Below are positions 1 to 64,000 of a stretch of 64,000 bases of DNA, piece after piece (within the stretch, counting starts at the first letter, position 1; each line of letters begins with the position of its first letter). Under the pieces are notes generated by a model that was given only the letters and a program-made list of their open reading frames with translations, was not told the DNA's origin and searched no databases. The translations under genes were made by a program, and so were the position numbers. Source of the DNA: Demequina flava (GTDB lineage: Bacteria > Actinomycetota > Actinomycetes > Actinomycetales > Demequinaceae); contig NZ_BBRA01000001.1 in NCBI RefSeq assembly GCF_000975035.1, positions 1 through 64,000 on the forward strand. Reading direction: 5' to 3'.

Positions 1-314
1 CCTGCTGACTCACCTTGTCAAATCGCCGTATTTGGCTTCATTCGACATGATCTCGTCAGCGGGATCTCTACTCTACACCCTCAGGCGCGCCGCAGCGAAC
101 CCAAGTTCGTGGAGTGAGAGTGGCTGTCAATCAAGCTCTTCGTCGGGACCATTTCTGATCTTGTCCGAAGCGCTTCCGTCGTTGGCAGCGAGGAATACAT
201 TACGGCTCCCGGGACACCGCGTCAAATCGTGATTTGTCCGGGCGTGTCGCAGGTTTTGACCGGCATCTCGCCTGGTAAACCAGCATATAGCCTCCGGTTC
301 GTGCGGTCGTCGCG
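1..314 (-). other. Non-coding stretch downstream of tyrS; promoter-rich, no gene seen
   Basis: No open frame here has a convincing product. Read on the minus strand, the stretch holds a good promoter at 197-225 and further TTGACA hexamers at 125-130 and 16-21; the last would have its -10 beyond the window edge. A TAGAGT hexamer at 70-75 could be another -10. Stacked leftward promoters downstream of tyrS suggest a strongly expressed transcript starting just outside the window. An rRNA operon is one possibility, but no rRNA sequence is visible here. Confidence 0.5.
197..225 (-). promoter_or_regulatory. Candidate sigma70-type promoter pointing left
   Basis: On the minus strand TTGACG (220-225) and TAATGT (197-202) are separated by 17 bases, close to the vegetative consensus with ideal spacing. 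It lies past the tyrS stop, so it cannot serve tyrS and should drive something to the left. Confidence 0.5.
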
Positions 315-1577
315 TCAAACGACGCGCAACATTCCTACAGATTTTTTTCCACGGCGCAGGACAGTCCACCCGCCGGCCAGGCTTGCAACGTCGCCGAGTG
401 TCGTCTCGAGCTGGTCAACCTTGGCGTTGTTGAGGTACGCGCCGCCGTCCTGGACTGCCCGGCGCGCATCGGACTTTGACTTCACAATCCCTGCCAGCAC
501 GAGCGCATCAACCACAGTCGTGTCGCTGGGAGCTTCCACTCCCCCAAGCTCCTGAGCGCAACCGGCCAAGGTGCGCTCATCGAGCCCCTCAAGTTCTGCG
601 CGACCGAAGAGAGCCTGCGAGGCCTGAACAACAGCATCGGCCGCTGCGGCCCCGTGTACCAACGCGGTGACGTCCCACGCGAGCGTGCGCTGCGCTTCAC
701 GCTTGAAAGGCTCGGTTTCCACCTTGCGCTCCAGCTCTTCAATCTCCTCGCGCGTGCGGAAGGTGAAGATCTTGGCGAAGCGGATCACATCGGCATCGTC
801 GGTGTTGATCCAGAACTGGTAGAAGGCGTAAGGGCTCATCATGTCCGGGGCCAGCCACACGGCCCCGCCCTCGGTCTTGCCGAACTTGGTGCCGTCGGCC
901 TTCGTGATCAGCGGCGTCGTCATGGCGTGTACCGCTTCGCCCTCAGCCTTGCGGATGAGCTCCACGCCCGACAGCAGGTTGCCCCACTGGTCGTTGCCTC
1001 CTGTTTGGAGAGTGCAGCCGTGACGCCGGTAGAGTTCGAGGAAGTCATTGCCCTGGAGCACTTGGTAACTGAATTCGGTGAACGAGATTCCTTCGTCGCT
1101 TGCGAGCCGCCGCGCGACCGTGTCCTTCGCGATCATGGTGCCGAGCCGGAAGTGCTTGCCGACTTCGCGCAACATGTCGATCGCAGTCAGGTCTCCGGTC
1201 CAGTCAAGGTTGTTGACCATCTGGGCGGCGTTGTCGCCATCGAAGTCAAGGAATCGTGAGATCTGGGAGCGCAGACGCTCGACCCATTCGGCCACGGTGT
1301 CCTTGGTGTTCATGACGCGCTCGCCGGACATGCGCGGGTCGCCGATCATTCCCGTCGCGCCGCCCACGAGGGGAAGGACGCGGTGGCCGGCCTGCTGCAA
1401 GTGGCGCAAAAGCACGAGCTGGACCAGGTGGCCGTGGTGCAGGCTCGGTGCTGTGGGGTCGAATCCGCAGTACACAGTGATGGGGCCGCTCGCGAGCGAC
1501 TCTCCCAACTCGTCTTGTCCGGTGGTCTGCGCGATCAGCCCGCGCCAAGCGAGTTCGTCAAGAATGTCCGTAGTCAT
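315..1577 (-). CDS. tyrS: Tyrosyl-tRNA synthetase
   Basis: Class I aminoacyl-tRNA synthetase that charges tRNA-Tyr in the cytosol. The protein is 420 aa from the chosen ATG at 1577, normal for bacterial TyrS. The class I HIGH box appears as HHGH in the N-terminal part, KFGKT stands in place of KMSKS, and the C-terminus carries an S4-like RNA-binding domain ending RRGKKSVGMLRVV. An in-frame ATG 12 bases further upstream is possible; MTTDILDELAWRGL is the typical family start. No clear Shine-Dalgarno precedes it, but a CACAAT hexamer lies a few bases upstream, so the message may be leaderless or nearly so. It stands alone on this strand. Confidence 0.96.
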   Translation of the reverse strand: MTTDILDELAWRGLIAQTTGQDELGESLASGPITVYCGFDPTAPSLHHGHLVQLVLLRHLQQAGHRVLPLVGGATGMIGDPRMSGERVMNTKDTVAEWVERLRSQISRFLDFDGDNAAQMVNNLDWTGDLTAIDMLREVGKHFRLGTMIAKDTVARRLASDEGISFTEFSYQVLQGNDFLELYRRHGCTLQTGGNDQWGNLLSGVELIRKAEGEAVHAMTTPLITKADGTKFGKTEGGAVWLAPDMMSPYAFYQFWINTDDADVIRFAKIFTFRTREEIEELERKVETEPFKREAQRTLAWDVTALVHGAAAADAVVQASQALFGRAELEGLDERTLAGCAQELGGVEAPSDTTVVDALVLAGIVKSKSDARRAVQDGGAYLNNAKVDQLETTLGDVASLAGGWTVLRRGKKSVGMLRVV

Positions 1578-1770
1578 GATGCTCGCCATTGTGCCAGCAG
1601 TCGCGCCGCAGCGGCGCAAGCTTGTGCCTGCCGCACGGGGCTGAAGAAGAGAGGTCGCTGGACGCGCGGGCTACAGACGCGGATCGGTGCTGAGGGGTTG
1701 GACACCTAGGAGGGGTCCGACCGACACGGTTGGCGGCGCGTCCAGCGACACTTCGACGGTAGGCGGCACG

Positions 1771-1790
1771 ATCTGAGAGCCATCTCAGAT
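1771..1790 (-). terminator. Hairpin after the kinase-like gene
   Basis: ATCTGAGA and TCTCAGAT form an 8-bp perfect stem around a 4-base loop, 16 bases past the stop of the kinase-like gene and upstream of tyrS. There is no clear U-tract, so termination is likely but unproven. Confidence 0.45.
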
Positions 1791-1806
1791 TGTTCACGAG
1801 AAACCG

Positions 1807-2457
1807 TTACAACTCTGTGAGATGGACCGTGCCATGAAGGCTCAGGTCGGCAGCTTCGCGCGTCTTATCCGACGCAAAATGTTCCCGCTCCGAGTCCATC
1901 CACGTGAGCCATTCGCTCCGCATCGCTTCACCATCGCGTTCGATGCCTCGCTCGAGGCGCACGTCATCGGGCGCTTCGATCCAGACCAGGACACTGGCGC
2001 GTTCGCGCGCAGCCACCCGCCCCACCCCGACACCCTCGATGATCAGATACGGGCGTGGCGGCACCTCAATGCGGTGAGTGCGTTCGCTGCGGTGCCAGTC
2101 CCACATGCGGAAGCCCCCGCGTTGCCCTCGCGACAGCGGATCTAGAACCTGATCCACCAGCACCTGGTCGAGGACGGGTAGCCCCGACCACCCCTCGTAC
2201 ATGTCGTCCCCGTGCAGCGTATGAACGGGAGCGCTATCAGGCAACGGGTTGACGGGATCGAACTGGCCAGCACCCGCCGAAGCGACACCGCCCAGTGCGT
2301 TGGCGAGACGCCCAGCCAGGGTCGTCTTGCCCGAGCCCGCTGGGCCATCGATCAGCACGACGCGCGTGCCACCCGGGAGCGCACGAGCCGCCGAGACAAG
2401 ATCGACGAGGTCACGGATGGAACTGACAGTCACGCGCTCAGGGTACGGCAGGTGCAT
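1807..2457 (-). CDS. Uridine kinase-like P-loop NTPase
   Basis: A 216 aa ATP-binding protein with a Walker A motif GPAGSGKTT (about residues 38-46), followed by a segment resembling uridine/phosphoribulokinase-family small kinases (HGDDMYEGWSGL, then IIEGVGVGR and a charged lid region). The likely activity is phosphorylation of a nucleoside or similar small molecule, but the substrate cannot be read from sequence. It lies 27 bases downstream of the enolase-superfamily gene on the same strand and could be cotranscribed with it. The ATG at 2457 has no good ribosome site; a GTG at 2433 is an alternative. Members are often annotated simply as ATP-binding protein. Confidence 0.7.
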   Translation of the reverse strand: MHLPYPERVTVSSIRDLVDLVSAARALPGGTRVVLIDGPAGSGKTTLAGRLANALGGVASAGAGQFDPVNPLPDSAPVHTLHGDDMYEGWSGLPVLDQVLVDQVLDPLSRGQRGGFRMWDWHRSERTHRIEVPPRPYLIIEGVGVGRVAARERASVLVWIEAPDDVRLERGIERDGEAMRSEWLTWMDSEREHFASDKTREAADLSLHGTVHLTEL

Positions 2458-2459
2458 CC

Positions 2460-2478
2460 GGCCGATGCTGTGGTCACC
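2460..2478 (+). repeat. Intergenic copy of the GGCCGATGCT motif, long form
   Basis: GGCCGATGCTGTGGTCACC sits in the 27-base gap between the enolase-superfamily gene and the kinase-like gene. The same 19 bases recur as the left side of the hairpin at 30866-30900. Confidence 0.7.
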
Positions 2479-2484
2479 TCAGAC

Positions 2485-3615
2485 TCACGCCACCTGAAGG
2501 TGGCGGGCTCCGACCTCGAACTCAGCCACGGCATCGGCCTGAGGCTCTTCACACAGGCCTGCAAACGTCGGCACGGCGATGCGCCCGTTCTCGATCACAA
2601 ACGGCGTGGTGAGATCGCGCTCATAGAATCGGCTCGACGCGGAGATGTCGCCGGGGAGCGTGAAGCCAGGCAGCCCGGCCAAAGCCGCGTTGGCTCCGCG
2701 TGCTAAGCCCGTCTCGAGCATGCCGCCGCACCACACCGCAATCCCGGCTGCACGCGCGACATCGTGAATGCGGCGGGCCTCGAGGTATCCGCCCACACGC
2801 GATGGCTTGATGTTGATGACGGCTGCAGCACCCAACGCGATGGCGTCGGCAGCGCCCTCGGCGGACACGACCGACTCGTCGAGACACATCGGTGTGGACA
2901 TGACCCTCGCGAGTTCGGCGTGCTGGCGCATGTCCGCCTCCCCCAGCGGCTGCTCGATCAGCAACAGGCCGAACGCGTCGAGGCGGCTCAGGTGCGCGGC
3001 GTCAACCAAGGTGTACGCAGCATTGGCGTCCACCTGGAGCGGGATGTCGGGGTGTGCTTCACGCACGGCCGCGACGGGTTCCGTGTCCCATCCGGGTTGA
3101 ATCTTCAGCTTGATTCGCTGGTATCCCTCGTCGACGTAGCCGGACACCACATCAAGCAACTGCGGGATAGAGTCCTGGATGCCCACCGAGACCCCGGAGG
3201 CCACCGAGCGTGCCGTGACGCCCAGGTACTGCGCGAAAGACGTGCGAGTGGCCTTGAGTTGTGCGTCGAGCACGGCAGATTCAATCGCAGCCTTCGCCAT
3301 GCGGTGGCCCACGATTGGAGCGAGATGTTCGCCGACCGTCTCAGCGCTCAGAAGGTCCAGGCTCTGGGCGTCCATGAGGCGAGGGAGCAGGAAGCGTTCA
3401 ATCACATCGACGGCGCCCGAGGCGTACTCCTCCGAATAGACGGGCTCAGCCAGCGCGCCGCACTCGCCCCATCCGGTGACTTCCCCGGCCTCGGTGCGGG
3501 CTGCGACCTCGACGGCCACAACGGTCCGCGCGCGCTGCGTAGAAAAGGACGTCGTAAACGGGGTTACGAGCGGTATCCGCAGTTCGTGAAGTGTCACGTG
3601 GTCGATCTGCATCAT
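2485..3615 (-). CDS. Enolase-superfamily N-succinyl-amino-acid racemase / o-succinylbenzoate synthase
   Basis: A 376 aa member of the MLE/OSBS subgroup. The TIM-barrel acid-base residues are visible: K169 and K171 (KLKI), metal ligands D196 (VDAN), E221 (EQP) and D246 (DES), and K270 (NIKPSR) on the other face. Family members either make o-succinylbenzoate for menaquinone or racemise N-succinyl amino acids, and many do both. No other men genes are near. Instead it overlaps the GNAT gene by ATGA, and that gene overlaps an M20 peptidase, which matches the known racemase pathway neighbourhood. Start at ATG 3615, with GGAGG just upstream. Confidence 0.85.
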   Translation of the reverse strand: MMQIDHVTLHELRIPLVTPFTTSFSTQRARTVVAVEVAARTEAGEVTGWGECGALAEPVYSEEYASGAVDVIERFLLPRLMDAQSLDLLSAETVGEHLAPIVGHRMAKAAIESAVLDAQLKATRTSFAQYLGVTARSVASGVSVGIQDSIPQLLDVVSGYVDEGYQRIKLKIQPGWDTEPVAAVREAHPDIPLQVDANAAYTLVDAAHLSRLDAFGLLLIEQPLGEADMRQHAELARVMSTPMCLDESVVSAEGAADAIALGAAAVINIKPSRVGGYLEARRIHDVARAAGIAVWCGGMLETGLARGANAALAGLPGFTLPGDISASSRFYERDLTTPFVIENGRIAVPTFAGLCEEPQADAVAEFEVGARHLQVA

Positions 3616-4469
3616 GATGCCTCCAAGAGGTAGCGATTGTCGTCGAAACCGACCACGGTCCACCCGTGGCTCAAACGCGGGGCTACGGCATCTCTCACCG
3701 CTAGCCTCCACGCAGTTCCGAGCGCGGGGTCCTGCGCGCGCAAGCGAGCGATGTCGGGTGGGACCGATACCGAGGCCAACCGAGTGGTGGCTACGGGCAC
3801 GAGGGGTACGGGCTCACCGTGGACGCCTGTGGTCAGCAGGGCCGATGCTTGCTCGCCTTCCGTGGCCGGCTTACCCGGGACACGGGGGTGGCCGACGGCG
3901 TCAACACGACGCGACAGGTTCCAGCTCGCGAGCATGCGGTCGCTGCCCTGGCCGGCATTGACGGTGTCCGGCATGTCTCCGTAGAAGTCGACGAGATACT
4001 CGGCGATGTCGACCTGAAGCCGCGTCAGGTTGAAGGCGGCGTTGCGGGCCACCAGCGGATCGAAGGTCCATGTAATGCGTTCAAGCCCACGCGCGAGTGC
4101 CCAGGCGCGCTGATGCATTTTGAGGGCAATACCGATCCCCCGGCGCCCGGAGTCGGGTGCAACGGCCGCGACGTGAGAATGCAGTGCCGTGCCCAAGGGC
4201 TGCGAGAAGTAGCCGACGCACACGCCGATCAGGGACGCCTCGGCAAAAGCGCCTGCAACGTATGCGCCCGCGTGGCGCAGCGCCACCATCATGGGTGCCT
4301 CCACGACTCCCGAGCCCCACATACTCTCGAGCAGCGCGGCGGCGTCGTTGACTTCGCCAGTGTCGAGCTCGCGCACCGTGACACCAGCGCGATCTGCGGC
4401 CTCGGCCGCGTCCTGCGCGGCGTCGCTCACCGTGACAGGGGCCGATGCTGGCGTGGGTTGGCCCGTCAC
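3612..4469 (-). CDS. Large GNAT-family acyltransferase (COG3375-like)
   Basis: A 285 aa protein using a GTG start at 4469 that overlaps the stop of the upstream peptidase as GTGA. It has a GNAT core (GVCVGYFS strand, then APDSGRRGIGIALKMHQRAWA, the acetyl-CoA pyrophosphate loop R/Q-x-x-G-x-G/A type) and a long C-terminal extension, so it is much larger than an ordinary 150-170 aa GNAT. Large GNATs of this type are characteristically encoded next to N-succinyl-amino-acid racemases. The inferred role is N-succinylation of D-amino acids from succinyl-CoA. The acyl donor is not shown by the sequence. Confidence 0.75.
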   Translation of the reverse strand: MTGQPTPASAPVTVSDAAQDAAEAADRAGVTVRELDTGEVNDAAALLESMWGSGVVEAPMMVALRHAGAYVAGAFAEASLIGVCVGYFSQPLGTALHSHVAAVAPDSGRRGIGIALKMHQRAWALARGLERITWTFDPLVARNAAFNLTRLQVDIAEYLVDFYGDMPDTVNAGQGSDRMLASWNLSRRVDAVGHPRVPGKPATEGEQASALLTTGVHGEPVPLVPVATTRLASVSVPPDIARLRAQDPALGTAWRLAVRDAVAPRLSHGWTVVGFDDNRYLLEAS

Positions 4470-5617
4470 GAGGTACCCAAGATGTCGTCGATCAGCAGCG
4501 CGACGAGCGCGGTGCGGTGCGGAACATGGGCGATGTCGACATGCTCGTCCTCTGCGTGTGCGCCGCCCCCGACGCCTCCGAGTCCGTCGAGCGTAGGGAT
4601 GCCGAGGCCAGCAGTGAAGTTTCCATCGGACGCTCCGCCTACCGAGCACTCGTCGAGATCTTGAATGCCCGCCGCGGGGGCCAGTCGGACGGCGCGCTCG
4701 AACAGCGGATACGCCAGTGCGCGCTCGAGCGGAGGTCTGTTGATACCGCCTGCGACGCTCACGCTGGCTCCCTCGAGGTGGGGTGTCAGCGTCTGCATTA
4801 GCCCGTCGACCCTGGCGAGCTCTTGTGACGTGCGTGCCCGGACGTCCACGTCGAAAGAGGCATGGGCGGGAACGGTGTTGGTCGTGGTGCCGATCGAGCC
4901 GCGCGTGGGGACAACTGACGTGCCAGCCCCCGTGCCGTTGAGCCTCGCGACGGCCTGCAGTTGAAGAGCGAGTTCGACACCTGCGTTGATGCCGTTCTCG
5001 GGCTCCAAGCCTGCATGCGCAGCACGGCCGGTCGCTGCGACCGTGTAGATACTCGTGCCCTTGCGTTCGGTCTTGAGTGCTCCGCCGGGGCCCGAGGCCT
5101 CGAAAACGAGCACGGCATCGGCGTCCCGCGCCTCATCCTCGAGCAAGGACCGTGACGTCGTGGACCCAACTTCCTCGTCCCCGGTGACGAGCAACGTGAT
5201 CCCAGCCACGGCATCGGCCCCGCTGCGTTGGGCAAGCGCCGCCACGGCATGGGCCGCCTGCACCAAGCCGATGGCCATGTCGAAGCATCCGGGGCCCGTG
5301 AGCACGCCGTCGCGGACTTCGAACGGGTGGGTCGCGAGGGTGCCGTGGGGCCACACAGTGTCGTGGTGCCCCAGCAGAACGATGCGCGCGGGACCGCCGA
5401 GGCGCCAACGCAGGTGGGTGACTCCATCGATGACGATGCGCTCGGGCTCGCTCGGGAGGCTGGCCTGAGCGAGGATCCCGCCAAGGACATCGGCGACCAC
5501 CTCTGCGCTGCGCGCATTCGCGACGAGGTCATCCGACGGGGATTCGCACTCGATGATCCGCTGCGCATCCTCCAGCATCGCTGGCAGACGGGCGGCGGCG
5601 TCATCGAGGAGGGTCAC
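4466..5617 (-). CDS. M20-family metallopeptidase (carboxypeptidase G2 / ArgE-like)
   Basis: A 383 aa di-zinc amidohydrolase. Visible landmarks are H84-x-D86 (GHHDTV), metal Asp at D113 (CFDMAIG), catalytic and metal Glu E148/E149 (GDEEVGS), and a late His in the C-terminal catalytic part (GGAHAEDEH). The canonical lysine of DMKGG is replaced by Ala, a common variant. It is first in a three-gene overlapping unit with the GNAT and the racemase-like gene, which suggests removal of the N-succinyl group from L-amino acids. Acetylornithine deacetylase is unlikely because argJ makes that step redundant. Confidence 0.78.
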   Translation of the reverse strand: MTLLDDAAARLPAMLEDAQRIIECESPSDDLVANARSAEVVADVLGGILAQASLPSEPERIVIDGVTHLRWRLGGPARIVLLGHHDTVWPHGTLATHPFEVRDGVLTGPGCFDMAIGLVQAAHAVAALAQRSGADAVAGITLLVTGDEEVGSTTSRSLLEDEARDADAVLVFEASGPGGALKTERKGTSIYTVAATGRAAHAGLEPENGINAGVELALQLQAVARLNGTGAGTSVVPTRGSIGTTTNTVPAHASFDVDVRARTSQELARVDGLMQTLTPHLEGASVSVAGGINRPPLERALAYPLFERAVRLAPAAGIQDLDECSVGGASDGNFTAGLGIPTLDGLGGVGGGAHAEDEHVDIAHVPHRTALVALLIDDILGTS

Positions 5618-5692
5618 CCCGCCATCGTGTCAGAAGACACGTGACGGCGGTGTTTCGCGCGCGGGGCCGGCGTGAACTGGCGGTAATGCTAG

Positions 5693-8330
<2,638 letters not shown>

Positions 8331-8383
8331 GTTGTGTCTCCTTGTGAATCGTGTGTCGTTGTGTCGTAGTTCTAAATCGTGTT

Positions 8384-8398
8384 GCCGGCCGGGCCGGC
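8384..8398 (-). terminator. GC-rich inverted repeat between argR and argG
   Basis: GCCGGCCGGGCCGGC can fold as a short stem (GCCGG/CCGGC) downstream of argR. It lacks a U-tract. It may separate the argC-R transcript from argGH, but this is weak. Confidence 0.25.
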
Positions 8399-8431
8399 GT
8401 GTCTCAGAGAGGTCGTGTCACGAAGGGGGCG

Positions 8432-8929
8432 TTACGAGCGCTCGTGCCCGCCTCCGACGGCTCGCTCCAAAAAGCGTCGCGCCAGGCGTAGGCCGCCCTC
8501 GGGATCGCGAGTAATGACCATGATCGTGTCGTCACCGCCCACCGTGCCGAGAATGTCCTCGTCATCGTGCTGATCGATCGCGCTTGCGAGGTACTGCGCA
8601 GCCCCGGACGGGGTGCGCAGGACTGTGAGGTTGGCAGACCCGTCCGCGGTCAGCAGCAATTCGCCGCACAGCCGCGTGAGTCGCTGATCCGTGTCTTCCG
8701 ACGCGCTCAGTGAATCAGTGGTGGCGTACACATGTGCACCGCCGAGCCCACGTACCTTGACCGCGCCAATATCCACGAGATCGCGCGACAATGTTGCCTG
8801 CGTCACCGCAATCCCTTGGCCCTCCAAGCGCAATGCCAACTCACCCTGCGAGTGAATCGACTCCGACTCGATGAGTCGGCGAATCAGCGCCTGACGCGCG
8901 GCCTTGGTGGCGGGGATGGTCTGCGTCAT
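8432..8929 (-). CDS. argR: Arginine repressor
   Basis: A 165 aa ArgR/AhrC-family regulator: an N-terminal winged helix (ALIRRLIESESIHSQGELALRLEGQGIAVTQATLSRDLVDIGAVKVR) and a C-terminal oligomerisation and arginine-binding domain with the GTVGGDDTIMVI segment. ATG at 8929 starts 2 bases after the argF stop, which rules out the longer frame upstream. It is the expected ligand-sensing regulator of the ARG box found at argC, so the operon should be autoregulated. Confidence 0.95.
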   Translation of the reverse strand: MTQTIPATKAARQALIRRLIESESIHSQGELALRLEGQGIAVTQATLSRDLVDIGAVKVRGLGGAHVYATTDSLSASEDTDQRLTRLCGELLLTADGSANLTVLRTPSGAAQYLASAIDQHDDEDILGTVGGDDTIMVITRDPEGGLRLARRFLERAVGGGHERS

Positions 8930-8931
8930 CG

Positions 8932-9861
8932 TCACTGCTCCACCAACCAGGTCAGCAGTGCCTTCTGCGCGTGCAGGCGGTATTCGGCCTCGAGCCACAC
9001 GATCGACTGGTCGCCGTCAATGGCCGATGCTGAAATTTCCTTGCCGCGGTACGCGGGCAGGCAGTGGATCACCTGAGCGCCAGGGGCGGCGAGCTGGAGC
9101 GACGTGTCGTTGACCTGGAAAGCGAGGAAAGCCTGCTCGCGAGCGGTCTTCTCGCCCTCGTCACCCATGGATACCCAAGTGTCCGTCGCGATGACGTCGG
9201 CGGCGTGGACGGCCTCATCGTGCTCGTGGGTGATGGTGATCGAGCCGCCTGTCTGCGCTGCGATCTCGGTCGCCCTCGCGATGACCTCCGCATCGGGCAG
9301 GTATCCCTCGGGAGTACCGATGCGCACGTGCATGCCTGCCGTCGCACCGCCCAGGAGGTAGGACTGCGCCATGTTGTTGGCGCCGTCACCGATGTACGCG
9401 AAGTCCAGGCCGGAAAGCGCGCCCACTCCCCCGCGTTCGTCGGCGATAGCAGCAAAGTCAGCGAGGATCTGGCACGGGTGGAACGAGTCGGTGAGCGCGT
9501 TCACGACAGGCACCGACGAGTGCGCCGCCATCTCTTCGATGCGGTCGTGGCCGAAAGTACGCCACACGACGGCGCTCACCATGCGCTCAAGCACCTTCGC
9601 GGTGTCGGAAATCGACTCGCCGCGACCCATCTGCGAACTCGCGGCATCGATGACCAGCGGATAGCCGCCAAGTTCCGCGATGCCAGCGCTGAATGACACG
9701 CGGGTGCGCGTTGAGTGCTTATCGAAAATGACCGCCACTGCCTGCGGACCCTCAAAGGGTCGGTGCATGAACCGGTCGTGGCGCATGGCTAGCGCCAGCG
9801 TGAGTACCTCACGCTGCTCGGCCGGTGTCAGGTCGTCGTCACGCAGGAAGTGGCGGGTCAT
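8932..9861 (-). CDS. argF: Ornithine carbamoyltransferase
   Basis: Makes citrulline from ornithine and carbamoyl phosphate. It is 309 aa with the carbamoyl-phosphate loop STRTRVSF, the FHPCQ motif (DSFHPCQILADF) and the C-terminal HCLPAYRG ornithine-binding motif. The start region reads GGTGATGACC, so either GTG 9864 or ATG 9861 is possible; both overlap the argD stop, so translation is coupled. Confidence 0.97.
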   Translation of the reverse strand: MTRHFLRDDDLTPAEQREVLTLALAMRHDRFMHRPFEGPQAVAVIFDKHSTRTRVSFSAGIAELGGYPLVIDAASSQMGRGESISDTAKVLERMVSAVVWRTFGHDRIEEMAAHSSVPVVNALTDSFHPCQILADFAAIADERGGVGALSGLDFAYIGDGANNMAQSYLLGGATAGMHVRIGTPEGYLPDAEVIARATEIAAQTGGSITITHEHDEAVHAADVIATDTWVSMGDEGEKTAREQAFLAFQVNDTSLQLAAPGAQVIHCLPAYRGKEISASAIDGDQSIVWLEAEYRLHAQKALLTWLVEQ

Positions 9862-11090
9862 CACCGTCCCCCGTCTTGGGTTAGGGGGTTCGCGGCGAGG
9901 TGGCCGGCGAACCAGTCAAGGAAGGAGTCCGCCTCGGGGACGGACAATGTCAGTGCAGGCACCAAACGGATGGTGTCTGGCGATGGCGGGTTCACGATGA
10001 AACCAGCGTCGATTGCAGATGCCGCGATGGCGGGCGCCTGGGGCGATGCCAGGCCAATTGCCAGCATCAGGCCCTCACCGCGGACCTCAACCACGCCGTC
10101 AAGCTGCTCAAGGCGCTCGGTCAGGTGCGCGCCAACGTTCTTGGCGTTGGCAAGCAGCTGCTCGTCCTCAATAGCGTCCAAGGTCGCCAAGGCCGTAGCC
10201 GCGCCCATGGGGTTTCCGCCGAACGTGGTGCCGTGTTCGCCCTTGCCCAGCAGGTGCCCGGCGCGTTCGCCATAGGCCACAACGGCGCCGATGGGGAAGC
10301 CTCCGCCCAGTCCCTTGGCCAGCGTCATGACGTCCGGCTTCACGCCGTACAGCTGGTGCGCAAACCAGGCACCGGTACGTGCGACGCCCGTCTGTACCTC
10401 GTCGAGGATGAGCAGCGCGCCTGCACTGGTAGTGAGTTCGCGCGCCAGCGTGAGGAACTCGTGAGTCAACGGCTGCACGCCGGCCTCGCCCTGAATGGGC
10501 TCGGCGATGATTGCGGCGAGGTCGTCGCCTGCCTGGGCGACTGCGGCTTTGAGCGCTTCCTGGTCGTTTGCAGGAAGAAACACCACGCCACCCGGCATCG
10601 GTGCGAACTGCTCGCGGATGGCCGGCTTGTGAGTCATGGCCAACGCACCCATCGTGCGGCCGTGGAAGCCGCCCTCGAACGCGATGATGGTGCCGCGTCC
10701 AGTCTTGCGCGCCATCTTGAAGGCGGCCTCGTTGGCCTCCGCGCCGGAGTTCGAGAAGAACACGCGCGAGCCTTCGGGCGCGTCTGCCAACTGGAGCAGA
10801 CGTTCGGCGAGCGCCACCTGTGGCGCCGTCGCGAAGAAGTTCGACACGTGGGCCAGCGTTGCGGCCTGTTCGGTGAGCGCCTTCACCCACGCGGGGTGGC
10901 CGTGGCCAAGCGCATTGACGGCAATGCCACCGAGAAGATCAAGGTAGCGGTTGCCGTCGGCATCCCAGACGTAGCTTCCTTCACCGCGCTCGAGCATGCG
11001 CATCGGCATGCCGTACGTGCCCATGAGGGCGTGCTCGTAGCGCTCGAGGCCCGCGGTACCGGCGGGTGCGGTGGTCTGTGCGTCGCTCAT
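9861..11090 (-). CDS. argD: Acetylornithine aminotransferase
   Basis: PLP-dependent class III aminotransferase converting N-acetylglutamate semialdehyde to N-acetylornithine. About 409 aa, with the [12 protein letters not shown] cofactor segment, the Schiff-base lysine in [11 protein letters not shown], and GGNPM later. ATG at 11090 overlaps the argB stop as ATGA; the in-frame GTG two codons upstream is less likely. Confidence 0.97.
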
Positions 11091-12004
11091 GCCCACAGCT
11101 CCGTGTCATCCGGGCGCACCATGGTGCCGATTCCGCGGGTCGTAAAGATCTCGGTCAACAGCGAGTGCGGCTCGCGGCCGTCAATGATGTGGGCCTGTGC
11201 CACACCACCGCGCACGGCGCGGAGGCAACCTTCCATCTTGGGCACCATGCCTGATGCGAGCGAGGGCAGCATCTTCTCGACGTCGGAGGCGTGAATCCGG
11301 CGCACCAGCGACTCGGGGTCGGGCCAGTTGGCGTACAGGCCCTCCACGTCGGTGAGCATGACGAGTTTGCGGGCGCGCAGTGCCACAGCGATAGCGGCAG
11401 CCGCGGTGTCCGCGTTTACGTTGAGAACCGTGGTGGGGTCCTCCATGTCAGGAGCGACAGTGGACACGACGGGGATACGACCAGCCGTGATGATGTCCTC
11501 GATCGCGGCGGGGTTGACTTTGACGACGTCACCGACGAGGCCGACGTCGACCTTTTCGCCGTCGACGGTCGCCTTGCGGCGCTTGGCCTGCAAGAGGCCT
11601 GCGTCTTCACCGGAGAGGCCGACCGCGAGCGGGCCGTGATCATTGATGAGGCCCACCAGTTCGCGCGACACAGAGCCGGTCAGCACCATGCGGACCACGT
11701 CCATCGCCTCGGGGGTCGTGACGCGCAGTCCACCTCGGAACTCGGACTCGATACCGAGCTTGCCCAGCATCTCCGAGATCTGCGGACCGCCACCATGCAC
11801 GACGACGGGATGCAGCCCCAGCAGGCGCAAGTGGACGATGTCCTGGGCGAAAGCAGCCTTGAGGTTCTCGTCGATCATGGCGTTGCCGCCGTACTTCACG
11901 ACGACCGTGGCGCCCTTAAAGTTCTCAATCCAGGGCATGGCGTCGATGAGGACGCCCACCTTCTGGTGAGGGGTCATGTCGGGATATTCGATGTCTGTGC
12001 TCAT
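11087..12004 (-). CDS. argB: Acetylglutamate kinase
   Basis: Phosphorylates N-acetylglutamate, the usual feedback point of the pathway. It is 305 aa, with VVKYGGNAM near the N-terminus, [10 protein letters not shown] and the C-terminal [13 protein letters not shown] region. An N-terminal extension of about 25 residues before the kinase core fits arginine-sensitive hexameric NAGKs. It overlaps argJ by ATGA. Confidence 0.97.
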
Positions 12005-13176
12005 GAGCTATATGCGCTGTTCTCGTGGACGTAATCGTGGGTGAGGTCGTTGGTCCAGACGGTCGCCGTCGCGTCGCCTGCGTGGAGATCCACGACGACG
12101 GTCACTTCGCGGCCGGTGAGGTCGACGAGGTCGCGGTCGTCGCCTACGCCGGAAGCGCGGCAGACCTGGACTCCGTTGACGTAGACATCGAGGGTGGTCG
12201 CGTCATACGGCGCGACCTCGGCGGGCACGGTGCCTGCGGCGGAGATGATCCGGCCCCAGTTGGGGTCGTTGCCGAAAATCGCCGTCTTGAAGAGGTTCGA
12301 GCGAGTAATCGCACGGGCGACAGCCTCAGCCGCGTCTTCCGTCGTCGCGTTCTTCACGGTCACCGCGATGTCGTGACCGGCACCCTCGGCGTCAGCAACG
12401 AGCTGGCGCGACAGGCTCGCGAGAACCTCGGTCAGCGCCGCCTCGAAGTCCTCAGCGGAGACCGCGGTCTCCGAAGCGCCCGAGGACATCAGGATGACGG
12501 TGTCATTGGTCGACATGCAGCCGTCAGAGTCAACTCGGTTGAGAGTCTGTCCCACGGCCGATGCCAGGGTCGCCTTGGCAACCTCCGGGTCAATGACCGC
12601 GTCGGTCGTCACGACGCACAGCATCGTCGCCATACCCGGGGCAAGCATTCCTGCTCCCTTGGCCATGCCGCCCACAGTCCAGTCATCGCGCGAAGCGACG
12701 GCAGTCTTAGCGACCGAGTCGGTCGTCATGATGCCTTCGGCAGCAGCCTGACCACCGTCGGCCGACAGACCTGCGATCGCAGCATCGGCCCCACCCAAGA
12801 CGGTGTCCATGGGCAGGCGCACGCCGATCAGCCCGGTTGAGCAGACCACGACATCTCCTGCGCCAATGTCGCGGCCGGTGCCCTGGAGTGCGGTAGCGAC
12901 GTGTTCGGCGGTGCGGTGCGTGTCCTGAAAGCCCTCTGGACCCGTGCACGCGTTGGCGCCGCCGGAGTTCAAAACCACAGCGTCGGCCCGACCGTCGGCG
13001 ACGACCTGACGCGACCAGGTGACCGGAGCGGCCTCGATGCGGTTCGTGGTGAAAACGCCGGCAGCGACCTTGTGGGGGCCTTCGTTGACGACGACCGACA
13101 CGTCCTTGGCGCCGGTGGACTTGATGCCCGCTGCGACGCCGGAGGCGGTGAAACCTTGAGCTGAGGTGACACTCAC
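12001..13176 (-). CDS. argJ: Glutamate N-acetyltransferase / ornithine acetyltransferase
   Basis: A 391 aa Ntn-like enzyme that transfers acetyl from N-acetylornithine to glutamate, recycling the blocking group so that no ArgE is needed. The self-cleavage motif [14 protein letters not shown] is present, with the A183/T184 bond giving the nucleophilic threonine of the beta chain. The GTG start overlaps the argC stop as GTGA. Confidence 0.97.
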
Positions 13177-14216
13177 GGCGCCACCCCCAGGACCTGGAGA
13201 CCAGTGGTCTCGGGCACTCCGAGCGCGAGGTTCATGGACTGAAGTGCCTGACCCGCGGTGCCCTTAACGAGGTTGTCGATCGCGGAAATCACGATGACGC
13301 GGCCGGCCTTCTCGTCGACGGCAACCTGCACCAAGCAGGTGTTGGCGCCGAGTGTTGCCGCGGTCGTTGGCCACTGGCCCTCCGGAAGGAGGTGCACGAA
13401 GGGCTCATCGGCGTAGGCCGTCTCCCATGCGCCGCGAACCTCGTCGGCTGTGACGCCAGCAGCCAACGGCGCCGTGATGGTCGCGAGGATGCCGCGAGCC
13501 ATGGGAACCAGCGTGGGCGTGAAGGAAATCTTGATGTCCTCGGCACCTGCGACGCCAAGGTTCTGGACGATCTCGGGGATGTGACGGTGAACGCCACCCA
13601 CTCCGTAGGCGCTCGCGGCGCCCAGTCCCTCGGAGGCCAGCAGGTTGGTTGCGAGCTTCTTGCCCGCGCCGGAGTATCCATTCGCCAGGACGGTGACGAT
13701 GTCGGTCGGGTCAATGACACCGGCCTTGACACCTGGCTGGAGACCGAGAGTCACAGCGGTGACGTTGCAGCCCGGCACTGCAATGCGCTTGGCGCCAGGC
13801 AGGTTGTCGCGCTGGTGGCCGTCAGCCGTGATCAGTTCAGGCATTCCATAGGGCCAGGTGCCGGAGTGCTCGCCGCCGTAGTACTCGGCCCAGGCTTCAG
13901 ACGAGGCAAGGCGGTGGTCGGCGCCGCAGTCGATCACGAGGGTCTCGGGAGGCAACTGTGCCGCGACCTCGCCGGAGGCGCCGTGCGGCAGGGCGAGCAC
14001 GACCACGTCGTGGCCTGCGAGCGTTTCCGCGCTCGTGGCGACGATTTCGCGGTCAGCAAGCGTGCGCAAATGTGGCTGGTGCACCCCCAATCGATCGCCG
14101 GCGGAGGAATGCGCGGCCAGTGCGCCGAACTCAACGTCCGGGTGCTCACTGAAAACGCGCAGGACCTCGCCACCGACATATCCGGAGGCACCAGAAACTG
14201 CGACAGAGATTGACAT
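13173..14216 (-). CDS. argC: N-acetyl-gamma-glutamyl-phosphate reductase
   Basis: First gene of the operon; an NADPH-dependent reductase of 347 aa with [12 protein letters not shown] at the N-terminus and the catalytic cysteine in PGCNVTA. Two in-frame ATGs exist, at 14222 and 14216. The first lies inside the ARG box, and the second sits exactly where transcription should begin after the -10 hexamer at 14224-14229, so I prefer a leaderless start at 14216. Confidence 0.95.
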
Positions 14217-14217
14217 G

Positions 14218-14231
14218 TGCATAACTATACA
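14218..14231 (-). promoter_or_regulatory. ARG box overlapping the argC -10 element
   Basis: The minus strand reads TGTATAGTTATGCA, which fits the ArgR half-site pattern TGnAT-wwww-ATnCA in every specified position. The -10-like TATAGT (14224-14229) is embedded in it, preceded by TTGGCG about 19 bases upstream. Bound ArgR would physically cover the promoter. Confidence 0.8.
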
Positions 14232-14293
14232 TGCCAGTGAATGGCCGACGCCAAACCTAGGCCGGTTTCAGGCCGGCATGCCACGATGGACAG

Positions 14294-15277
14294 ATGAAGC
14301 AAATCGTCGTGCACTCCCCCGGCTCACCGCAGGCTATGCAGGTAGAGGACGTTCCGACGCCGCAACCCGCTGCCGACCAGGTCCTCGTTGACGTGGCTGC
14401 ATGCGGAGTCAACTTTATCGACACCTATCAGCGCTCGGGTGTCTACCCCGTCCCGATGCCTCACCCACTGGGCCTTGAAGGCGCGGGAGTCGTGCGCGAG
14501 GTGGGTGCGGACGTCGATTTTGCGACTGTCGGTGACCACGTCGCGTGGGCGGGATCGCGCGGCTCGTACGCCGAACAAGTACTGCTGGGCGCCCAGGATT
14601 GCTATCGCGTTCCGGAAGGCGTTGACCTCACCGTCGCCGCAGCCCTGATGCTTCAAGGCCTCACGGCTCACTACCTCAGTGCCTCGACCTTCCCTTTGGG
14701 CGCCGACCACACCGCGCTCGTTCACGCGGGAGCTGGCGGGGTCGGACTGCTATTGACCCAGTTGGCAGTCGCGCGGGGCGCCCGGGTCATCACGACGGTG
14801 TCTACTTCCGACAAAGAAGCGCTGTCGCGTGAAGCCGGCGCGAGCGACGTGATTCGCTACGACCAATTCGACTCGGTGTCCGACGAGCTGCCCGCCGCAG
14901 TCCGTTCGCTTACCGACGGCGCCGGAGTCGACGTCGTGTACGACGGCGTGGGCGCGACGACGTTCGACGGCTCGCTCGCGTCCCTCAAACCCCGCGGAAT
15001 GCTCGCGCTGTTCGGCGGTTCGTCGGGCCAGGTCCCGCCGTTTGACCTTCAGCGTCTGTCCCGGGCTGGATCGATGTATGTCACCCGCCCGTCGATGGGT
15101 CACTACCTCGCCACCGCCGAGGAGCGCTCCTGGCGTGCCGAAGAACTGTTCGGTGCGGTGAGGTCCGGCAACCTGAATGTCCGCATTGGTGAGACCTTCC
15201 CGTTCGATCGCGCGGGGGAAGCCCACGCGGCACTGGAGGGTCGCCGCACCACCGGGAAAGTTGTGCTGATTCCATAA
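14294..15277 (+). CDS. NADPH:quinone reductase-like zinc-independent MDR oxidoreductase
   Basis: A 327 aa medium-chain dehydrogenase/reductase of the QOR type. It has the GVNFIDTYQRSGVYP block, the GDHVAWAG strand and the nucleotide-binding VHAGAGGVGLLLTQLA motif (A-x-x-G-V-G). The structural and catalytic zinc cysteines of alcohol dehydrogenases are absent, which favours quinone or enone reduction. It diverges from argC across 77 bases. CACGAT lies six bases before its ATG, so the transcript may be leaderless. Confidence 0.85.
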   Translation: MKQIVVHSPGSPQAMQVEDVPTPQPAADQVLVDVAACGVNFIDTYQRSGVYPVPMPHPLGLEGAGVVREVGADVDFATVGDHVAWAGSRGSYAEQVLLGAQDCYRVPEGVDLTVAAALMLQGLTAHYLSASTFPLGADHTALVHAGAGGVGLLLTQLAVARGARVITTVSTSDKEALSREAGASDVIRYDQFDSVSDELPAAVRSLTDGAGVDVVYDGVGATTFDGSLASLKPRGMLALFGGSSGQVPPFDLQRLSRAGSMYVTRPSMGHYLATAEERSWRAEELFGAVRSGNLNVRIGETFPFDRAGEAHAALEGRRTTGKVVLIP

Positions 15278-15300
15278 CTGAGCAACGGGCATGAATCGTC

Positions 15301-15322
15301 ATTGTCACGCAATCGTGACAAT
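15301..15322. promoter_or_regulatory. Perfect 9-bp-arm palindrome before a GNAT gene
   Basis: ATTGTCACG and CGTGACAAT flank a 4-base centre. The palindrome lies 20 bases upstream of the GNAT start and just before its CACAAT -10 candidate, a position expected of a dimeric regulator site rather than a terminator, since no T-run follows. Confidence 0.55.
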
Positions 15323-15341
15323 CGCGGGGCACAATAAGCAC

Positions 15342-15851
15342 ATGCAGAACCTTCGCCTCCGCGTCATGCGCCCCACCGATCTCGACACGGTGCTGCGCCT
15401 GAACAACGAGGCAGCGCCTGCGGTGAATGAGCTCACGGCGGAGTCGCTAACGGCGGTGCGCGACATGTGCGACGTCGCACTCGTCGCGGCGAACCGCGAT
15501 GGCGATGTCATCGCCTTCCTGTTGTCACTTGCCGGCGGGCAGGACTACGACTCCGAGAACTATCACTGGTTCGAAGAGCGTCACGTCCGTCACCAATACA
15601 TCGACCGCATTGTTGTCGGCGAGCAAGCGCGCGGAACCGGCGTGGGCCGCGCGATGTATGAGTCGGTCTTTGAACGCGCCCGCGAGCGCAGCGTCACCGA
15701 CGTCACAGCAGAGGTCAATCTGCGCCCGGCGAATCCACGCTCGATGGCCTTTCACGAGCACCTTGGGTTTCGCCGTCTAGGCGAGTTGGAGACCAAGGGC
15801 GAGACCGTGCGCGTGGCGTTGCTGGCGCGAGCGGTCGACACCGGCTTCTAG
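15342..15851 (+). CDS. GNAT-family N-acetyltransferase
   Basis: A 169 aa acetyltransferase with the RIVVGEQARGTGVGRAMYESVFERAR acetyl-CoA loop (Q-x-x-G-x-G/A) and a C-terminal NPRSMAFHEHLGFRRLGE block typical of the family. The substrate is unknown. I chose ATG 15342 because CACAAT stands six bases upstream, consistent with a leaderless message; an in-frame ATG at 15291 would put the palindrome inside the gene. Confidence 0.85.
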   Translation: MQNLRLRVMRPTDLDTVLRLNNEAAPAVNELTAESLTAVRDMCDVALVAANRDGDVIAFLLSLAGGQDYDSENYHWFEERHVRHQYIDRIVVGEQARGTGVGRAMYESVFERARERSVTDVTAEVNLRPANPRSMAFHEHLGFRRLGELETKGETVRVALLARAVDTGF

Positions 15852-15949
15852 CCGCCCCCCGCGGGTGCCGCAGGCGCCGTTGGTCCCGTCGCGGGCGCGA
15901 GGATTCCCGCCGCGGGTGCGGACCCTTCAGTCGCGGTTACGCTGGGAAG

Positions 15950-16996
15950 ATGCGCATCCTCATAGTTGGCGGTACCGGCCTGATCTCCTCCGAAGTCGCG
16001 TCGCTACTGGCCGCCCAAGGCCACGACCTGACGCTTGTCACGCGCGGCCGCTCAACCACAGCCGCGCCACCGCCCGGGGCACACACCATTACGGCCGATG
16101 CCACGGACCCCGAGGCGCTGCGGGCAGCTTTGCGGGGACCCAGGTTGCGAGGCGAACGGTTCGATGCCGTCCTCCAGAGCGTGGCGTTCACCCCCGAGCA
16201 TGTCGCTCAGGACGTCGAGACCTTTGCGCCGCTGACAAATCAGTACATGCTGATCGCGACGTCTGCGAGCTACCGCACATTCGATCAGTTCCATGCACTG
16301 CGCGAGGACGACCCACAGGAGAACCTCTACTGGGAATACGCGCAACTCAAGGCGCAGGCTGAACAAGCCTTGCGAGAGCGTGCCCCCGCAGCGGACCTCA
16401 ACTGGACCATTGTGCGGCCGGCCCACACCTACGGGCCTTCCAAGATTCCCGCCTACACCGGCAACTCGTCGGCTCCTTGGACCGTCGTGGATCGGATGCG
16501 CCGCGGAGCTGACATCGCCGTGCCGGGAGACGGCACCGCTCTGTGGACTCTCACTCACGCACGGGACGTCGGGGCCGGGATCGTGGGCCTCATGGGCAAT
16601 GAGCGTGCGCTCGGTAAGGAAGTCCACATCACCTCGGATGAGGCGCTCACGTGGAACGCGCTCTACGGAACCATCGCCGCTGCAGCAGGCCTGTCTCCCG
16701 AGCAATGGCACGCCCAGCGTGTAGCCGTCCCGTCCGACGCGATGGTCGCAGCCGCCCCACGCCAGGCAGGCTCGATCTACGGCGACAAGATGCACAATGC
16801 GGTGTACGACACCTCACTGATCAAGGACTTGGTCCCGGGCTGGACGGCAACAACGTCGTTCGCCGAGGGGATCTCCGAGTGCATTGAGTGGTTCGAAGCG
16901 GACCCCGAGCGCCAACACGTCGACGATGAGGCGAACGCCATGTTCGACTCGCTGTGCGCGATCTACCGCGCGGCATTGCGTGAGGCTGGCGCGTGA
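15950..16996 (+). CDS. NAD(P)-dependent epimerase/dehydratase (extended SDR)
   Basis: A 348 aa Rossmann protein beginning MRILIVGGTGLIS (G-G-T-G-x-x-x), with a segment where the SDR Tyr-x3-Lys pair is expected (YWEYAQLKAQAE) and a VRPAHTYGP strand typical of extended SDRs. The substrate is probably a nucleotide sugar or a small metabolite, but it cannot be identified. The next gene, a TetR-like regulator, overlaps it by GTGA and is probably its partner. TACGCT lies six bases before the ATG. Confidence 0.8.
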   Translation: MRILIVGGTGLISSEVASLLAAQGHDLTLVTRGRSTTAAPPPGAHTITADATDPEALRAALRGPRLRGERFDAVLQSVAFTPEHVAQDVETFAPLTNQYMLIATSASYRTFDQFHALREDDPQENLYWEYAQLKAQAEQALRERAPAADLNWTIVRPAHTYGPSKIPAYTGNSSAPWTVVDRMRRGADIAVPGDGTALWTLTHARDVGAGIVGLMGNERALGKEVHITSDEALTWNALYGTIAAAAGLSPEQWHAQRVAVPSDAMVAAAPRQAGSIYGDKMHNAVYDTSLIKDLVPGWTATTSFAEGISECIEWFEADPERQHVDDEANAMFDSLCAIYRAALREAGA

Positions 16997-17643
16997 GCCC
17001 CTGGCGCCGGCGCTCCCCTGAACCGACCCCCGAGGCGGACGCGGCCGCACGCCGCAAACTGATGGATGTCGCGCTCAAGGAGTTCGAGCGCAACCCGGAG
17101 GCCTCCCTCGAGGACGTCGCTGACCGGGCGCGCGTCGACCGCGCTCAGGCCGTCCGGCTGCTGGAAGACCGTGATGGCCTCATCCGCGCCACGGCCATGC
17201 GGGGCGCCGAGCGAGTCGGCCGCGCGGCGTTTCTGGACGACGGCGAACCCAGCGAACAGATTGCGATGCTGATCGGCCGTGTCTGGGAGGACCAAAAGGA
17301 CGTACTGCATGTCACGCGAATGGCCGCGCGCGGCGGATTCCGCTCCGATGTCGAGAACGCGCTCACGCCGCTGCGGGCGGTCCTTGTTGTGGCCCTTCAG
17401 CGCGGGATCGCTCAGGACTCCGTCCGCACCGACATTCCGGAGGCTGCGCTGGCCTGGTACGTCGAGCAGGCAGCATGGGACACGTTGATCCTGGCCGCCG
17501 CACGTCCCGAATTGGCCTCTGACTGGCGGCGACTCGCCATGACCCATGCACTGTGTGCCGCGGGACTGGGCTGGCGTGAGGCCGCCGCTGTCGCACACGC
17601 CGCGGGAGCTCGCCTCGACGCAGAAAATCACCGTCCCCGGTAG
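16993..17643 (+). CDS. TetR/AcrR-like transcriptional regulator
   Basis: A 216 aa protein with an N-terminal helix-turn-helix that aligns to the TetR pattern (ASLEDVADRARVDRAQAVRLLEDRDGLIRAT), though the usual tyrosine and phenylalanine of the recognition helix (LYRHF) are replaced by VRLLE. The remainder is helical, as in ligand-binding domains. It starts at GTG 16993, overlapping the SDR stop. It may regulate the SDR or the downstream oxidoreductase. Confidence 0.7.
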   Translation: MSPWRRRSPEPTPEADAAARRKLMDVALKEFERNPEASLEDVADRARVDRAQAVRLLEDRDGLIRATAMRGAERVGRAAFLDDGEPSEQIAMLIGRVWEDQKDVLHVTRMAARGGFRSDVENALTPLRAVLVVALQRGIAQDSVRTDIPEAALAWYVEQAAWDTLILAAARPELASDWRRLAMTHALCAAGLGWREAAAVAHAAGARLDAENHRPR

Positions 17644-17684
17644 ACCCCTCCACCCCACAGTCCCCTGTACCGAAGGAGCAGTTC

Positions 17685-18674
17685 ATGCACGCGATTGCCG
17701 CACTCGAAGCATTGCCCATCGATGACCCGCTTTCACTGCAAGATATTGACCTTCCGGACCCCGAACTGCGCCCCACGGACCTGCTCCTCCGCGTCGAGGC
17801 GACGTCCGTGAACCCCACCGACGTGCAACGCCGCTCACGAGTGAAGGCAGGCGGGCCACCACGTGTGTTCGGCTTCGACGGCGCGGGCACCGTGACCGCG
17901 TTGGGTTCCGACGTCGAGGGATTCTCCATTGGCGACGAGGTGTGGTGGGCAGGCGACGCCAGCAGGCCAGGAGCGAATGCCGACCTCGAGGCCGTCGACC
18001 ATCGCATCGTGGCGCACAAACCGCGCAGCCTCTCGTTCGCCGAGGCAGCGGCGCTTCCCCTCACGGCGCTCACAGCCTGGGAAGGCATGTTCGATTCGAT
18101 GCGCCTCAGCCGCGAAGACTCCGGCACGCTCCTCATGGTTGGCGGCGCCGGCGGCGTGGGATCAGCGCTCACCCAGATCGCCAAGGCAGTCACGTCCTTG
18201 AAGATCATCGCGACCGCGTCTCGCCCACAGTCCCAGGACTACTGCCGACAGATGGGCGCAGATCTCGTGGTCGACCATCACGACCTGACCGCGGCCGTGC
18301 GGGCAGCGCACGACGGCGACGTCGATTACGTCTTCTCGAGTTACACCCCGGGAAATATCGCTACATACGGCGAACTTCTGCGGCCCTTCGGCCAGATTGT
18401 GTCCATCGATGGCGGCAAACTAGACCTCCTCCCCCTGTTTCCCAAGGCGGTTGGATTCCATTGGGGCTACATGTTCGCGCGCTCGCGCTATGAGACATGG
18501 GACATCTCGCAACAGGGGCTGATCTTGGCGCAGGTCGCCGACCTCGTGGATGCGGGACAGGTCCGAAGCACCATGACCGAGGCCATCAACGACTTCTCTG
18601 CCTCTGGACTCCAAGAAGCCCACCGGCTCGTCGAGTCGAAGTCGATGATCGGCAAGGTCGTCGTCCACCGCTAA
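17685..18674 (+). CDS. Zinc-type alcohol dehydrogenase family oxidoreductase (MDR)
   Basis: A 329 aa MDR protein with TSVNPTDVQRRSR, the GDEVWWAG strand and the Rossmann motif VGGAGGVGSALTQIAKA; the C-terminus ends KSMIGKVVVHR as in the zinc-binding-named but zinc-free subfamily (MDR5/quinone-type). ATG at 17685 follows a good GAAGGAG site. It lies 41 bases after the TetR-like gene and may belong to the same unit. It is a second paralogue of the enzyme at 14.3 kb. Confidence 0.83.
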   Translation: MHAIAALEALPIDDPLSLQDIDLPDPELRPTDLLLRVEATSVNPTDVQRRSRVKAGGPPRVFGFDGAGTVTALGSDVEGFSIGDEVWWAGDASRPGANADLEAVDHRIVAHKPRSLSFAEAAALPLTALTAWEGMFDSMRLSREDSGTLLMVGGAGGVGSALTQIAKAVTSLKIIATASRPQSQDYCRQMGADLVVDHHDLTAAVRAAHDGDVDYVFSSYTPGNIATYGELLRPFGQIVSIDGGKLDLLPLFPKAVGFHWGYMFARSRYETWDISQQGLILAQVADLVDAGQVRSTMTEAINDFSASGLQEAHRLVESKSMIGKVVVHR

Positions 18675-18747
18675 TCGCTGGCGCGACGAGGCACTCCGGC
18701 CCCCGCACCAACTACGAGCGAGGAGGCCCATGTGACATCCTCGTGGC

Positions 18748-19473
18748 ATGCGACTGCGCCTTCTCATCATCGTGCCCACCGTTGCTCTTGTTCTGAGCGC
18801 CTGCACCGGCTCGGAGAGCTCCGAAGGCGAGACCACGACGAGCGTGGCACCCACAGGCTCCACGGTTCCCACAGCATCGGCCGATGCTGACGCAAGTGGG
18901 TCGGATAGTGGCACCGAGGACGGCGGTATCGAGGGCGACGCGGAGTCCGGGGCCGACGAATCTGGCAATGACTCAGGCAGTGAGCCGGACGACGCGATGG
19001 CCGCGGGCATCGACCCCTATTGCGAGCCGGCACTCGCCGGCGCGAAGGCGATGGGGGACCTTCTCGATGCAACCGATCGCAAGTCTGCCCAGACGGGAGT
19101 CGACGGCGACGGCGGCAGCGTTGCCGAGATGAATGCCGCTGGCACCGAGATGCTCGCGGCATCCGCCATCGTGGCTGATCAGTGGAGCGAAGCCGCGGGC
19201 GCGCTAGAGAACCCCGCGGCTCCGACCACTCCAGACTTCGCTAGCGCGGACGTTGAGGCGGCCCTGACCGACATCGAGACGTACCTGACCGAATGGGTGA
19301 ATCCGGAGGCCGAGATTGCCGCGAGCGCGGGCTCGATCGCCGAGTACGACCAGGCCACCGTGGCCCTGCTCTCAGACGCCTCGGTGGTCGAAGCAGCATC
19401 GGCCGGCGGTGAAGGACTCAGCGTGGTGTTGCCCTACACACTCGAGCGCTGTGGCGAGCTCCCTGACCTCTAG
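18748..19473 (+). CDS. Putative lipoprotein of unknown function
   Basis: A 241 aa protein with a lipoprotein signal (MRLRLLIIVPTVALVLSAC, lipobox LSAC with Cys 19) followed by a long acidic Ser/Gly/Asp-rich linker and an Ala-rich helical C-terminal part. I recognise no domain. It is probably anchored on the outer face of the membrane. The strong AGGAGG upstream is followed by an immediate ATG-TGA at 18730, so it does not serve this gene's ATG. Confidence 0.65.
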   Translation: MRLRLLIIVPTVALVLSACTGSESSEGETTTSVAPTGSTVPTASADADASGSDSGTEDGGIEGDAESGADESGNDSGSEPDDAMAAGIDPYCEPALAGAKAMGDLLDATDRKSAQTGVDGDGGSVAEMNAAGTEMLAASAIVADQWSEAAGALENPAAPTTPDFASADVEAALTDIETYLTEWVNPEAEIAASAGSIAEYDQATVALLSDASVVEAASAGGEGLSVVLPYTLERCGELPDL

Positions 19474-19474
19474 G

Positions 19475-19489
19475 CCACAGCATCGGCCC
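19475..19489 (-). repeat. Intergenic copy of the motif, long form
   Basis: CCACAGCATCGGCCC, the reverse of GGGCCGATGCTGTGG, lies two bases past the lipoprotein stop and between convergent genes. Confidence 0.7.
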
Positions 19490-19512
19490 GGCTCCACGGG
19501 ACAACACGGAAC

Positions 19513-20682
19513 TTAGGCGCCCAACTGCTCACGCACTCGCGCTAGCAGGTCCTCCCACGCATCGGCGAACTTCGCGATGCCCTCGTCCTCGAGCTGGGAG
19601 GTCACGTCACTCATATCGATGCCGGCATCCGCGAGCGCCGCGAAGGTGGCACGGGCGTCGTCGTATGTGCCACGGACGGTGTCCCACTGCCCACCGTCGC
19701 CACCAGGCTCGCCGTGGTCACCGAACGCATCCAGGGTTGACTCGGGCATGGTGTTGACGGTCCCGGCAGTGACCAACTCGTCGACATAGAGCGTATCGGG
19801 GTAGGCGTCGTCCTTCACCGACGTCGAGGCCCACAGTGGGCGCTGCGGGTGCGCGCCCGCGCTGGCGAGCGTGGCCCAGCGGTCCGAGGCAAGCACCTGC
19901 TCGTGGTGCTCGAACGCGAGCCGCGCGTTGGCGATTGCTGCCTTGCCGCGCAGTTCCGGTGCCGCCCCTCCTGTCTCCAGGCGGGAATCCACCTCAGAGT
20001 CGACGCGCGAGACAAAGAATGACGCCACGGACTCGATGCTCGGGAGGTCCTTGCCGTCCGCGTGGGCATCCTCCAGTCCGGCGACGAAGGCTTCGACGAC
20101 CTCGCGGTAGCGGTCAAGGGAGAAGATCAGGGTCACGTTGACCGAGATTCCCTCGCTGATTGCGGTGCGGATCGCGGGAAGGCCCTCGACCGTGGCAGGA
20201 ATCTTGATCATGACGTTGGGCCGGTCAACGAGCCACCACAATTGGCGTGCCTCGGCAATGGTTGCTTTGGTATCGCGCGCAAAGCGTGGGTCGACCTCGA
20301 TCGACACTCGCCCGTCGACTCCCCCGCTCGCCTCCCACACGGGGCGCATCACATCGCAAGCGTGACGAACATCGGCCGTCGTGATCATCCTCACGGATTC
20401 CTCGACACCCACGCCACGCGTTGCCAACTGCGCGATCTGGGCGTCGTACGTGTCCGCACTCGAGACTGCCTTAGCGAAGATGGACGGGTTGGTCGTCACA
20501 CCCACGATTGACTTGGCGTGGACGTCCGCCTCGAGGGATCCGGAGTTGAGGCGTTCGCGACTGAGATCGTCGAGCCAAATGGAGACGCCGGCGCTCGCCA
20601 ACGCCTGGAGCGACTCATTGGGTGGTGCGGCCTGCGAGTCAGGCGCGGTCGCGGTGGGGTCGGAATCGTGAGTGTGCGTCAT
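19513..20682 (-). CDS. tal: Transaldolase
   Basis: A 389 aa transaldolase of the actinobacterial length class, with the Schiff-base lysine in NVMIKIPAT and the N-terminal SIWLDDLSR block. It exchanges three-carbon units between pentose phosphates and glycolysis. ATG at 20682 has an excellent AGAAGGAGA ribosome site. It faces away from zwf-gnd across about 230 bases, so the two transcripts share a divergent control region. Confidence 0.95.
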
Positions 20683-20912
20683 TGCGTATCTCCTTCTTCT
20701 GAGGTGTGGCGGCCGTAGAAGCCGTCGATGTGAGGGGAACCACTGCTGACACATGAGCATTCCATCGGCTCGCCGCCCTCGCGAGCGCGTCGCCGAACGT
20801 TCACCCACCCACTCACGAGCCCGCGCCTGATTGCCCGCCGTTCAGCCACACGTGCCTCTAGGGTGGGAGGAGACGACGACGCCCGACTTACCAGCGAGCA
20901 CAAGGAGTGCGC

Positions 20913-22337
20913 ATGCCAGGAGCTGCCCCCGAAACCCCCTCAGACTGCCTCGTATTCTTTGGCGCCAGCGGAGACCTGGCGCGCAAATCGATCTTTCCTT
21001 CGCTGTACCGCATGGTGAAGGCCGGAACGCTTACAGTGCCGGTCATCGGCGTCGCGTTCTCCTCGTGGTCCCTCGACGACCTCAAGCAGCGAGCCCACGA
21101 CGCCGTCGAGGCAACCGCCACCGGCATCGACGACGCGCACGCAATGGAACGCCTGTTGGCCTTGCTGCGCTACGTCGACGGCGACTATCAGGACCCAGCG
21201 ACCTTCGACGCGCTACGTGAGTGTCTGGGCACCTGCCAGTTCCCGACGCACTACCTGGCGATCCCACCCGTGCTGTTTGGCACCGTGGTCCAGGGCCTCA
21301 AGGGGGTGGGGCTGCACGAGAATGCGCGCGTGGTCGTAGAGAAGCCATTCGGCCGTGACCTTGCGTCCGCGCGTGAGCTCAATAGCGTCATCACTGACGC
21401 CTTCGACGAGCACGCTATCTTCCGCATCGATCACTTCCTTGGCAAGGAAGAGATCATGAACCTGCTGTACTTCCGGTTCGCCAACTCGATGTTCGAGCCC
21501 ATCTGGAACCGCAACTACATCGAGTCCATCCAGGTCACCTTCGCCGAGAGCTTCGGGGTCCGGGGCCGCGGATCGTTCTATGAGTCCGCCGGAGCCCTGC
21601 GCGATGTCGTCGAGAACCACCTCTTCCAGATCGTCGCACTCTTGGCCATGGAGGCGCCGACCTACCAGGGATACGGTGCCGTTCAGGCTGCGAAGGCGAA
21701 CGTCTTTAAGGGGATGCGCCCACTGACGCGTCACGACTATGTGCGCGGCCAGTTCAAGGGCTACCGCGACGAGGAAGGTGTCGCCCCGCACTCCGATGTC
21801 GAGACGTTTGCGGCTGTGCGCTTGTTCATCGACTCGTGGCGCTGGTCAGGAGTCCCCTTCTACCTGCGCACCGGCAAGTGCCTCGCGACCTCGGCTGGCG
21901 AGGTCGTCGTGAACTTCAAGCGCCCACCTCAGGCGCTCTTTGGCGATGCGATGGACCCCGACCAGCACCCCAACCGCCTGCGCTTCCGTCTCCAGCCTGA
22001 GGGCGAGATTGGCCTGGGCGTGCGCGTCAAGCGTCCCGGTGAGGAGTTTGTGGGCCACGAACGCGAGCTCCTGCTTCCGACGGAGAGCCCGCTCGAGCTC
22101 GAACCATACGAGCGGTTGCTGACCGATGCGCTTGCTGGCGACAGCGCCCTGTTTACCCACGAGGATTCGGTCGAGGCCGCATGGCGCGTGGTCGACGGGG
22201 TACTCACCGATCACGCGGCCACCATTCCTTACACCCCCGGCACGTGGGGTCCCGAAGAAGCTGCCGGACGCCTCATTGGCGAAGACGGCCCCTGGCACAA
22301 CCCAGAAGCACACGCTGCGACCGATGGAGGCAACTGA
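20913..22337 (+). CDS. zwf: Glucose-6-phosphate 1-dehydrogenase
   Basis: Entry enzyme of the oxidative pentose phosphate pathway. It is 474 aa with the N-terminal FFGASGDLARKSIFP dinucleotide fold and the active-site RIDHFLGKE. ATG 20913 is placed six bases after AAGGAG; the GTG at 20907 overlaps that site and is rejected. It is one base from gnd and clearly an operon with it. The usual partners opcA and pgl are not present here. Confidence 0.95.
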   Translation: MPGAAPETPSDCLVFFGASGDLARKSIFPSLYRMVKAGTLTVPVIGVAFSSWSLDDLKQRAHDAVEATATGIDDAHAMERLLALLRYVDGDYQDPATFDALRECLGTCQFPTHYLAIPPVLFGTVVQGLKGVGLHENARVVVEKPFGRDLASARELNSVITDAFDEHAIFRIDHFLGKEEIMNLLYFRFANSMFEPIWNRNYIESIQVTFAESFGVRGRGSFYESAGALRDVVENHLFQIVALLAMEAPTYQGYGAVQAAKANVFKGMRPLTRHDYVRGQFKGYRDEEGVAPHSDVETFAAVRLFIDSWRWSGVPFYLRTGKCLATSAGEVVVNFKRPPQALFGDAMDPDQHPNRLRFRLQPEGEIGLGVRVKRPGEEFVGHERELLLPTESPLELEPYERLLTDALAGDSALFTHEDSVEAAWRVVDGVLTDHAATIPYTPGTWGPEEAAGRLIGEDGPWHNPEAHAATDGGN

Positions 22338-22338
22338 C

Positions 22339-23376
22339 ATGACTGACACCCCAATGCAACTCGGAATGATTGGACTGGGCCGCATGGGCGCGGGCCTCAC
22401 CCGTCGCCTTATGCGCGACGGTCACACGGTTGCCGTCCACGACGTTTCGGCCGATGCTGTGGAGACCTTGGCAGCCGAGGGCGCCGTTCCTGCGCCCCAG
22501 GTGGCCGACCTCCTCACCGCGCTTGAGGCGCCGCGCACGGTATGGGTGATGGTCCCCGCTGGCGCCATTACACAGGGGGTCATCAATGAGCTTGCTGAGG
22601 TCCTAGAGCCGGGCGACACCATCATCGACGGTGGCAATAGCTACTACCGCGACGACATCGCGCACGCGGCCGCACTAAGTGACAAGGGCATCCACCTCGT
22701 GGACTGCGGCACCTCGGGCGGCGTGTGGGGCTTGGAGCGCGGCTTCTGCCTCATGATTGGCGGCGAAACAGATGTGGTGACGCGCCTGTCACCCATTTGG
22801 GACACGATCGCACCCGGTGCTAAATCCGCCGGTCGCACACCTGGATTGACCGGCGAGGTCTCCCCCGCCGAGCGTGGTTGGCTCCACTGCGGTCCCAACG
22901 GCGCGGGACACTTCGTCAAGATGGTGCACAACGGCGTCGAGTATGGACTCATGGCTGCCTACGCGGAGGGGCTCAACGTGCTGCGCAATGCCGACATTGG
23001 CACACAGCAACGCCAGGCCGACGCGGAGACCGCGCCGCTGTCGAACCCCGAATTTTACCAGTACGACATTCCGGTGGATCAGGTCGCCGAGGTATGGCGT
23101 CGCGGATCAGTGGTGGGCTCGTGGCTGCTCGACCTCACTGCCGAGGCGCTTCAGCGTGACCCCGATCTGGATGAGTTCTCGGGCTCGGTTGCTGACTCGG
23201 GTGAGGGCCGCTGGACATCGATCGCGGCGATCGACGAGGGTGTGCCGACCCCCGTGCTCACGACGGCCCTGTACTCCCGCTTTGCCTCGCGCGACCTCGA
23301 CATCTATGCGGAGAAGGTGCTGTCCGCCATGCGCAAGGGATTCGGCGGACACGTGGAGCGCCCGACCGGCGAGTAA
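22339..23376 (+). CDS. gnd: 6-phosphogluconate dehydrogenase, short (NAD-type) form
   Basis: A 345 aa decarboxylating dehydrogenase beginning MQLGMIGLGRMGAGLTRRL, with the DGGNSYYRDD and GPNGAGHFVKMVHNGVEYG active-site segments. It is shorter than the roughly 470 aa NADP-dependent Gnd and belongs to the compact class generally linked to NAD. It oxidises 6-phosphogluconate to ribulose 5-phosphate and CO2, directly downstream of zwf. Confidence 0.93.
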   Translation: MTDTPMQLGMIGLGRMGAGLTRRLMRDGHTVAVHDVSADAVETLAAEGAVPAPQVADLLTALEAPRTVWVMVPAGAITQGVINELAEVLEPGDTIIDGGNSYYRDDIAHAAALSDKGIHLVDCGTSGGVWGLERGFCLMIGGETDVVTRLSPIWDTIAPGAKSAGRTPGLTGEVSPAERGWLHCGPNGAGHFVKMVHNGVEYGLMAAYAEGLNVLRNADIGTQQRQADAETAPLSNPEFYQYDIPVDQVAEVWRRGSVVGSWLLDLTAEALQRDPDLDEFSGSVADSGEGRWTSIAAIDEGVPTPVLTTALYSRFASRDLDIYAEKVLSAMRKGFGGHVERPTGE

Positions 23377-23453
23377 ACGGACACCGCCCCGCGCGGCCAG
23401 TGCGTTGGTGGCCGTGGTGGGTCTGTGTGCCCGTGCGTCGGTGAATCAGCGAG

Positions 23454-23921
23454 TCAGGCGGTGACCTGAGCGAGTGCCTCTGCGCACTTGCGGTCGTCGG
23501 CGACGCCGAGGTAGACCTTGCCTCCGTCGTGGAGCGTCAGCACCAAGGCGGTCGACCCGGTGACGGTGTACGCGCGTGCCCGCTTGTCGTGGAGACCAAA
23601 GCGCCATCCCCACCCGCCGAACTCCCGCATCGGCCGGTATGACGCGACCGTCACCGACGCAATGTCCGCGGCAGGGATGTCTCGCTTGAGCACCCCGCCA
23701 AGGGACACGTGTACGCCCGCTGGCGCCACGGTGATCGTCAGCGGGATGCATGCGCACGCGACGAGGATCGCAATCGACGCCACAGCGATCCACGGCGTCT
23801 CCAGCCATGTGTCGGCCACGGTGAAGGCCACGCCACAGGCGACCGCTGCGAACGCCAAAGCACCGAGCGCAATTGAGTTCTGCCAGGCCCACTGCCGCGA
23901 AACATACGTTGCCATGGTCAT
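23454..23921 (-). CDS. Small membrane protein with PH-like soluble part
   Basis: A 155 aa protein with two adjacent membrane spans (about residues 18-36 and 43-63) and a C-terminal soluble half (VHVSLGGVLKRDIPAADIASVTV...FGLHDKRARAYTV) whose pattern resembles bacterial PH-like domains. No enzyme motif is visible. It lies convergent to gnd. Confidence 0.65.
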   Translation of the reverse strand: MTMATYVSRQWAWQNSIALGALAFAAVACGVAFTVADTWLETPWIAVASIAILVACACIPLTITVAPAGVHVSLGGVLKRDIPAADIASVTVASYRPMREFGGWGWRFGLHDKRARAYTVTGSTALVLTLHDGGKVYLGVADDRKCAEALAQVTA

Positions 23922-23979
23922 GATCGTGCCATCGCACCCGGGGACCGTGGCGTACGCCGGAAGAAGGATTCACCGCAAG

Positions 23980-24381
23980 TCACAGCACATACGCCTCAAG
24001 CACAATCCACCCGAACGTCGCCAGCGCCACGAGGCCCGCAAAAATGCTCAGCACTCCGACCCTGACGCCTGCTCGCGCGATGCCCGCGTGGTGCTCCCCT
24101 TGCCTGATGCCGTGGGAGACCTTGACGTACCGGCGCGAGGCCGACAGGTGCATGATCAACGCAGACGCGAGGCCCAGAACCGCAAGCAAATAGGCGGCAG
24201 GACCGTAGTACAGAACCAGGAGCTGAGCTCCCGCGATCGAGACTGCCCCGATCCGCAATGACGTGCGTCGCCACGCCAACGCGGTCAAGGTACGCAGATC
24301 GAACGCGTCTGGCGGACGCATCGGACCGGGGTCGTGACTGTCCGCGCCGTCCGGAAGCCTTCCGCGCGATCGCCGGCTCAT
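23980..24381 (-). CDS. DUF202-family membrane protein
   Basis: A 133 aa protein with the DUF202 start pattern (LTALAWRRTSLRIGAVSIAGAQLLV) and three membrane helices. ATG at 24381 overlaps the stop of the next DUF202 gene as ATGA, fixing the start. The function is unknown; DUF202 proteins are often encoded in pairs. Confidence 0.78.
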   Translation of the reverse strand: MSRRSRGRLPDGADSHDPGPMRPPDAFDLRTLTALAWRRTSLRIGAVSIAGAQLLVLYYGPAAYLLAVLGLASALIMHLSASRRYVKVSHGIRQGEHHAGIARAGVRVGVLSIFAGLVALATFGWIVLEAYVL

Positions 24382-24704
24382 GCGAAGAATGCTCCAAAGC
24401 ACAGGATCAGCGTTGCGACCACGACGCCGACGGCAATGACACCACCGAGAGGCAGCGTCGGCTCCCAGTCGCCCCGCCCCGCATCGCGATTGGTGATGCG
24501 CCAGCCAATCCACGCATGAATTGCAGTCACGATGCCAAGGAGCACGAATACTCCACCGGACACCAGCAGCCAACCCGGATGAACAGGGGGGTCGAGCGCG
24601 ACGAGGGCACCGCCGGTCGCCGTCAGCGCTAGAGAGGTTCTAATCCACGCGAGGAAGGTGCGCTCGTTTGCAAGCGCGACCTGCGGTGTTACCTGATGCG
24701 GCAT
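24378..24704 (-). CDS. YidH/DUF202-family membrane protein
   Basis: A 108 aa protein with the family hallmark LANERTFLAWIRTSLAL followed by three transmembrane helices. A good AGGAGG precedes ATG 24704. It is the upstream member of an overlapping pair, so the two products probably form one membrane complex. The role is unknown. Confidence 0.82.
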   Translation of the reverse strand: MPHQVTPQVALANERTFLAWIRTSLALTATGGALVALDPPVHPGWLLVSGGVFVLLGIVTAIHAWIGWRITNRDAGRGDWEPTLPLGGVIAVGVVVATLILCFGAFFA

Positions 24705-24784
24705 GCAAACCTCCTGGTCAACGATCTGTGAGGGTGCCCCAGAGTCCTCGGGAAGCCCACGTTCTCGACGGTAGCGTTTGGAGC

Positions 24785-24795
24785 GGGCCGATGCT
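24785..24795 (+). repeat. Intergenic motif copy GGGCCGATGCT
   Basis: It lies in the gap upstream of the DUF202 pair and is followed by CGCCGG (the GGGCCGATGCTCG subtype). Confidence 0.65.
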
Positions 24796-24879
24796 CGCCG
24801 GACACGGCGCTGTCTCGCACCTCCGTTGAGGGGACGCGGCGCACGGGTGCGGGTTGCGACCGGGCCAGCAGCGCCAGCG

Positions 24880-25722
24880 CTACTTCTGGTGCGCGGTGAT
24901 GATCCCTGAGTAGGGGCCGTCGAGCGGACCGGGCTCATCCATCCCGGTGACCCAAAGGGACGAGATGTCGCCGTCGAGGTAGAGCGCATCGTCGACGCCC
25001 AGCTCGTCGCGATACAGCGTTGCGAAGTCCCAGAAGTTTGTGAGGCTGCGGCTGATAGCCAGATAGACCGTCTCCCCATCGGGGCTTACTCCCACGCCGG
25101 ACCGCACAGCGAGATTGGTCGAGCCCTCGTTGAAGTCTGGGTGGATGTCTCCGTCCAGGATGAGTGCTGGACCGGACTGGGTCGCTTGCAGCACGCCGTC
25201 TGGGACGTAGTCACGGCTGTCCATCACCGCCGCGGTATCGCCATACACAGCGAACACTGCGTTCGGCATCAGGTGAAAGTTGCCCCCGCCTTCGTTGAGA
25301 TTCACCGGCACGAGCTCCTCACCGTCCGAGACCAGCAAGCCGCCTGGCACCAGCTGTTCCGTGAAGATTCCGGCGTTCGTGGCGACTGCGGCCGTGGGGT
25401 CGTCCGCAAGTGCGTCGCGCAGCATGGTGCCGGGGTCACCCGGGTCCCAATCGATGGAGATGTCGAAGTCGTTGAGCGGAAGCGTCACCACCAGGTAGCG
25501 ATTGTCGGCGTGCTCGATCACTTCTGCGTCGACGTCGGCGATGGGGTCAAGGCCGCCATCCGCGCCCTCGGGAGCCGCGGCGGACGCGGTTGGAGTGACG
25601 GTGACTGTCGACGCTGGAGTCGGCGCGCCGGGGCCGATGCACCCTGTCAGCGTCAGCACCACGGGCACGGCGAAGAGCATCGCGCTCCGCGTCCTGCTGC
25701 GCCTCACAGAAGTGTCATCCAC
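24880..25722 (-). CDS. Lipoprotein with phosphodiester glycosidase (NAGPA/DUF2233-like) domain
   Basis: About 280 aa. A basic N-region and hydrophobic stretch end in the lipobox LTGC, then a Thr/Pro/Ala linker, then a domain with ATNAGIFTEQLVPGGLLVSDGEELVPVN and ALYLDGDISSLWV, the pattern of the phosphodiester glycosidase/DUF2233 family. The start is uncertain: GTG 25722, GTG 25707 and ATG 25680 all leave a workable signal peptide. It probably acts outside the membrane on an unknown sugar phosphodiester. Confidence 0.7.
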   Translation of the reverse strand: MDDTSVRRSRTRSAMLFAVPVVLTLTGCIGPGAPTPASTVTVTPTASAAAPEGADGGLDPIADVDAEVIEHADNRYLVVTLPLNDFDISIDWDPGDPGTMLRDALADDPTAAVATNAGIFTEQLVPGGLLVSDGEELVPVNLNEGGGNFHLMPNAVFAVYGDTAAVMDSRDYVPDGVLQATQSGPALILDGDIHPDFNEGSTNLAVRSGVGVSPDGETVYLAISRSLTNFWDFATLYRDELGVDDALYLDGDISSLWVTGMDEPGPLDGPYSGIITAHQK

Positions 25723-25854
25723 ACCATTAGCCTGGCACGCCCGGAAGCGCTGTGGTGCCACGCTGACATGGGAATCCTCGCGGCCGGCGATTGGTTGTCG
25801 ACAGAGACAGGGGCATATGAGACGCCCATCCCGAGATTTGCTCAGGAGGTTCAC

Positions 25855-26751
25855 ATGTCATTTGATCAACTCACCTTCGACGACCCGTCGCAGCGCTACG
25901 CGCACATCCGTCCGAAGGCACAGAAGCATCCGTTCCCGGGCCTGGACCGAGACCTCGATCCCCAAGCCGATCACGGCGAGGAGACCTACCGCGGCACCGG
26001 CCGACTCCAAGGCCGCAAGGCTCTGATCACCGGCGGAGATTCCGGCATTGGCGCTGCCGTCGCCATCGCATTCGCACGTGAGGGCGCGGACGTTGTCATT
26101 TCCTATCTTGAGGCTGAGCGGGCTGACGCCGAGCGCATCGGCGGCCTTATCGAGAGCGAGGGCCGCCGCGCCGTCCTCATCGCGGGCGATCTACGGCACC
26201 GCGACTTCTGCCGCACCCTTGTGAGCAAGGCCGTCGACGCTCTTGGCGGACTGGACATTCTCGTGAATAACGCTGGTTACCAGGTCTTTCACGAGGACTT
26301 CAAGGACTTGTCCGATGACGATCTGGACCAAACGTTCAAGACCAATCTCTACGCGATGGTGTGGCTCACTCAGGACGCGCTCCAGCACATGGGTCCGGGC
26401 TCAACCATCATCAACACCACATCGGTGCAGGCATACAAGCCCTCGCCCATCATCGTGGATTACGCCACCACGAAGGCCGGTATCAACGGATTCACGAAGG
26501 GCCTGGCCATGCAATTGGCCGATCAGGGCATTCGCGTTAACGCCGTGGCCCCTGGTCCTGTCTGGACGCCGCTCCAGGTGAGCGAAGGACAGCCACAGGG
26601 CAAACTCGACGGCTTTGGCGACAACACGGCGCTGGGCCGTGCGGGCCAGCCCGTCGAAATGGCACCTGCGTATGTCTTCCTCGCCTCACCCGAGTCGAGC
26701 TACGTTGTGGGCGAGACCATCAACGTCAACGGCGGACTGCCCGTGCCGTAA
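25855..26751 (+). CDS. SDR-family oxidoreductase (YghA-like)
   Basis: A 298 aa classical SDR with an N-terminal extension (PFPGLDRDLDPQADHGEETYRG) characteristic of the YghA/general-stress group. The cofactor motif GGDSGIG, the NNAG motif and the catalytic Y-x3-K (VDYATTKAG) are all present. ATG 25855 follows a strong AGGAGGT. The substrate is unknown; relatives reduce aldehydes or are stress-induced. Confidence 0.87.
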   Translation: MSFDQLTFDDPSQRYAHIRPKAQKHPFPGLDRDLDPQADHGEETYRGTGRLQGRKALITGGDSGIGAAVAIAFAREGADVVISYLEAERADAERIGGLIESEGRRAVLIAGDLRHRDFCRTLVSKAVDALGGLDILVNNAGYQVFHEDFKDLSDDDLDQTFKTNLYAMVWLTQDALQHMGPGSTIINTTSVQAYKPSPIIVDYATTKAGINGFTKGLAMQLADQGIRVNAVAPGPVWTPLQVSEGQPQGKLDGFGDNTALGRAGQPVEMAPAYVFLASPESSYVVGETINVNGGLPVP

Positions 26752-26799
26752 GTGGTGCTGAGGCAACCGCCGCGAACAAGCATGCGGGCACGAGCGCGT

Positions 26800-28449
26800 C
26801 TACAGTTCGAGCCGGATTTGGTCGGCATCGAGGCGGTCCATTTTGGCCGACAGCGCCTGCGAACTGAAGATCCCTAGTCCACGGGCGTCGATCAGTGCTT
26901 CCCGTTTGGCCTCGATTACCGCGACGTGTTGGCTTACGCGATGTTCTGCGGTGCCCTCGTCGCGGTACTCGGCGCGGGCTTGATCGGCGGTCTCCGCCAA
27001 GTACTCGTCGAGCGCGGCCGCTTCCGCGCGCTCCTGTTCGGGGCTCGCGCCGCGGGAAGGCTTCAGGAGTTGGATTGCCCACTTGACGGTGCCTCCCTGA
27101 ATGACGAGCGAGCCGACGGCGACCGCGTATGCGATCAGCACTAGGAGCGCGCGCCCAGGGGTGTCCGTGGGAAGGGTCTGCGCAGCGGCGACCGTGACGA
27201 CACCGCGCATGCCTGCCCACACCATCAGTCCGCCTTCGCGAGGCCCCAGCGGTTCCCGCACGAGGTAGCTGATGTCTGCCTCGGTGCGCCGGAGATGGCG
27301 GTGGACGTGCTCTTCGCTGACCTTGCCACGAGCGATGGCGCGCCCGCGCAGGCCGCCCGATGCGCGTCCGACCTGCTTCATGGCGCCAGTCGCGGTATCG
27401 GGGTCGCGAAGTCGTTCGCGCAGGGACTCAAGATGCGGTTGAAGGGCGGCAGCGCGACGCGCGCGCTTGGCCTGCACCCACAGCAGCGGCGCGATAAAGG
27501 CCGCACGAATTGCCAGCACGAAGAACAGGGCTCCCGCCGCAACCGCGACAGCGAATCCCACCCCCTGGTGGTTGGCCTCAACCTCTTCGATCGTGGCAAG
27601 AAGCTCGAGACCGACAATGAGGTAGACGACACCCTCGAGAATCAACTCGATCGCGTGCCAAGTCTGCGCGTCAGAAATCCGCACCTGTGGCGACAGCGCC
27701 CGCGCGGCGCCATTTCCGGTCACGAGCCCACAGACGACCGCGGCGACGAGTCCGGAGGCTCCAACCAGCTCGGCTGGAATCGAGGCGATGAAGGGCACCG
27801 CCAGCGTGAAGACAGTGTTGGCAGTCGTATCTGTGATGCGTCCCGAGATCCACAGGTTGAGCCGCCCCACCACGAGCCCAATGATCACGGCCACCGTCAT
27901 CGCAAGGATGAACTCGACGGCGACATCCCAGATGGTGACTGCCGCGGCGGCCGCAGCAACCGCAGCGCGCAACAGGACAAGCGCGCACGCGTCGTTGAGG
28001 AGGCTCTCCCCCTCCAGGATGCTGACCACGCGGGGCGAGACACCCAGGCGCTTGATAATCGCCGTGGCGACGGGGTCCGAAGGCGACACGATCGCGCCCA
28101 TGGCGAACGACCACGCCCAGGACAGGTCCGGGATCACCCAGTGGAAGAAGACTCCGAGCAGCAGCGTCGAAATGATGGTCAAGGCCACCGACATGCCAGA
28201 GATGGCTTTGAACTCGCGACGGAAGTCTGTCGCCGGGATGGAGGCACCGGCCGCGAACAACAGCGGGGGCAACACGCCCGCGAGGATGACCTCCGGATCG
28301 ACTGAAATGTCCGGCACGAACGGCAGTAGTGACACGCCAAAGCCGAGCGCGACAAGGATCAGCGGCGACGCGATCCCGACTTTGGGGCTCACCGCCGTGG
28401 AGAAAGCAATCGCGACGAGCGCGATAACGGCAATAACCAGGAACTCCAC
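26800..28449 (-). CDS. CPA1-family Na+/H+ antiporter
   Basis: A 549 aa membrane protein with about 12 helices in the N-terminal 400 residues (the GAIVSPSDPVATAIIKRLG block contains the ND/SD-type core of CPA1 exchangers, and EGESLLNDACALVLLR is the partner helix), followed by a charged cytosolic tail. GTG start at 28449 with GGGAGGA upstream. It probably exchanges cytosolic Na+ or K+ for protons. Confidence 0.88.
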   Translation of the reverse strand: MEFLVIAVIALVAIAFSTAVSPKVGIASPLILVALGFGVSLLPFVPDISVDPEVILAGVLPPLLFAAGASIPATDFRREFKAISGMSVALTIISTLLLGVFFHWVIPDLSWAWSFAMGAIVSPSDPVATAIIKRLGVSPRVVSILEGESLLNDACALVLLRAAVAAAAAAVTIWDVAVEFILAMTVAVIIGLVVGRLNLWISGRITDTTANTVFTLAVPFIASIPAELVGASGLVAAVVCGLVTGNGAARALSPQVRISDAQTWHAIELILEGVVYLIVGLELLATIEEVEANHQGVGFAVAVAAGALFFVLAIRAAFIAPLLWVQAKRARRAAALQPHLESLRERLRDPDTATGAMKQVGRASGGLRGRAIARGKVSEEHVHRHLRRTEADISYLVREPLGPREGGLMVWAGMRGVVTVAAAQTLPTDTPGRALLVLIAYAVAVGSLVIQGGTVKWAIQLLKPSRGASPEQERAEAAALDEYLAETADQARAEYRDEGTAEHRVSQHVAVIEAKREALIDARGLGIFSSQALSAKMDRLDADQIRLEL

Positions 28450-28544
28450 TGCGTCCTCCCAACGACGGCGAGTCCCATCGTAGCCAGGGAAGTCACGCGC
28501 AACTGAGGCTCAGGAGATATCCGGGACTTTTGGTGCTGGCCACA

Positions 28545-28554
28545 GGGCCGATGC
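28545..28554 (+). repeat. Intergenic motif copy GGGCCGATGC
   Basis: It lies between the divergent antiporter gene and the 100-aa gene, 40 bases before the latter's start. Confidence 0.6.
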
Positions 28555-28594
28555 CCGGGTTACGCTCACAGGGTCCACTCACGAGGAGATGAAG

Positions 28595-28897
28595 ATGACT
28601 GCGACAATTCGCATCGTCAGGCCCGCACGCTCGGGCGCCGCTTCCACCTCGCGCACCTCGGCTATGGGCCAGGTGAGCGGCAAGGAGGCGGACATGATGA
28701 CCATGCGCGTCTACATCATCACCATGACTCCTCGCGGCGTGATCGTCACGGACGGCGAAGGCTCAGGGCTCTGGCAGCTCGATGACGCCGCGACCGCAAC
28801 GCTCACGACCGCCGTGGCTGCCGGGATTACACGAGTCGACGTCCTCGAGCAGGGCCGCGCCTCCATCGCTGGCACGGAGTTCGCCTTCGCTGAGTAG
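28595..28897 (+). CDS. Hypothetical 100-aa protein
   Basis: I do not recognise it. The product begins with a basic, serine-rich stretch, followed by a compact second half (MRVYIITMTPRGVIVTDGEGSGLWQLDD...). GAGGAG is six bases before ATG 28595, a good start context, and codon use resembles its neighbours, so it is probably a real gene. It is convergent with the radical SAM gene. Confidence 0.5.
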   Translation: MTATIRIVRPARSGAASTSRTSAMGQVSGKEADMMTMRVYIITMTPRGVIVTDGEGSGLWQLDDAATATLTTAVAAGITRVDVLEQGRASIAGTEFAFAE

Positions 28898-28918
28898 CCC
28901 GCTCGCCCTGCGCTTCAT

Positions 28919-30118
28919 CTAGAAAAGACGAGCAGGCTCCTGCGCCGCGGTGTCGGGAAGTGCGGCGTCGGGAAGCGCGGCGTCATGATCTGTGGCACCG
29001 AGCGCGACGGACCTGGCACCTGCGCTCCCCGACTCCCCGATGCGCTGACGTGAGGCTTGGGTTCTCCGCCACTCGCCGTTACCGTCGCGGGCAGTCGCAC
29101 GCGCACTAGCGCTACGCTCCCGTGCGCTGTCAGTTGATCCCATCGACCCAGTGTTGGGGTCCTCGACAGTCGGTGCGAGCTCGTACTTGCGGATCAGCGG
29201 CTTGATGCGTGCGGCGAGCTCGTGTCGGTAGTGCTTGGGCGCGTAGGCGCCGTCGCCGAAGAGACGCCGGTACCTGGGCGTCAGGTCTGGTCGGTGGGTG
29301 TTGAGCCACCGGGCGTACCACTCCTTGACCCCGGGCCTGAGGTGGAGTGCGGTGTAGGTCACCGACGATGCGCCGGCTTCCTTGATACGCGTCAGCGCCG
29401 CGTCGAGGTGAGGCTCGGAGTCGGTCAGGTAGGGCAAGACCGGCATCATGAATACTGCGACGTTGAAGCCCATGTCCGCGGCCGCCTTGACGGTCGCCAG
29501 ACGGGCAGCCGTTGTGGGCGTGCCCGGTTCAATGGACTGCTGGAGGTCGTCGTCGAAGATCGCGATCGACATCGCAATATCGACGGGGACATCTTGTGCG
29601 GCCTGGGCTAGGCGCGGGAGGTCGCGCCTCAGCAACGTGCCCTTCGTAAGGATGGACATCGGAGTGCCCGATTCCGCGAGCGCATCGATGATGCCGGGCA
29701 TGAGTTGATAGCGGCCCTCGGCCCGCTGGTACGGGTCGGTGTTGGTGCCGAGCGCCACGTGCTCGCGCTGCCACGACTTCTTCGCCAAGTCCGCGCGGAG
29801 TGCATCAACGATGTTGGTCTTGACAATCACCTGGTTGTCGAAGTCGTCCCCGGCATCAAGCTCAAGGTACTTGTGGCTGGGCCGCGCGAAGCAGTACACG
29901 CAAGCGTGCGAGCAGCCGCGGTATGGATTGATGGTCCAGGTGAACGGCACCACCGAGGAATCCCCGACTTTGTTCAGCGCGCTCTTGGCGTGAATCTCGT
30001 GGAACGTCACTCCCGCAAACTCGGGCGTCTGCACAGACCGAATGAAGGTGTTGAGTTTGGCCAAGCCAGGCAGGGCGTCGGCCCGCTCCACCGTCACATC
30101 CTGTGCTTCCCATCGCAT
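28919..30118 (-). CDS. Rv2578c-family radical SAM protein (SplB-like)
   Basis: A 399 aa protein with the radical SAM cysteine triad C69-x3-C73-x2-C76 (GCSHACVYCFARP), which would bind a 4Fe-4S cluster. The N-terminal MRWEAQDV and KSALNKV...PFTWTINPYRGCSHAC blocks match the actinobacterial Rv2578c family, related to spore photoproduct lyase. The C-terminal tail is low complexity. An SOS box lies 10 bases upstream of ATG 30118, so it is likely DNA-damage inducible. The reaction is unknown. Confidence 0.87.
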   Translation of the reverse strand: MRWEAQDVTVERADALPGLAKLNTFIRSVQTPEFAGVTFHEIHAKSALNKVGDSSVVPFTWTINPYRGCSHACVYCFARPSHKYLELDAGDDFDNQVIVKTNIVDALRADLAKKSWQREHVALGTNTDPYQRAEGRYQLMPGIIDALAESGTPMSILTKGTLLRRDLPRLAQAAQDVPVDIAMSIAIFDDDLQQSIEPGTPTTAARLATVKAAADMGFNVAVFMMPVLPYLTDSEPHLDAALTRIKEAGASSVTYTALHLRPGVKEWYARWLNTHRPDLTPRYRRLFGDGAYAPKHYRHELAARIKPLIRKYELAPTVEDPNTGSMGSTDSARERSASARATARDGNGEWRRTQASRQRIGESGSAGARSVALGATDHDAALPDAALPDTAAQEPARLF

Positions 30119-30127
30119 GCCGCCATT

Positions 30128-30143
30128 CGAACACATGTTCGAC
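30128..30143. promoter_or_regulatory. LexA SOS box
   Basis: TCGAAC-ACAT-GTTCGA is a perfect 16-base palindrome that fits the actinobacterial/Gram-positive LexA operator. It sits between the divergent radical SAM and acetyltransferase genes, 10 and 71 bases from their starts. Confidence 0.85.
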
Positions 30144-30214
30144 TGACTCGCAAGGACTCCCCCGGCGCGCCGGAGTAGCGTAAGACAAGGACCACCCACG
30201 AGAGGCACACGCTG

Positions 30215-30826
30215 ATGGCTGACATGATCGATGACGATCCAGACCGGTCCGAGTTCGACAAGATGGTGGCCGGCGATTGGTTCCGCTATCGGCACGCCGG
30301 GCCAGAGCTGACGGACCGCACCGACGCCACTCAAGCCGCCTGCCGCGCCATCAACTCCGTCTACCCTGACTCCCCGCGGCGGGCCAATGAACTCATGCAC
30401 GAGTTGCTCGACTCGTGTGGTCACAATCTCGACTTTCGCCCGCCCATCTACATGGATTACGGCGAGCGCGTCCGCATTGGCGACGACGTCTTCATTAACG
30501 CGGGCCTATTGATCCTGGGCGGCGGGCTGGTCTCCATCGGTGCGAAGTGCCTCATTGGGCCCGACGTGCGGCTCTACACACCCAACCACGCCATGGATCC
30601 CGCAACTCGACGCGAGGGCTGGGAGCGCGCCCTCCCCATCACTGTCGAAGAGAACGTATGGATCGGTGGATCGGTCGTGGTGTGCCCGGGCGTGACGATT
30701 GGTCGCGACAGCGTGATTGGCGCCGGCTCCGTCGTGACGCGAGACGTGCCGCCCGGAGTCCTCGCCGCGGGCAATCCTGCACGCGTCATTCGCTCACTGA
30801 CGGACGACGACCGCGAGCGCCCGTAG
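30215..30826 (+). CDS. Maltose/galactoside O-acetyltransferase-like enzyme (LacA/Maa family)
   Basis: A 203 aa protein with the N-terminal Maa cap (FDKMVAGDWFRYRHAGPEL) and a left-handed beta-helix of hexapeptide repeats (VRIGDDVFINAGLLILGGGLVSIGAKCLIGPDVRL), including the catalytic-loop histidine in TPNHAMD. It transfers acetyl from acetyl-CoA to a sugar hydroxyl. The true sugar is unknown. Confidence 0.87.
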   Translation: MADMIDDDPDRSEFDKMVAGDWFRYRHAGPELTDRTDATQAACRAINSVYPDSPRRANELMHELLDSCGHNLDFRPPIYMDYGERVRIGDDVFINAGLLILGGGLVSIGAKCLIGPDVRLYTPNHAMDPATRREGWERALPITVEENVWIGGSVVVCPGVTIGRDSVIGAGSVVTRDVPPGVLAAGNPARVIRSLTDDDRERP

Positions 30827-30865
30827 CCTGCTGCCCCAACAAAGGCGATCCACAGACAGAGGTGA

Positions 30866-30900
30866 AGGGCCGATGCTGTGGTCACCACAGCATCGGCCCT
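30866..30900. repeat. 17-bp-arm hairpin made of two inverted motif copies
   Basis: AGGGCCGATGCTGTGGT and its exact reverse complement flank one base, between the convergent acetyltransferase and chitinase genes. With a one-base bulge the stem can extend further through GGTGA/TCACC. It has no T-run, but in this position it can act as a two-way terminator. Confidence 0.85.
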
Positions 30901-30982
30901 CACCAATCAACTGCTGACGTCCGGGGCGATGCGGACGGCACGAACGGGTCCGGCCCGGGCATCAGTCAGGTCAGCGGCGGCG

Positions 30983-32752
30983 CTATCCGCACAAGGCGCC
31001 GGCCTCCCATGCTCCCCAGGGCTTGGACCCAGGAGCGGTGTTGGTGTTCCACCACGACGAGGTGTGGTTGACACCTGCAAGCGAGACCACGTCACCGCGG
31101 GTGTACACCTCGGCAGAATCCCACGCGGGTGCACATTCCTCGAGCACGATCTCCGTTCCGGAAGATCCGCAGTCGCCGATGATGCTCCAGCCGTTGCTGG
31201 GGGCGGCACCCGGCTCCACGTTGCGTACCCACCAGTCGGCGCGATACTCGGCGCCGTCGTGCGAGACAACCTCACCGCTCGTGTAGACGCCCGCGGCAAA
31301 CCACCGTGCGGCGCAGTTGTCGGCGACAGTCGGCCCCGAGGCGGCGGCCGCGAACGCGTTCCCGGCTTCAGTCACGAGGTCGGCGTTCTTGTCTCCCGAC
31401 AGGTCCCACCACATCGCGCCACCGAAGTCACCTTCGGCAAGCCACATCGACTTTGCGCGGACAGACTGGGTGTCGTCATAGCTCCACCACTGATCGCCGT
31501 CGTAGCGCCATGAGGCGCCTGCGGCGGGATCGAAGTATCCATCGCCTAGGTTCTTGATCTCGTCGTAGGTGGCAGTCCCGGTGGCACCGGTTGCCGCGGT
31601 TCCGGCGATCTCGCCGTCGTCCACGCCTTCCCAGCCGTGACCGTAGATCGCCATACCAAGGTTGAGCTGCTCACCGGTGTAGCCCGCAGCCTTGTACGCG
31701 TTCATGAGGCCATCTGCAGCTAGTCCCCAGTTCGCGGTGGCCTGATCACCAGTGGGGTCTGCGGGGTCGACCGGCCAGTCGTAGGCGTGAAGGTTGCCCT
31801 GGTGCCCGGTCCGGCCCGCGACCCAGGTTCCGTGATAGTCGTAGCCCTGAACGTTGAGGAAGTCGAACGCCTCAACGGCGCGCGGATCAACCCAGCCACC
31901 GTTGGTGCGCGGGGCCCAGCCGGCAGGCGCAAAGCCCGTCAGCAGGTATTCCGCGTCGTTGGCCGCCTCGCGCTCGTCCAGCTGGGCACGGAACTCCTCG
32001 AGGAGTGACAGGAAGTTCTCCTTGTCGACGTCCGGCTTTGGCCTGGGGTGCTCGCCGTTGGCCGCCGGCCACTCCCAGTCGATGTCGATGCCGTCGAAGA
32101 TGCCGGCCGCGACGCCTTCGCCACCGAAGGTGCCGTCGACGGGCAGGTCGCCATCAATGTAGATATCGAGGCACGAGTCGACGAGACGCTCGCGACTCTC
32201 GGCAGTGAGCGATGCTTCAGAGAAGTTGTCCGACCAGGTCCAACCGCCGAGCGAAATGAGGATCTTGGTGTCGGGGTACTCCTCCTTCAGCTTGAGGAGC
32301 TGGTTGAAGTTACCCGCGAGCGCTTGGCCTTCCTTGTCGGCCTTGCCATCCACCGAGTCCTTCTTCGACACCAGGCGCTGATAGTCGTTCAGCGGGTCGC
32401 CTTCAATCTGACCGGGGTCCGGCGCATCGGCCGGGGCCTCGGCATCGGTGATGTCACACACCAGGTCGCTCGTGACATTTCCGAACGAATAGTTGATGTG
32501 GGTCAGGTGATCAATCGCACCCGAGTCGATAATGTCGGCCACTTGGTAGTCACGCCCGTCCTTGTTGGGGGCGTGCTGTTGGAAGTACCCGACCGACCTG
32601 TAGCCGTTGATGCCGTCGGGATCGCTGGCAGGTTCAGACGTCTGGGGTGCGGCCGATGCTGTGGTGGCCACCAGCGCGGTCACCCCCAGGGCGGCTGTGG
32701 TTGCCAGCGCGGTTGTTGATGTGCGCGCGATGCGCGATTTCCATGTGTGCAT
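30983..32752 (-). CDS. Secreted GH18 chitinase with two chitin-binding modules
   Basis: A 589 aa protein with a Sec signal peptide (hydrophobic ALATTAALGVTALVATTASA, cleavage near residue 34), a GH18 catalytic domain carrying DGIDIDWEWP (the D-x-x-D-x-D-x-E motif, Glu as acid/base), and two C-terminal ChiC/CBM5-12-type modules of about 48 residues each (WFAAGVYTSGEVVSHDG..., WDSAEVYTRGDVVSLAG...). It hydrolyses chitin outside the cell, mainly to chitobiose, which the phosphorylase encoded at 39.8 kb can use. Confidence 0.95.
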   Translation of the reverse strand: MHTWKSRIARTSTTALATTAALGVTALVATTASAAPQTSEPASDPDGINGYRSVGYFQQHAPNKDGRDYQVADIIDSGAIDHLTHINYSFGNVTSDLVCDITDAEAPADAPDPGQIEGDPLNDYQRLVSKKDSVDGKADKEGQALAGNFNQLLKLKEEYPDTKILISLGGWTWSDNFSEASLTAESRERLVDSCLDIYIDGDLPVDGTFGGEGVAAGIFDGIDIDWEWPAANGEHPRPKPDVDKENFLSLLEEFRAQLDEREAANDAEYLLTGFAPAGWAPRTNGGWVDPRAVEAFDFLNVQGYDYHGTWVAGRTGHQGNLHAYDWPVDPADPTGDQATANWGLAADGLMNAYKAAGYTGEQLNLGMAIYGHGWEGVDDGEIAGTAATGATGTATYDEIKNLGDGYFDPAAGASWRYDGDQWWSYDDTQSVRAKSMWLAEGDFGGAMWWDLSGDKNADLVTEAGNAFAAAASGPTVADNCAARWFAAGVYTSGEVVSHDGAEYRADWWVRNVEPGAAPSNGWSIIGDCGSSGTEIVLEECAPAWDSAEVYTRGDVVSLAGVNHTSSWWNTNTAPGSKPWGAWEAGALCG

Positions 32753-32838
32753 TGATCAGGCCTCGTTGCTCTGTTCAGTCCCATTGCGGGGGATCCATCA
32801 CGGACTCTCGAACGCTAGCCAGACCAACGGCACGCTGT

Positions 32839-32860
32839 AGATACGGGAAATCACGTATCT
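32839..32860. promoter_or_regulatory. Inverted repeat upstream of the chitinase gene
   Basis: AGATACG and CGTATCT are separated by 8 bases, about 85 bases upstream of the chitinase ATG. TATCTA in the right arm on the minus strand could serve as a -10. A regulator site is likely; its regulator is unknown. Confidence 0.4.
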
Positions 32861-32929
32861 TGTCCGTTTTGTGCGGAGACGCGTCTCACTTTCCGCACGC
32901 TCGTTGCACTCTTTGCGACACCTGGGCCC

Positions 32930-33358
32930 CTACGAGTACGCCTGAACCCGTCCCGCGTGGCGAGCCATCTCCGCCAGGATCTCGAGATCGACGTCCTCGA
33001 CACTCTTGAAACTGATCGAGGCTGCACCGACTTTCGTCTTCCCCAGACGCGGCCCATACTCCTTCGACAGGTACTGGCGGCCGTCTGCGGCATTCACGTA
33101 CAGGCTCACGTAGTCCTTCTGCCGCGCGAGCCCAATCAGAAACCACTCCACGTCCGCGCCACGCGGGCGCGGCTGCGTGATGTCGCCGTAGCCGATGATC
33201 GCCTGCTCCGACCCACCCCAGAAGATTCCGCGCCACAGCGTGCGCGTCCCATCTGGCAGCGCAGCCACGATCACCGCGTCGATGGCAGTCAAGGTGCCAT
33301 CCGCGTCGCTGTCCCCCTGTGCCAAGAACTCATCGACGGATTCTGCGGTGCGCTCCAT
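32930..33358 (-). CDS. DUF1801-family protein
   Basis: A 142 aa protein resembling the DUF1801/YdhG group (ESVDEFLAQGDSDADGTLTAIDAVIVAALP..., FLIGLARQKDYVSLYVN, and GKTKVGAASISFKSVEDVDLEILAEM at the C-terminus). These are small cytosolic proteins of a YjbR/frataxin-like fold with no firm biochemical role. It diverges from the CNNM genes. Confidence 0.75.
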   Translation of the reverse strand: MERTAESVDEFLAQGDSDADGTLTAIDAVIVAALPDGTRTLWRGIFWGGSEQAIIGYGDITQPRPRGADVEWFLIGLARQKDYVSLYVNAADGRQYLSKEYGPRLGKTKVGAASISFKSVEDVDLEILAEMARHAGRVQAYS

Positions 33359-33422
33359 GGGTCAGACCTCTCATCGCGGACGTCACGAACTACATCTCGC
33401 ACAAGGGTACGGAACCCACCCG

Positions 33423-33457
33423 TTGTACGTGCTTGACCCCGCCCATTTCCCGTACAA
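33423..33457. promoter_or_regulatory. Inverted repeat over a -10 candidate upstream of the CNNM genes
   Basis: TTGTACG (33423-33429) and CGTACAA (33451-33457) face each other across 21 bases. The right arm contains most of the TACAAT hexamer at 33453-33458. A TTGACC lies 14 bases upstream of that hexamer, shorter than ideal. Confidence 0.35.
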
Positions 33458-33464
33458 TCCATCC

Positions 33465-33620
33465 ATGCCCGACGGCCATAGTCCGAAGCGCCAGCCCGCA
33501 GCGATCACGCGCGGCCTGGCGCCTGCCCTCATCCCTCTGTCACGCGACGCTGCCTGCCCTGATGCCACGAGCATCGGCCCGGCGCGGTGCTCCATCGATT
33601 CGGTGGGTCTGATCGCATGA
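33465..33620 (+). CDS. Possible 51-codon upstream reading frame coupled to the CNNM gene
   Basis: It begins at ATG six bases after TACAAT, as a leaderless message would, and its TGA overlaps the downstream ATG as ATGA at 33617-33620. The product (MPDGHSPKRQPAAITRG...) matches nothing I know, and the frame contains a motif copy at 33570. It may be only an untranslated leader. Confidence 0.25.
   Translation: MPDGHSPKRQPAAITRGLAPALIPLSRDAACPDATSIGPARCSIDSVGLIA
33570..33580 (-). repeat. Motif copy AGCATCGGCCC upstream of the CNNM gene
   Basis: It lies 37 bases before the start of the first CNNM gene, inside the possible upstream frame. Confidence 0.6.
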
Positions 33621-35002
33621 CCACTGCCGGCATCCTGCTTGTGCTCGCGGTGCTGCTGATCGCCGCCAACGCATTGTTCGTCGCTGCGGAGTTCGCCTTC
33701 GTCACCGTGGACCGCCCGACCGTCGACAAGGCGGTCAAGTCCGGTGACAAGCGCGCCAAGTCCCTTCAGTTGGGCTTGCGCACGCTCTCCACCGAACTCT
33801 CCGGCGCTCAACTCGGTATTACTGTCACGAGCCTGCTCGTCGGATTCATCGCCGAGCCATCGCTTGCAACCCTCATGCGGCCCGCACTCGAGGCCACCGG
33901 CATGCCCGATGGCACAGTCCTCGCGGTGTCGTTCACGGCCGCGTTCATCATTGCCACCGGCACGCAGATGGTCTTTGGCGAACTCGTTCCCAAGAACTGG
34001 GCGATTGCGGAGCCGATGCGTGTGGGTCGCGCCGTATCCGGCCTGCAGCGCGGCTTCACGTGGTTCGCGGGCCCGCTCATTCGTTTCCTCAACGGCTCCG
34101 CGAACTGGCTGGTACGCCGCATGGGCATCGAGCCCGTGGAGGAGTTGGCTTCCGCGCGATCTGCGCAGGAGTTTGAGTCGCTGGCGAACCGTTCTGCGGC
34201 ACAGGGCAAGTTGGACCCTCGCGTGGCGACTCGCTTGTCACGCGCCGCAGAAATGCGTGAGCGGACCGCCTCCGACGCCATGACGCCGCGCACCCGCGTG
34301 ACGTTCGTTGAGGCCGATGACACGGTCGCGGATGTCTTGGCGCTCGCGGCCCGCACGGGTCACGCCCGCTTCCCCGTCGTGGGTGAAGACGTCGACGACA
34401 TCGTGGGCGTCGCTCACTTCAAGAAGGCGCTGGCCGTGCCCGCGCGTCAGCGCAAGAGCATGACGGTCCGCGAGATCTCCATGAAGGTCGAGTCGGTTCC
34501 GTCAACCATGCCGCTGTCTGCGGTGCTCGAGGCGCTGCGCCGTGGCTCGCAGATCGCCGTAGTCGTTGACGAATACGGCGGCACGGACGGCATCGTGACG
34601 CTCGAGGACCTGGTCGAAGAGATCGTGGGCGAGATTGAGGACGAGCAGGACCGTCCTCTCGCGCGTCACCGCGAGATCGACGAAGGCAAGTGGTCGCTGT
34701 CCGGCCTGCTGCGTCCCGACGAAGCGGGCGACATCATGGGCTTCGATCTGCCTGAAGCCCGCGAGTCCGACACCCTCGGCGGATTGCTCACTGAGCACCT
34801 CGAGCGCTTCCCCCAGCTTGGCGACCAGGTCACGGTCGAGGCCCGAGATGAGAAGCACCGCGACGAAGACGACATCCCAACACCCGTCGATGTCCGCATC
34901 ACCGTCACCCGCCTGGATGGCCACCGCGTTGACCGCGTGATGCTGGAGGCGATGCCGCGCGACGATGACGACGACGAGGATGAGGAGGACGACAATGTCT
35001 GA
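33617..35002 (+). CDS. CNNM/CorC-HlyC family membrane protein
   Basis: A 461 aa protein with a CNNM transmembrane domain (about residues 5-190, [17 protein letters not shown]), tandem CBS domains ([19 protein letters not shown], then [22 protein letters not shown]) and a C-terminal CorC/HlyC domain ([25 protein letters not shown]). It ends in a run of Asp/Glu. Family members are Mg2+ (or Co2+) transport or efflux proteins, older name hemolysin. It overlaps the next gene by 8 bases. Confidence 0.9.
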
Positions 35003-36041
35003 CGGAGTAGCAATCCTCATCGCCGTTGCCCTATTGATCGGTAACGCTTTCTTTGTGGGCGCGGAGTTCGCGCTCGTATCCGCCCGTCGCACGCAGGTTG
35101 AGCCGTACGCCGCCGAAGGTTCGTGGTCCGCGCGCATCACCGTGCGAGCGATGGAACGCGTATCGCTGATGATGGCCGGCGCGCAGCTGGGCATCACGAT
35201 GTGTTCGCTGGGTCTCGGTGCCATTGGTGAGCCTGCCGTGGCGCATCAGCTCGAGAAGCCGCTCGCTGCCATCGGTATCGAGGGCGCGTGGCTGCATGGC
35301 ATCGCGTTCGGTATCGCGCTGGCGATCGTCGTGTTCCTGCACATGGTGCTGGGCGAGATGGTCCCCAAGAACATCTCACTCGCAAACCCCGAGCGCATGG
35401 CAATGCTGCTCGCTCCCCCGCTGTATGGCATTGTGTGGATCCTGAAGCCTGTGATTTGGGCACTCAACTGGATCGCCAACTGCGTACTGAAGTTGCTGCG
35501 AGTGGAGCCTAAGGAAGAGGTTGAGTCCGCGTTTAGCGCCGATCAGGTTGCGGCCTTTGTCGCCGAGTCGCGCGACGAAGGCCTCCTCGATGACGAAGAG
35601 CATCAGGTGCTTTCCGGCTCCTTGACGCTGTCCTTCGAGACTGTCGAGACCGTCACCACGCCGTGTGAGGAGCTCGAAACTCTTCCCGCGGACGTCACGC
35701 CGCAGCGCGCGCAGAAGACCTCGCTCAAGACTGGCTTCTCTCGCTTCCCCGTGATGAACGACGACGGCGACTACGTCGGATACCTGCACCTCAAGGACTT
35801 CGTTGAGGTCCCGCGTGGCGGCGCTACAAAGCCGGTTCCACCGGAGGCTATCCGGCCTCTGACAACCATTCCGGCCGATGCCTCACTTGAGTCCGCGCTC
35901 ACCGCCATGCAGGCGCGCGGTACCCACATCGCGCTCGTCGTGAAGGACGGCAACGTGATGGGCGCCGCGATGCTCGAGGACGTCATCGAACGGCTCGTGG
36001 GCGAAGTGGTCGATGCGGGGCAGCTCGTCGCGAACGACTAG
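34995..36041 (+). CDS. Second CNNM-family membrane protein with CBS domains
   Basis: A 348 aa paralogue with a CNNM membrane domain (IAVALLIGNAFFVGAEFALVSARRTQ) and a CBS pair, but the C-terminal CorC_HlyC domain is missing, so it is about 110 residues shorter than its neighbour. ATG at 34995 follows GAGGAGG inside the end of the first gene, so translation is coupled. The two probably form a heteromeric divalent-cation transporter. Confidence 0.88.
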   Translation: MSDGVAILIAVALLIGNAFFVGAEFALVSARRTQVEPYAAEGSWSARITVRAMERVSLMMAGAQLGITMCSLGLGAIGEPAVAHQLEKPLAAIGIEGAWLHGIAFGIALAIVVFLHMVLGEMVPKNISLANPERMAMLLAPPLYGIVWILKPVIWALNWIANCVLKLLRVEPKEEVESAFSADQVAAFVAESRDEGLLDDEEHQVLSGSLTLSFETVETVTTPCEELETLPADVTPQRAQKTSLKTGFSRFPVMNDDGDYVGYLHLKDFVEVPRGGATKPVPPEAIRPLTTIPADASLESALTAMQARGTHIALVVKDGNVMGAAMLEDVIERLVGEVVDAGQLVAND

Positions 36042-36061
36042 GTCGTGTGGTGGTGCCTCTG

Positions 36062-36217
36062 TTACCTGGCGTTTGGATCGGGTAGCGGTTCGTCGTCGCC
36101 GCCCGTGGGCATGTCATCGCGTTCGGGCTTGGCACGCAGGAACAAGATCGATGCGATGAGGCCTCCCCACACCACGGCGAGGGTCACAACCATGAGGATG
36201 ATGGCGCCGGTACTCAT
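36062..36217 (-). CDS. metS: Small subunit of NSS-type methionine/alanine transporter
   Basis: A 51 aa single-span protein (MSTGAIILMVVTLAVVWGGLIASILFL, then a charged tail). It overlaps the transporter stop as ATGA. In Corynebacterium the tiny MetS is required with MetP for methionine and alanine uptake, and this pair has the same layout. Confidence 0.83.
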   Translation of the reverse strand: MSTGAIILMVVTLAVVWGGLIASILFLRAKPERDDMPTGGDDEPLPDPNAR

Positions 36218-37851
36218 CGCGTCTCCTTTGCGGGGGTCGTGTCGTGGTCTGGCGGCGAACTGAGCCCGAGTTGTTCGCGCGTAGGCCACGCCACAAAGTC
36301 ATCGGTGCCGCGCGCCCACTTGATTGTCGGCATGACCAGGGCCGCCACGACGATGAACGCGAGCGTCCCCCAGCCGAAGACGCCCAGGTACCACGTCGGG
36401 TAGCCCTCATAGCCTTCCGAGACGAGCGTGATGACCTTGTCGACGAACATGTACATCAGCAGCACCGCCACGAGTGATGTGACGACGAGCCACACCCTGC
36501 CGACCTTCATCGTGGACACCGCTGACAGGTGACGCGCGAGTTCTTCGCCACGGCGCCCGAACCACATCACCACCACAACCATCAGGAATGCGCCGGCCAC
36601 GATGCCAAGCTGATTCGACCATTGATCCAACGTGTCCAGGAGGTACAGCCCGGTTGTAGTACCGAAGCCGACCAACGACACGATGGCCATCGGGATGCAG
36701 ATCCACAACGCCGTGCGGCGGACGTTGAGGTTGAACTTTTCCTGGATGGCGGAGAGCACGACTTGCAAGACCGAGACAAGTGACGTCATTCCGGCGAGCA
36801 AGAGCGACCCAAAGAACAGCGCACCGAAGATCGCTCCCCCGGGCATTTGCGCGATCACGGCTGGGAATGTGATGAAAGACAGCGTGATCCCGGTCAGGCC
36901 CTCGAGCTCGGATACGGAGACGCCTTGCTGGGCGGCGAGGAAGCCGATGGTTGAGAACACGCCGATGCCCGCGAGCATCTCGAACGACGAGTTACTGAAC
37001 GCCACGACGAGGCCCGGGCCAGTCACGTTGGAACGGCGCTTACGGTACGAGGCGTAGGTGATCATGATGCCGTAGGCGATCGACAACGAGAAGAAGATCT
37101 GCCCGTACGCGGCGATCCACACGGCGGGGTCTCCCAGTGCCGCGAAGTCCGGGCTGAAGAGCGCGTCAAGCCCGTCTGCGGCGCCTTCGAGGAAGAGCGC
37201 TCGCGCCACCAACGCAGTGAACGTCACGACCAGCAGCGGGATCGCAATGATGTTGAGCTTCTCGATCCCCTTGGTCACGCCGAGCGCCAGGACGACGATC
37301 GTGACCACCCAGATCGCAGCCAAGGGCCACAGTACCCCGGGAACGAAGTCGAGGCTGAAGCCAGGATCCGCGGCTTGCAGGTATGTCCCCGTGAAGAACC
37401 CTGCGGGGTCCTCGGCGTAGGCCAGGTTGAAGCTGAAGAAGAAGTACGACAGCGCCCACGCAATGATCACCGTGTAATACAGGCCGATGATGAAACACAC
37501 AGCGACGTGCCACCACCCCACAGCCTCTCCACCCTTGGCCGCACGCTTCAGCGACAGCGGCGACGACCCTCGGAAACGGTGTCCGAGAGCGTGGTCCAGG
37601 AAAAGGATGGGGATTCCCGCCGTGATCAGCGCGATCAGGTAGGGGATCATGAACGCTCCCCCGCCGTTGTCGTACGCCTCGCCTGGGAATCGCCAAATGT
37701 TCCCTAGTCCGACTGCGGAACCGACTGCGGCAAGGATGAAGGCGGTTTGACCCGACCACGCCTCGCGTTTTGGACGCGCCGCTGTCGAGCCGCCTGCGGA
37801 GCCGCCTGTGGAGTTGCTCGCCGGAGGTGGTGCTTCTTCGTCGCCAGACAT
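36214..37851 (-). CDS. metP: Sodium-dependent NSS/SNF transporter, methionine/alanine type
   Basis: A 545 aa neurotransmitter:sodium symporter-family protein with about 12 helices. The N-terminal helix AVGSAVGLGNIWRFPG contains the conserved unwound Na+ and substrate site. The overlap with metS points to amino acid import (Met/Ala). The N-terminal tail is short and polar. Confidence 0.87.
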   Translation of the reverse strand: MSGDEEAPPPASNSTGGSAGGSTAARPKREAWSGQTAFILAAVGSAVGLGNIWRFPGEAYDNGGGAFMIPYLIALITAGIPILFLDHALGHRFRGSSPLSLKRAAKGGEAVGWWHVAVCFIIGLYYTVIIAWALSYFFFSFNLAYAEDPAGFFTGTYLQAADPGFSLDFVPGVLWPLAAIWVVTIVVLALGVTKGIEKLNIIAIPLLVVTFTALVARALFLEGAADGLDALFSPDFAALGDPAVWIAAYGQIFFSLSIAYGIMITYASYRKRRSNVTGPGLVVAFSNSSFEMLAGIGVFSTIGFLAAQQGVSVSELEGLTGITLSFITFPAVIAQMPGGAIFGALFFGSLLLAGMTSLVSVLQVVLSAIQEKFNLNVRRTALWICIPMAIVSLVGFGTTTGLYLLDTLDQWSNQLGIVAGAFLMVVVVMWFGRRGEELARHLSAVSTMKVGRVWLVVTSLVAVLLMYMFVDKVITLVSEGYEGYPTWYLGVFGWGTLAFIVVAALVMPTIKWARGTDDFVAWPTREQLGLSSPPDHDTTPAKETR

Positions 37852-38085
37852 CGCCGTCCCTCTCGCTTGCTATCGCTGCCACGCAAACACTGTTGCTGCC
37901 AGGGCTATCGACCATACGTCGCCGATATCGCTCCACCGTAGCGCGCGACGCCCGCTGGGGTCCTGCTGGGCGCCGCGCCTCGGGGCCACCCACGGCCAGC
38001 GCGGTCTCTGTCAGGTATCGACTCACTCGGACTGATGGAGTCGCTGACGAACTACCCCCTGACGCACTGACGCAGGAGCGAGCAC

Positions 38086-39639
38086 TCACGGCGCGGAGAA
38101 CTCAAGCTCCGACGAAGTCGAGAACATTGATGAATACGCACACAGCGACCGTTGCGCGCGTACTGCCACGTCCCGTCGCTCATCGCCTCGCGACCGTTGA
38201 TGTCGTGCTGTGTGAATCGAATCTCGCGGCGGCGGATCCGGTGGAATCCCTGGATCAGGCTCGCGGATGTCTATCGCCCGCACCCCACCGGCAATCGGTC
38301 GGCGGCGAGGGTCGATCTGGGTTGGTGGAATGAAACTCACACTCGTAGCGGTGGCGACGATGTCCCATCCATATCGATGGATGTCATGGTGACAACGGGT
38401 GCAGAGCATGACGCCGTTGTCGAGGTTGGACAGACCACCCCGAGACCACCAGGTGATGTGGTGCGCCTCGCAATGCTCGGGAGGCGCATGGCACTTTGCA
38501 CAGCCCCCATCCCGCTCAAGCAGAGCCAGCCTCTGAGCGCGCGAAAACACACGTACATGCCGCCCAAGGTCGAGCACTTCGCCGTCCTTACCGAGAACCT
38601 CGGGAATGATTCCGGCGTCACCGGCCAGGCGGCGCAGTTGACCCACAGAAACGGGAGCGTCGATGCCGTCGATTGTGCCAATGCCGTCGTCACCCTCGAT
38701 GTCGGAAACGTTCATTCGCACCACAATCGAGGTGCGCACGCCCGAGCGGTCCATCTGCTGGCATCCGGCTGCATGGCGCGCAAGTGTGTGGAGAGCGTCG
38801 GCGCGCATCTGTCCGACCGTGCGCTGGTCAGCCTCAGCGGGATCTGAATCCCTCCGAGCGCGGAAGTCTTGAGTCACCATCTGCTCAATCGCATTGATGA
38901 TGGGAGCCGCAGTCACCGCGTCCATCTGTCCGTGAAAGCGCACCATCCCCCGGTGGTCCTGCTTCCACGCCACGTACCGCTCGTCGTACTGCTCACGCTC
39001 GCGACGCTGCCGTCCCTCACGGTTCGCGCGTGCCAACGCGGTGGCGACCATCTTTTGCACCTCATGCGCTGACAGACCGACGGCCTTGCCAACAAGCCGC
39101 GCCTCGAGCTCGGCGACAGCCTGAGGGTCCAGGTCTTGCGCCGCCTCGTTGAGCGCCTGAACGACGGTCCCGGCAGCCTCCACTGAGAGTTCGCCTGACA
39201 CCTGAGCCTGAGCTACGCGCGGATACTTCACAGACCGCGCAGCACGAGGCCTGGCCGCGTCACGTTCGGCGTCCGCGGGCTCACCACCGCCAAGAAGTCC
39301 CGGCGACTCCGCGACAGGAGCCACGGGCGTAAACGCGTCGCCGGCTTGTATGGTTCGCTTTGCGCGCCCAGCGGTCCCACCTGACCGCTTCGCAATCATC
39401 TTCCCCGCATCTCCGAAGCCTTCGCGGCGTGCGAATCCACCATCCGGGCTACCGGGCGCGGAGCGGCGCGAAATCTCACCCGCAAACCAGGAGTTCAACG
39501 CACCCGCAACCCGTTCCAAACGTGCCGCAGATGCCTGCCCATCACGCAGTTCATCCCGCGACAGCGCCGACGCATCGCCGTCGATGACCGCACTCACCAG
39601 TGCGATTACCCGGTCGATCTCTGCGACGTCGCTTGCCAT
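38086..39639 (-). CDS. DUF222/HNH endonuclease domain protein (13E12 type)
   Basis: About 517 aa: a DUF222 helical domain in the N-terminal two thirds and a C-terminal HNH nuclease (CAKCHAPPEHCEAHHITWWSRGG...DNGVMLCTRCHHDIH) with paired CxxC zinc ligands. These are abundant, often multicopy, actinobacterial proteins of unknown role, and were formerly linked to REP13E12 elements. A TTG start 12 bases upstream (39651) is possible. I see no flanking att-like repeats. Confidence 0.85.
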   Translation of the reverse strand: MASDVAEIDRVIALVSAVIDGDASALSRDELRDGQASAARLERVAGALNSWFAGEISRRSAPGSPDGGFARREGFGDAGKMIAKRSGGTAGRAKRTIQAGDAFTPVAPVAESPGLLGGGEPADAERDAARPRAARSVKYPRVAQAQVSGELSVEAAGTVVQALNEAAQDLDPQAVAELEARLVGKAVGLSAHEVQKMVATALARANREGRQRREREQYDERYVAWKQDHRGMVRFHGQMDAVTAAPIINAIEQMVTQDFRARRDSDPAEADQRTVGQMRADALHTLARHAAGCQQMDRSGVRTSIVVRMNVSDIEGDDGIGTIDGIDAPVSVGQLRRLAGDAGIIPEVLGKDGEVLDLGRHVRVFSRAQRLALLERDGGCAKCHAPPEHCEAHHITWWSRGGLSNLDNGVMLCTRCHHDIHRYGWDIVATATSVSFIPPTQIDPRRRPIAGGVRAIDIREPDPGIPPDPPPRDSIHTARHQRSRGDERRDVAVRAQRSLCAYSSMFSTSSELEFSAP

Positions 39640-39784
39640 ACCTACACTCAATCAGAGGGGTCTGACATGGAACCATCGGCCCACCAAAATCCCAGGCAAA
39701 CGCACAACACCCCGCGCAGCGAGCGATCCACCGGAGTGGACCGCCCACCACACGGGGCGTCGCGGAGGAAGTAGCGCTCGAGCG

Positions 39785-42199
39785 TTAGCCCAGCGTCACC
39801 ACGACCTCTACCTCAGCACCAGGCTCTTGTACGGGAATCGGCGCGGACGCATCGACAGCCACACCGTCGACAGTCACAGACGCCACACCCTTCGACACGT
39901 GCGACGGGTTCTTCACCTCGATGTTGTACACGGCTCCGCGCCATTCGCGACGGACGTTGAACCCGTCCCAGTCCTTCGGAATGGAGGGGTCAACGATCAG
40001 ACCATCGAAGGCCAGACGGATACCCAAGATGTACTTGGTCACCGCGGTGTACATCCAGCCGGCGGTTCCGGTCAGCCACGGGTTCTGGGCCTTGCCGAAC
40101 CACTCGTGGTCGCGTCCGTAGAGGAACTGCACGTACGCGTAAGGCTCCGAACCGCGGACCTCGATGTTGTCGTTGTGGTTATACGGCAGGATCTTGTCGT
40201 AAAAGTCGACAGCCTCGTCGCCGCGTCCCAGCATGGCCTCGGCGATGATGGGCCAAGCGTTGGGGTGCGAGAAGATTGCCGCGTTTTCCTTGATGCCTGG
40301 GTAGACACGCGTCACGAAGCCAACGGTGTCGTCAACCTCGGTGAAGGCCGGCCAGTTCAGGTGGTTGCCGTATTCGGAGCCCAGCAGTTCGCGCACGGAG
40401 TTCATCGACTGCTCGCCGCGTTCCTGGGACGTGATGCCCGCGATGACGGGCCATGCCTGGTGCTCAAGGAAGATCTTGCCTTCCTTGTTCTCGTTCGACC
40501 CCACCTTGACGCCGTCGCGGGTATAGCCGCGGATCCACCAAGCGCCGTCCCACAGCTGCTCATCAGCAACCTTGGCAATTCGCTCGCGCTCGGCCGTGTA
40601 CGTCTCGACAGCCTCGGCATCGCCGCGGTGTTCAGCAACCTCGAGGAACGCGTTGATAGCCCACGCGTGCAGGAACGTCACGAGCGAGGTCTCGCCGCCG
40701 CCCAGGTTCAGGCAGTCGTTCCAGTCCGCGCGCAGACCCAGTGCCACACCGTTCTGGCCGATCTGCTCAGCAGAGAAGTTCAGCGCGGCCTTCAGGTGCT
40801 CGTAGACAGTCGCCTCGGGCCCGTCCGCGAACGGAATGACCTCGTCGAGGAAGGCGTGGTCGCCGGTCTCCTTGACGTACTCGATGATCGAGGGCACCAG
40901 CCACAGGTGGTCATCGGAGCAGGTGTCCTCGAGGCCGTGGATGAGGTCGTCCATGGATGGCGTGGGCACGATCGTCGGCGACGGAATGTCGGGAAGCTTC
41001 TCTGCATCTGGGTCGAACGACTTGGGATCGAACAGGTGGATGCCGTAGCCGCTGGAGACCTGAGCGCGCAGCAGTTCGATGATGCGCTGGCGCGTCTTGG
41101 TGGGGTTGGAGTGGATGACGCTCATGACGTCCTGCGCGGTGTCGCGGTATCCAAGCCCGGTACGCCCACCGACCTCGACGAACGAGGCAAAGCGCGACCA
41201 CACCACACAGGTTTCCGCCTGCAGGAGCGTCCACGAGTTGATCATCGTGTTCATGCCCTCGTGCGGGGTGGAGATGCGCTGCTTGGACTGCTTGTTCTTC
41301 CAGTACTGGCGTAGCGCGGCGAACTCGGCGTCCACGTTTGCGACGTCGGCGTACTTGGCCTGGATCTCGCGTCCCGCAGCGTCACGCGAGCCGTAGCCGA
41401 GCATGTAGACGAGGCGCTTGGTCTCGCCGGGCTGCAGCGTCACCTTGTGCTGCAACGAACCGCAGTGGTTCTGCGTGGTGGCGGACTTGTTGGTGCCCTC
41501 TCCACGCTCGATCGCGATGGGGTTGCGCTCATCGCGGTACGGGCCAATGAAGTTATCGCGCAGCGAGTCGTACGAGTCCGGCGTCTCCGAAGAGCAGAAG
41601 TAGTGGAACGTCCAGGGCTCGTAGTAGAAGTCGTACTCGATGATGCCGTCTTCATAGGACGACCCCGAGGCGTACAGCGACATCTGCAGGTTCTGGTTGT
41701 CGATCTCGATGGTGTGGAAGGAGAACTCCACGTACGAGCCGACCGTCAGTTCGCGGACCTTGTCCGACGTGTTGGTGACGCGGACGTCCCACAGCTCCAC
41801 GTCGTCATCGAGCGGAATGAAGATGGTGTGCGAGGTGTCGATGCCGCGGTAGCTCGACTCGAAGCGCGAGTATCCCAAGCCTTGCGCGGTGGTGTACTTC
41901 GCGGCGCCCTCCCCCTCGAAGGGCTTACCGACGGGCTGCCATGCCGACGACCAGTAGTCGCCGTCCTCGTTGTCACGCACGTAGACGTAGTGACCAGGAC
42001 GGTCCAGCGCCGCGCCGTTCTGACGGAAGCGCGAGATGCGTCCGTACTGCGAGGACTTGTAATACGAGTACCCACCGCCGTTGTGCGACAGCACGGTGCA
42101 CATGTTCTTGGTGCCCAGATAGTTGGTCCAGGAGACAGGAACGTCGGGGCGGGTGATGACGTATTCGTCATTGTCGGTGTCGAAGTGGCCGTACTGCAT
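39785..42199 (-). CDS. N,N'-diacetylchitobiose phosphorylase (GH94)
   Basis: An 804 aa GH94 enzyme that matches Vibrio chitobiose phosphorylase along its whole length from memory: MQYGHFDTDNDEYVITRPDVP at the start, WSRFASFVEVGGRTGLGYRDTAQD in the middle, and catalytic Asp 492 in GLRADWNDCLN. It phosphorolyses (GlcNAc)2 to GlcNAc-1-phosphate plus GlcNAc, saving one ATP. It is cytosolic, with no signal peptide. It lies 93 bases downstream of a sugar-phosphate enzyme fusion on the same strand, so the two act in sequence. Cellobiose phosphorylase is the alternative, but the start and mid blocks favour chitobiose. Confidence 0.88.
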   Translation of the reverse strand: MQYGHFDTDNDEYVITRPDVPVSWTNYLGTKNMCTVLSHNGGGYSYYKSSQYGRISRFRQNGAALDRPGHYVYVRDNEDGDYWSSAWQPVGKPFEGEGAAKYTTAQGLGYSRFESSYRGIDTSHTIFIPLDDDVELWDVRVTNTSDKVRELTVGSYVEFSFHTIEIDNQNLQMSLYASGSSYEDGIIEYDFYYEPWTFHYFCSSETPDSYDSLRDNFIGPYRDERNPIAIERGEGTNKSATTQNHCGSLQHKVTLQPGETKRLVYMLGYGSRDAAGREIQAKYADVANVDAEFAALRQYWKNKQSKQRISTPHEGMNTMINSWTLLQAETCVVWSRFASFVEVGGRTGLGYRDTAQDVMSVIHSNPTKTRQRIIELLRAQVSSGYGIHLFDPKSFDPDAEKLPDIPSPTIVPTPSMDDLIHGLEDTCSDDHLWLVPSIIEYVKETGDHAFLDEVIPFADGPEATVYEHLKAALNFSAEQIGQNGVALGLRADWNDCLNLGGGETSLVTFLHAWAINAFLEVAEHRGDAEAVETYTAERERIAKVADEQLWDGAWWIRGYTRDGVKVGSNENKEGKIFLEHQAWPVIAGITSQERGEQSMNSVRELLGSEYGNHLNWPAFTEVDDTVGFVTRVYPGIKENAAIFSHPNAWPIIAEAMLGRGDEAVDFYDKILPYNHNDNIEVRGSEPYAYVQFLYGRDHEWFGKAQNPWLTGTAGWMYTAVTKYILGIRLAFDGLIVDPSIPKDWDGFNVRREWRGAVYNIEVKNPSHVSKGVASVTVDGVAVDASAPIPVQEPGAEVEVVVTLG

Positions 42200-42235
42200 G
42201 GGGTGACAGTGTCCGTTCTTTGGATTGAGAGGTAG

Positions 42236-42266
42236 GGGCCGATGCTACGGGCACCGGGCCGATGCT
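42236..42266 (+). repeat. Two tandem motif copies between the fusion gene and chitobiose phosphorylase
   Basis: GGGCCGATGCT at 42236-42246 and again at 42256-42266, 20 bases apart in the same orientation, the second extended with GTGG. They fill a third of the 93-base gap. Confidence 0.8.
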
Positions 42267-42292
42267 GTGGGGGACCTGGGTATTGGGTTCAG

Positions 42293-44485
42293 TTAGGCAG
42301 TCACGAAGGACTTGAGCCAGTCCATCAGTTCCGTGGCCTTCTCCGGGCTGTCCGCTTCGACGAACATGCGCAGGATGGGCTCGGTGCCAGAGAAGCGAAG
42401 GAGCGCCCAGTTGTCATTCTCCAGCAGGATCTTGGTGCCGTCGAGGTGACTGATCGACTTCACGGGGTACGGCCCGATGTGCGTCAGTGGGTCGGCTTCA
42501 AGGCGACGGGGCACGGCCACGCGCATCTCAGGAGTCGCAGGCACGCCAGCTTCCTCTGTGTAGAGGCGCCCAGTGATCTCGTAAATCATGGCGCGCAGCT
42601 CGGAGATCCGCTTGCCGGTCTGGGCCAGCATCTCCGCAACAAGGGCACACGCGAAGATGCCGTCCTTGCCCAGAATCCAGCCGCGCACGGTCAGGCCACC
42701 GGAGGATTCGCCGCCGAGCACGGCGTCGATCTCGTCCATGCCCGCAGTCACGTGCTTGAAGCCCACGCGGCACTCGCGCGACTCCTCGCCAAAGTGCGCG
42801 GCAAGGCGGTCCAACAGGTGCGTCGTCGCGAGGTTGCGGACTACGCCGCCCTTTTCGCCACGGACCTCGTGCAGGTACCAGTACAGGAGGAGCAGGAGGT
42901 CGTTTGTAGAGATGTACTCGCCGGTCTCGTCAACGATGCCGATGCGGTCGGAGTCACCATCGGTCGCCATGCCGAGGTCGTACTCCCCGTCAGCCTTCTT
43001 GATGATTCCGATCAGGCTGGACAGACGCTGGAGGTCAGGCGCGGGCGCCACGCCACCAAACAGCGGGTTGTGCGCGTCGTGAATGAACTCCGCGCGCACT
43101 CGCATGTCGGACAGGATGGTGCCGAGCGTCAGCTGGCTGGTGCCGTACATGGGGTCCACGACCACGCGCAGGTCGGAGCCGCGGACAGCCTCAACGTCAA
43201 TGATCTTCTCGATCGCGTCGATGTAGGGCTCGGTGAGCGGCTTGTCGACGACCATGCCGGCCTTGCGGGCCAGCGGCAGGTCGAGCGAGATGACGTCATC
43301 CACAGACATGGCGTTGGCCTCGTCCTGGTAGCGGTCCGTTTCCTCGTCCAGCGGCAGCGAGCCGTCCGCGCGGAAGACCTTAACGCCGTTCCACTCCGGC
43401 GGGTTGTGGCTCGAGGTGATGATGACGCCATATGCCGCGTTCGTGTGCGGCGCAGCGAAGGTCACGAGCGGAGTCGGAACATCGTCAGGCAGCAGGATCA
43501 CGGGGATGTTGTTGCCGGCGAAGACCTCCGCGGCAGCCTCAGCTGACTCGCGAGACAGGAATCGACGGTCACCACCAATGACGACGCCCTTGCTAGCAAT
43601 CCCCTGGCGCGTGGCCTCGTTCGCGACGGCCTGGCACAGGCGGCGCAGGTTGCCGAGCGTGTAGCCCTCGCCGATGACGGCACGCCAGCCACCGGTACCA
43701 AACTTGATCGTGGTGTCGGTGTCCTTCTTCGGCATGAACAGGCGCTTCAACACAATGTCGGCTGCCTGCTGCAACTCCTCAGGCGTGTTGATGCCCTGGA
43801 CCTCATCAGGGTCAAGGCTGCGGTAGGTCACGACCGTGGAGCCGTCCTGGATGAACTGGCGCGCAACCTCGGTCAGGCGGTGCTCGCCCTTGGCCGCGAG
43901 CGCATCGATCTGCGCGAACAGGCGCTCGGGGGCCGCAACGTAGGAGCCCACGTTGATCTCGTGCAGGTCTGCCTCGGCCGTCGTCAGATCTTCGGGCTCA
44001 ACAATCGAGGTGACCTGGTCGTGGTCGCCCCGCTCGATGCGCCCGTACGGCAACGGCTGGTCAACTACTGCAGAGAGCAGAGAGAAATCCGCGCCGAGCA
44101 AGTGGTGACGGTTCAGCAATCCCCGCAGCGAATCGGTGCGCAACAACGGCGTGTCAGCGTATGTGACCAACAGTGCCGCAGCATCGGCCGGAATCGCGGA
44201 GCGGGCCGCAAGGACCGCGTCTCCCGTACCCAACGGCTCCGTCTGCTCGACGTAGGTCAGGTCGGTGCCCAGGTGCTCGCGAATGGCGGCGTCTCCCGGA
44301 GCGGTCACGACCACGATGTGGCTCGCGGGCACCACTGCGCGGACGTTCTTGAGCGCGAGCTCGGCGACCGTGGAGTCCCCGAGGGACTCGGACAGCAGCC
44401 CCCGCGAGGCGTCATCTGCGCCAGCGGCGAGGACGACAGCCGCGGTGACGGGCTTGGCGAAGGGTGACTCGGCGTCTTTGGCCAT
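42293..44485 (-). CDS. GlmU-like nucleotidyltransferase fused to a phosphohexomutase
   Basis: A 730 aa fusion. Residues about 13-250 resemble the GlmU uridylyltransferase domain: QTEPLGTGDAVLAA, the YADTPLL divalent-metal strand, YGRIER, EINVGSYVA and GINTPEELQQAADIVLKR. The nucleotide loop after VVLAAG is ADDASRG instead of G-x-G-T-R-M, so catalysis is doubtful. Residues about 255-730 form a complete alpha-D-phosphohexomutase with Ser 359 in TSSHNP, metal loop DGDSDR (509-514), sugar loop GGESSGG and phosphate loop RFSGTEP. It sits upstream of chitobiose phosphorylase, so GlcNAc-1-P to GlcNAc-6-P is a likely reaction. GAGGAG precedes ATG 44485. Confidence 0.82.
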   Translation of the reverse strand: MAKDAESPFAKPVTAAVVLAAGADDASRGLLSESLGDSTVAELALKNVRAVVPASHIVVVTAPGDAAIREHLGTDLTYVEQTEPLGTGDAVLAARSAIPADAAALLVTYADTPLLRTDSLRGLLNRHHLLGADFSLLSAVVDQPLPYGRIERGDHDQVTSIVEPEDLTTAEADLHEINVGSYVAAPERLFAQIDALAAKGEHRLTEVARQFIQDGSTVVTYRSLDPDEVQGINTPEELQQAADIVLKRLFMPKKDTDTTIKFGTGGWRAVIGEGYTLGNLRRLCQAVANEATRQGIASKGVVIGGDRRFLSRESAEAAAEVFAGNNIPVILLPDDVPTPLVTFAAPHTNAAYGVIITSSHNPPEWNGVKVFRADGSLPLDEETDRYQDEANAMSVDDVISLDLPLARKAGMVVDKPLTEPYIDAIEKIIDVEAVRGSDLRVVVDPMYGTSQLTLGTILSDMRVRAEFIHDAHNPLFGGVAPAPDLQRLSSLIGIIKKADGEYDLGMATDGDSDRIGIVDETGEYISTNDLLLLLYWYLHEVRGEKGGVVRNLATTHLLDRLAAHFGEESRECRVGFKHVTAGMDEIDAVLGGESSGGLTVRGWILGKDGIFACALVAEMLAQTGKRISELRAMIYEITGRLYTEEAGVPATPEMRVAVPRRLEADPLTHIGPYPVKSISHLDGTKILLENDNWALLRFSGTEPILRMFVEADSPEKATELMDWLKSFVTA

Positions 44486-44516
44486 CGGTGTGCTCCTCAG
44501 GTCGACCACATTGTTT

Positions 44517-44535
44517 GTTAGGAAACCTACCTAAC
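44517..44535. promoter_or_regulatory. Operator-like inverted repeat before the chitobiose operon
   Basis: GTTAGG and CCTAAC face each other across 7 bases that also contain CCTA, giving overlapping half-sites (TAGGAAACCTA). It is 32 bases upstream of the fusion start in an unusually AT-rich patch (TTGTTTGTTAGG). The pattern recalls ROK-family sugar repressor sites; this assignment is inference. Confidence 0.5.
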
Positions 44536-44613
44536 TCCTGAGTGAAGCCTATCTTCTTCCGGCCACATCGCATAGACACGCAGGCGCGCCACGAGCAAAA
44601 CGCGGGTTTAGAA

Positions 44614-44624
44614 GGGCCGATGCT
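44614..44624 (+). repeat. Intergenic motif copy GGGCCGATGCT
   Basis: It is followed by CGGGCCC, so this copy alone can fold a short GGGCC/GGCCC stem. It lies between the fusion gene and the lipoprotein gene. Confidence 0.65.
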
Positions 44625-44680
44625 CGGGCCCAGAGCACAGCAACGTCGCCACACGAGGTGGCAAGGTGAGCGCGGAAGGG

Positions 44681-45415
44681 CTACTGCGTGGCGGAAAGCC
44701 AGTCGCGCGCCTGGGCCCGCGCGGTGTCGAGCGAGGCGCGGCGGGCGCGCAACGAGTCCGCATCCGTGCCGGCCGCTGACGACGTGTCAGCATCAATCGC
44801 CTCGGCGAGTAGACGCAGAACCTGCTGCCCCTGAGCCGCGCGGTGACGCCGCTCGTCAGAGGGCGCGGACTCGGTGAGTTCGTGCAGTGCCTGGTCTGTG
44901 TCAATGACCCGCGTGCGGCCCGCCTGCCACATCGACATCGCTTCCGTCTGGCTGGGCTTGGCGAGGATCTGCGGGATCAGCGAGTCCTCGAACCAGGCGA
45001 TCTCCGCGCGAGCCTCCATGAGCTGCTTGTCCCACCCGCTGCGCTTGGAGTGCCACACACCCCAGATGATCGCGATGGCGGCAAGAATGAGCGCCGCGAT
45101 GGCCCACGGCCACAACTCGTCACCGGAGCCGTCTGCGACGTCATTGCTCGACGCGGTTTCCGTCGCGGTCGGCGTGGGCGTGGGCTCCGGGTCCGGCTCG
45201 GGAGCGATCGTCTCGGTCTCCGTGGGAACGGGCTCCGGGTCTTCAGTCACCGTCTCCGTCGGAGCGGGCTCAGGACTACTGGAGTTGTCCGGAACGCGCG
45301 TGATGCTCGGAAGGTTCGAAGGATCGATATCCGGCAAGTACCCACAGCCCGCGACTCCCGTCACAAGCGTGGCGCCAAGGATCAGTGCGGTAATGCGACG
45401 GGCAGTAGACCTCAC
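44681..45415 (-). CDS. Putative lipoprotein with linker, membrane span and helical domain
   Basis: A 244 aa product from GTG 45415 (GGAGGA upstream). The signal ends in lipobox VAGC, followed by a long Pro/Glu/Thr linker, a single membrane helix (LWPWAIAALILAAIAIIWGVW) and a helical cytosolic or extracytosolic domain of about 110 residues. No family is recognised. A lipid anchor plus a later span would make a loop-like topology. Confidence 0.6.
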   Translation of the reverse strand: MRSTARRITALILGATLVTGVAGCGYLPDIDPSNLPSITRVPDNSSSPEPAPTETVTEDPEPVPTETETIAPEPDPEPTPTPTATETASSNDVADGSGDELWPWAIAALILAAIAIIWGVWHSKRSGWDKQLMEARAEIAWFEDSLIPQILAKPSQTEAMSMWQAGRTRVIDTDQALHELTESAPSDERRHRAAQGQQVLRLLAEAIDADTSSAAGTDADSLRARRASLDTARAQARDWLSATQ

Positions 45416-45485
45416 GGGACATCCTCCGTTGGAATCAGCGGTTGCTGGTGAGCCTAGCGGGCAGCACCACGAATGTCTGCGTCTA

Positions 45486-46091
45486 TCAGGCGGGTTCGTC
45501 AGACTCCGGCGCAGCGCCAGGCAACCGGTCAAGCCGCGCCATCACGTTAAACACGATCGCCACGACGACCCACGGCCACCCAATCGCAAGCACGGGGTCA
45601 ATTCCGCTCGGCTCCCCCGCCGCCGCAATCACCGCAGTTCCCTGAGCCCACACGCCCAACGGAACCACCACTGCCCACGCCACAGCGACACCGGCGGCTG
45701 CGTCCCAATCTCGCCGACGCATCGGCCCTACCAACGGCTCACCATCAGCCAAGTGGCGTGCGAAGCGGCTCAGTACAAAGGCCGTAAACGCGATCGACAG
45801 CCACATCGCCACATCGCCGAGATAGATGCGCGCGCGGTCGGCAAGATCGGTGATGTTCGAGTATTCGAAGGTCGCGGAAGCCTCAACGCCCTTCAAGACG
45901 CCTTCCGGCATGGACGCGGGGTTGAGCACGTCGCTGTCGAGAACCACCGCGGCGCTGCCCTCGGACACAGTGAGCCCGTAGCCAAACTGGAAGATCGCGA
46001 TCAGGAAGGTCATGCCCATGACGAACAGCAAAGTGCGCGATGCGTTGAGCCAGCGGTGGGCAGGGTCAGCGGTCTGCTCGGTCTCGCTCAC
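45486..46091 (-). CDS. Integral membrane protein, unknown function
   Basis: A 201 aa protein with four predicted spans (about residues 18-38, 93-112, 133-152 and 165-185). The arrangement resembles DUF2975-type membrane proteins, but the match is weak. GTG start at 46091 after GGGGAG. It is the gene upstream of the lipoprotein on the same strand, with 70 bases between. Confidence 0.6.
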   Translation of the reverse strand: MSETEQTADPAHRWLNASRTLLFVMGMTFLIAIFQFGYGLTVSEGSAAVVLDSDVLNPASMPEGVLKGVEASATFEYSNITDLADRARIYLGDVAMWLSIAFTAFVLSRFARHLADGEPLVGPMRRRDWDAAAGVAVAWAVVVPLGVWAQGTAVIAAAGEPSGIDPVLAIGWPWVVVAIVFNVMARLDRLPGAAPESDEPA

Positions 46092-46169
46092 GTGACTCCC
46101 CTGCTGTTCTGTGTGGCTTGGTTCCGCATGGATCGTATCGCTGAGTGGCGCTCACGTGGGTGTCGTGGC

Positions 46170-46180
46170 GGGCCGATGCT
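46170..46180 (+). repeat. Intergenic motif copy GGGCCGATGCT
   Basis: It lies in the 285-base gap between divergent genes and is followed by CGGGTT. I see nothing else clear in this gap. Confidence 0.6.
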
Positions 46181-46376
46181 CGGGTTGTGCGGCGTTCCTG
46201 GGCACCACCTTGACGTGTCGGTGCTGATTGATACGGTCGTCAGTGGATCAGGAAGTTTGGCCGTCAAGCCCTCCAGCTGGCCAACTGGCAACCGCGTCCC
46301 GACACGGTGCCTCTGGAGGAAGATCCGCCCTGTGTCACATCGTCACGGGGAAGAACGGATTCTCGAGGAGAGAACC

Positions 46377-46793
46377 ATGTCGCAAGACAGCCCTGCCCGT
46401 TGCACCTACTCAGCTTCGGGCCACATGATTCACCCCATTCAACGCAAGCTCGCGCGCCGTGCGGGTCGGAGGGAACAAATGCAGATTGTCGGCGAACACG
46501 ACCGTGGCTTCGTCGTAGCGCCGCTGGAGAATCCGGACCGAGTCGAGGTCTGGTGCATGCATCAAGAGTGGCGCGACAAGGTACGCGATGCAGTCAAACG
46601 GACGAACCCAACCGTGATTGCGTACGACTACGGTCTCGCAACCGTCGGAGGCTTCGATGTCTCCTACGCATCGCCCCACGGCTGGGAGCCCTGTCCCTCA
46701 CCGGATGAGATGGCTCCGTGGATGAAGGGCATTATCACCCGTCAGGAACTCAGGGCGTGGGCGCAACGTGAAGGGGGCGCTACTGGGTCCTGA
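46377..46793 (+). CDS. Hypothetical 138-aa protein
   Basis: A small soluble protein with no known domain: MSQDSPARCTYSASGHMIHP, a central basic helical patch, then YDYGLATVGGFDVSYASPHGWEPCPSPDEM. GAGGAG lies upstream of ATG 46377. The open frame continues far upstream only because it is antisense to other genes. It is convergent with the helicase. Confidence 0.5.
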   Translation: MSQDSPARCTYSASGHMIHPIQRKLARRAGRREQMQIVGEHDRGFVVAPLENPDRVEVWCMHQEWRDKVRDAVKRTNPTVIAYDYGLATVGGFDVSYASPHGWEPCPSPDEMAPWMKGIITRQELRAWAQREGGATGS

Positions 46794-46816
46794 CCTACGC
46801 ACCTAGAGAACGAGAA

Positions 46817-46868
46817 AGCGGGACATGAGTGCCCGATTCCTCACGGATTCGGACACTCATGTCCCGCT
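46817..46868 (-). terminator. 15-bp-stem terminator between convergent genes
   Basis: AGCGGGACATGAGTG and CACTCATGTCCCGCT form a perfect 15-bp stem around 22 bases. On the minus strand, the direction of helicase transcription, it is followed by a T-rich run (TTTCTCGTTC). Confidence 0.75.
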
Positions 46869-46882
46869 AAGACGCGTTTGGG

Positions 46883-48394
46883 TTAGCGCGTGCGACGACC
46901 GCCCCGGCTGGACGAGAAGTCCGCTGCCGATTTGTGGCCGCCCGAGGACTGTCCACCGGAACGGCGCCCCGCAGGCTTGCTGCTGGCGTGGCGAGTGCCA
47001 CCCTGCTCGTTTGAGGTCGCGGTCGAGCGCGACTGGGTGTTACGCGAGCGACCGCGTCCACCCTGGCCACCGGAACGCTGTCCGCCCTGGCTCTGGCCAC
47101 CGCGCGACTGTCCGCCACCGTGACCACCACGGCGCGAGTTTCCGCCGCCGTTGCCACGGCCGCGTCCACCGCCGCCCTGCTGCTTGGGAGCCTCGGGAGA
47201 CGGCTTCACGTAAGGAGCGACCTCACCAATCAGGTCGATGACCTGGGAAGAGGTGGAGCTGACAGCCTCGGGCTTGACCGTGATCTTTGCGCGACGCAGA
47301 AGCTGGTCGGCGTCACGACGCTGCTCGGGTAGAACAATCGTCACGACGTCACCGGCGGTGCCGGCGCGGGCGGTGCGGCCCGAGCGGTGCAGGTATGCCT
47401 TGTGCTCGGCTGGCGGGTCAACGTGGATGACGAGTTCGATGCCATCGACGTGGACACCGCGCGCTGCGACGTCGGTCGCGACGAGCACCTTGACCTCGCC
47501 GGACGCGAATGCCGCGAGGTTACGGTCACGGGCGTTCTGCGACAGGTTGCCGTGCAGGTCGACCGCGGGGATGCCGTCGGACGTGAGCTGCTTGGCAAGA
47601 CGCTTCGCGTGGTGCTTGGTGCGCATGAAGAGGATGCGGCGCCCGGTACCTGATGCCAGGACGCGGACGACCTCCTTCTTGGCTTCAGCATCGGCCACAC
47701 GGAAGACGTGGTGCGTCATGGCCTCCACTGGGCTCTCAGCGCTGTCGACGCTGTGAGTGGTGGGGCTGTCGAGGAAGCGCTTGACGAGCTTGTCCACGCC
47801 GTTGTCGAGCGTGGCGGAGAACAGCAGGCGCTGTCCCTGCTTAGGAGTGGCGTTCATGATGCGCGTGACGCCGGGCAGGAAGCCGAGGTCGGCCATGTGG
47901 TCGGCCTCGTCCAGCACTGTGATCTCGATTGCGTCGAGCGACACGATGCGCTGCTTCATGAGGTCTTCGAGGCGACCCGGGCAGGCCACGACGATGTCGA
48001 CGCCACGTGCCATGGCACGCTCCTGGCGCGACTGGTTGACGCCACCAAAGATGGTGGTGGTGCTCATGCCGTAGGCGGCTGCCAGCGGTGCGAGCACGGC
48101 GTCGATCTGGGTTGCGAGCTCACGGGTAGGAGCAAGCACGAGCGCACGAGGGCGACCGGGCTGAGCCTTGCCGCCCTTGGTGTTAAACGTGGTGGAGCCC
48201 AAGCGAGCGACGATGGGCAGCGAGAAGGCAAGGGTCTTACCCGAGCCAGTCTTGCCGCGTCCCAGGACGTCGCGTCCTGCGAGGGTGTCGGGCAGGGTGT
48301 CTGCCTGGATGGGGAAGGCGTTGGTCTTGCCTTCACGCTCGAGTACATCGGTCAGTGCGGTGGGCACGCCGAGTTCGGCGAAAGTCTGAGTCAT
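46883..48394 (-). CDS. DEAD-box RNA helicase with Gly/Arg-rich tail
   Basis: A 503 aa SF2 helicase: the N-terminal Q-motif region, Walker A GRGKTGSGKT (45-54), DEAD in VLDEADHMADLG, and the HRSGRTARAG motif VI. The last 110 residues are Gly/Arg/Gln/Ser-rich (GGGRGRGNGGG and similar), typical of RNA-binding tails in RhlE- or CsdA-like cold-shock helicases. It starts at ATG 48394 and has a long untranslated leader of up to 340 bases, common for cold-induced helicases. Confidence 0.93.
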   Translation of the reverse strand: MTQTFAELGVPTALTDVLEREGKTNAFPIQADTLPDTLAGRDVLGRGKTGSGKTLAFSLPIVARLGSTTFNTKGGKAQPGRPRALVLAPTRELATQIDAVLAPLAAAYGMSTTTIFGGVNQSRQERAMARGVDIVVACPGRLEDLMKQRIVSLDAIEITVLDEADHMADLGFLPGVTRIMNATPKQGQRLLFSATLDNGVDKLVKRFLDSPTTHSVDSAESPVEAMTHHVFRVADAEAKKEVVRVLASGTGRRILFMRTKHHAKRLAKQLTSDGIPAVDLHGNLSQNARDRNLAAFASGEVKVLVATDVAARGVHVDGIELVIHVDPPAEHKAYLHRSGRTARAGTAGDVVTIVLPEQRRDADQLLRRAKITVKPEAVSSTSSQVIDLIGEVAPYVKPSPEAPKQQGGGGRGRGNGGGNSRRGGHGGGQSRGGQSQGGQRSGGQGGRGRSRNTQSRSTATSNEQGGTRHASSKPAGRRSGGQSSGGHKSAADFSSSRGGRRTR

Positions 48395-48733
48395 GCTGTG
48401 GTGATGCCTTTCGGGGCAAGGTGCCGGACGCGTCACTGAACGTCAGCAGCGCGTGTTGTCCGTGGAAGTCACGGCACCGGCAATGGTGGCGAAGCGCGAA
48501 GGTGTCCGCGTTCGTTCGCCGAAGAGAGGATTTCTACGAGCCGCGCTGGTGTCCAGTTGGTGGACGTGGGCCTAGATACAGGCCGAGCGCTAAGCGAGAA
48601 GGAGAAGCAATCTGCGACGCGTGTCCGGTCTTGTCGACCGGGCTACAGCCTCAAGGATACCAGGTGCAGCGCCAGCGGCGTGGATCCTGGAGAGCGCCGG
48701 GCTAACCGGAACTCCCCAGGACCGCCAGAAGGC
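48395..48733 (-). other. Long non-coding leader upstream of the helicase gene
   Basis: No credible gene is seen here. On the minus strand the region would be the helicase 5' leader. It contains a small hairpin CCGGTC-TTGTC-GACCGG at 48625-48641 and a weaker GGCCT/AGGCC repeat. Neither has a T-run. Confidence 0.4.
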
Positions 48734-51337
48734 CTAGCGCAACTGCGCGCCGAACTCCTTCTCTGCGGAAGCGATGATCGCCTCGCGCACAGCGAGCACC
48801 TCATCAGCCTGGAGCGTGTGGTCGGCAGAGCGGAGGCGGACGTTCACGGCCAGCGACTTCTCGCCTTCGCCGATCTGTTCGCCTTCGTAGACGTCGAATA
48901 CGCGGGCGTCCTCGACGATCTCTCCCCCGGCGCGCTTCACTGCATCGACAAGTTCGCCAGCGGCGACATCCGCCGCCACGACGAACGCGAAGTCCTCCTT
49001 CGCGACGACCTGCTGCGACACAGCCACAGCCTCAACGATGGAGCCTTCGCCCTCTTCGATCAGCGGATCGAGGATGACCTCGAACGCCACGGAGCGCGCG
49101 GGCAAACCGAGCGTCTCGCAAACCTTGGGGTGCAGCTCACCGGCGTGCGCAACGAACGAGCCGTCTGCGAGCCAGTAGCTCGCGCCGCGACCCGGGTGCC
49201 ACGGCATGCGCGCACCCTGCGACACGACAACCTCAACACCGGCAGCACGCGCAATGCGCTCCACTGCGGCGAGGGCGTCTTCCCAGCTCCACGCCGTCGC
49301 GTGACCGTTCCAGCCAGCACGCACGCGGTTACCCGCCATGATGCCGGCGACGCGGCGCTCCTGGCCGGGTAGCGCCTCGTTGAGCGCCTGGATCTCCTCA
49401 GGCGTGATGCGGCCGTCGTTCGGGTTGGCCGCAGGCACGTCGCCGATGTTCTTCCCCTGATAGGCGCGCCCCAGCTCGTATACGGCGATGTCCTGCTCGC
49501 CACGGCCCAGGTTCACCTTCACGGCGTCGACGAGCGTCGCCATCATCGAGGTGCGCATGATCGGCAACTCGGCAGACAGCGGGTTGGCCAGGCGCACAAT
49601 GTCGCGACGGGCATCAACGTCGGCGATGCCGAGCTCGTCCAGGCGCGACTCCGCGATGAACGGGTACGTCAGCACCTCGGTCAGGCCGGACTCGGCGAGC
49701 GTGCGCGCCACCGAACGACGCACGCGCTGGCCATGCGTCAGCCCACGCCCAGGAGGCGCCACGGGCAGCACGGAAGGCAGGTTGTCGTAGCCACGCAGGC
49801 GTGCGACCTCCTCAACGAGGTTCACCGGTGCTTCAAGGTCCGGGCGCCACGTGGGCGGCGTGACGAGTAGCGATTCGTAGTCGCGGTCGACCTCGCAGCC
49901 AACCTCCTCGAGCGCCGCAACGACCTCGTCGGGCGTGTACTCCACACCCACAATGAGGGACGGGAACGCCACATCCATGGCAATCTGCGGAAGCGCGACG
50001 GTCGAGTCGACGTCGGTGAAGACGTCCTCGATCTCACCCCCACCAAACTCCTTCATCAGCTCCAGGGCTCGCTGCACCGCCAGCGGCGGGAGCTGCGTGT
50101 CGACTCCACGCTCGAAACGGCGCGACGCCTCGGACCCCAGACGGTGCCGGCGCGCGGTGCGGGCGATCGTGATGGGGTCGAAGTGCGCGGCCTCAAGCAG
50201 GATGTCGGTGGTCGCGTCGGAAACCTCAGTCTCCGCTCCACCCATGACACCGGCCATACCAATGGCACGAGCACCGTGACCACCGGCGGAGTCCGTGATG
50301 AGCAGGTCCTCTTCCGACAGCGAGCGCACAGCGTCGTCAAGCGTCGTCAGCTTCTCGCCAGTGTGAGCACGGCGCACCACGATGGGCTCGGTCAGCGTGC
50401 CCAGGTCGTAGGCGTGCAGCGGCTGGCCTAGCTCGAGCATCACGTAGTTGGTGACGTCGACAGCCAGCGAGATGGGACGCATCCCTGCCTGGTCAAGGCG
50501 ACGCTTCATCCATGCTGGAGACGCGGCAGTGGGATCGAAGCCGCGCAGGCGGCGCGCCACGAAGCGATCGCAACCGACGGTGTCGCGCACGGGCGCCTGG
50601 TCCTCGACGACCACAGCGAAACCGTCGCCGGCAGTTCCGGTGACCGAAACATCGGCCGGATCCCGGAACTCCTGCCCCGTGGCGTGGCTGTATTCACGTG
50701 CGACACCGCGCACGGAGAACGAGTAGCCGCGGTCGGGGGTCACGTTGATCTCGAGGGTGGACTCGTCCAGGCCCATGAGGGCAATGGCCGATGCTCCAGG
50801 CACCAAGTCGCCGTCGCTCACCAAACCGGGGAACGTGACCTCGGACTCACCGGACGGCGAGGACAGCACGATGATGCCGTCGTGGTCCTCCCCCAGGCCC
50901 AGCTCCTTGGACGAGCAGATCATGCCGTCAGACCAGTGGCCATACGTCTTGCGGCCACCGATTTGGAAGTTTCCAGGAAGCACGCCGCCGGGCAGGATGC
51001 ACACCACGAAGTCGCCCTCGTGGAAGTTATGCGCACCGCACACAATGCCCTTGGAGGAGGGGTACTCCTCCTTGTTGTCAGGCTTGTGGCCGGGGCCCGC
51101 AGGGTCGTTGTGCTCCCCCACGTCCACGCGGCAGTAGTTGACGGTCTTGCCGTTGGAGGCAGTCTCCTTGGTCAGCGTCATCACGCGACCAATCACGAGC
51201 GGGCCGGACACGCCGCCGCCCTCGATGCCTTCTTCTTCCAGGCCCACCTTGGCGAGCGCTGCGGCTACGTCCTCGGCGGTGTGTCCGTCAACGAGAGAGA
51301 CGGACTCTTCAAGCCACTTCAGCGGAATCTTAGGCAC
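48734..51337 (-). CDS. pheT: Phenylalanyl-tRNA synthetase beta subunit
   Basis: An 867 aa subunit, a full-length PheT, with the N-terminal tRNA-binding OB fold (the GVVCGAHNF-like GIVCGAHNFHEGDFVVC block), B3/B4 editing region, B5 domains and a C-terminal FDX anticodon-binding domain (VSQQVVAKEDFAFVVAADVAAGELVDAVK). The GTG start directly abuts the pheS stop, so expression is coupled. Confidence 0.96.
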   Translation of the reverse strand: MPKIPLKWLEESVSLVDGHTAEDVAAALAKVGLEEEGIEGGGVSGPLVIGRVMTLTKETASNGKTVNYCRVDVGEHNDPAGPGHKPDNKEEYPSSKGIVCGAHNFHEGDFVVCILPGGVLPGNFQIGGRKTYGHWSDGMICSSKELGLGEDHDGIIVLSSPSGESEVTFPGLVSDGDLVPGASAIALMGLDESTLEINVTPDRGYSFSVRGVAREYSHATGQEFRDPADVSVTGTAGDGFAVVVEDQAPVRDTVGCDRFVARRLRGFDPTAASPAWMKRRLDQAGMRPISLAVDVTNYVMLELGQPLHAYDLGTLTEPIVVRRAHTGEKLTTLDDAVRSLSEEDLLITDSAGGHGARAIGMAGVMGGAETEVSDATTDILLEAAHFDPITIARTARRHRLGSEASRRFERGVDTQLPPLAVQRALELMKEFGGGEIEDVFTDVDSTVALPQIAMDVAFPSLIVGVEYTPDEVVAALEEVGCEVDRDYESLLVTPPTWRPDLEAPVNLVEEVARLRGYDNLPSVLPVAPPGRGLTHGQRVRRSVARTLAESGLTEVLTYPFIAESRLDELGIADVDARRDIVRLANPLSAELPIMRTSMMATLVDAVKVNLGRGEQDIAVYELGRAYQGKNIGDVPAANPNDGRITPEEIQALNEALPGQERRVAGIMAGNRVRAGWNGHATAWSWEDALAAVERIARAAGVEVVVSQGARMPWHPGRGASYWLADGSFVAHAGELHPKVCETLGLPARSVAFEVILDPLIEEGEGSIVEAVAVSQQVVAKEDFAFVVAADVAAGELVDAVKRAGGEIVEDARVFDVYEGEQIGEGEKSLAVNVRLRSADHTLQADEVLAVREAIIASAEKEFGAQLR

Positions 51338-52631
<1,294 letters not shown>

Positions 52632-52672
52632 GAGAACTACTGTATCGGGAACGCCGACGCATCCCCGGCATC

Positions 52673-52683
52673 GGGCCGATGCT
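52673..52683 (+). repeat. Intergenic motif copy GGGCCGATGCT
   Basis: It lies 15 bases past the stop end of the small membrane gene at 52699 and upstream of the pheST leader promoter, followed by CGCTCAGG. Confidence 0.65.
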
Positions 52684-52698
52684 CGCTCAGGTTTCGAA

Positions 52699-53160
52699 TT
52701 AACCGGAAGCCAGGAGGCCGGCAAGCAAGATGACGATCAGGCCACCTGCCACGGTGTTGATGATCGGCAGAGCGATCCGCAGGAAGATCGGCATTGCGGG
52801 AGTCTTCACCACGCGCACCGACATGAAGAACAACACCAGCCCCAAGACCACAGCGAGGAAGCTTCCGAGGAGCACCAGCAGCAGCGGCGCGAACATCGCG
52901 ATCTTCTCTGCCAGCGTGGCGTGTGCGCCCATGCGGAAAATCTCGGTGCCCTGCCACGACAGGCGCTGGAACCCAGGAACCCACCCGTGTGCTCGGAGCT
53001 CGCCCATTTCGCCGTTGGCCATGGGGATCAGCCACCGGCCGCGGCGCCGCGAGACGATCTCGTCGTCGTGGCGAATGAAGTAGAGAACGCCCTGGGCACC
53101 CTTAATCTCAGTGGAGCCCACTGAGCCGGGCAGTTCTAGCGGCGTGATTTCGTTGGTCAT
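52699..53160 (-). CDS. Small membrane protein, unknown function
   Basis: A 153 aa product: a soluble N-terminal half (GVLYFIRHDDEIVSRRRGRWLIPMANGEMGELRAHGWVPGF) and two C-terminal membrane spans (about residues 88-112 and 124-150). No domain is recognised. It is 50 bases downstream of the diguanylate cyclase on the same strand and may be cotranscribed with it. Confidence 0.6.
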   Translation of the reverse strand: MTNEITPLELPGSVGSTEIKGAQGVLYFIRHDDEIVSRRRGRWLIPMANGEMGELRAHGWVPGFQRLSWQGTEIFRMGAHATLAEKIAMFAPLLLVLLGSFLAVVLGLVLFFMSVRVVKTPAMPIFLRIALPIINTVAGGLIVILLAGLLASG

Positions 53161-53211
53161 GCGTACCTCGTTTCCGCGCTGAGGTTAACAGCCGCGTGTT
53201 TCCGCTTGGTA

Positions 53212-54849
53212 TCAGCGTGGGGTGTCGTCGGCGGTCGGCGTCCCGGTGTCGTCGGGATCCAGGCCGGCGTCAGGACCGTACGCACGGCCCTTGCGGGTCC
53301 TCTTTCCGCGCACCAGGCGCTCGTCCGCTTCCGACAACAGCGCGTGAAGCTCAACGCGCGTGCCAGGAGCGATGACGGTGTACCCGGCGGTCACGCCCAC
53401 GTGCACAGCGTCGCCAGACACCGCATGAATCTTCTGCGCGACGGCCTCGCGCAAGCGTTCTGCGAGGACTCCTCCGTCATCAACGTGGCGGACGCTGTGG
53501 AGAGTGACGAACTCGTCTCCCCCGAAGCGCGCAGCCACGTCCTTGCCGCGTGTTGAGTCCCGCATCGCGGTTGCCGCGGCGATCAGCACCTGGTCGCCGG
53601 CATCGTGGCCCGCGGAGTCGTTCAGCGCCTTGAAGTTGTCGAGATCGAGCACCGTGAGCACCACCGCGTCGCCTTGTTCAACGGAGCGGTCGAGCAGGCG
53701 GTCACCGCGCAGCGTGAACTCCGCCCGATTCACGAGGTTGGTGAGAGGGTCCCGGGCCGCGTTGTGGCGCAATCTGCGCAATGGCCGCCTCACTTGCCAG
53801 ATCAGTACCGCTGCGATCACCGTGACGGTGAAGGAGTACAGGGTGATCCAGGCAAGCAAGTCGCGTGTGCCACCCAAGCCGCTCGACAACTGACTGGAAT
53901 CGGCCGTCATATGGATGTACCAGTCCAGGTTGTCCTCAGCGGCGAAGGTCTGGTCAAGAACGAGGGTCTGGCCGCGTTCGGTGAAGCGGGCCTGGTCCGG
54001 TCCACCTGGAGAGCCTTCCGTCGCGATCCCGAGATCGGTGGCGTAAGGCACTTCGCCGGTGTCGACGACGTACGACGTCAAAGCGTCGAGGTACTCCAGT
54101 GGGACAGCGATGACGTGAGAGTCCGCGGACAGGACCACCGCCTCGGCTCCGGCCCCCAGTGGCAGGTCGTCGAGAACGTCCCCGAGCGCGTCCAAGCTCA
54201 AGTCAGCGCCGATCACTGCAACTGGGTCCCCTGTGGGCCGCTCGCGCGCTGCCAGCGCGACAGAGACAAGTGGCGCCGGCGCAACGAAGGACACGTAGGG
54301 GTCGGTCCACTCGATGTGAGCGCCGTCTTCCCCCGCGAGGTACCAAGGGCGAACGCGTGGGTCGTACTCTGTGTCTCCAGTGGCCGGCTCGCCGAGCGGG
54401 GTAAACACACTGTCGTAGGTCAGGACATCGACCTGACCATCGCCAGTGGACGCTCGCGACACATATCCCCCGGCAGAGCGCTCGAGGTTGAGAAACGCCC
54501 CATCCGGCCAGCCCACATACATCGATCGCACATCGGGAGCCGCGACCATCCGCTGGTACAGGGAGTTCAGAAGATCGTCATCGGATGGAGCCTGGTCGCC
54601 TCGCGTGATCTGCAGTGCGGTGGCAATGACGGCACTCTCCGCGAATTGGGCGTAGCGCGCGACGCGCTCGGTCGTGAGGTCCCCAACGTAGGAATAGGTG
54701 TCAAGAGCGGCGTCTTCCAGCTTGCGGTCCGCGGCAACGGCGAACACGACGGTAGCGGCGCCTTGCACCACAGCGATCGATGCAATCAGCACCAACGCCA
54801 ACAGATACCCGCGCGTGCGAGTAAGCCGCCAGCGCCTACGAATACCCAT
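53212..54849 (-). CDS. Membrane diguanylate cyclase with Cache sensor
   Basis: A 545 aa signalling protein. One N-terminal membrane span, a periplasmic-side Cache-type sensor (about residues 45-325, including the WYLAGEDGAHIEWTDPYVS block), a second span, then a GGDEF domain with the intact active loop RFGGDEF (443-447). An inhibitory-site RGKD lies five residues before it, so product feedback is expected. No EAL domain is seen. It should make cyclic di-GMP in response to an external ligand. Confidence 0.9.
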   Translation of the reverse strand: MGIRRRWRLTRTRGYLLALVLIASIAVVQGAATVVFAVAADRKLEDAALDTYSYVGDLTTERVARYAQFAESAVIATALQITRGDQAPSDDDLLNSLYQRMVAAPDVRSMYVGWPDGAFLNLERSAGGYVSRASTGDGQVDVLTYDSVFTPLGEPATGDTEYDPRVRPWYLAGEDGAHIEWTDPYVSFVAPAPLVSVALAARERPTGDPVAVIGADLSLDALGDVLDDLPLGAGAEAVVLSADSHVIAVPLEYLDALTSYVVDTGEVPYATDLGIATEGSPGGPDQARFTERGQTLVLDQTFAAEDNLDWYIHMTADSSQLSSGLGGTRDLLAWITLYSFTVTVIAAVLIWQVRRPLRRLRHNAARDPLTNLVNRAEFTLRGDRLLDRSVEQGDAVVLTVLDLDNFKALNDSAGHDAGDQVLIAAATAMRDSTRGKDVAARFGGDEFVTLHSVRHVDDGGVLAERLREAVAQKIHAVSGDAVHVGVTAGYTVIAPGTRVELHALLSEADERLVRGKRTRKGRAYGPDAGLDPDDTGTPTADDTPR

Positions 54850-54923
54850 GGATCAAGGTTAAGCAAGGGCTATGGCCACGATTGGCCAATTACGTGTGGA
54901 GTGTGTCACCCACACCCGCGGCG

Positions 54924-55766
54924 TCAGGCTGAGTGCTGAGCCTGCGCGGAGGCGTACAAGCAGACGCTTGCCGCGGTTGCGAGGTTGAGGCTTTCGGCGC
55001 GGCCGTAGATCGGAATTCGCACCACCTGATCGACGAGCGACAGTTCGTCGTCGCTGAATCCCCAGGCCTCGTTGCCGAAGACCCACGCGGTGGGCTCGGA
55101 AAGGGCCGATGCATCGGCTGAGTTATCGCCCAGCGTCACGTCCCCGGAACCATCAGCGGCGAGGAGTCGCAGGCCCGCAGTCGACAGCGCCGCGAGGGCA
55201 TCCTCGTACGGGAGCGACCGCACGACGGGAAGGTGGAACAGGCTTCCTGCAGTCGCGCGGATCACCTTGGGGTTCGAAATGTCCACGCACTGCCCGGCGA
55301 GGACGACAGCGTCAGCCCCTGCAGCATCGGCCGCACGAATTACCGTGCCGGCGTTACCTGGATCCCGGACGTTACTGAGGACCGCAACCAGGGTGGGCTT
55401 GGTCGCCACGACGTCGTCGAGCGAGGTGCCGGCATCATCCAGCACCGCGACGACGCCTTGTGCGTCCTTACTCATTCCCTCAAGCACCTGCGCGGTGCCG
55501 AGGTGAACGTAGCGCCCGGCGTCCAATGCACGCTGGGCGATCTCGGGGTGGCGCTCAAGCGCCTCTTCCGAGATGTAGAGGTCGCGAACGCGTTCGGGAA
55601 CGCACGTCACGGCCTCTCGCGCTGCTTGCGGCCCCTCCACGAGGAGGGCACCGACGCGCGAACGCGCAGAACGCCCCGCAAGCGCGGCGACCTTCTTGAT
55701 GCGCTCAGCCTTCACGTTGGTGAGGGTGAGCTCCAGGTCTGCCAGCGATGCGGGGCGTTCTGTCAT
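54924..55766 (-). CDS. TrmH/SpoU-family RNA 2'-O-methyltransferase
   Basis: A 280 aa SPOUT methylase with an N-terminal substrate-binding domain (VGALLVEGPQAAREA) and the knotted SAM domain: LSNVRDPGNAGTVIRAADAAGADAVVL, VFGNEAWGFSDDE and the C-terminal VRIPIYGRAESLNLATAASVCLY. It methylates rRNA or tRNA; the exact nucleotide is not evident. Its position 12 bases after rplT is common in actinobacteria. Confidence 0.9.
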   Translation of the reverse strand: MTERPASLADLELTLTNVKAERIKKVAALAGRSARSRVGALLVEGPQAAREAVTCVPERVRDLYISEEALERHPEIAQRALDAGRYVHLGTAQVLEGMSKDAQGVVAVLDDAGTSLDDVVATKPTLVAVLSNVRDPGNAGTVIRAADAAGADAVVLAGQCVDISNPKVIRATAGSLFHLPVVRSLPYEDALAALSTAGLRLLAADGSGDVTLGDNSADASALSEPTAWVFGNEAWGFSDDELSLVDQVVRIPIYGRAESLNLATAASVCLYASAQAQHSA

Positions 55767-55777
55767 GCGAATGCGCT

Positions 55778-56158
55778 TTACGCGGCGGGAGCGTTGACGT
55801 CCTCGGGAAGCGCCTTCTTGGCAGCCTCCACGAGGGTCGCGAACGCGGCCTCGTCGTTCACAGCGATCTCTGCGAGCATGCGACGGTCAACCTCGATCTC
55901 AGCAGCCTTGAGGCCCTGGATGAAGCGGTTGTACGTCATGCCGTTCGCACGAGCTGCGGCGTTGATGCGCTGGATCCACAGACGACGGAAGTCGCCCTTA
56001 CGCTTACGGCGGTCGCCGTAGCTGTAGACCATTGAGTGGGTGACCTGCTCCTTTGCCTTGCGGTAAAGGCGCGAGCGCTGGCCGCGGTAACCCGCTGCCC
56101 GCTCGAGGGTGCTACGGCGCTTCTTGTGGGCGTTTACTGCCCGCTTGACGCGTGCCAT
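55778..56158 (-). CDS. rplT: 50S ribosomal protein L20
   Basis: A 126 aa L20, slightly longer than usual because of an Ala-rich C-terminus. The signature [33 protein letters not shown] is clear. It is third in infC-rpmI-rplT, a ribosomal unit controlled in several phyla by L20 itself. Confidence 0.97.
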
Positions 56159-56184
56159 GTGTTACTCCTTGCGTTAAACGGGCG

Positions 56185-56379
56185 TTACTCGCCCAGCAGC
56201 TTCTTGATCTTCTTCGAGTCGGCGTCCGACAGAATCGCCGAACCGGCGACGCGGCGCTTGCGCGAGGAGGTCTTCTCCTCGAACTTGTGCACGTTCATTG
56301 CGTGAGCGTGCTTCACCTTGCCGGTGCCAGTGAGCTTGAAGCGCTTCTTGGCGCCCGAGTGGGTCTTGTTCTTCGGCAT
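56185..56379 (-). CDS. rpmI: 50S ribosomal protein L35
   Basis: A 64 aa basic protein beginning MPKNKTHSGAKKRFKLTGTGKVKH, an unmistakable L35. It lies between infC and rplT with short gaps, so it is cotranscribed. Confidence 0.97.
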   Translation of the reverse strand: MPKNKTHSGAKKRFKLTGTGKVKHAHAMNVHKFEEKTSSRKRRVAGSAILSDADSKKIKKLLGE

Positions 56380-56434
56380 GTCTGCCCTTTCTTGACATCA
56401 GGCCCGGTTGTGACCGGACGCGTCTGTACCCGGC

Positions 56435-57058
56435 TTATTCGCCGGACGGCTTCTTGGCAGCCTTCGCGGCTGCTCGCTCTTCACGCTCAGCGGTCGCTGC
56501 GACCTTTGCCGCATCGCGCGCCTTGCGCTGCTCTTCCTTGGCTTCCGCCTTCTTCTTCAGCGGGCCCAGGACGAGCGACATATTGCGCCCCTCTTGCGAA
56601 GGTGCGTTCTCGACGACTCCGTACTCCTCGAGCTCAGCCGCCAGCTTCATCAGCAGGCGACGACCCATCTCAGGACGGGACTGTTCGCGACCGCGGAACA
56701 TGATCGTGACCTTGACCTTGTCGCCGCCCTTAAGGAAGCGGATGACGTGGCCCTTCTTGGTCTCGTAGTCGTGCTCGTCGATCTTGAGGCGGAATCGCAT
56801 CTCTTTGATCTCAGTGTTGGCCTGGTTGCGCCGGGCCTCACGTGCCTTGACAGCCGCCTCGTACTTGAACTTTCCGTAGTCCATGAGCTTGACGACTGGG
56901 GGGCGCGAGTTGGGAGCGACCTCGACAAGGTCAAGCTCTGATTCCTGCGCCAGACGGAGCGCATCCTCAATGCGGACAATGCCGACCTGCTCGCCCTGCG
57001 GTCCGACAAGACGGACCTCAGGAACGCGGATGCGATCGTTGATGCGGGGCTCGTTGAT
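56435..57058 (-). CDS. infC: Translation initiation factor IF-3 with AUC start
   Basis: A 207 aa IF-3. The N-terminal domain begins [17 protein letters not shown] and reaches the conserved [10 protein letters not shown], followed by the C-terminal domain ([24 protein letters not shown]). No ATG, GTG or TTG is in frame between the last upstream stop and this conserved N-terminus. AAGGAG stands six bases before an ATC codon at 57058, so AUC is the likely start, as with the AUU of E. coli infC, whose rare start lets IF-3 repress its own translation. The tail is Lys/Ala-rich. Confidence 0.9.
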
Positions 57059-57104
57059 GAGTGGCTCCTTACACAGTGGACGTGGCTACTACCCCCGAGC
57101 AAGG

Positions 57105-57137
57105 AAAAAGGCCCTCACCCGAACACGAGTGAAGGCC
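57105..57137 (-). terminator. Intrinsic terminator/attenuator in the infC leader
   Basis: On the minus strand GAGTGAAGGCC pairs (via GGCCTTCACTC/GGGTGAGGGCC) across a 6-base loop into a strong 10-11-bp stem followed by TTTTT, 47 bases before the infC start. Since only the infC promoter can lie upstream on this strand, it must work as an attenuator. Confidence 0.7.
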
Positions 57138-57284
57138 ACCGTCATATCTGTACTGGCCTCATCGTAATGAGGTCGATACCTGACATGGGACCCAGGCCCA
57201 TTTGCTGGCCCTAGGGTGGGAGGTGGACTCCACTTGCGCGCCGAGAAACCTCTTCCCGGCCGGTCGACTCACAAGGATATCACG

Positions 57285-57650
57285 ATGACTGACTCCCCGT
57301 CCGCCAATGACTCACTGGGCGGCGCTGACGCCAACGCGGCACGCGATCTCGCCGAGGTCAATGCGGTGGAACTTATCTCTACTGTAAGCGTTCATCTACT
57401 GAGCGCCGCCGCGCTCCGTTGCGGATTGGCCGACGAAGGCGAAGAGCACCAGGACCTCGATGAGGCCCGCACGCTCATCAACGCCCTCGCTGGTCTGATT
57501 ACAGCGTCCTCACCGGATCTCGGCGACACTCATGCACGCGCGCTGCGTGATGGATTGCGAAGCGTACAGTTGGCGTTCCGGGAAGCCTCAGTGGTTCCCG
57601 ATGCGCCGGGTGAAGGCCCAGGAGAGAAGTACACGGGGGCAGTGAGCTAG
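57285..57650 (+). CDS. DUF1844-family protein
   Basis: A 121 aa protein with the DUF1844 core (VELISTVSVHLLSAAALRCGLA and an acidic helical middle). It is commonly found opposite infC in actinobacteria, as here. Function unknown. ATG 57285 after AAGGA. Confidence 0.82.
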   Translation: MTDSPSANDSLGGADANAARDLAEVNAVELISTVSVHLLSAAALRCGLADEGEEHQDLDEARTLINALAGLITASSPDLGDTHARALRDGLRSVQLAFREASVVPDAPGEGPGEKYTGAVS

Positions 57651-58496
57651 ATGGATCGAACTCCTCAGGAGACAGACACCGACGACACAACTGTCGTTGG
57701 CGACCCTGGCGCGCCTGAGGAGTCCATCACTGACACGGCTGACGAGACTCCCTCGGAGACGGCGGCACCCCCCGCAGAGGTTGAGACAGCTCTCGACGAA
57801 CCGGACAGCACCGATGACGAGGCTGTGAGTACCGACGACGTGTCCGCGAGCGCGGACACCGCGACTGCCGAGCAACGCATTGTCGGAACCGTGCCGGCCA
57901 CCGGACCCATCCCGATCGTTGGCGATGCCATCCCCGTCACGGGTCCCGTTCCCGTCATCCGTCCTATCTACCCACCCAAGCGCCGCCTGCCGTGGATCAT
58001 CTCCACGATTGCGCTCCTGCTCCTGCTGATCGGCGGCGCGTACCTGGGATGGCGGATGTACGAGGTCAATACAGAGTGGCAGGCGTATGCAGGCGATCTG
58101 GAGATGGCCAACTACGAACTGGGCGAGCAGATCGCGCAGGAGCAGGCGACTGTGGTGGAGAAGGAGGCCGAGGTCGACCTCCTGTCGGAGCAGCTCGCCA
58201 ATTCCAACGACCGGTTGCTGGACCTCGCTGACGAGAAAGCCTCCGCTGTCGACGGCCAGGAGTTCAATGAGCAACTCATCGAGGGCCTCAACACGACGTT
58301 GAGCCTGGGGCAGACCGCCACGGCTTCGCTCAACAGCTGCATCGACGGCCTCGAGCAGCTCAACGAATACCTTGCGGCCCCCGAGGACGAGTACGACCCG
58401 GAACAGGTCGAGGACTACGCCGACGGAGTCAACGAACTGTGCGCGGCCTCTGACACTGCGACGGCAAACTTCCAGTCAGCCTTGGCGTCCGAGTGA
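57651..58496 (+). CDS. Membrane protein with acidic N-region and extracellular coiled coil
   Basis: A 281 aa product starting at the ATG immediately after the DUF1844 stop. An acidic, disordered N-terminal 95 residues, one span (LPWIISTIALLLLLIGGAYLGWRM), then a coiled coil rich in Glu and Ala (about 140-200) and a short C-terminal part with two Cys. Unknown function. It overlaps the next gene by GTGA, so it may act with that protease. Confidence 0.65.
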   Translation: MDRTPQETDTDDTTVVGDPGAPEESITDTADETPSETAAPPAEVETALDEPDSTDDEAVSTDDVSASADTATAEQRIVGTVPATGPIPIVGDAIPVTGPVPVIRPIYPPKRRLPWIISTIALLLLLIGGAYLGWRMYEVNTEWQAYAGDLEMANYELGEQIAQEQATVVEKEAEVDLLSEQLANSNDRLLDLADEKASAVDGQEFNEQLIEGLNTTLSLGQTATASLNSCIDGLEQLNEYLAAPEDEYDPEQVEDYADGVNELCAASDTATANFQSALASE

Positions 58497-59236
58497 AACG
58501 CCTCGCTGCCGCCGCCATCGCAGCCGCCCTGACCTTGGGTGGATGCGCGGTCCTCCCCGCATCCCCGGCGCCCATGCCCTCGGACTGGGTGCCGGAGCCC
58601 TCAGCGGCCCCTGAGCTCAACAATGTGGCCCTGTCCCCCGACGGGTTCAGTGCCGCCCAGCGGATGACGTTGCGTGTGCGCAATATTGGTTGCGGATTCA
58701 TCTCGACCGGCTCAGGCTTCGCGCTTGACGCCTACACGCTGGTCACGAACCGTCACGTGATCGACAACACCCAACGCATTGAGTTGTCGACGCACGACGG
58801 CCGCACGGTCGAGGTCGAGACCGCATCAGTCACCACTGTCGCCGATATCGCGATCGTCACCACCGCCACATCGATGGGCGGTGCCTTCGCCGTTCGCGCC
58901 GACGAGGATCCCCTCGAGGGCGACGCGGTCACCGCCGTCGGCTACCCCAAGGGCGGACGCCTCACCACCACTACCGGTGTTGTACTGGGTCCCGTCCAAG
59001 ATCCGCTCGCGGAGGACGGCGCGGGCGGCGCAGTCGACAAGGTTCTGGCAACAACTGTGCCCGTCGAGGTCGGGTCATCCGGCTCACCCGTGCTGAACGA
59101 GGCCGGTGAAGTGGTGGGTGTCGTCTACGCCAAGAACGACAACAATCAGAGTTTCATTGTGCCCGTGTCGACGCTGAACTCGCTACTGACCCAGCCAAGT
59201 CTCCTGGTGCCCGAGCCCACCAACTGCGACGCCTAG
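58493..59236 (+). CDS. Trypsin-like serine protease lipoprotein
   Basis: A 247 aa chymotrypsin-fold protein with a lipoprotein signal (lipobox LGGC, Cys 18) and the catalytic triad H88 (TNRHVI), D118 (VADIAIV) and S198 (VGSSGSPVL). It has no PDZ domain, so it is smaller than DegP/HtrA. It should sit on the outer membrane leaflet. The GTG start overlaps the coiled-coil membrane protein gene, and the two are likely coexpressed. Confidence 0.87.
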   Translation: MKRLAAAAIAAALTLGGCAVLPASPAPMPSDWVPEPSAAPELNNVALSPDGFSAAQRMTLRVRNIGCGFISTGSGFALDAYTLVTNRHVIDNTQRIELSTHDGRTVEVETASVTTVADIAIVTTATSMGGAFAVRADEDPLEGDAVTAVGYPKGGRLTTTTGVVLGPVQDPLAEDGAGGAVDKVLATTVPVEVGSSGSPVLNEAGEVVGVVYAKNDNNQSFIVPVSTLNSLLTQPSLLVPEPTNCDA

Positions 59237-59258
59237 CGTCCGCACCGTGGCGATCGCG

Positions 59259-59268
59259 GCATCGGCCC
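59259..59268 (-). repeat. Intergenic motif copy GCATCGGCCC
   Basis: It lies in the 49-base gap between the convergent protease and SseB genes. Confidence 0.6.
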
Positions 59269-59285
59269 AATGCGCCCACCACACG

Positions 59286-60008
59286 TCACGCTTGGGTGAG
59301 CTTCAACTCCAAGCCATCCACCCGCTGCGCCACCACATCTGACTGTGCGAGCTCGCGCTGGACGCGCTCCAGCACCGTATCGACCTCGGGGCGCGTCAGC
59401 CCCGCGACCAGCGCCAGGACAACAGCAATCTCCGCCCCTGTGCCCTGCCGGACTGACACCGCCTTGAGCGCGGAGTCCAACGTCACTGCGTCGCGGACAG
59501 CCTCGACGATGTCCGGCTGAACCTCGCCCTCGATGACTGCGGGCTTCCACGTGTCCCCCTGACCAAGGGCCCACACCGCAGGCCGCGGAATGAGCACAGT
59601 CTCCATGCCGGGGTTGAGGACCAGCGACGACCAATTCTCCGCGATCGCGGCGAGCGCTGCCCGTGGACCTTCAGCGGGGATCGGCCGGGCCTTGTCGTTC
59701 CAGGCCTTGACGGCATCGACGTCGGTAAAGACCGGAAGCGCGGCGCGACCGTCAGGCATCTGGACCGCCACGACGCCGGTGGATGCCACTGCGTCTTGTT
59801 CGAGTCCGTGCTCGCCCACGAAGCGCTCTTCCCCCGTGGCCAGGACGGGTATCAAAACCCGCGCATAGGCGAGGGCGTCCACCACCTCAGACAACGGCGC
59901 GTGGCCATGCGAGTGGCGGATGAGCACCTGAGCCAGGCGGGCATCGGCGGTCCCGTCGTCGTCGGAAAAGACCGACTCGGGAATCTCTTTCATGGGCTCG
60001 TCACTCAT
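59286..60008 (-). CDS. SseB-family protein
   Basis: A 240 aa protein with the SseB N-terminal part (RVLIPVLATGEERFVGEHG..., LPVFTDVDAVKAW) and the SseB C-terminal domain (AEIAVVLALVAGLTRPEVDTVLERVQREL). The role in actinobacteria is unknown; it typically neighbours infC or priA. Confidence 0.85.
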   Translation of the reverse strand: MSDEPMKEIPESVFSDDDGTADARLAQVLIRHSHGHAPLSEVVDALAYARVLIPVLATGEERFVGEHGLEQDAVASTGVVAVQMPDGRAALPVFTDVDAVKAWNDKARPIPAEGPRAALAAIAENWSSLVLNPGMETVLIPRPAVWALGQGDTWKPAVIEGEVQPDIVEAVRDAVTLDSALKAVSVRQGTGAEIAVVLALVAGLTRPEVDTVLERVQRELAQSDVVAQRVDGLELKLTQA

Positions 60009-60041
60009 ACCTACGACTCTACGCGCAGGCTGTGACTGGAA

Positions 60042-60779
60042 CTACGGGCGACCCGCGATGTCCAGCGCCTGCGGCAGCGTGAAGTTGCCGTTGTAGAGGG
60101 CCTTACCGACGATGGCGCCCTCGACGCCGATGTCAGTGAGGGTGCGGATCGCCGCAATATCGTCGAGGCTCGAGATTCCGCCCGAGGCAACGACAGGGGC
60201 CTTGGTGGCCTCGGCAACCTGGCGCAACAGCTCCAGATTGGGCCCGGACAGCATGCCGTCCTTCTTGACGTCGGTGACGACGTAGCGCGAGCAGCCTTCG
60301 GAGTCTAGGCGAGCGAGGACGTCCCACAGGTCGCCTCCGTCGCGGGTCCATCCGCGTCCCGACAGCGTGGTGCCGCGTACATCCAGTCCCACGGCCACGC
60401 GGTCGCCGTGCTTCGCGATGGCGGCTGCGGTCCACTCGGGGTTTTCCAGGGCCGCGGTGCCGATGTTGACGCGGGCGCATCCGGTCGCGAGAGCGCGCTC
60501 GAGCGACTCGTCATCGCGGATTCCGCCGCTCATCTCAACCTTGATGTCCACGCTCTTGACGACGCTCTCCAGCAGTGACGCGTTCTCACCACGACCAAAG
60601 GCGGCGTCGAGGTCGACCAGGTGAATCCACTCCGCTCCCCCGTCAACCCAGTCCTGCGCGGCCGACAGCGGGTCGCCATAACTGGTTTCCGAGCCGGCCT
60701 CTCCCTGAGTGAGGCGCACGGCCTGGCCGTCAGCAACATCGACGGCGGGAAGGAGTTCGAGGCGGGGGGTGTCGGTCAT
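60042..60779 (-). CDS. priA: Phosphoribosyl isomerase A (HisA/TrpF bifunctional)
   Basis: A 245 aa beta/alpha barrel with [18 protein letters not shown] at the start, catalytic Asp in both halves ([13 protein letters not shown]) and the phosphate-binding [10 protein letters not shown] and [12 protein letters not shown] motifs. In actinobacteria PriA serves both histidine and tryptophan synthesis. A metal-response pair on the opposite strand separates it from hisH. Confidence 0.95.
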
Positions 60780-60819
60780 GGTCTCGCTTTCTCAGGCGGG
60801 CTCGTGTGCGGCTTGTCAA

Positions 60820-60829
60820 GGGCCGATGC
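60820..60829 (+). repeat. Intergenic motif copy GGGCCGATGC
   Basis: It lies between the divergent priA and CmtR-like genes, 41 bases from the priA start. Confidence 0.6.
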
Positions 60830-60904
60830 GGGATCAAGGCTACCGGCACCCTCGCCTAGGGTGCGCCGTGGGTAGAGAGGGCGGAGTTCGCCTCACGAAG
60901 ATTG

Positions 60905-60941
60905 ATACACGTTTTTCTGGACAGTTCATCACTTCGTGTAT
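60905..60941. promoter_or_regulatory. Inverted repeat upstream of the CmtR-like gene
   Basis: ATACACG (60905-60911) and CGTGTAT (60935-60941) face each other across 23 bases and end 14 bases before the ATG. It could be the binding site of the metal sensor encoded next. Confidence 0.45.
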
Positions 60942-60954
60942 TACCGTGGCGGCT

Positions 60955-61341
60955 ATGACAGCAATGGCACACGCGAACGCCGGCGCCGAGGGCATGGACC
61001 CCGGACTCATCGCCCTGAGCGCGACACCCACCCACACCGCGGCGCTCGCCCACCTGGGCCACGCGCTCTCCGATGCGACGCGCTCCGCGATTCTGCTCGC
61101 CCTACGCGATGGTGCTCAGTGCCCCGCTGACCTCGCCGAGGCGCTCGATGTCAGCCGCCAGAAGATGTCCAATCACCTTTCAACGTTGCGCGGTTGCGGC
61201 CTTGTGGTGGCTGAGCGCGACGGGCGTCACGCCCATTACCGGCTCGCGCACGACGACGTCGCTCGCGCTCTGGACGCCATGCTCGGCCTCGCTCTGGCGC
61301 TCGACCCTGACTGCTGCGACAACAAGGAATGCACCTGCTGA
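60955..61341 (+). CDS. CmtR-like ArsR-family metal sensor
   Basis: A 128 aa winged-helix regulator. The core VSRQKMSNHLSTLRGCGLVVAERDGRHAHYRLA follows Mycobacterium CmtR closely. Of the CmtR Cd/Pb ligands, the second is kept (C81), the first is Thr here (NHLST), and C-terminal cysteines are present (DPDCCDNKEC, C120, C121, C126, C128). C56 is an extra cysteine. It is probably a Cd(II)/Pb(II) sensor controlling the exporter that overlaps its stop. Confidence 0.85.
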   Translation: MTAMAHANAGAEGMDPGLIALSATPTHTAALAHLGHALSDATRSAILLALRDGAQCPADLAEALDVSRQKMSNHLSTLRGCGLVVAERDGRHAHYRLAHDDVARALDAMLGLALALDPDCCDNKECTC

Positions 61342-62153
61342 TGACCACTCCGACTCTCACCACTCCACGCACAGCCGTCCTACGGCGCCGCATTCGCTGG
61401 ATTGTCGCCGCCACGATCGCCTACAACACCGTGGAAGCGATCATTGCGCTCAGTGCCGGGGCAGTCGCCTCCTCGAGCGCCTTGATCGGCTTTGGACTCG
61501 ACTCCGTCGTCGAGGTGGGCTCAGCGGCGGCCGTGGCATGGCAGTTCGCCGCGCCCGATCCCAAGAAGCGCGAGCACCTCACGATGCGGATGATCGCGGT
61601 CGCCTTCTTCGCGCTAGCGGCAGTGGTGACGGCCGATGCCGTGAGGAGTTTGGTCTTTGGCGCTCCCCCGGAGACATCGTCTGTGGGCATCGTGCTGGCA
61701 GCCGTGTCGCTGGCGATCATGCCGACGGCCGCTTGGTTTGAGCGCAAGACGGGCGAAGAGCTCGGGTCGCCTACGGCCGTGGCCGACGCACGTCAACTGA
61801 TCCTGTGCTCGTACCTGTCCGCCGCGCTGCTCGTGGGGTTGTTGCTGAACGCCACGCTGGGCTGGTGGTGGGCTGACCCGATTGCCGCCATCGTTATCGC
61901 TGGATTCGCGATTCGCGAGGGGCGCGAGGCCTGGAAGGGCGACGGGTGCTGCGCCACCTCGGGGGCGCTACTTCACGGAGAAACCGACGTTGCCTGCGAG
62001 GACAGCTGCTGTGACGCGCCTGCAGCGCACACGACCGTGTTGGCCGCAACGCGCGCAGACGATTGTGGCGACGAGTGCTGCACGGCAGGTGCCTCCACTG
62101 GTGAGGCACCCCCCGCGGCCACAAACCGTGGCGCCCGCAAGGACTTGCTCTAG
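61341..62153 (+). CDS. CDF-like cation efflux protein with Cys-rich tail
   Basis: A 270 aa membrane protein with about six spans and the cation-diffusion-facilitator-like metal sites in [18 protein letters not shown] and VADARQ. The tail after residue 200 has eight cysteines as CC, C, CC, C and CC groups, suited to soft metals such as Cd, Zn or Pb. Its ATG overlaps the sensor stop (TGATG). It ends on a CTAG shared with the opposing hisH stop. Confidence 0.85.
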
Positions 62154-62806
62154 AGGCTTGTCACCCAGTTGCGAAGCAACTGCAGCCCGGCTTCACCGGA
62201 CTTCTCGGGGTGAAACTGCGTGGCCTTCAAAGCGCCGTTCTCGACGGCTGCGACAAACCTATCCCCAGCATCGGCCGTACCTGCGGTTGACCACGTCACC
62301 TTGGGTGCCGCAAAGCGCCCTGTGTCCTCTGTAGTACCGAGCGGGAACTCCCGCGCAGCGTAGGAGTGCACGAAGTAGAAGCGCTCGTCTTCGATGCCAG
62401 CAAAGAGCTCGGACCCCTGGGGCACCTCGACCGGAGCCCAACCCATGTTCGGGACGATCGGACTGGCGAGCTTCTCGACGACCCCGGGCCACTGGTCGAG
62501 ACCATCGGCCTCTTTACCGTGCTCTACGCCACGCTCGAACATGACCTGGTGGCCGACACAGATGCCGAGCACCGGGCGGCCGCCTGCGAGGCGCCGGCCT
62601 ACGATCTGGTCTCCGCGGACGCGCTTAAGCCCCTCCATGACCGCTTCAAACGCTCCCACGCCGGGGACGACGAGGCCGTCGGAGTGCTCGGCGATCACGC
62701 GATCGTCCGTCAACACCACGCGGGCGCCGACGTGTTCGAGGGCGCGCACGGCCGAGCGCACATTGCCGAAGCCATAATCAAGAACAGTCACCAGTGGTTT
62801 TGTCAC
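62150..62806 (-). CDS. hisH: Imidazole glycerol phosphate synthase subunit HisH
   Basis: A 218 aa glutamine amidotransferase with nucleophile Cys in [11 protein letters not shown], the GVGAFE strand and the C-terminal [14 protein letters not shown] His/Glu. It feeds ammonia to HisF in histidine synthesis. It would normally be next to priA on the same strand. Confidence 0.95.
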
Positions 62807-62870
62807 GCCACAAGAGTAACGACCGCGCTAGGGTCGAAGAGACGCACTCCCGCGCTACCAGGAGGTTGCC

Positions 62871-63587
62871 ATGGAAACCCAGGAAATCCTGATCATCGTC
62901 GCCGCCGTAGCGGTGGTGGCACTCATCATCGTGATCCTTATGCGGGTGCGTCACTCACGCAAGGTCAAGGCAATGTCGCCCGAACAGCGTGACCTGCACT
63001 ACGCGCAACGAGCACACAAGAAGCGCGTCTCTGAGCTCAAGAGCGACTACAAGGCCGTCGAGAAGGACACCGAGCGTGCGGTGAAGGAGGCGCGCGACCG
63101 CCTCAAGAACGCCCTCGCGATCGGCAGCGAGAAGATCGACTCCGTGAAGGGCCCCGAGGGAACCGTGTCCCTCACCCAGCTGACGGTGACGCTGCCCGTG
63201 GGCGAGCGTGAGCTCCAGCCCGGCACATCCGCCAGCGCGTCAACGGAAGGGACCGCGCCCGCGGCCGAGGGGGACGAGGACACTCGCAAGGCAGTTCTCA
63301 CGGTCACCATCGGCGAGGAGACGGCCACCGTGCCGTTCAAGCCCGAGCAAGAGGACGCCGTGCGCGCCATCGCCGCCAAGATCACGTCCGCGGCGAGCCA
63401 CGTCGACGAGGTGAAGCGCCAGCGGGACGAAGCTACTCAGGCCGCCGAAGCCGACATTGCGCAGGCCAACGAGCAGGCAACTGTCCGCCTCAACGAAGCG
63501 CAGAAGACCTACGACAGCGGTATCGCCGAGTCTGACGAGAAAGTGCGCAAGGCCGAGGAAAAGGTTCGCCAGACTCGGGTGCGCTGA
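62871..63587 (+). CDS. Membrane-anchored coiled-coil protein, unknown function
   Basis: A 238 aa product with one N-terminal span (EILIIVAAVAVVALIIVILM), a basic juxtamembrane region, a coiled coil, a central beta-like segment (KAVLTVTIGEETATVPFKPEQ) and a second Ala/Glu-rich coiled coil. AGGAGG precedes ATG 62871. No family is recognised. Confidence 0.65.
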   Translation: METQEILIIVAAVAVVALIIVILMRVRHSRKVKAMSPEQRDLHYAQRAHKKRVSELKSDYKAVEKDTERAVKEARDRLKNALAIGSEKIDSVKGPEGTVSLTQLTVTLPVGERELQPGTSASASTEGTAPAAEGDEDTRKAVLTVTIGEETATVPFKPEQEDAVRAIAAKITSAASHVDEVKRQRDEATQAAEADIAQANEQATVRLNEAQKTYDSGIAESDEKVRKAEEKVRQTRVR

Positions 63588-63604
63588 CAGGCAGTCGCAC
63601 TTCG

Positions 63605-63615
63605 AGCATCGGCCC
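63605..63615 (-). repeat. Motif copy ending at a stop codon
   Basis: AGCATCGGCCC abuts the stop of the following gene, its last C being the first base of the complemented TAG. Confidence 0.65.
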
Positions 63616-64000
63616 TAGTCCGAGCCCGAACCGTCCGGGTTTGGGTCCGAATCGCGCTTGTTCTTCTCCATGGCCTTGTAACGCTTTTTCGCGTCCTTCG
63701 ATGCACGGCGCAGTTCCTTGAACGCGGCCATCTTGGACATGCGCGCCTCGAAGACCTTGCCGGGGTGCGTCATCGCGAGTTCGTCGACAGTCTGCACGCC
63801 CGTCATGAGCGTCTCGAGGACACCCGGGGCGTTGTCGAGCGCGAGTCCCGGTGGGACCTTGCCCTTGTCCTCGCCAGCGAGCCAGCGCGTGATGGAAATC
63901 TGACCGGCGCGGCGATCCATCTGGAGGATCGGCTGCGTCTTCACGAACGCGGACAGCGCCTGGGCGGCGCGAGCCGAATTGCCGGGCTCGGTGTCGTCGA
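63615..64000 (-). CDS. Hypothetical protein, 5' end beyond the window
   Basis: The frame stays open to the right edge (DDTEPGNSARAAQALSAF before VKTQPILQMDRRAGQISITRWLAG), so this is the C-terminal 128 residues of a longer protein. It ends in a highly charged tail (KKRYKAMEKNKRDSDPNPDGSGSD). Unrecognised. Confidence 0.65.
   Translation of the reverse strand, partial: DDTEPGNSARAAQALSAFVKTQPILQMDRRAGQISITRWLAGEDKGKVPPGLALDNAPGVLETLMTGVQTVDELAMTHPGKVFEARMSKMAAFKELRRASKDAKKRYKAMEKNKRDSDPNPDGSGSD

Follow-up and report, generated by a model that had tools for sequence, protein, structure and literature searches.

A degenerate GlmU-type domain fused to a phosphohexomutase and paired with a chitobiose phosphorylase-type GH94 gene in Demequina flava

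GlcNAc-1-P is a branch point between the use of chitin and the building of the cell wall. In a 64,000-nucleotide stretch of Demequina flava DNA, referred to at its full length as the window, a GlmU-like domain is fused to a phosphohexomutase whose gene lies next to that of a GH94 phosphorylase, which raises the question of what such a domain could contribute to a mutase in this setting. The pair offers a simple setting in which to test whether a pseudo-enzyme has been recruited at a metabolic fork, and natural variants of the fusion display the decay of the domain in steps.

The gene pair and its predicted route

Both genes lie on the reverse strand, the fusion gene first and the GH94 gene downstream of it across a gap of 93 bp (Table 1). 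The initial annotation had described a 730-residue fusion of a GlmU-type domain and an intact phosphohexomutase upstream of a GH94 phosphorylase acting on chitobiose, and these elements were recovered: the open reading frames are placed as it had them, and Pfam detects NTP_transf_3/NTP_transferase in the fusion N-terminus (residues 34-220) and, behind it, the complete set of PGM_PMM domains (I-IV, residues 260-722). The four characteristic mutase loops (phosphoserine, metal, sugar and phosphate) are present. A promoter scan stayed at chance level, as did a scan of 39500-44800 for terminator-like sites, which returned two, both on the forward strand.

Table 1. Coordinates of the features of the fusion-GH94 locus (window positions)
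Feature	Position	Strand	Basis
Fusion gene: degenerate GlmU-type nucleotidyltransferase domain and alpha-D-phosphohexomutase, 730 aa from ATG	42293..44485	-	ORF, Pfam, NCBIfam
GlmU-like, probable pseudo-nucleotidyltransferase domain, residues 14-245	43751..44446	-	Pfam and NCBIfam GlmU models; model vs 4aaw
Replaced triphosphate loop GADDASRGL, residues 22-30, in place of GlmU GxGTRM...PK	44396..44422	-	Alignment
Phosphohexomutase region, residues 258-730	42296..43714	-	PGM_PMM I-IV; nearest solved structure 1tuo
Phosphoserine loop TSSHNP, residues 357-362	43400..43417	-	Sequence/alignment
Metal loop DGDSDR, residues 509-514	42944..42961	-	Sequence/alignment
Sugar-binding loop GGESSGG, residues 591-597, also seen in two groups of unfused mutases from this subfamily	42695..42715	-	Alignment
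Phosphate-binding loop RFSGTEP, residues 697-703	42377..42397	-	Alignment
GH94 phosphorylase, chitobiose phosphorylase (ChBP) type, 804 aa	39785..42199	-	ORF, Pfam, PDB ranking
GH94 Asp495 in RADWND (WND motif)	40715..40717	-	Aligned to Asp492 of 1v7v
Palindrome, 19 bases, putative operator, 31 bases upstream of fusion ATG	44517..44535		Genome site search

The GH94 protein possesses the supersandwich and catalytic domains of its family (PF06165, E 8.9e-74; PF17167, E 4e-173). Its best match in the PDB is the chitobiose phosphorylase of Vibrio proteolyticus (1v7v), at 1089 bits over residues 1-804, with none of the 19 other distinct matches above 529 bits; the second-best entry, 8bou (529 bits), is itself named diacetylchitobiose phosphorylase, and cellobiose phosphorylases reach at most 494 bits. 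Asp495, like Asp492 of 1v7v, is presumably the general acid, the catalytic Asp of the WND motif. The protein is accordingly of ChBP type, and its similarity to 1v7v suggests that it carries out phosphorolysis of chitobiose to GlcNAc-1-P.

The mutase half is less readily placed by its sequence. Models for phosphoglucomutase, phosphomannomutase and phosphoglucosamine mutase match it alike and fall far below their curated cut-offs, a statement that covers the best 25 of the 27 NCBIfam matches on the fusion and includes the GlmM models (TIGR03990, 270.2 bits vs 439; TIGR01455, 146.3 bits vs 447.55), so that sequence models leave its sugar specificity undecided. A specificity for GlcNAc phosphates is predicted from the ChBP context, and in that context we consider it probable that the mutase belongs to the GlcNAc-1-P route. 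ChBP would use phosphate to convert N,N'-diacetylchitobiose into GlcNAc-1-P and GlcNAc, and the mutase half would then convert GlcNAc-1-P into GlcNAc-6-P, degradable by the nag genes of the host. Those genes lie in a block of the genome in which NagA, NagB, ROK kinase and GH3 genes are adjacent, with a binding-protein-dependent transport permease near, and of the 17 fusion genomes 14 were searched for NagA, of which 13 match at E 1e-20, three of them above the curated cut-off. The genome also encodes a separate, complete GlmU (724.6 bits vs the family cut-off of 611). With both present, GlcNAc-1-P could in principle pass to GlmU and GlcNAc-6-P to NagA/NagB.

A possible regulatory link to chitin comes from the palindrome upstream of the fusion, GTTAGGTAGGTTTCCTAAC. 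It has a single exact copy in the genome, and the next-best site, with two mismatches, is at the start of a GH18-ChiC-CBM5/12 chitinase gene; this chitinase site was seen in three of four Demequina genomes and not in G021 (the gene being recognized by Pfam in one and by eye in two). The palindrome read backwards, searched as a control pattern, gave no sites. Two genomes of another genus were searched, one being without a site and the other having one by an unrelated gene, and among the five named fusions outside Demequina at L034-L038 a palindrome of this kind is found upstream of L034 only; L039 has none. Because orthologous sites of close relatives are not independent, the palindrome remains a lead. 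At the chitinase site, a second GH18 gene follows the chitinase and a LuxR-type gene lies on the other side. Other weak sites occur next to an acetyl-CoA-synthetase-like gene in three genomes and next to an unrelated gene in G038.

Were the module instead to act on glucose, it would comprise a cellobiose-type GH94 and an ordinary phosphoglucomutase. The even, sub-threshold matching of mutase models for several sugars would accommodate this, but the distance in score between 1v7v and the cellobiose phosphorylases, the location far from the fusion of another GH94 of the genome (C3:916951, 37% identical to the GH94 of the window) and the palindrome common to the fusion upstream region and the chitinase gene all weigh against it, and we regard a glucose module as very improbable.

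Recurrence and history of the fusion

The fusion was found in 4 of 44 genomes of the genus and in 17 of 396 genomes of the order. That it is encoded in four congeneric genomes, and at 11 loci of a collection of named genomes, rules out a chance or frame artefact. A further 16 genomes of the order match the mutase half only (E 1e-60), and no match to the transferase domain of the fusion was found within the flanks of the 13 loci fetched from these. ChBP-type GH94 genes (at least 57% identity) occur in 19 of the 396 genomes, namely the 17 with the fusion and the incomplete MAGs G203 and G227. The mutase lies directly upstream at 16 of these 19 loci, and a contig end truncates the other three; every ChBP locus in the order with an uncut upstream flank is thus paired (16/16). 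With the fusion as the starting point, 16 of 17 genomes are paired. In the remaining one, G261 (L045), fusion and ChBP are on different contigs, the ChBP starting 103 bases into its own, and both contigs carry part of the same intergenic stretch. In G190 the fusion is divided between two contigs, and the ChBP follows its 3' part.

GH94 matches of any tier are present in 80 of the 396 genomes, and neighbours were inspected at the 19 ChBP-type and 11 lower-tier loci (34-46% identity). At none of the 11 fetched lower-tier loci did the mutase or the domain appear within the available flanks, and a general association of the mutase with any GH94 is not seen. In the named collection, all 11 fusion loci are paired with a ChBP-type GH94; they belong to Demequina, Flavimobilis, Cellulomonas, Luteimicrobium, Paraoerskovia, an Actinomycetes MAG and a Chloroflexota (Chloroflexi) MAG. 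Ten of them, including L038 and L040 with broken frames, encode the whole fusion at 61-95% best-segment identity, the nearest named relatives being in Demequina (90-95%); L041, the remaining one, is truncated where its contig begins and is 78% identical over residues 360-730. The connection between fusion and GH94 made in the initial annotation therefore holds across these samples. Neighbours outside the pair vary from genus to genus when read by eye.

Wider sampling yielded few further examples. In the phylum sample 31 of 396 genomes match at E 1e-80, 30 through the mutase half only and one, the window's own, through a fusion. In the class sample, ChBP-type GH94 was found at E 1e-160 in one of 394 genomes, again the window's own. 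Plasmids gave GH94 matches in 133 records, none above 60% identity, and at plasmid locus L118 no mutase is annotated next to the GH94. A description of the fusion was not found among the papers listed in searches of the open-licence PMC literature.

In a tree of 40 mutases, 18 fusions form one branch (100/100) with the Chloroflexota copy outermost. The closest rows outside it are the free-standing mutases of family f11, represented by 7 of 13 rows, and a mutase from Subdoligranulum (L117), a placement for which the tree program warns of long branches meeting, the fusion branch and the pairing of L117 with f11 being among those named. A GGESSGGLT loop is common to the fusions, all 13 f11 rows and L117, whereas every one of the 19 mutases of the phylum that lie further away (L098-L116) has GGEESGG. 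L117, on a plasmid of this Firmicute, is an unfused mutase of the same subfamily (43.0% identity) encoded directly after a ChBP. Since an unfused mutase stands beside ChBP here, the two were probably partners before the fusion arose. After the Subdoligranulum mutase, a reading by eye shows a gene resembling a sensor kinase and others resembling sugar ABC-transporter genes. An origin of the fused domain from the separate nucleotidyltransferase beside f11 mutases is unsupported: the window domain gave no BLAST matches (E 1e-3) to the ORFs of those loci, and the GlmU domain of the genome gave weak ones.

Decay and retention in the N-terminal domain

The N-terminal domain is derived from a GlmU-type uridylyltransferase. 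The best GlmU model, TIGR01173, scores 128.8 bits against a cut-off of 366.85, and GlmU models cover residues 16-249 only, with no match to the C-terminal hexapeptide acetyltransferase half of GlmU in the fusion. In an AlphaFold2 model built from nine sequences, the N-terminal part corresponds to GlmU 4aaw (Z 23.8, 217 aligned, 2.6 A) and to the UDP-GlcNAc/Mg complex 1g97 (Z 22.9, 219 aligned, 2.9 A), and the mutase part to 1tuo (Z 29.1, 417 aligned, 3.8 A). The model is of moderate quality (mean pLDDT 67, pTM 0.48), which makes its linker, domain arrangement and any signal route unreliable.

We aligned 21 fusion rows with the GlmU of the same genome and with E. coli GlmU, whose residue numbers are used below unless stated otherwise; left out were rows with broken frames (L038, L040), a partial row (L041), copies (L043 of L034; L031-L033 of L002-L004) and L117, which has no fused domain. 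The uridine, Mg, GlcNAc and triphosphate roles of the aligned residues we take from GlmU biochemistry. Loss of the G-x-G-T-R-M loop, pointed out initially for the window, extends to every aligned fusion: GADDASRG comes right after VVLAA in the window fusion, and the GxGTRM...PK motif is present in 0 of 21 rows. G16, R18, M19 and K25 are retained in none and T17 in one; among the 15 rows with a full domain, G16 is replaced by Asp in all and K25 by Leu in 13, Ile in one and Val in one, in an alignment register that is uncertain here because the stretch is gapped. Arg28 of the fusion, retained in 20 of 21 rows, could partly stand in for R18 of GlmU.

The rest of the active site presents a different picture. 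Q76, G81, D105 and N227 are retained in all 21 rows, and the 15 full-domain rows keep T82, Y139, R141, N169 and T199 throughout, G140 in 14 and E154 in 13, with Y197 replaced by Arg in all 15. Fifteen of 21 rows, including the window fusion, therefore retain an almost full uridine/Mg/GlcNAc pocket. In the other six (L049-L054, one genus) the Y139-E154 segment is missing, Pro takes the place of T82 and Asp that of N169, and the domain is still present. L048, the sister in the tree of five of these rows (L054 being absent from it), keeps the sugar segment, which places the loss later. Along helix 117-130 (fusion numbering), G122, R126 and L129 are identical in all 21 fusions and different in both GlmU rows.

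Across six pairs from four Demequina sequences, dN/dS of the domain is 0.057-0.131, against 0.036-0.052 for the mutase (a 1.4- to 2.9-fold difference) and 0.038-0.084 for the GH94, the dS of the domain (0.95-1.48) being near saturation. In Demequina, purifying selection acts on the N-terminal domain, more loosely than on the mutase. These values, read with the same caution over saturation, rule out unconstrained debris within Demequina only.

Taken together, these patterns bear on three readings of the domain. If the domain were a uridylyltransferase that has stayed active with a reshaped loop, the fusion could make UDP-GlcNAc from chitobiose-derived GlcNAc-1-P, and the conserved Mg Asp/Asn and uridine Gln, the GlcNAc residues of 15 rows, Arg28 and purifying selection are what such an enzyme would call for. 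We nevertheless judge it improbable: four of the five loop residues examined are retained nowhere and the fifth once, the full domains have Asp for G16 and an aliphatic residue for K25, six rows are without the sugar segment, and a complete GlmU is encoded separately in the genome. The initial proposal that the fusion unites the anabolic and catabolic fates of GlcNAc-1-P as two enzyme activities runs against these same observations, the loop and its lysine being lost in 21 of 21 rows. With the loop that would hold and activate the UTP triphosphate gone, UDP-GlcNAc synthesis has probably been lost, and the domain is likely not a uridylyltransferase.

Given that most members keep the uridine/Mg/GlcNAc pocket, built-in binding of UDP-GlcNAc or GlcNAc-1-P is the most likely role. 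The sensor or binding domain offered as an alternative in the initial annotation is the best fit to a lost loop and a pocket kept in 15 of 21 rows; it does not extend to the family as a whole, as six fusions have the domain and no sugar segment, and a GlcNAc sensor cannot be general. The reading we prefer, to which we would give an even chance, is a catabolic module of ChBP and GlcNAc-1-P mutase in which a pseudo-pyrophosphorylase domain binds UDP-GlcNAc or GlcNAc-1-P and adjusts the mutase; enzyme activities, ligand binding, regulation and the direction of regulation are all predicted here. In most members, such tuning would set how chitin-derived GlcNAc-1-P is divided between burning and supply to GlmU and the cell wall. 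That the domain itself is a ligand-binding regulator we hold tentatively, at a little under even. The sharper version, a dead GlmU that senses UDP-GlcNAc inside the mutase and gates the burning of GlcNAc-1-P versus UDP-GlcNAc synthesis, is possible and still more tentative. Under a sensor, the L049-L054 lineage would have lost the sugar pocket later and would use the domain otherwise.

The same six rows argue, from sequence, for a structural role too, at least in those rows. Extended to all fusions, this would leave the domain without a ligand function and make it a scaffold for oligomerization or for substrate channelling, possibly to ChBP. Three lines of evidence speak for it: i) six rows that have lost the triphosphate loop and the sugar segment alike still keep the domain, ii) the helix 117-130 residues are shared by all fusions and by neither GlmU, and iii) selection on the domain is looser than on the mutase. 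The pocket residues kept by 15 of 21 rows would be needless in a mere scaffold, and we consider a purely structural domain somewhat unlikely.

Comparison with known systems

Relative to GlmU, the N-terminal domain has the fold, the uridine Gln/Gly and the Mg Asp/Asn in common, and the GlcNAc residues in 15 of 21 rows; unlike GlmU, the fusion has no GxGTRM...PK loop and carries a mutase where GlmU has its acetyltransferase half. A precedent for regulation comes from GMPPA, which is described as a pyrophosphorylase without catalytic activity that binds GDP-mannose and inhibits GMPPB (PMC11228364), and which thereby indicates that such a protein is able to bind a nucleotide sugar and regulate. 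The window domain may, by analogy, likewise be a dead pyrophosphorylase retained as a nucleotide-sugar sensor. GMPPA, however, forms a subunit of its own that contains a left-handed beta-helix (PMC9168903) and regulates a pyrophosphorylase, whereas the window domain is fused to a mutase.

Fusions of NTP_transferase, hexapeptide and PGM/PMM domains (such as L128:520-3018) also have a nucleotidyltransferase and a phosphohexomutase in one chain. They are a mirror image, in which an intact transferase loop (GEGTRL..PKP) is combined with a mutase that carries SPFDP in place of SHNP; the transferase is of a different type, and a beta-helix lies between the domains. The f11 mutases (L055-L067) show 43-46% identity, have the GGESSGGLT loop and share a tree branch with the fusions. 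They have no fused domain, and in L129 the mutase is accompanied by an intact stand-alone nucleotidyltransferase and a kinase resembling galactokinase.

A close parallel is the (GlcNAc)2 operon of Vibrio. In V. cholerae, VC0611, called GlcNAc-1-phosphate mutase, is reported to share one operon with VC0612, the (GlcNAc)2 phosphorylase (PMC5209532). By their descriptions, the two systems have in common a ChBP-type GH94 next to a phosphohexomutase and the same expected flow from chitobiose through GlcNAc-1-P to GlcNAc-6-P (PMC5209532, PMC12282291). Unlike the Vibrio operon, the window has a mutase with an N-terminal GlmU-like pseudo-domain that precedes ChBP, and within the window no sugar-ABC-type transporter gene lies beside the pair. 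The fusion-ChBP module is a variant of the known catabolic pair of ChBP and mutase, and not a new kind of system.

A palindrome common to the fusion and a chitinase gene

A second site resembling the palindrome that precedes the fusion, with two mismatches to it, lies in the same genome where a GH18-ChiC-CBM5/12 chitinase gene begins, which points to a possible chitin regulon. In the window, the C-terminal part of the DUF222-HNH protein matches the IscB model weakly, with a score far under the cut-off, and the symporter-family transporter is encoded downstream of the chitobiose phosphorylase (ChBP).

Coordinates of the features discussed
Feature	Location	Remark
Palindrome	window 44517-44535	upstream of fusion
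Second palindrome site	G000:C3:531726-531744 (L131, L133)	window's genome
DUF222-HNH protein	window 38086-39651	
Sodium:neurotransmitter-symporter family transporter	window 36214-37851	downstream of ChBP
Short NagA frame	L122:1510-2385	window's genome
Broken frames	L038:7950-12753	fusion and ChBP
Broken frame	L040:8001-10161	fusion
Mirror-image fusion	L128:520-3018	another genome of phylum
Operon-like block	L129:678-5763	

Interrupted frames and a separated gene pair

The NagA frame of the window's genome comprises 291 residues and begins at position 57 of the family profile, and a stop codon lies inside the genome-level family match; the N-terminal part may have been lost or misread. Among the named loci, the broken frames in the L038 and L040 assemblies reflect either assembly errors or decay. 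In G261, a genome of the order, the fusion and ChBP lie on separate contigs (L125 and L073, on C22 and C13) that partly have the intergenic stretch in common; the gap holds either a break or a rearrangement.

Other arrangements of the two domains

The mirror-image chain joins an intact nucleotidyltransferase, a hexapeptide domain and a phosphohexomutase that lacks its SHNP serine loop. In the operon-like block, an ORF that matches no family is grouped with a mutase from the subfamily of the window's fusion, an intact nucleotidyltransferase encoded on its own and a GHMP kinase resembling galactokinase; together they possibly form a sugar-1-phosphate salvage route.
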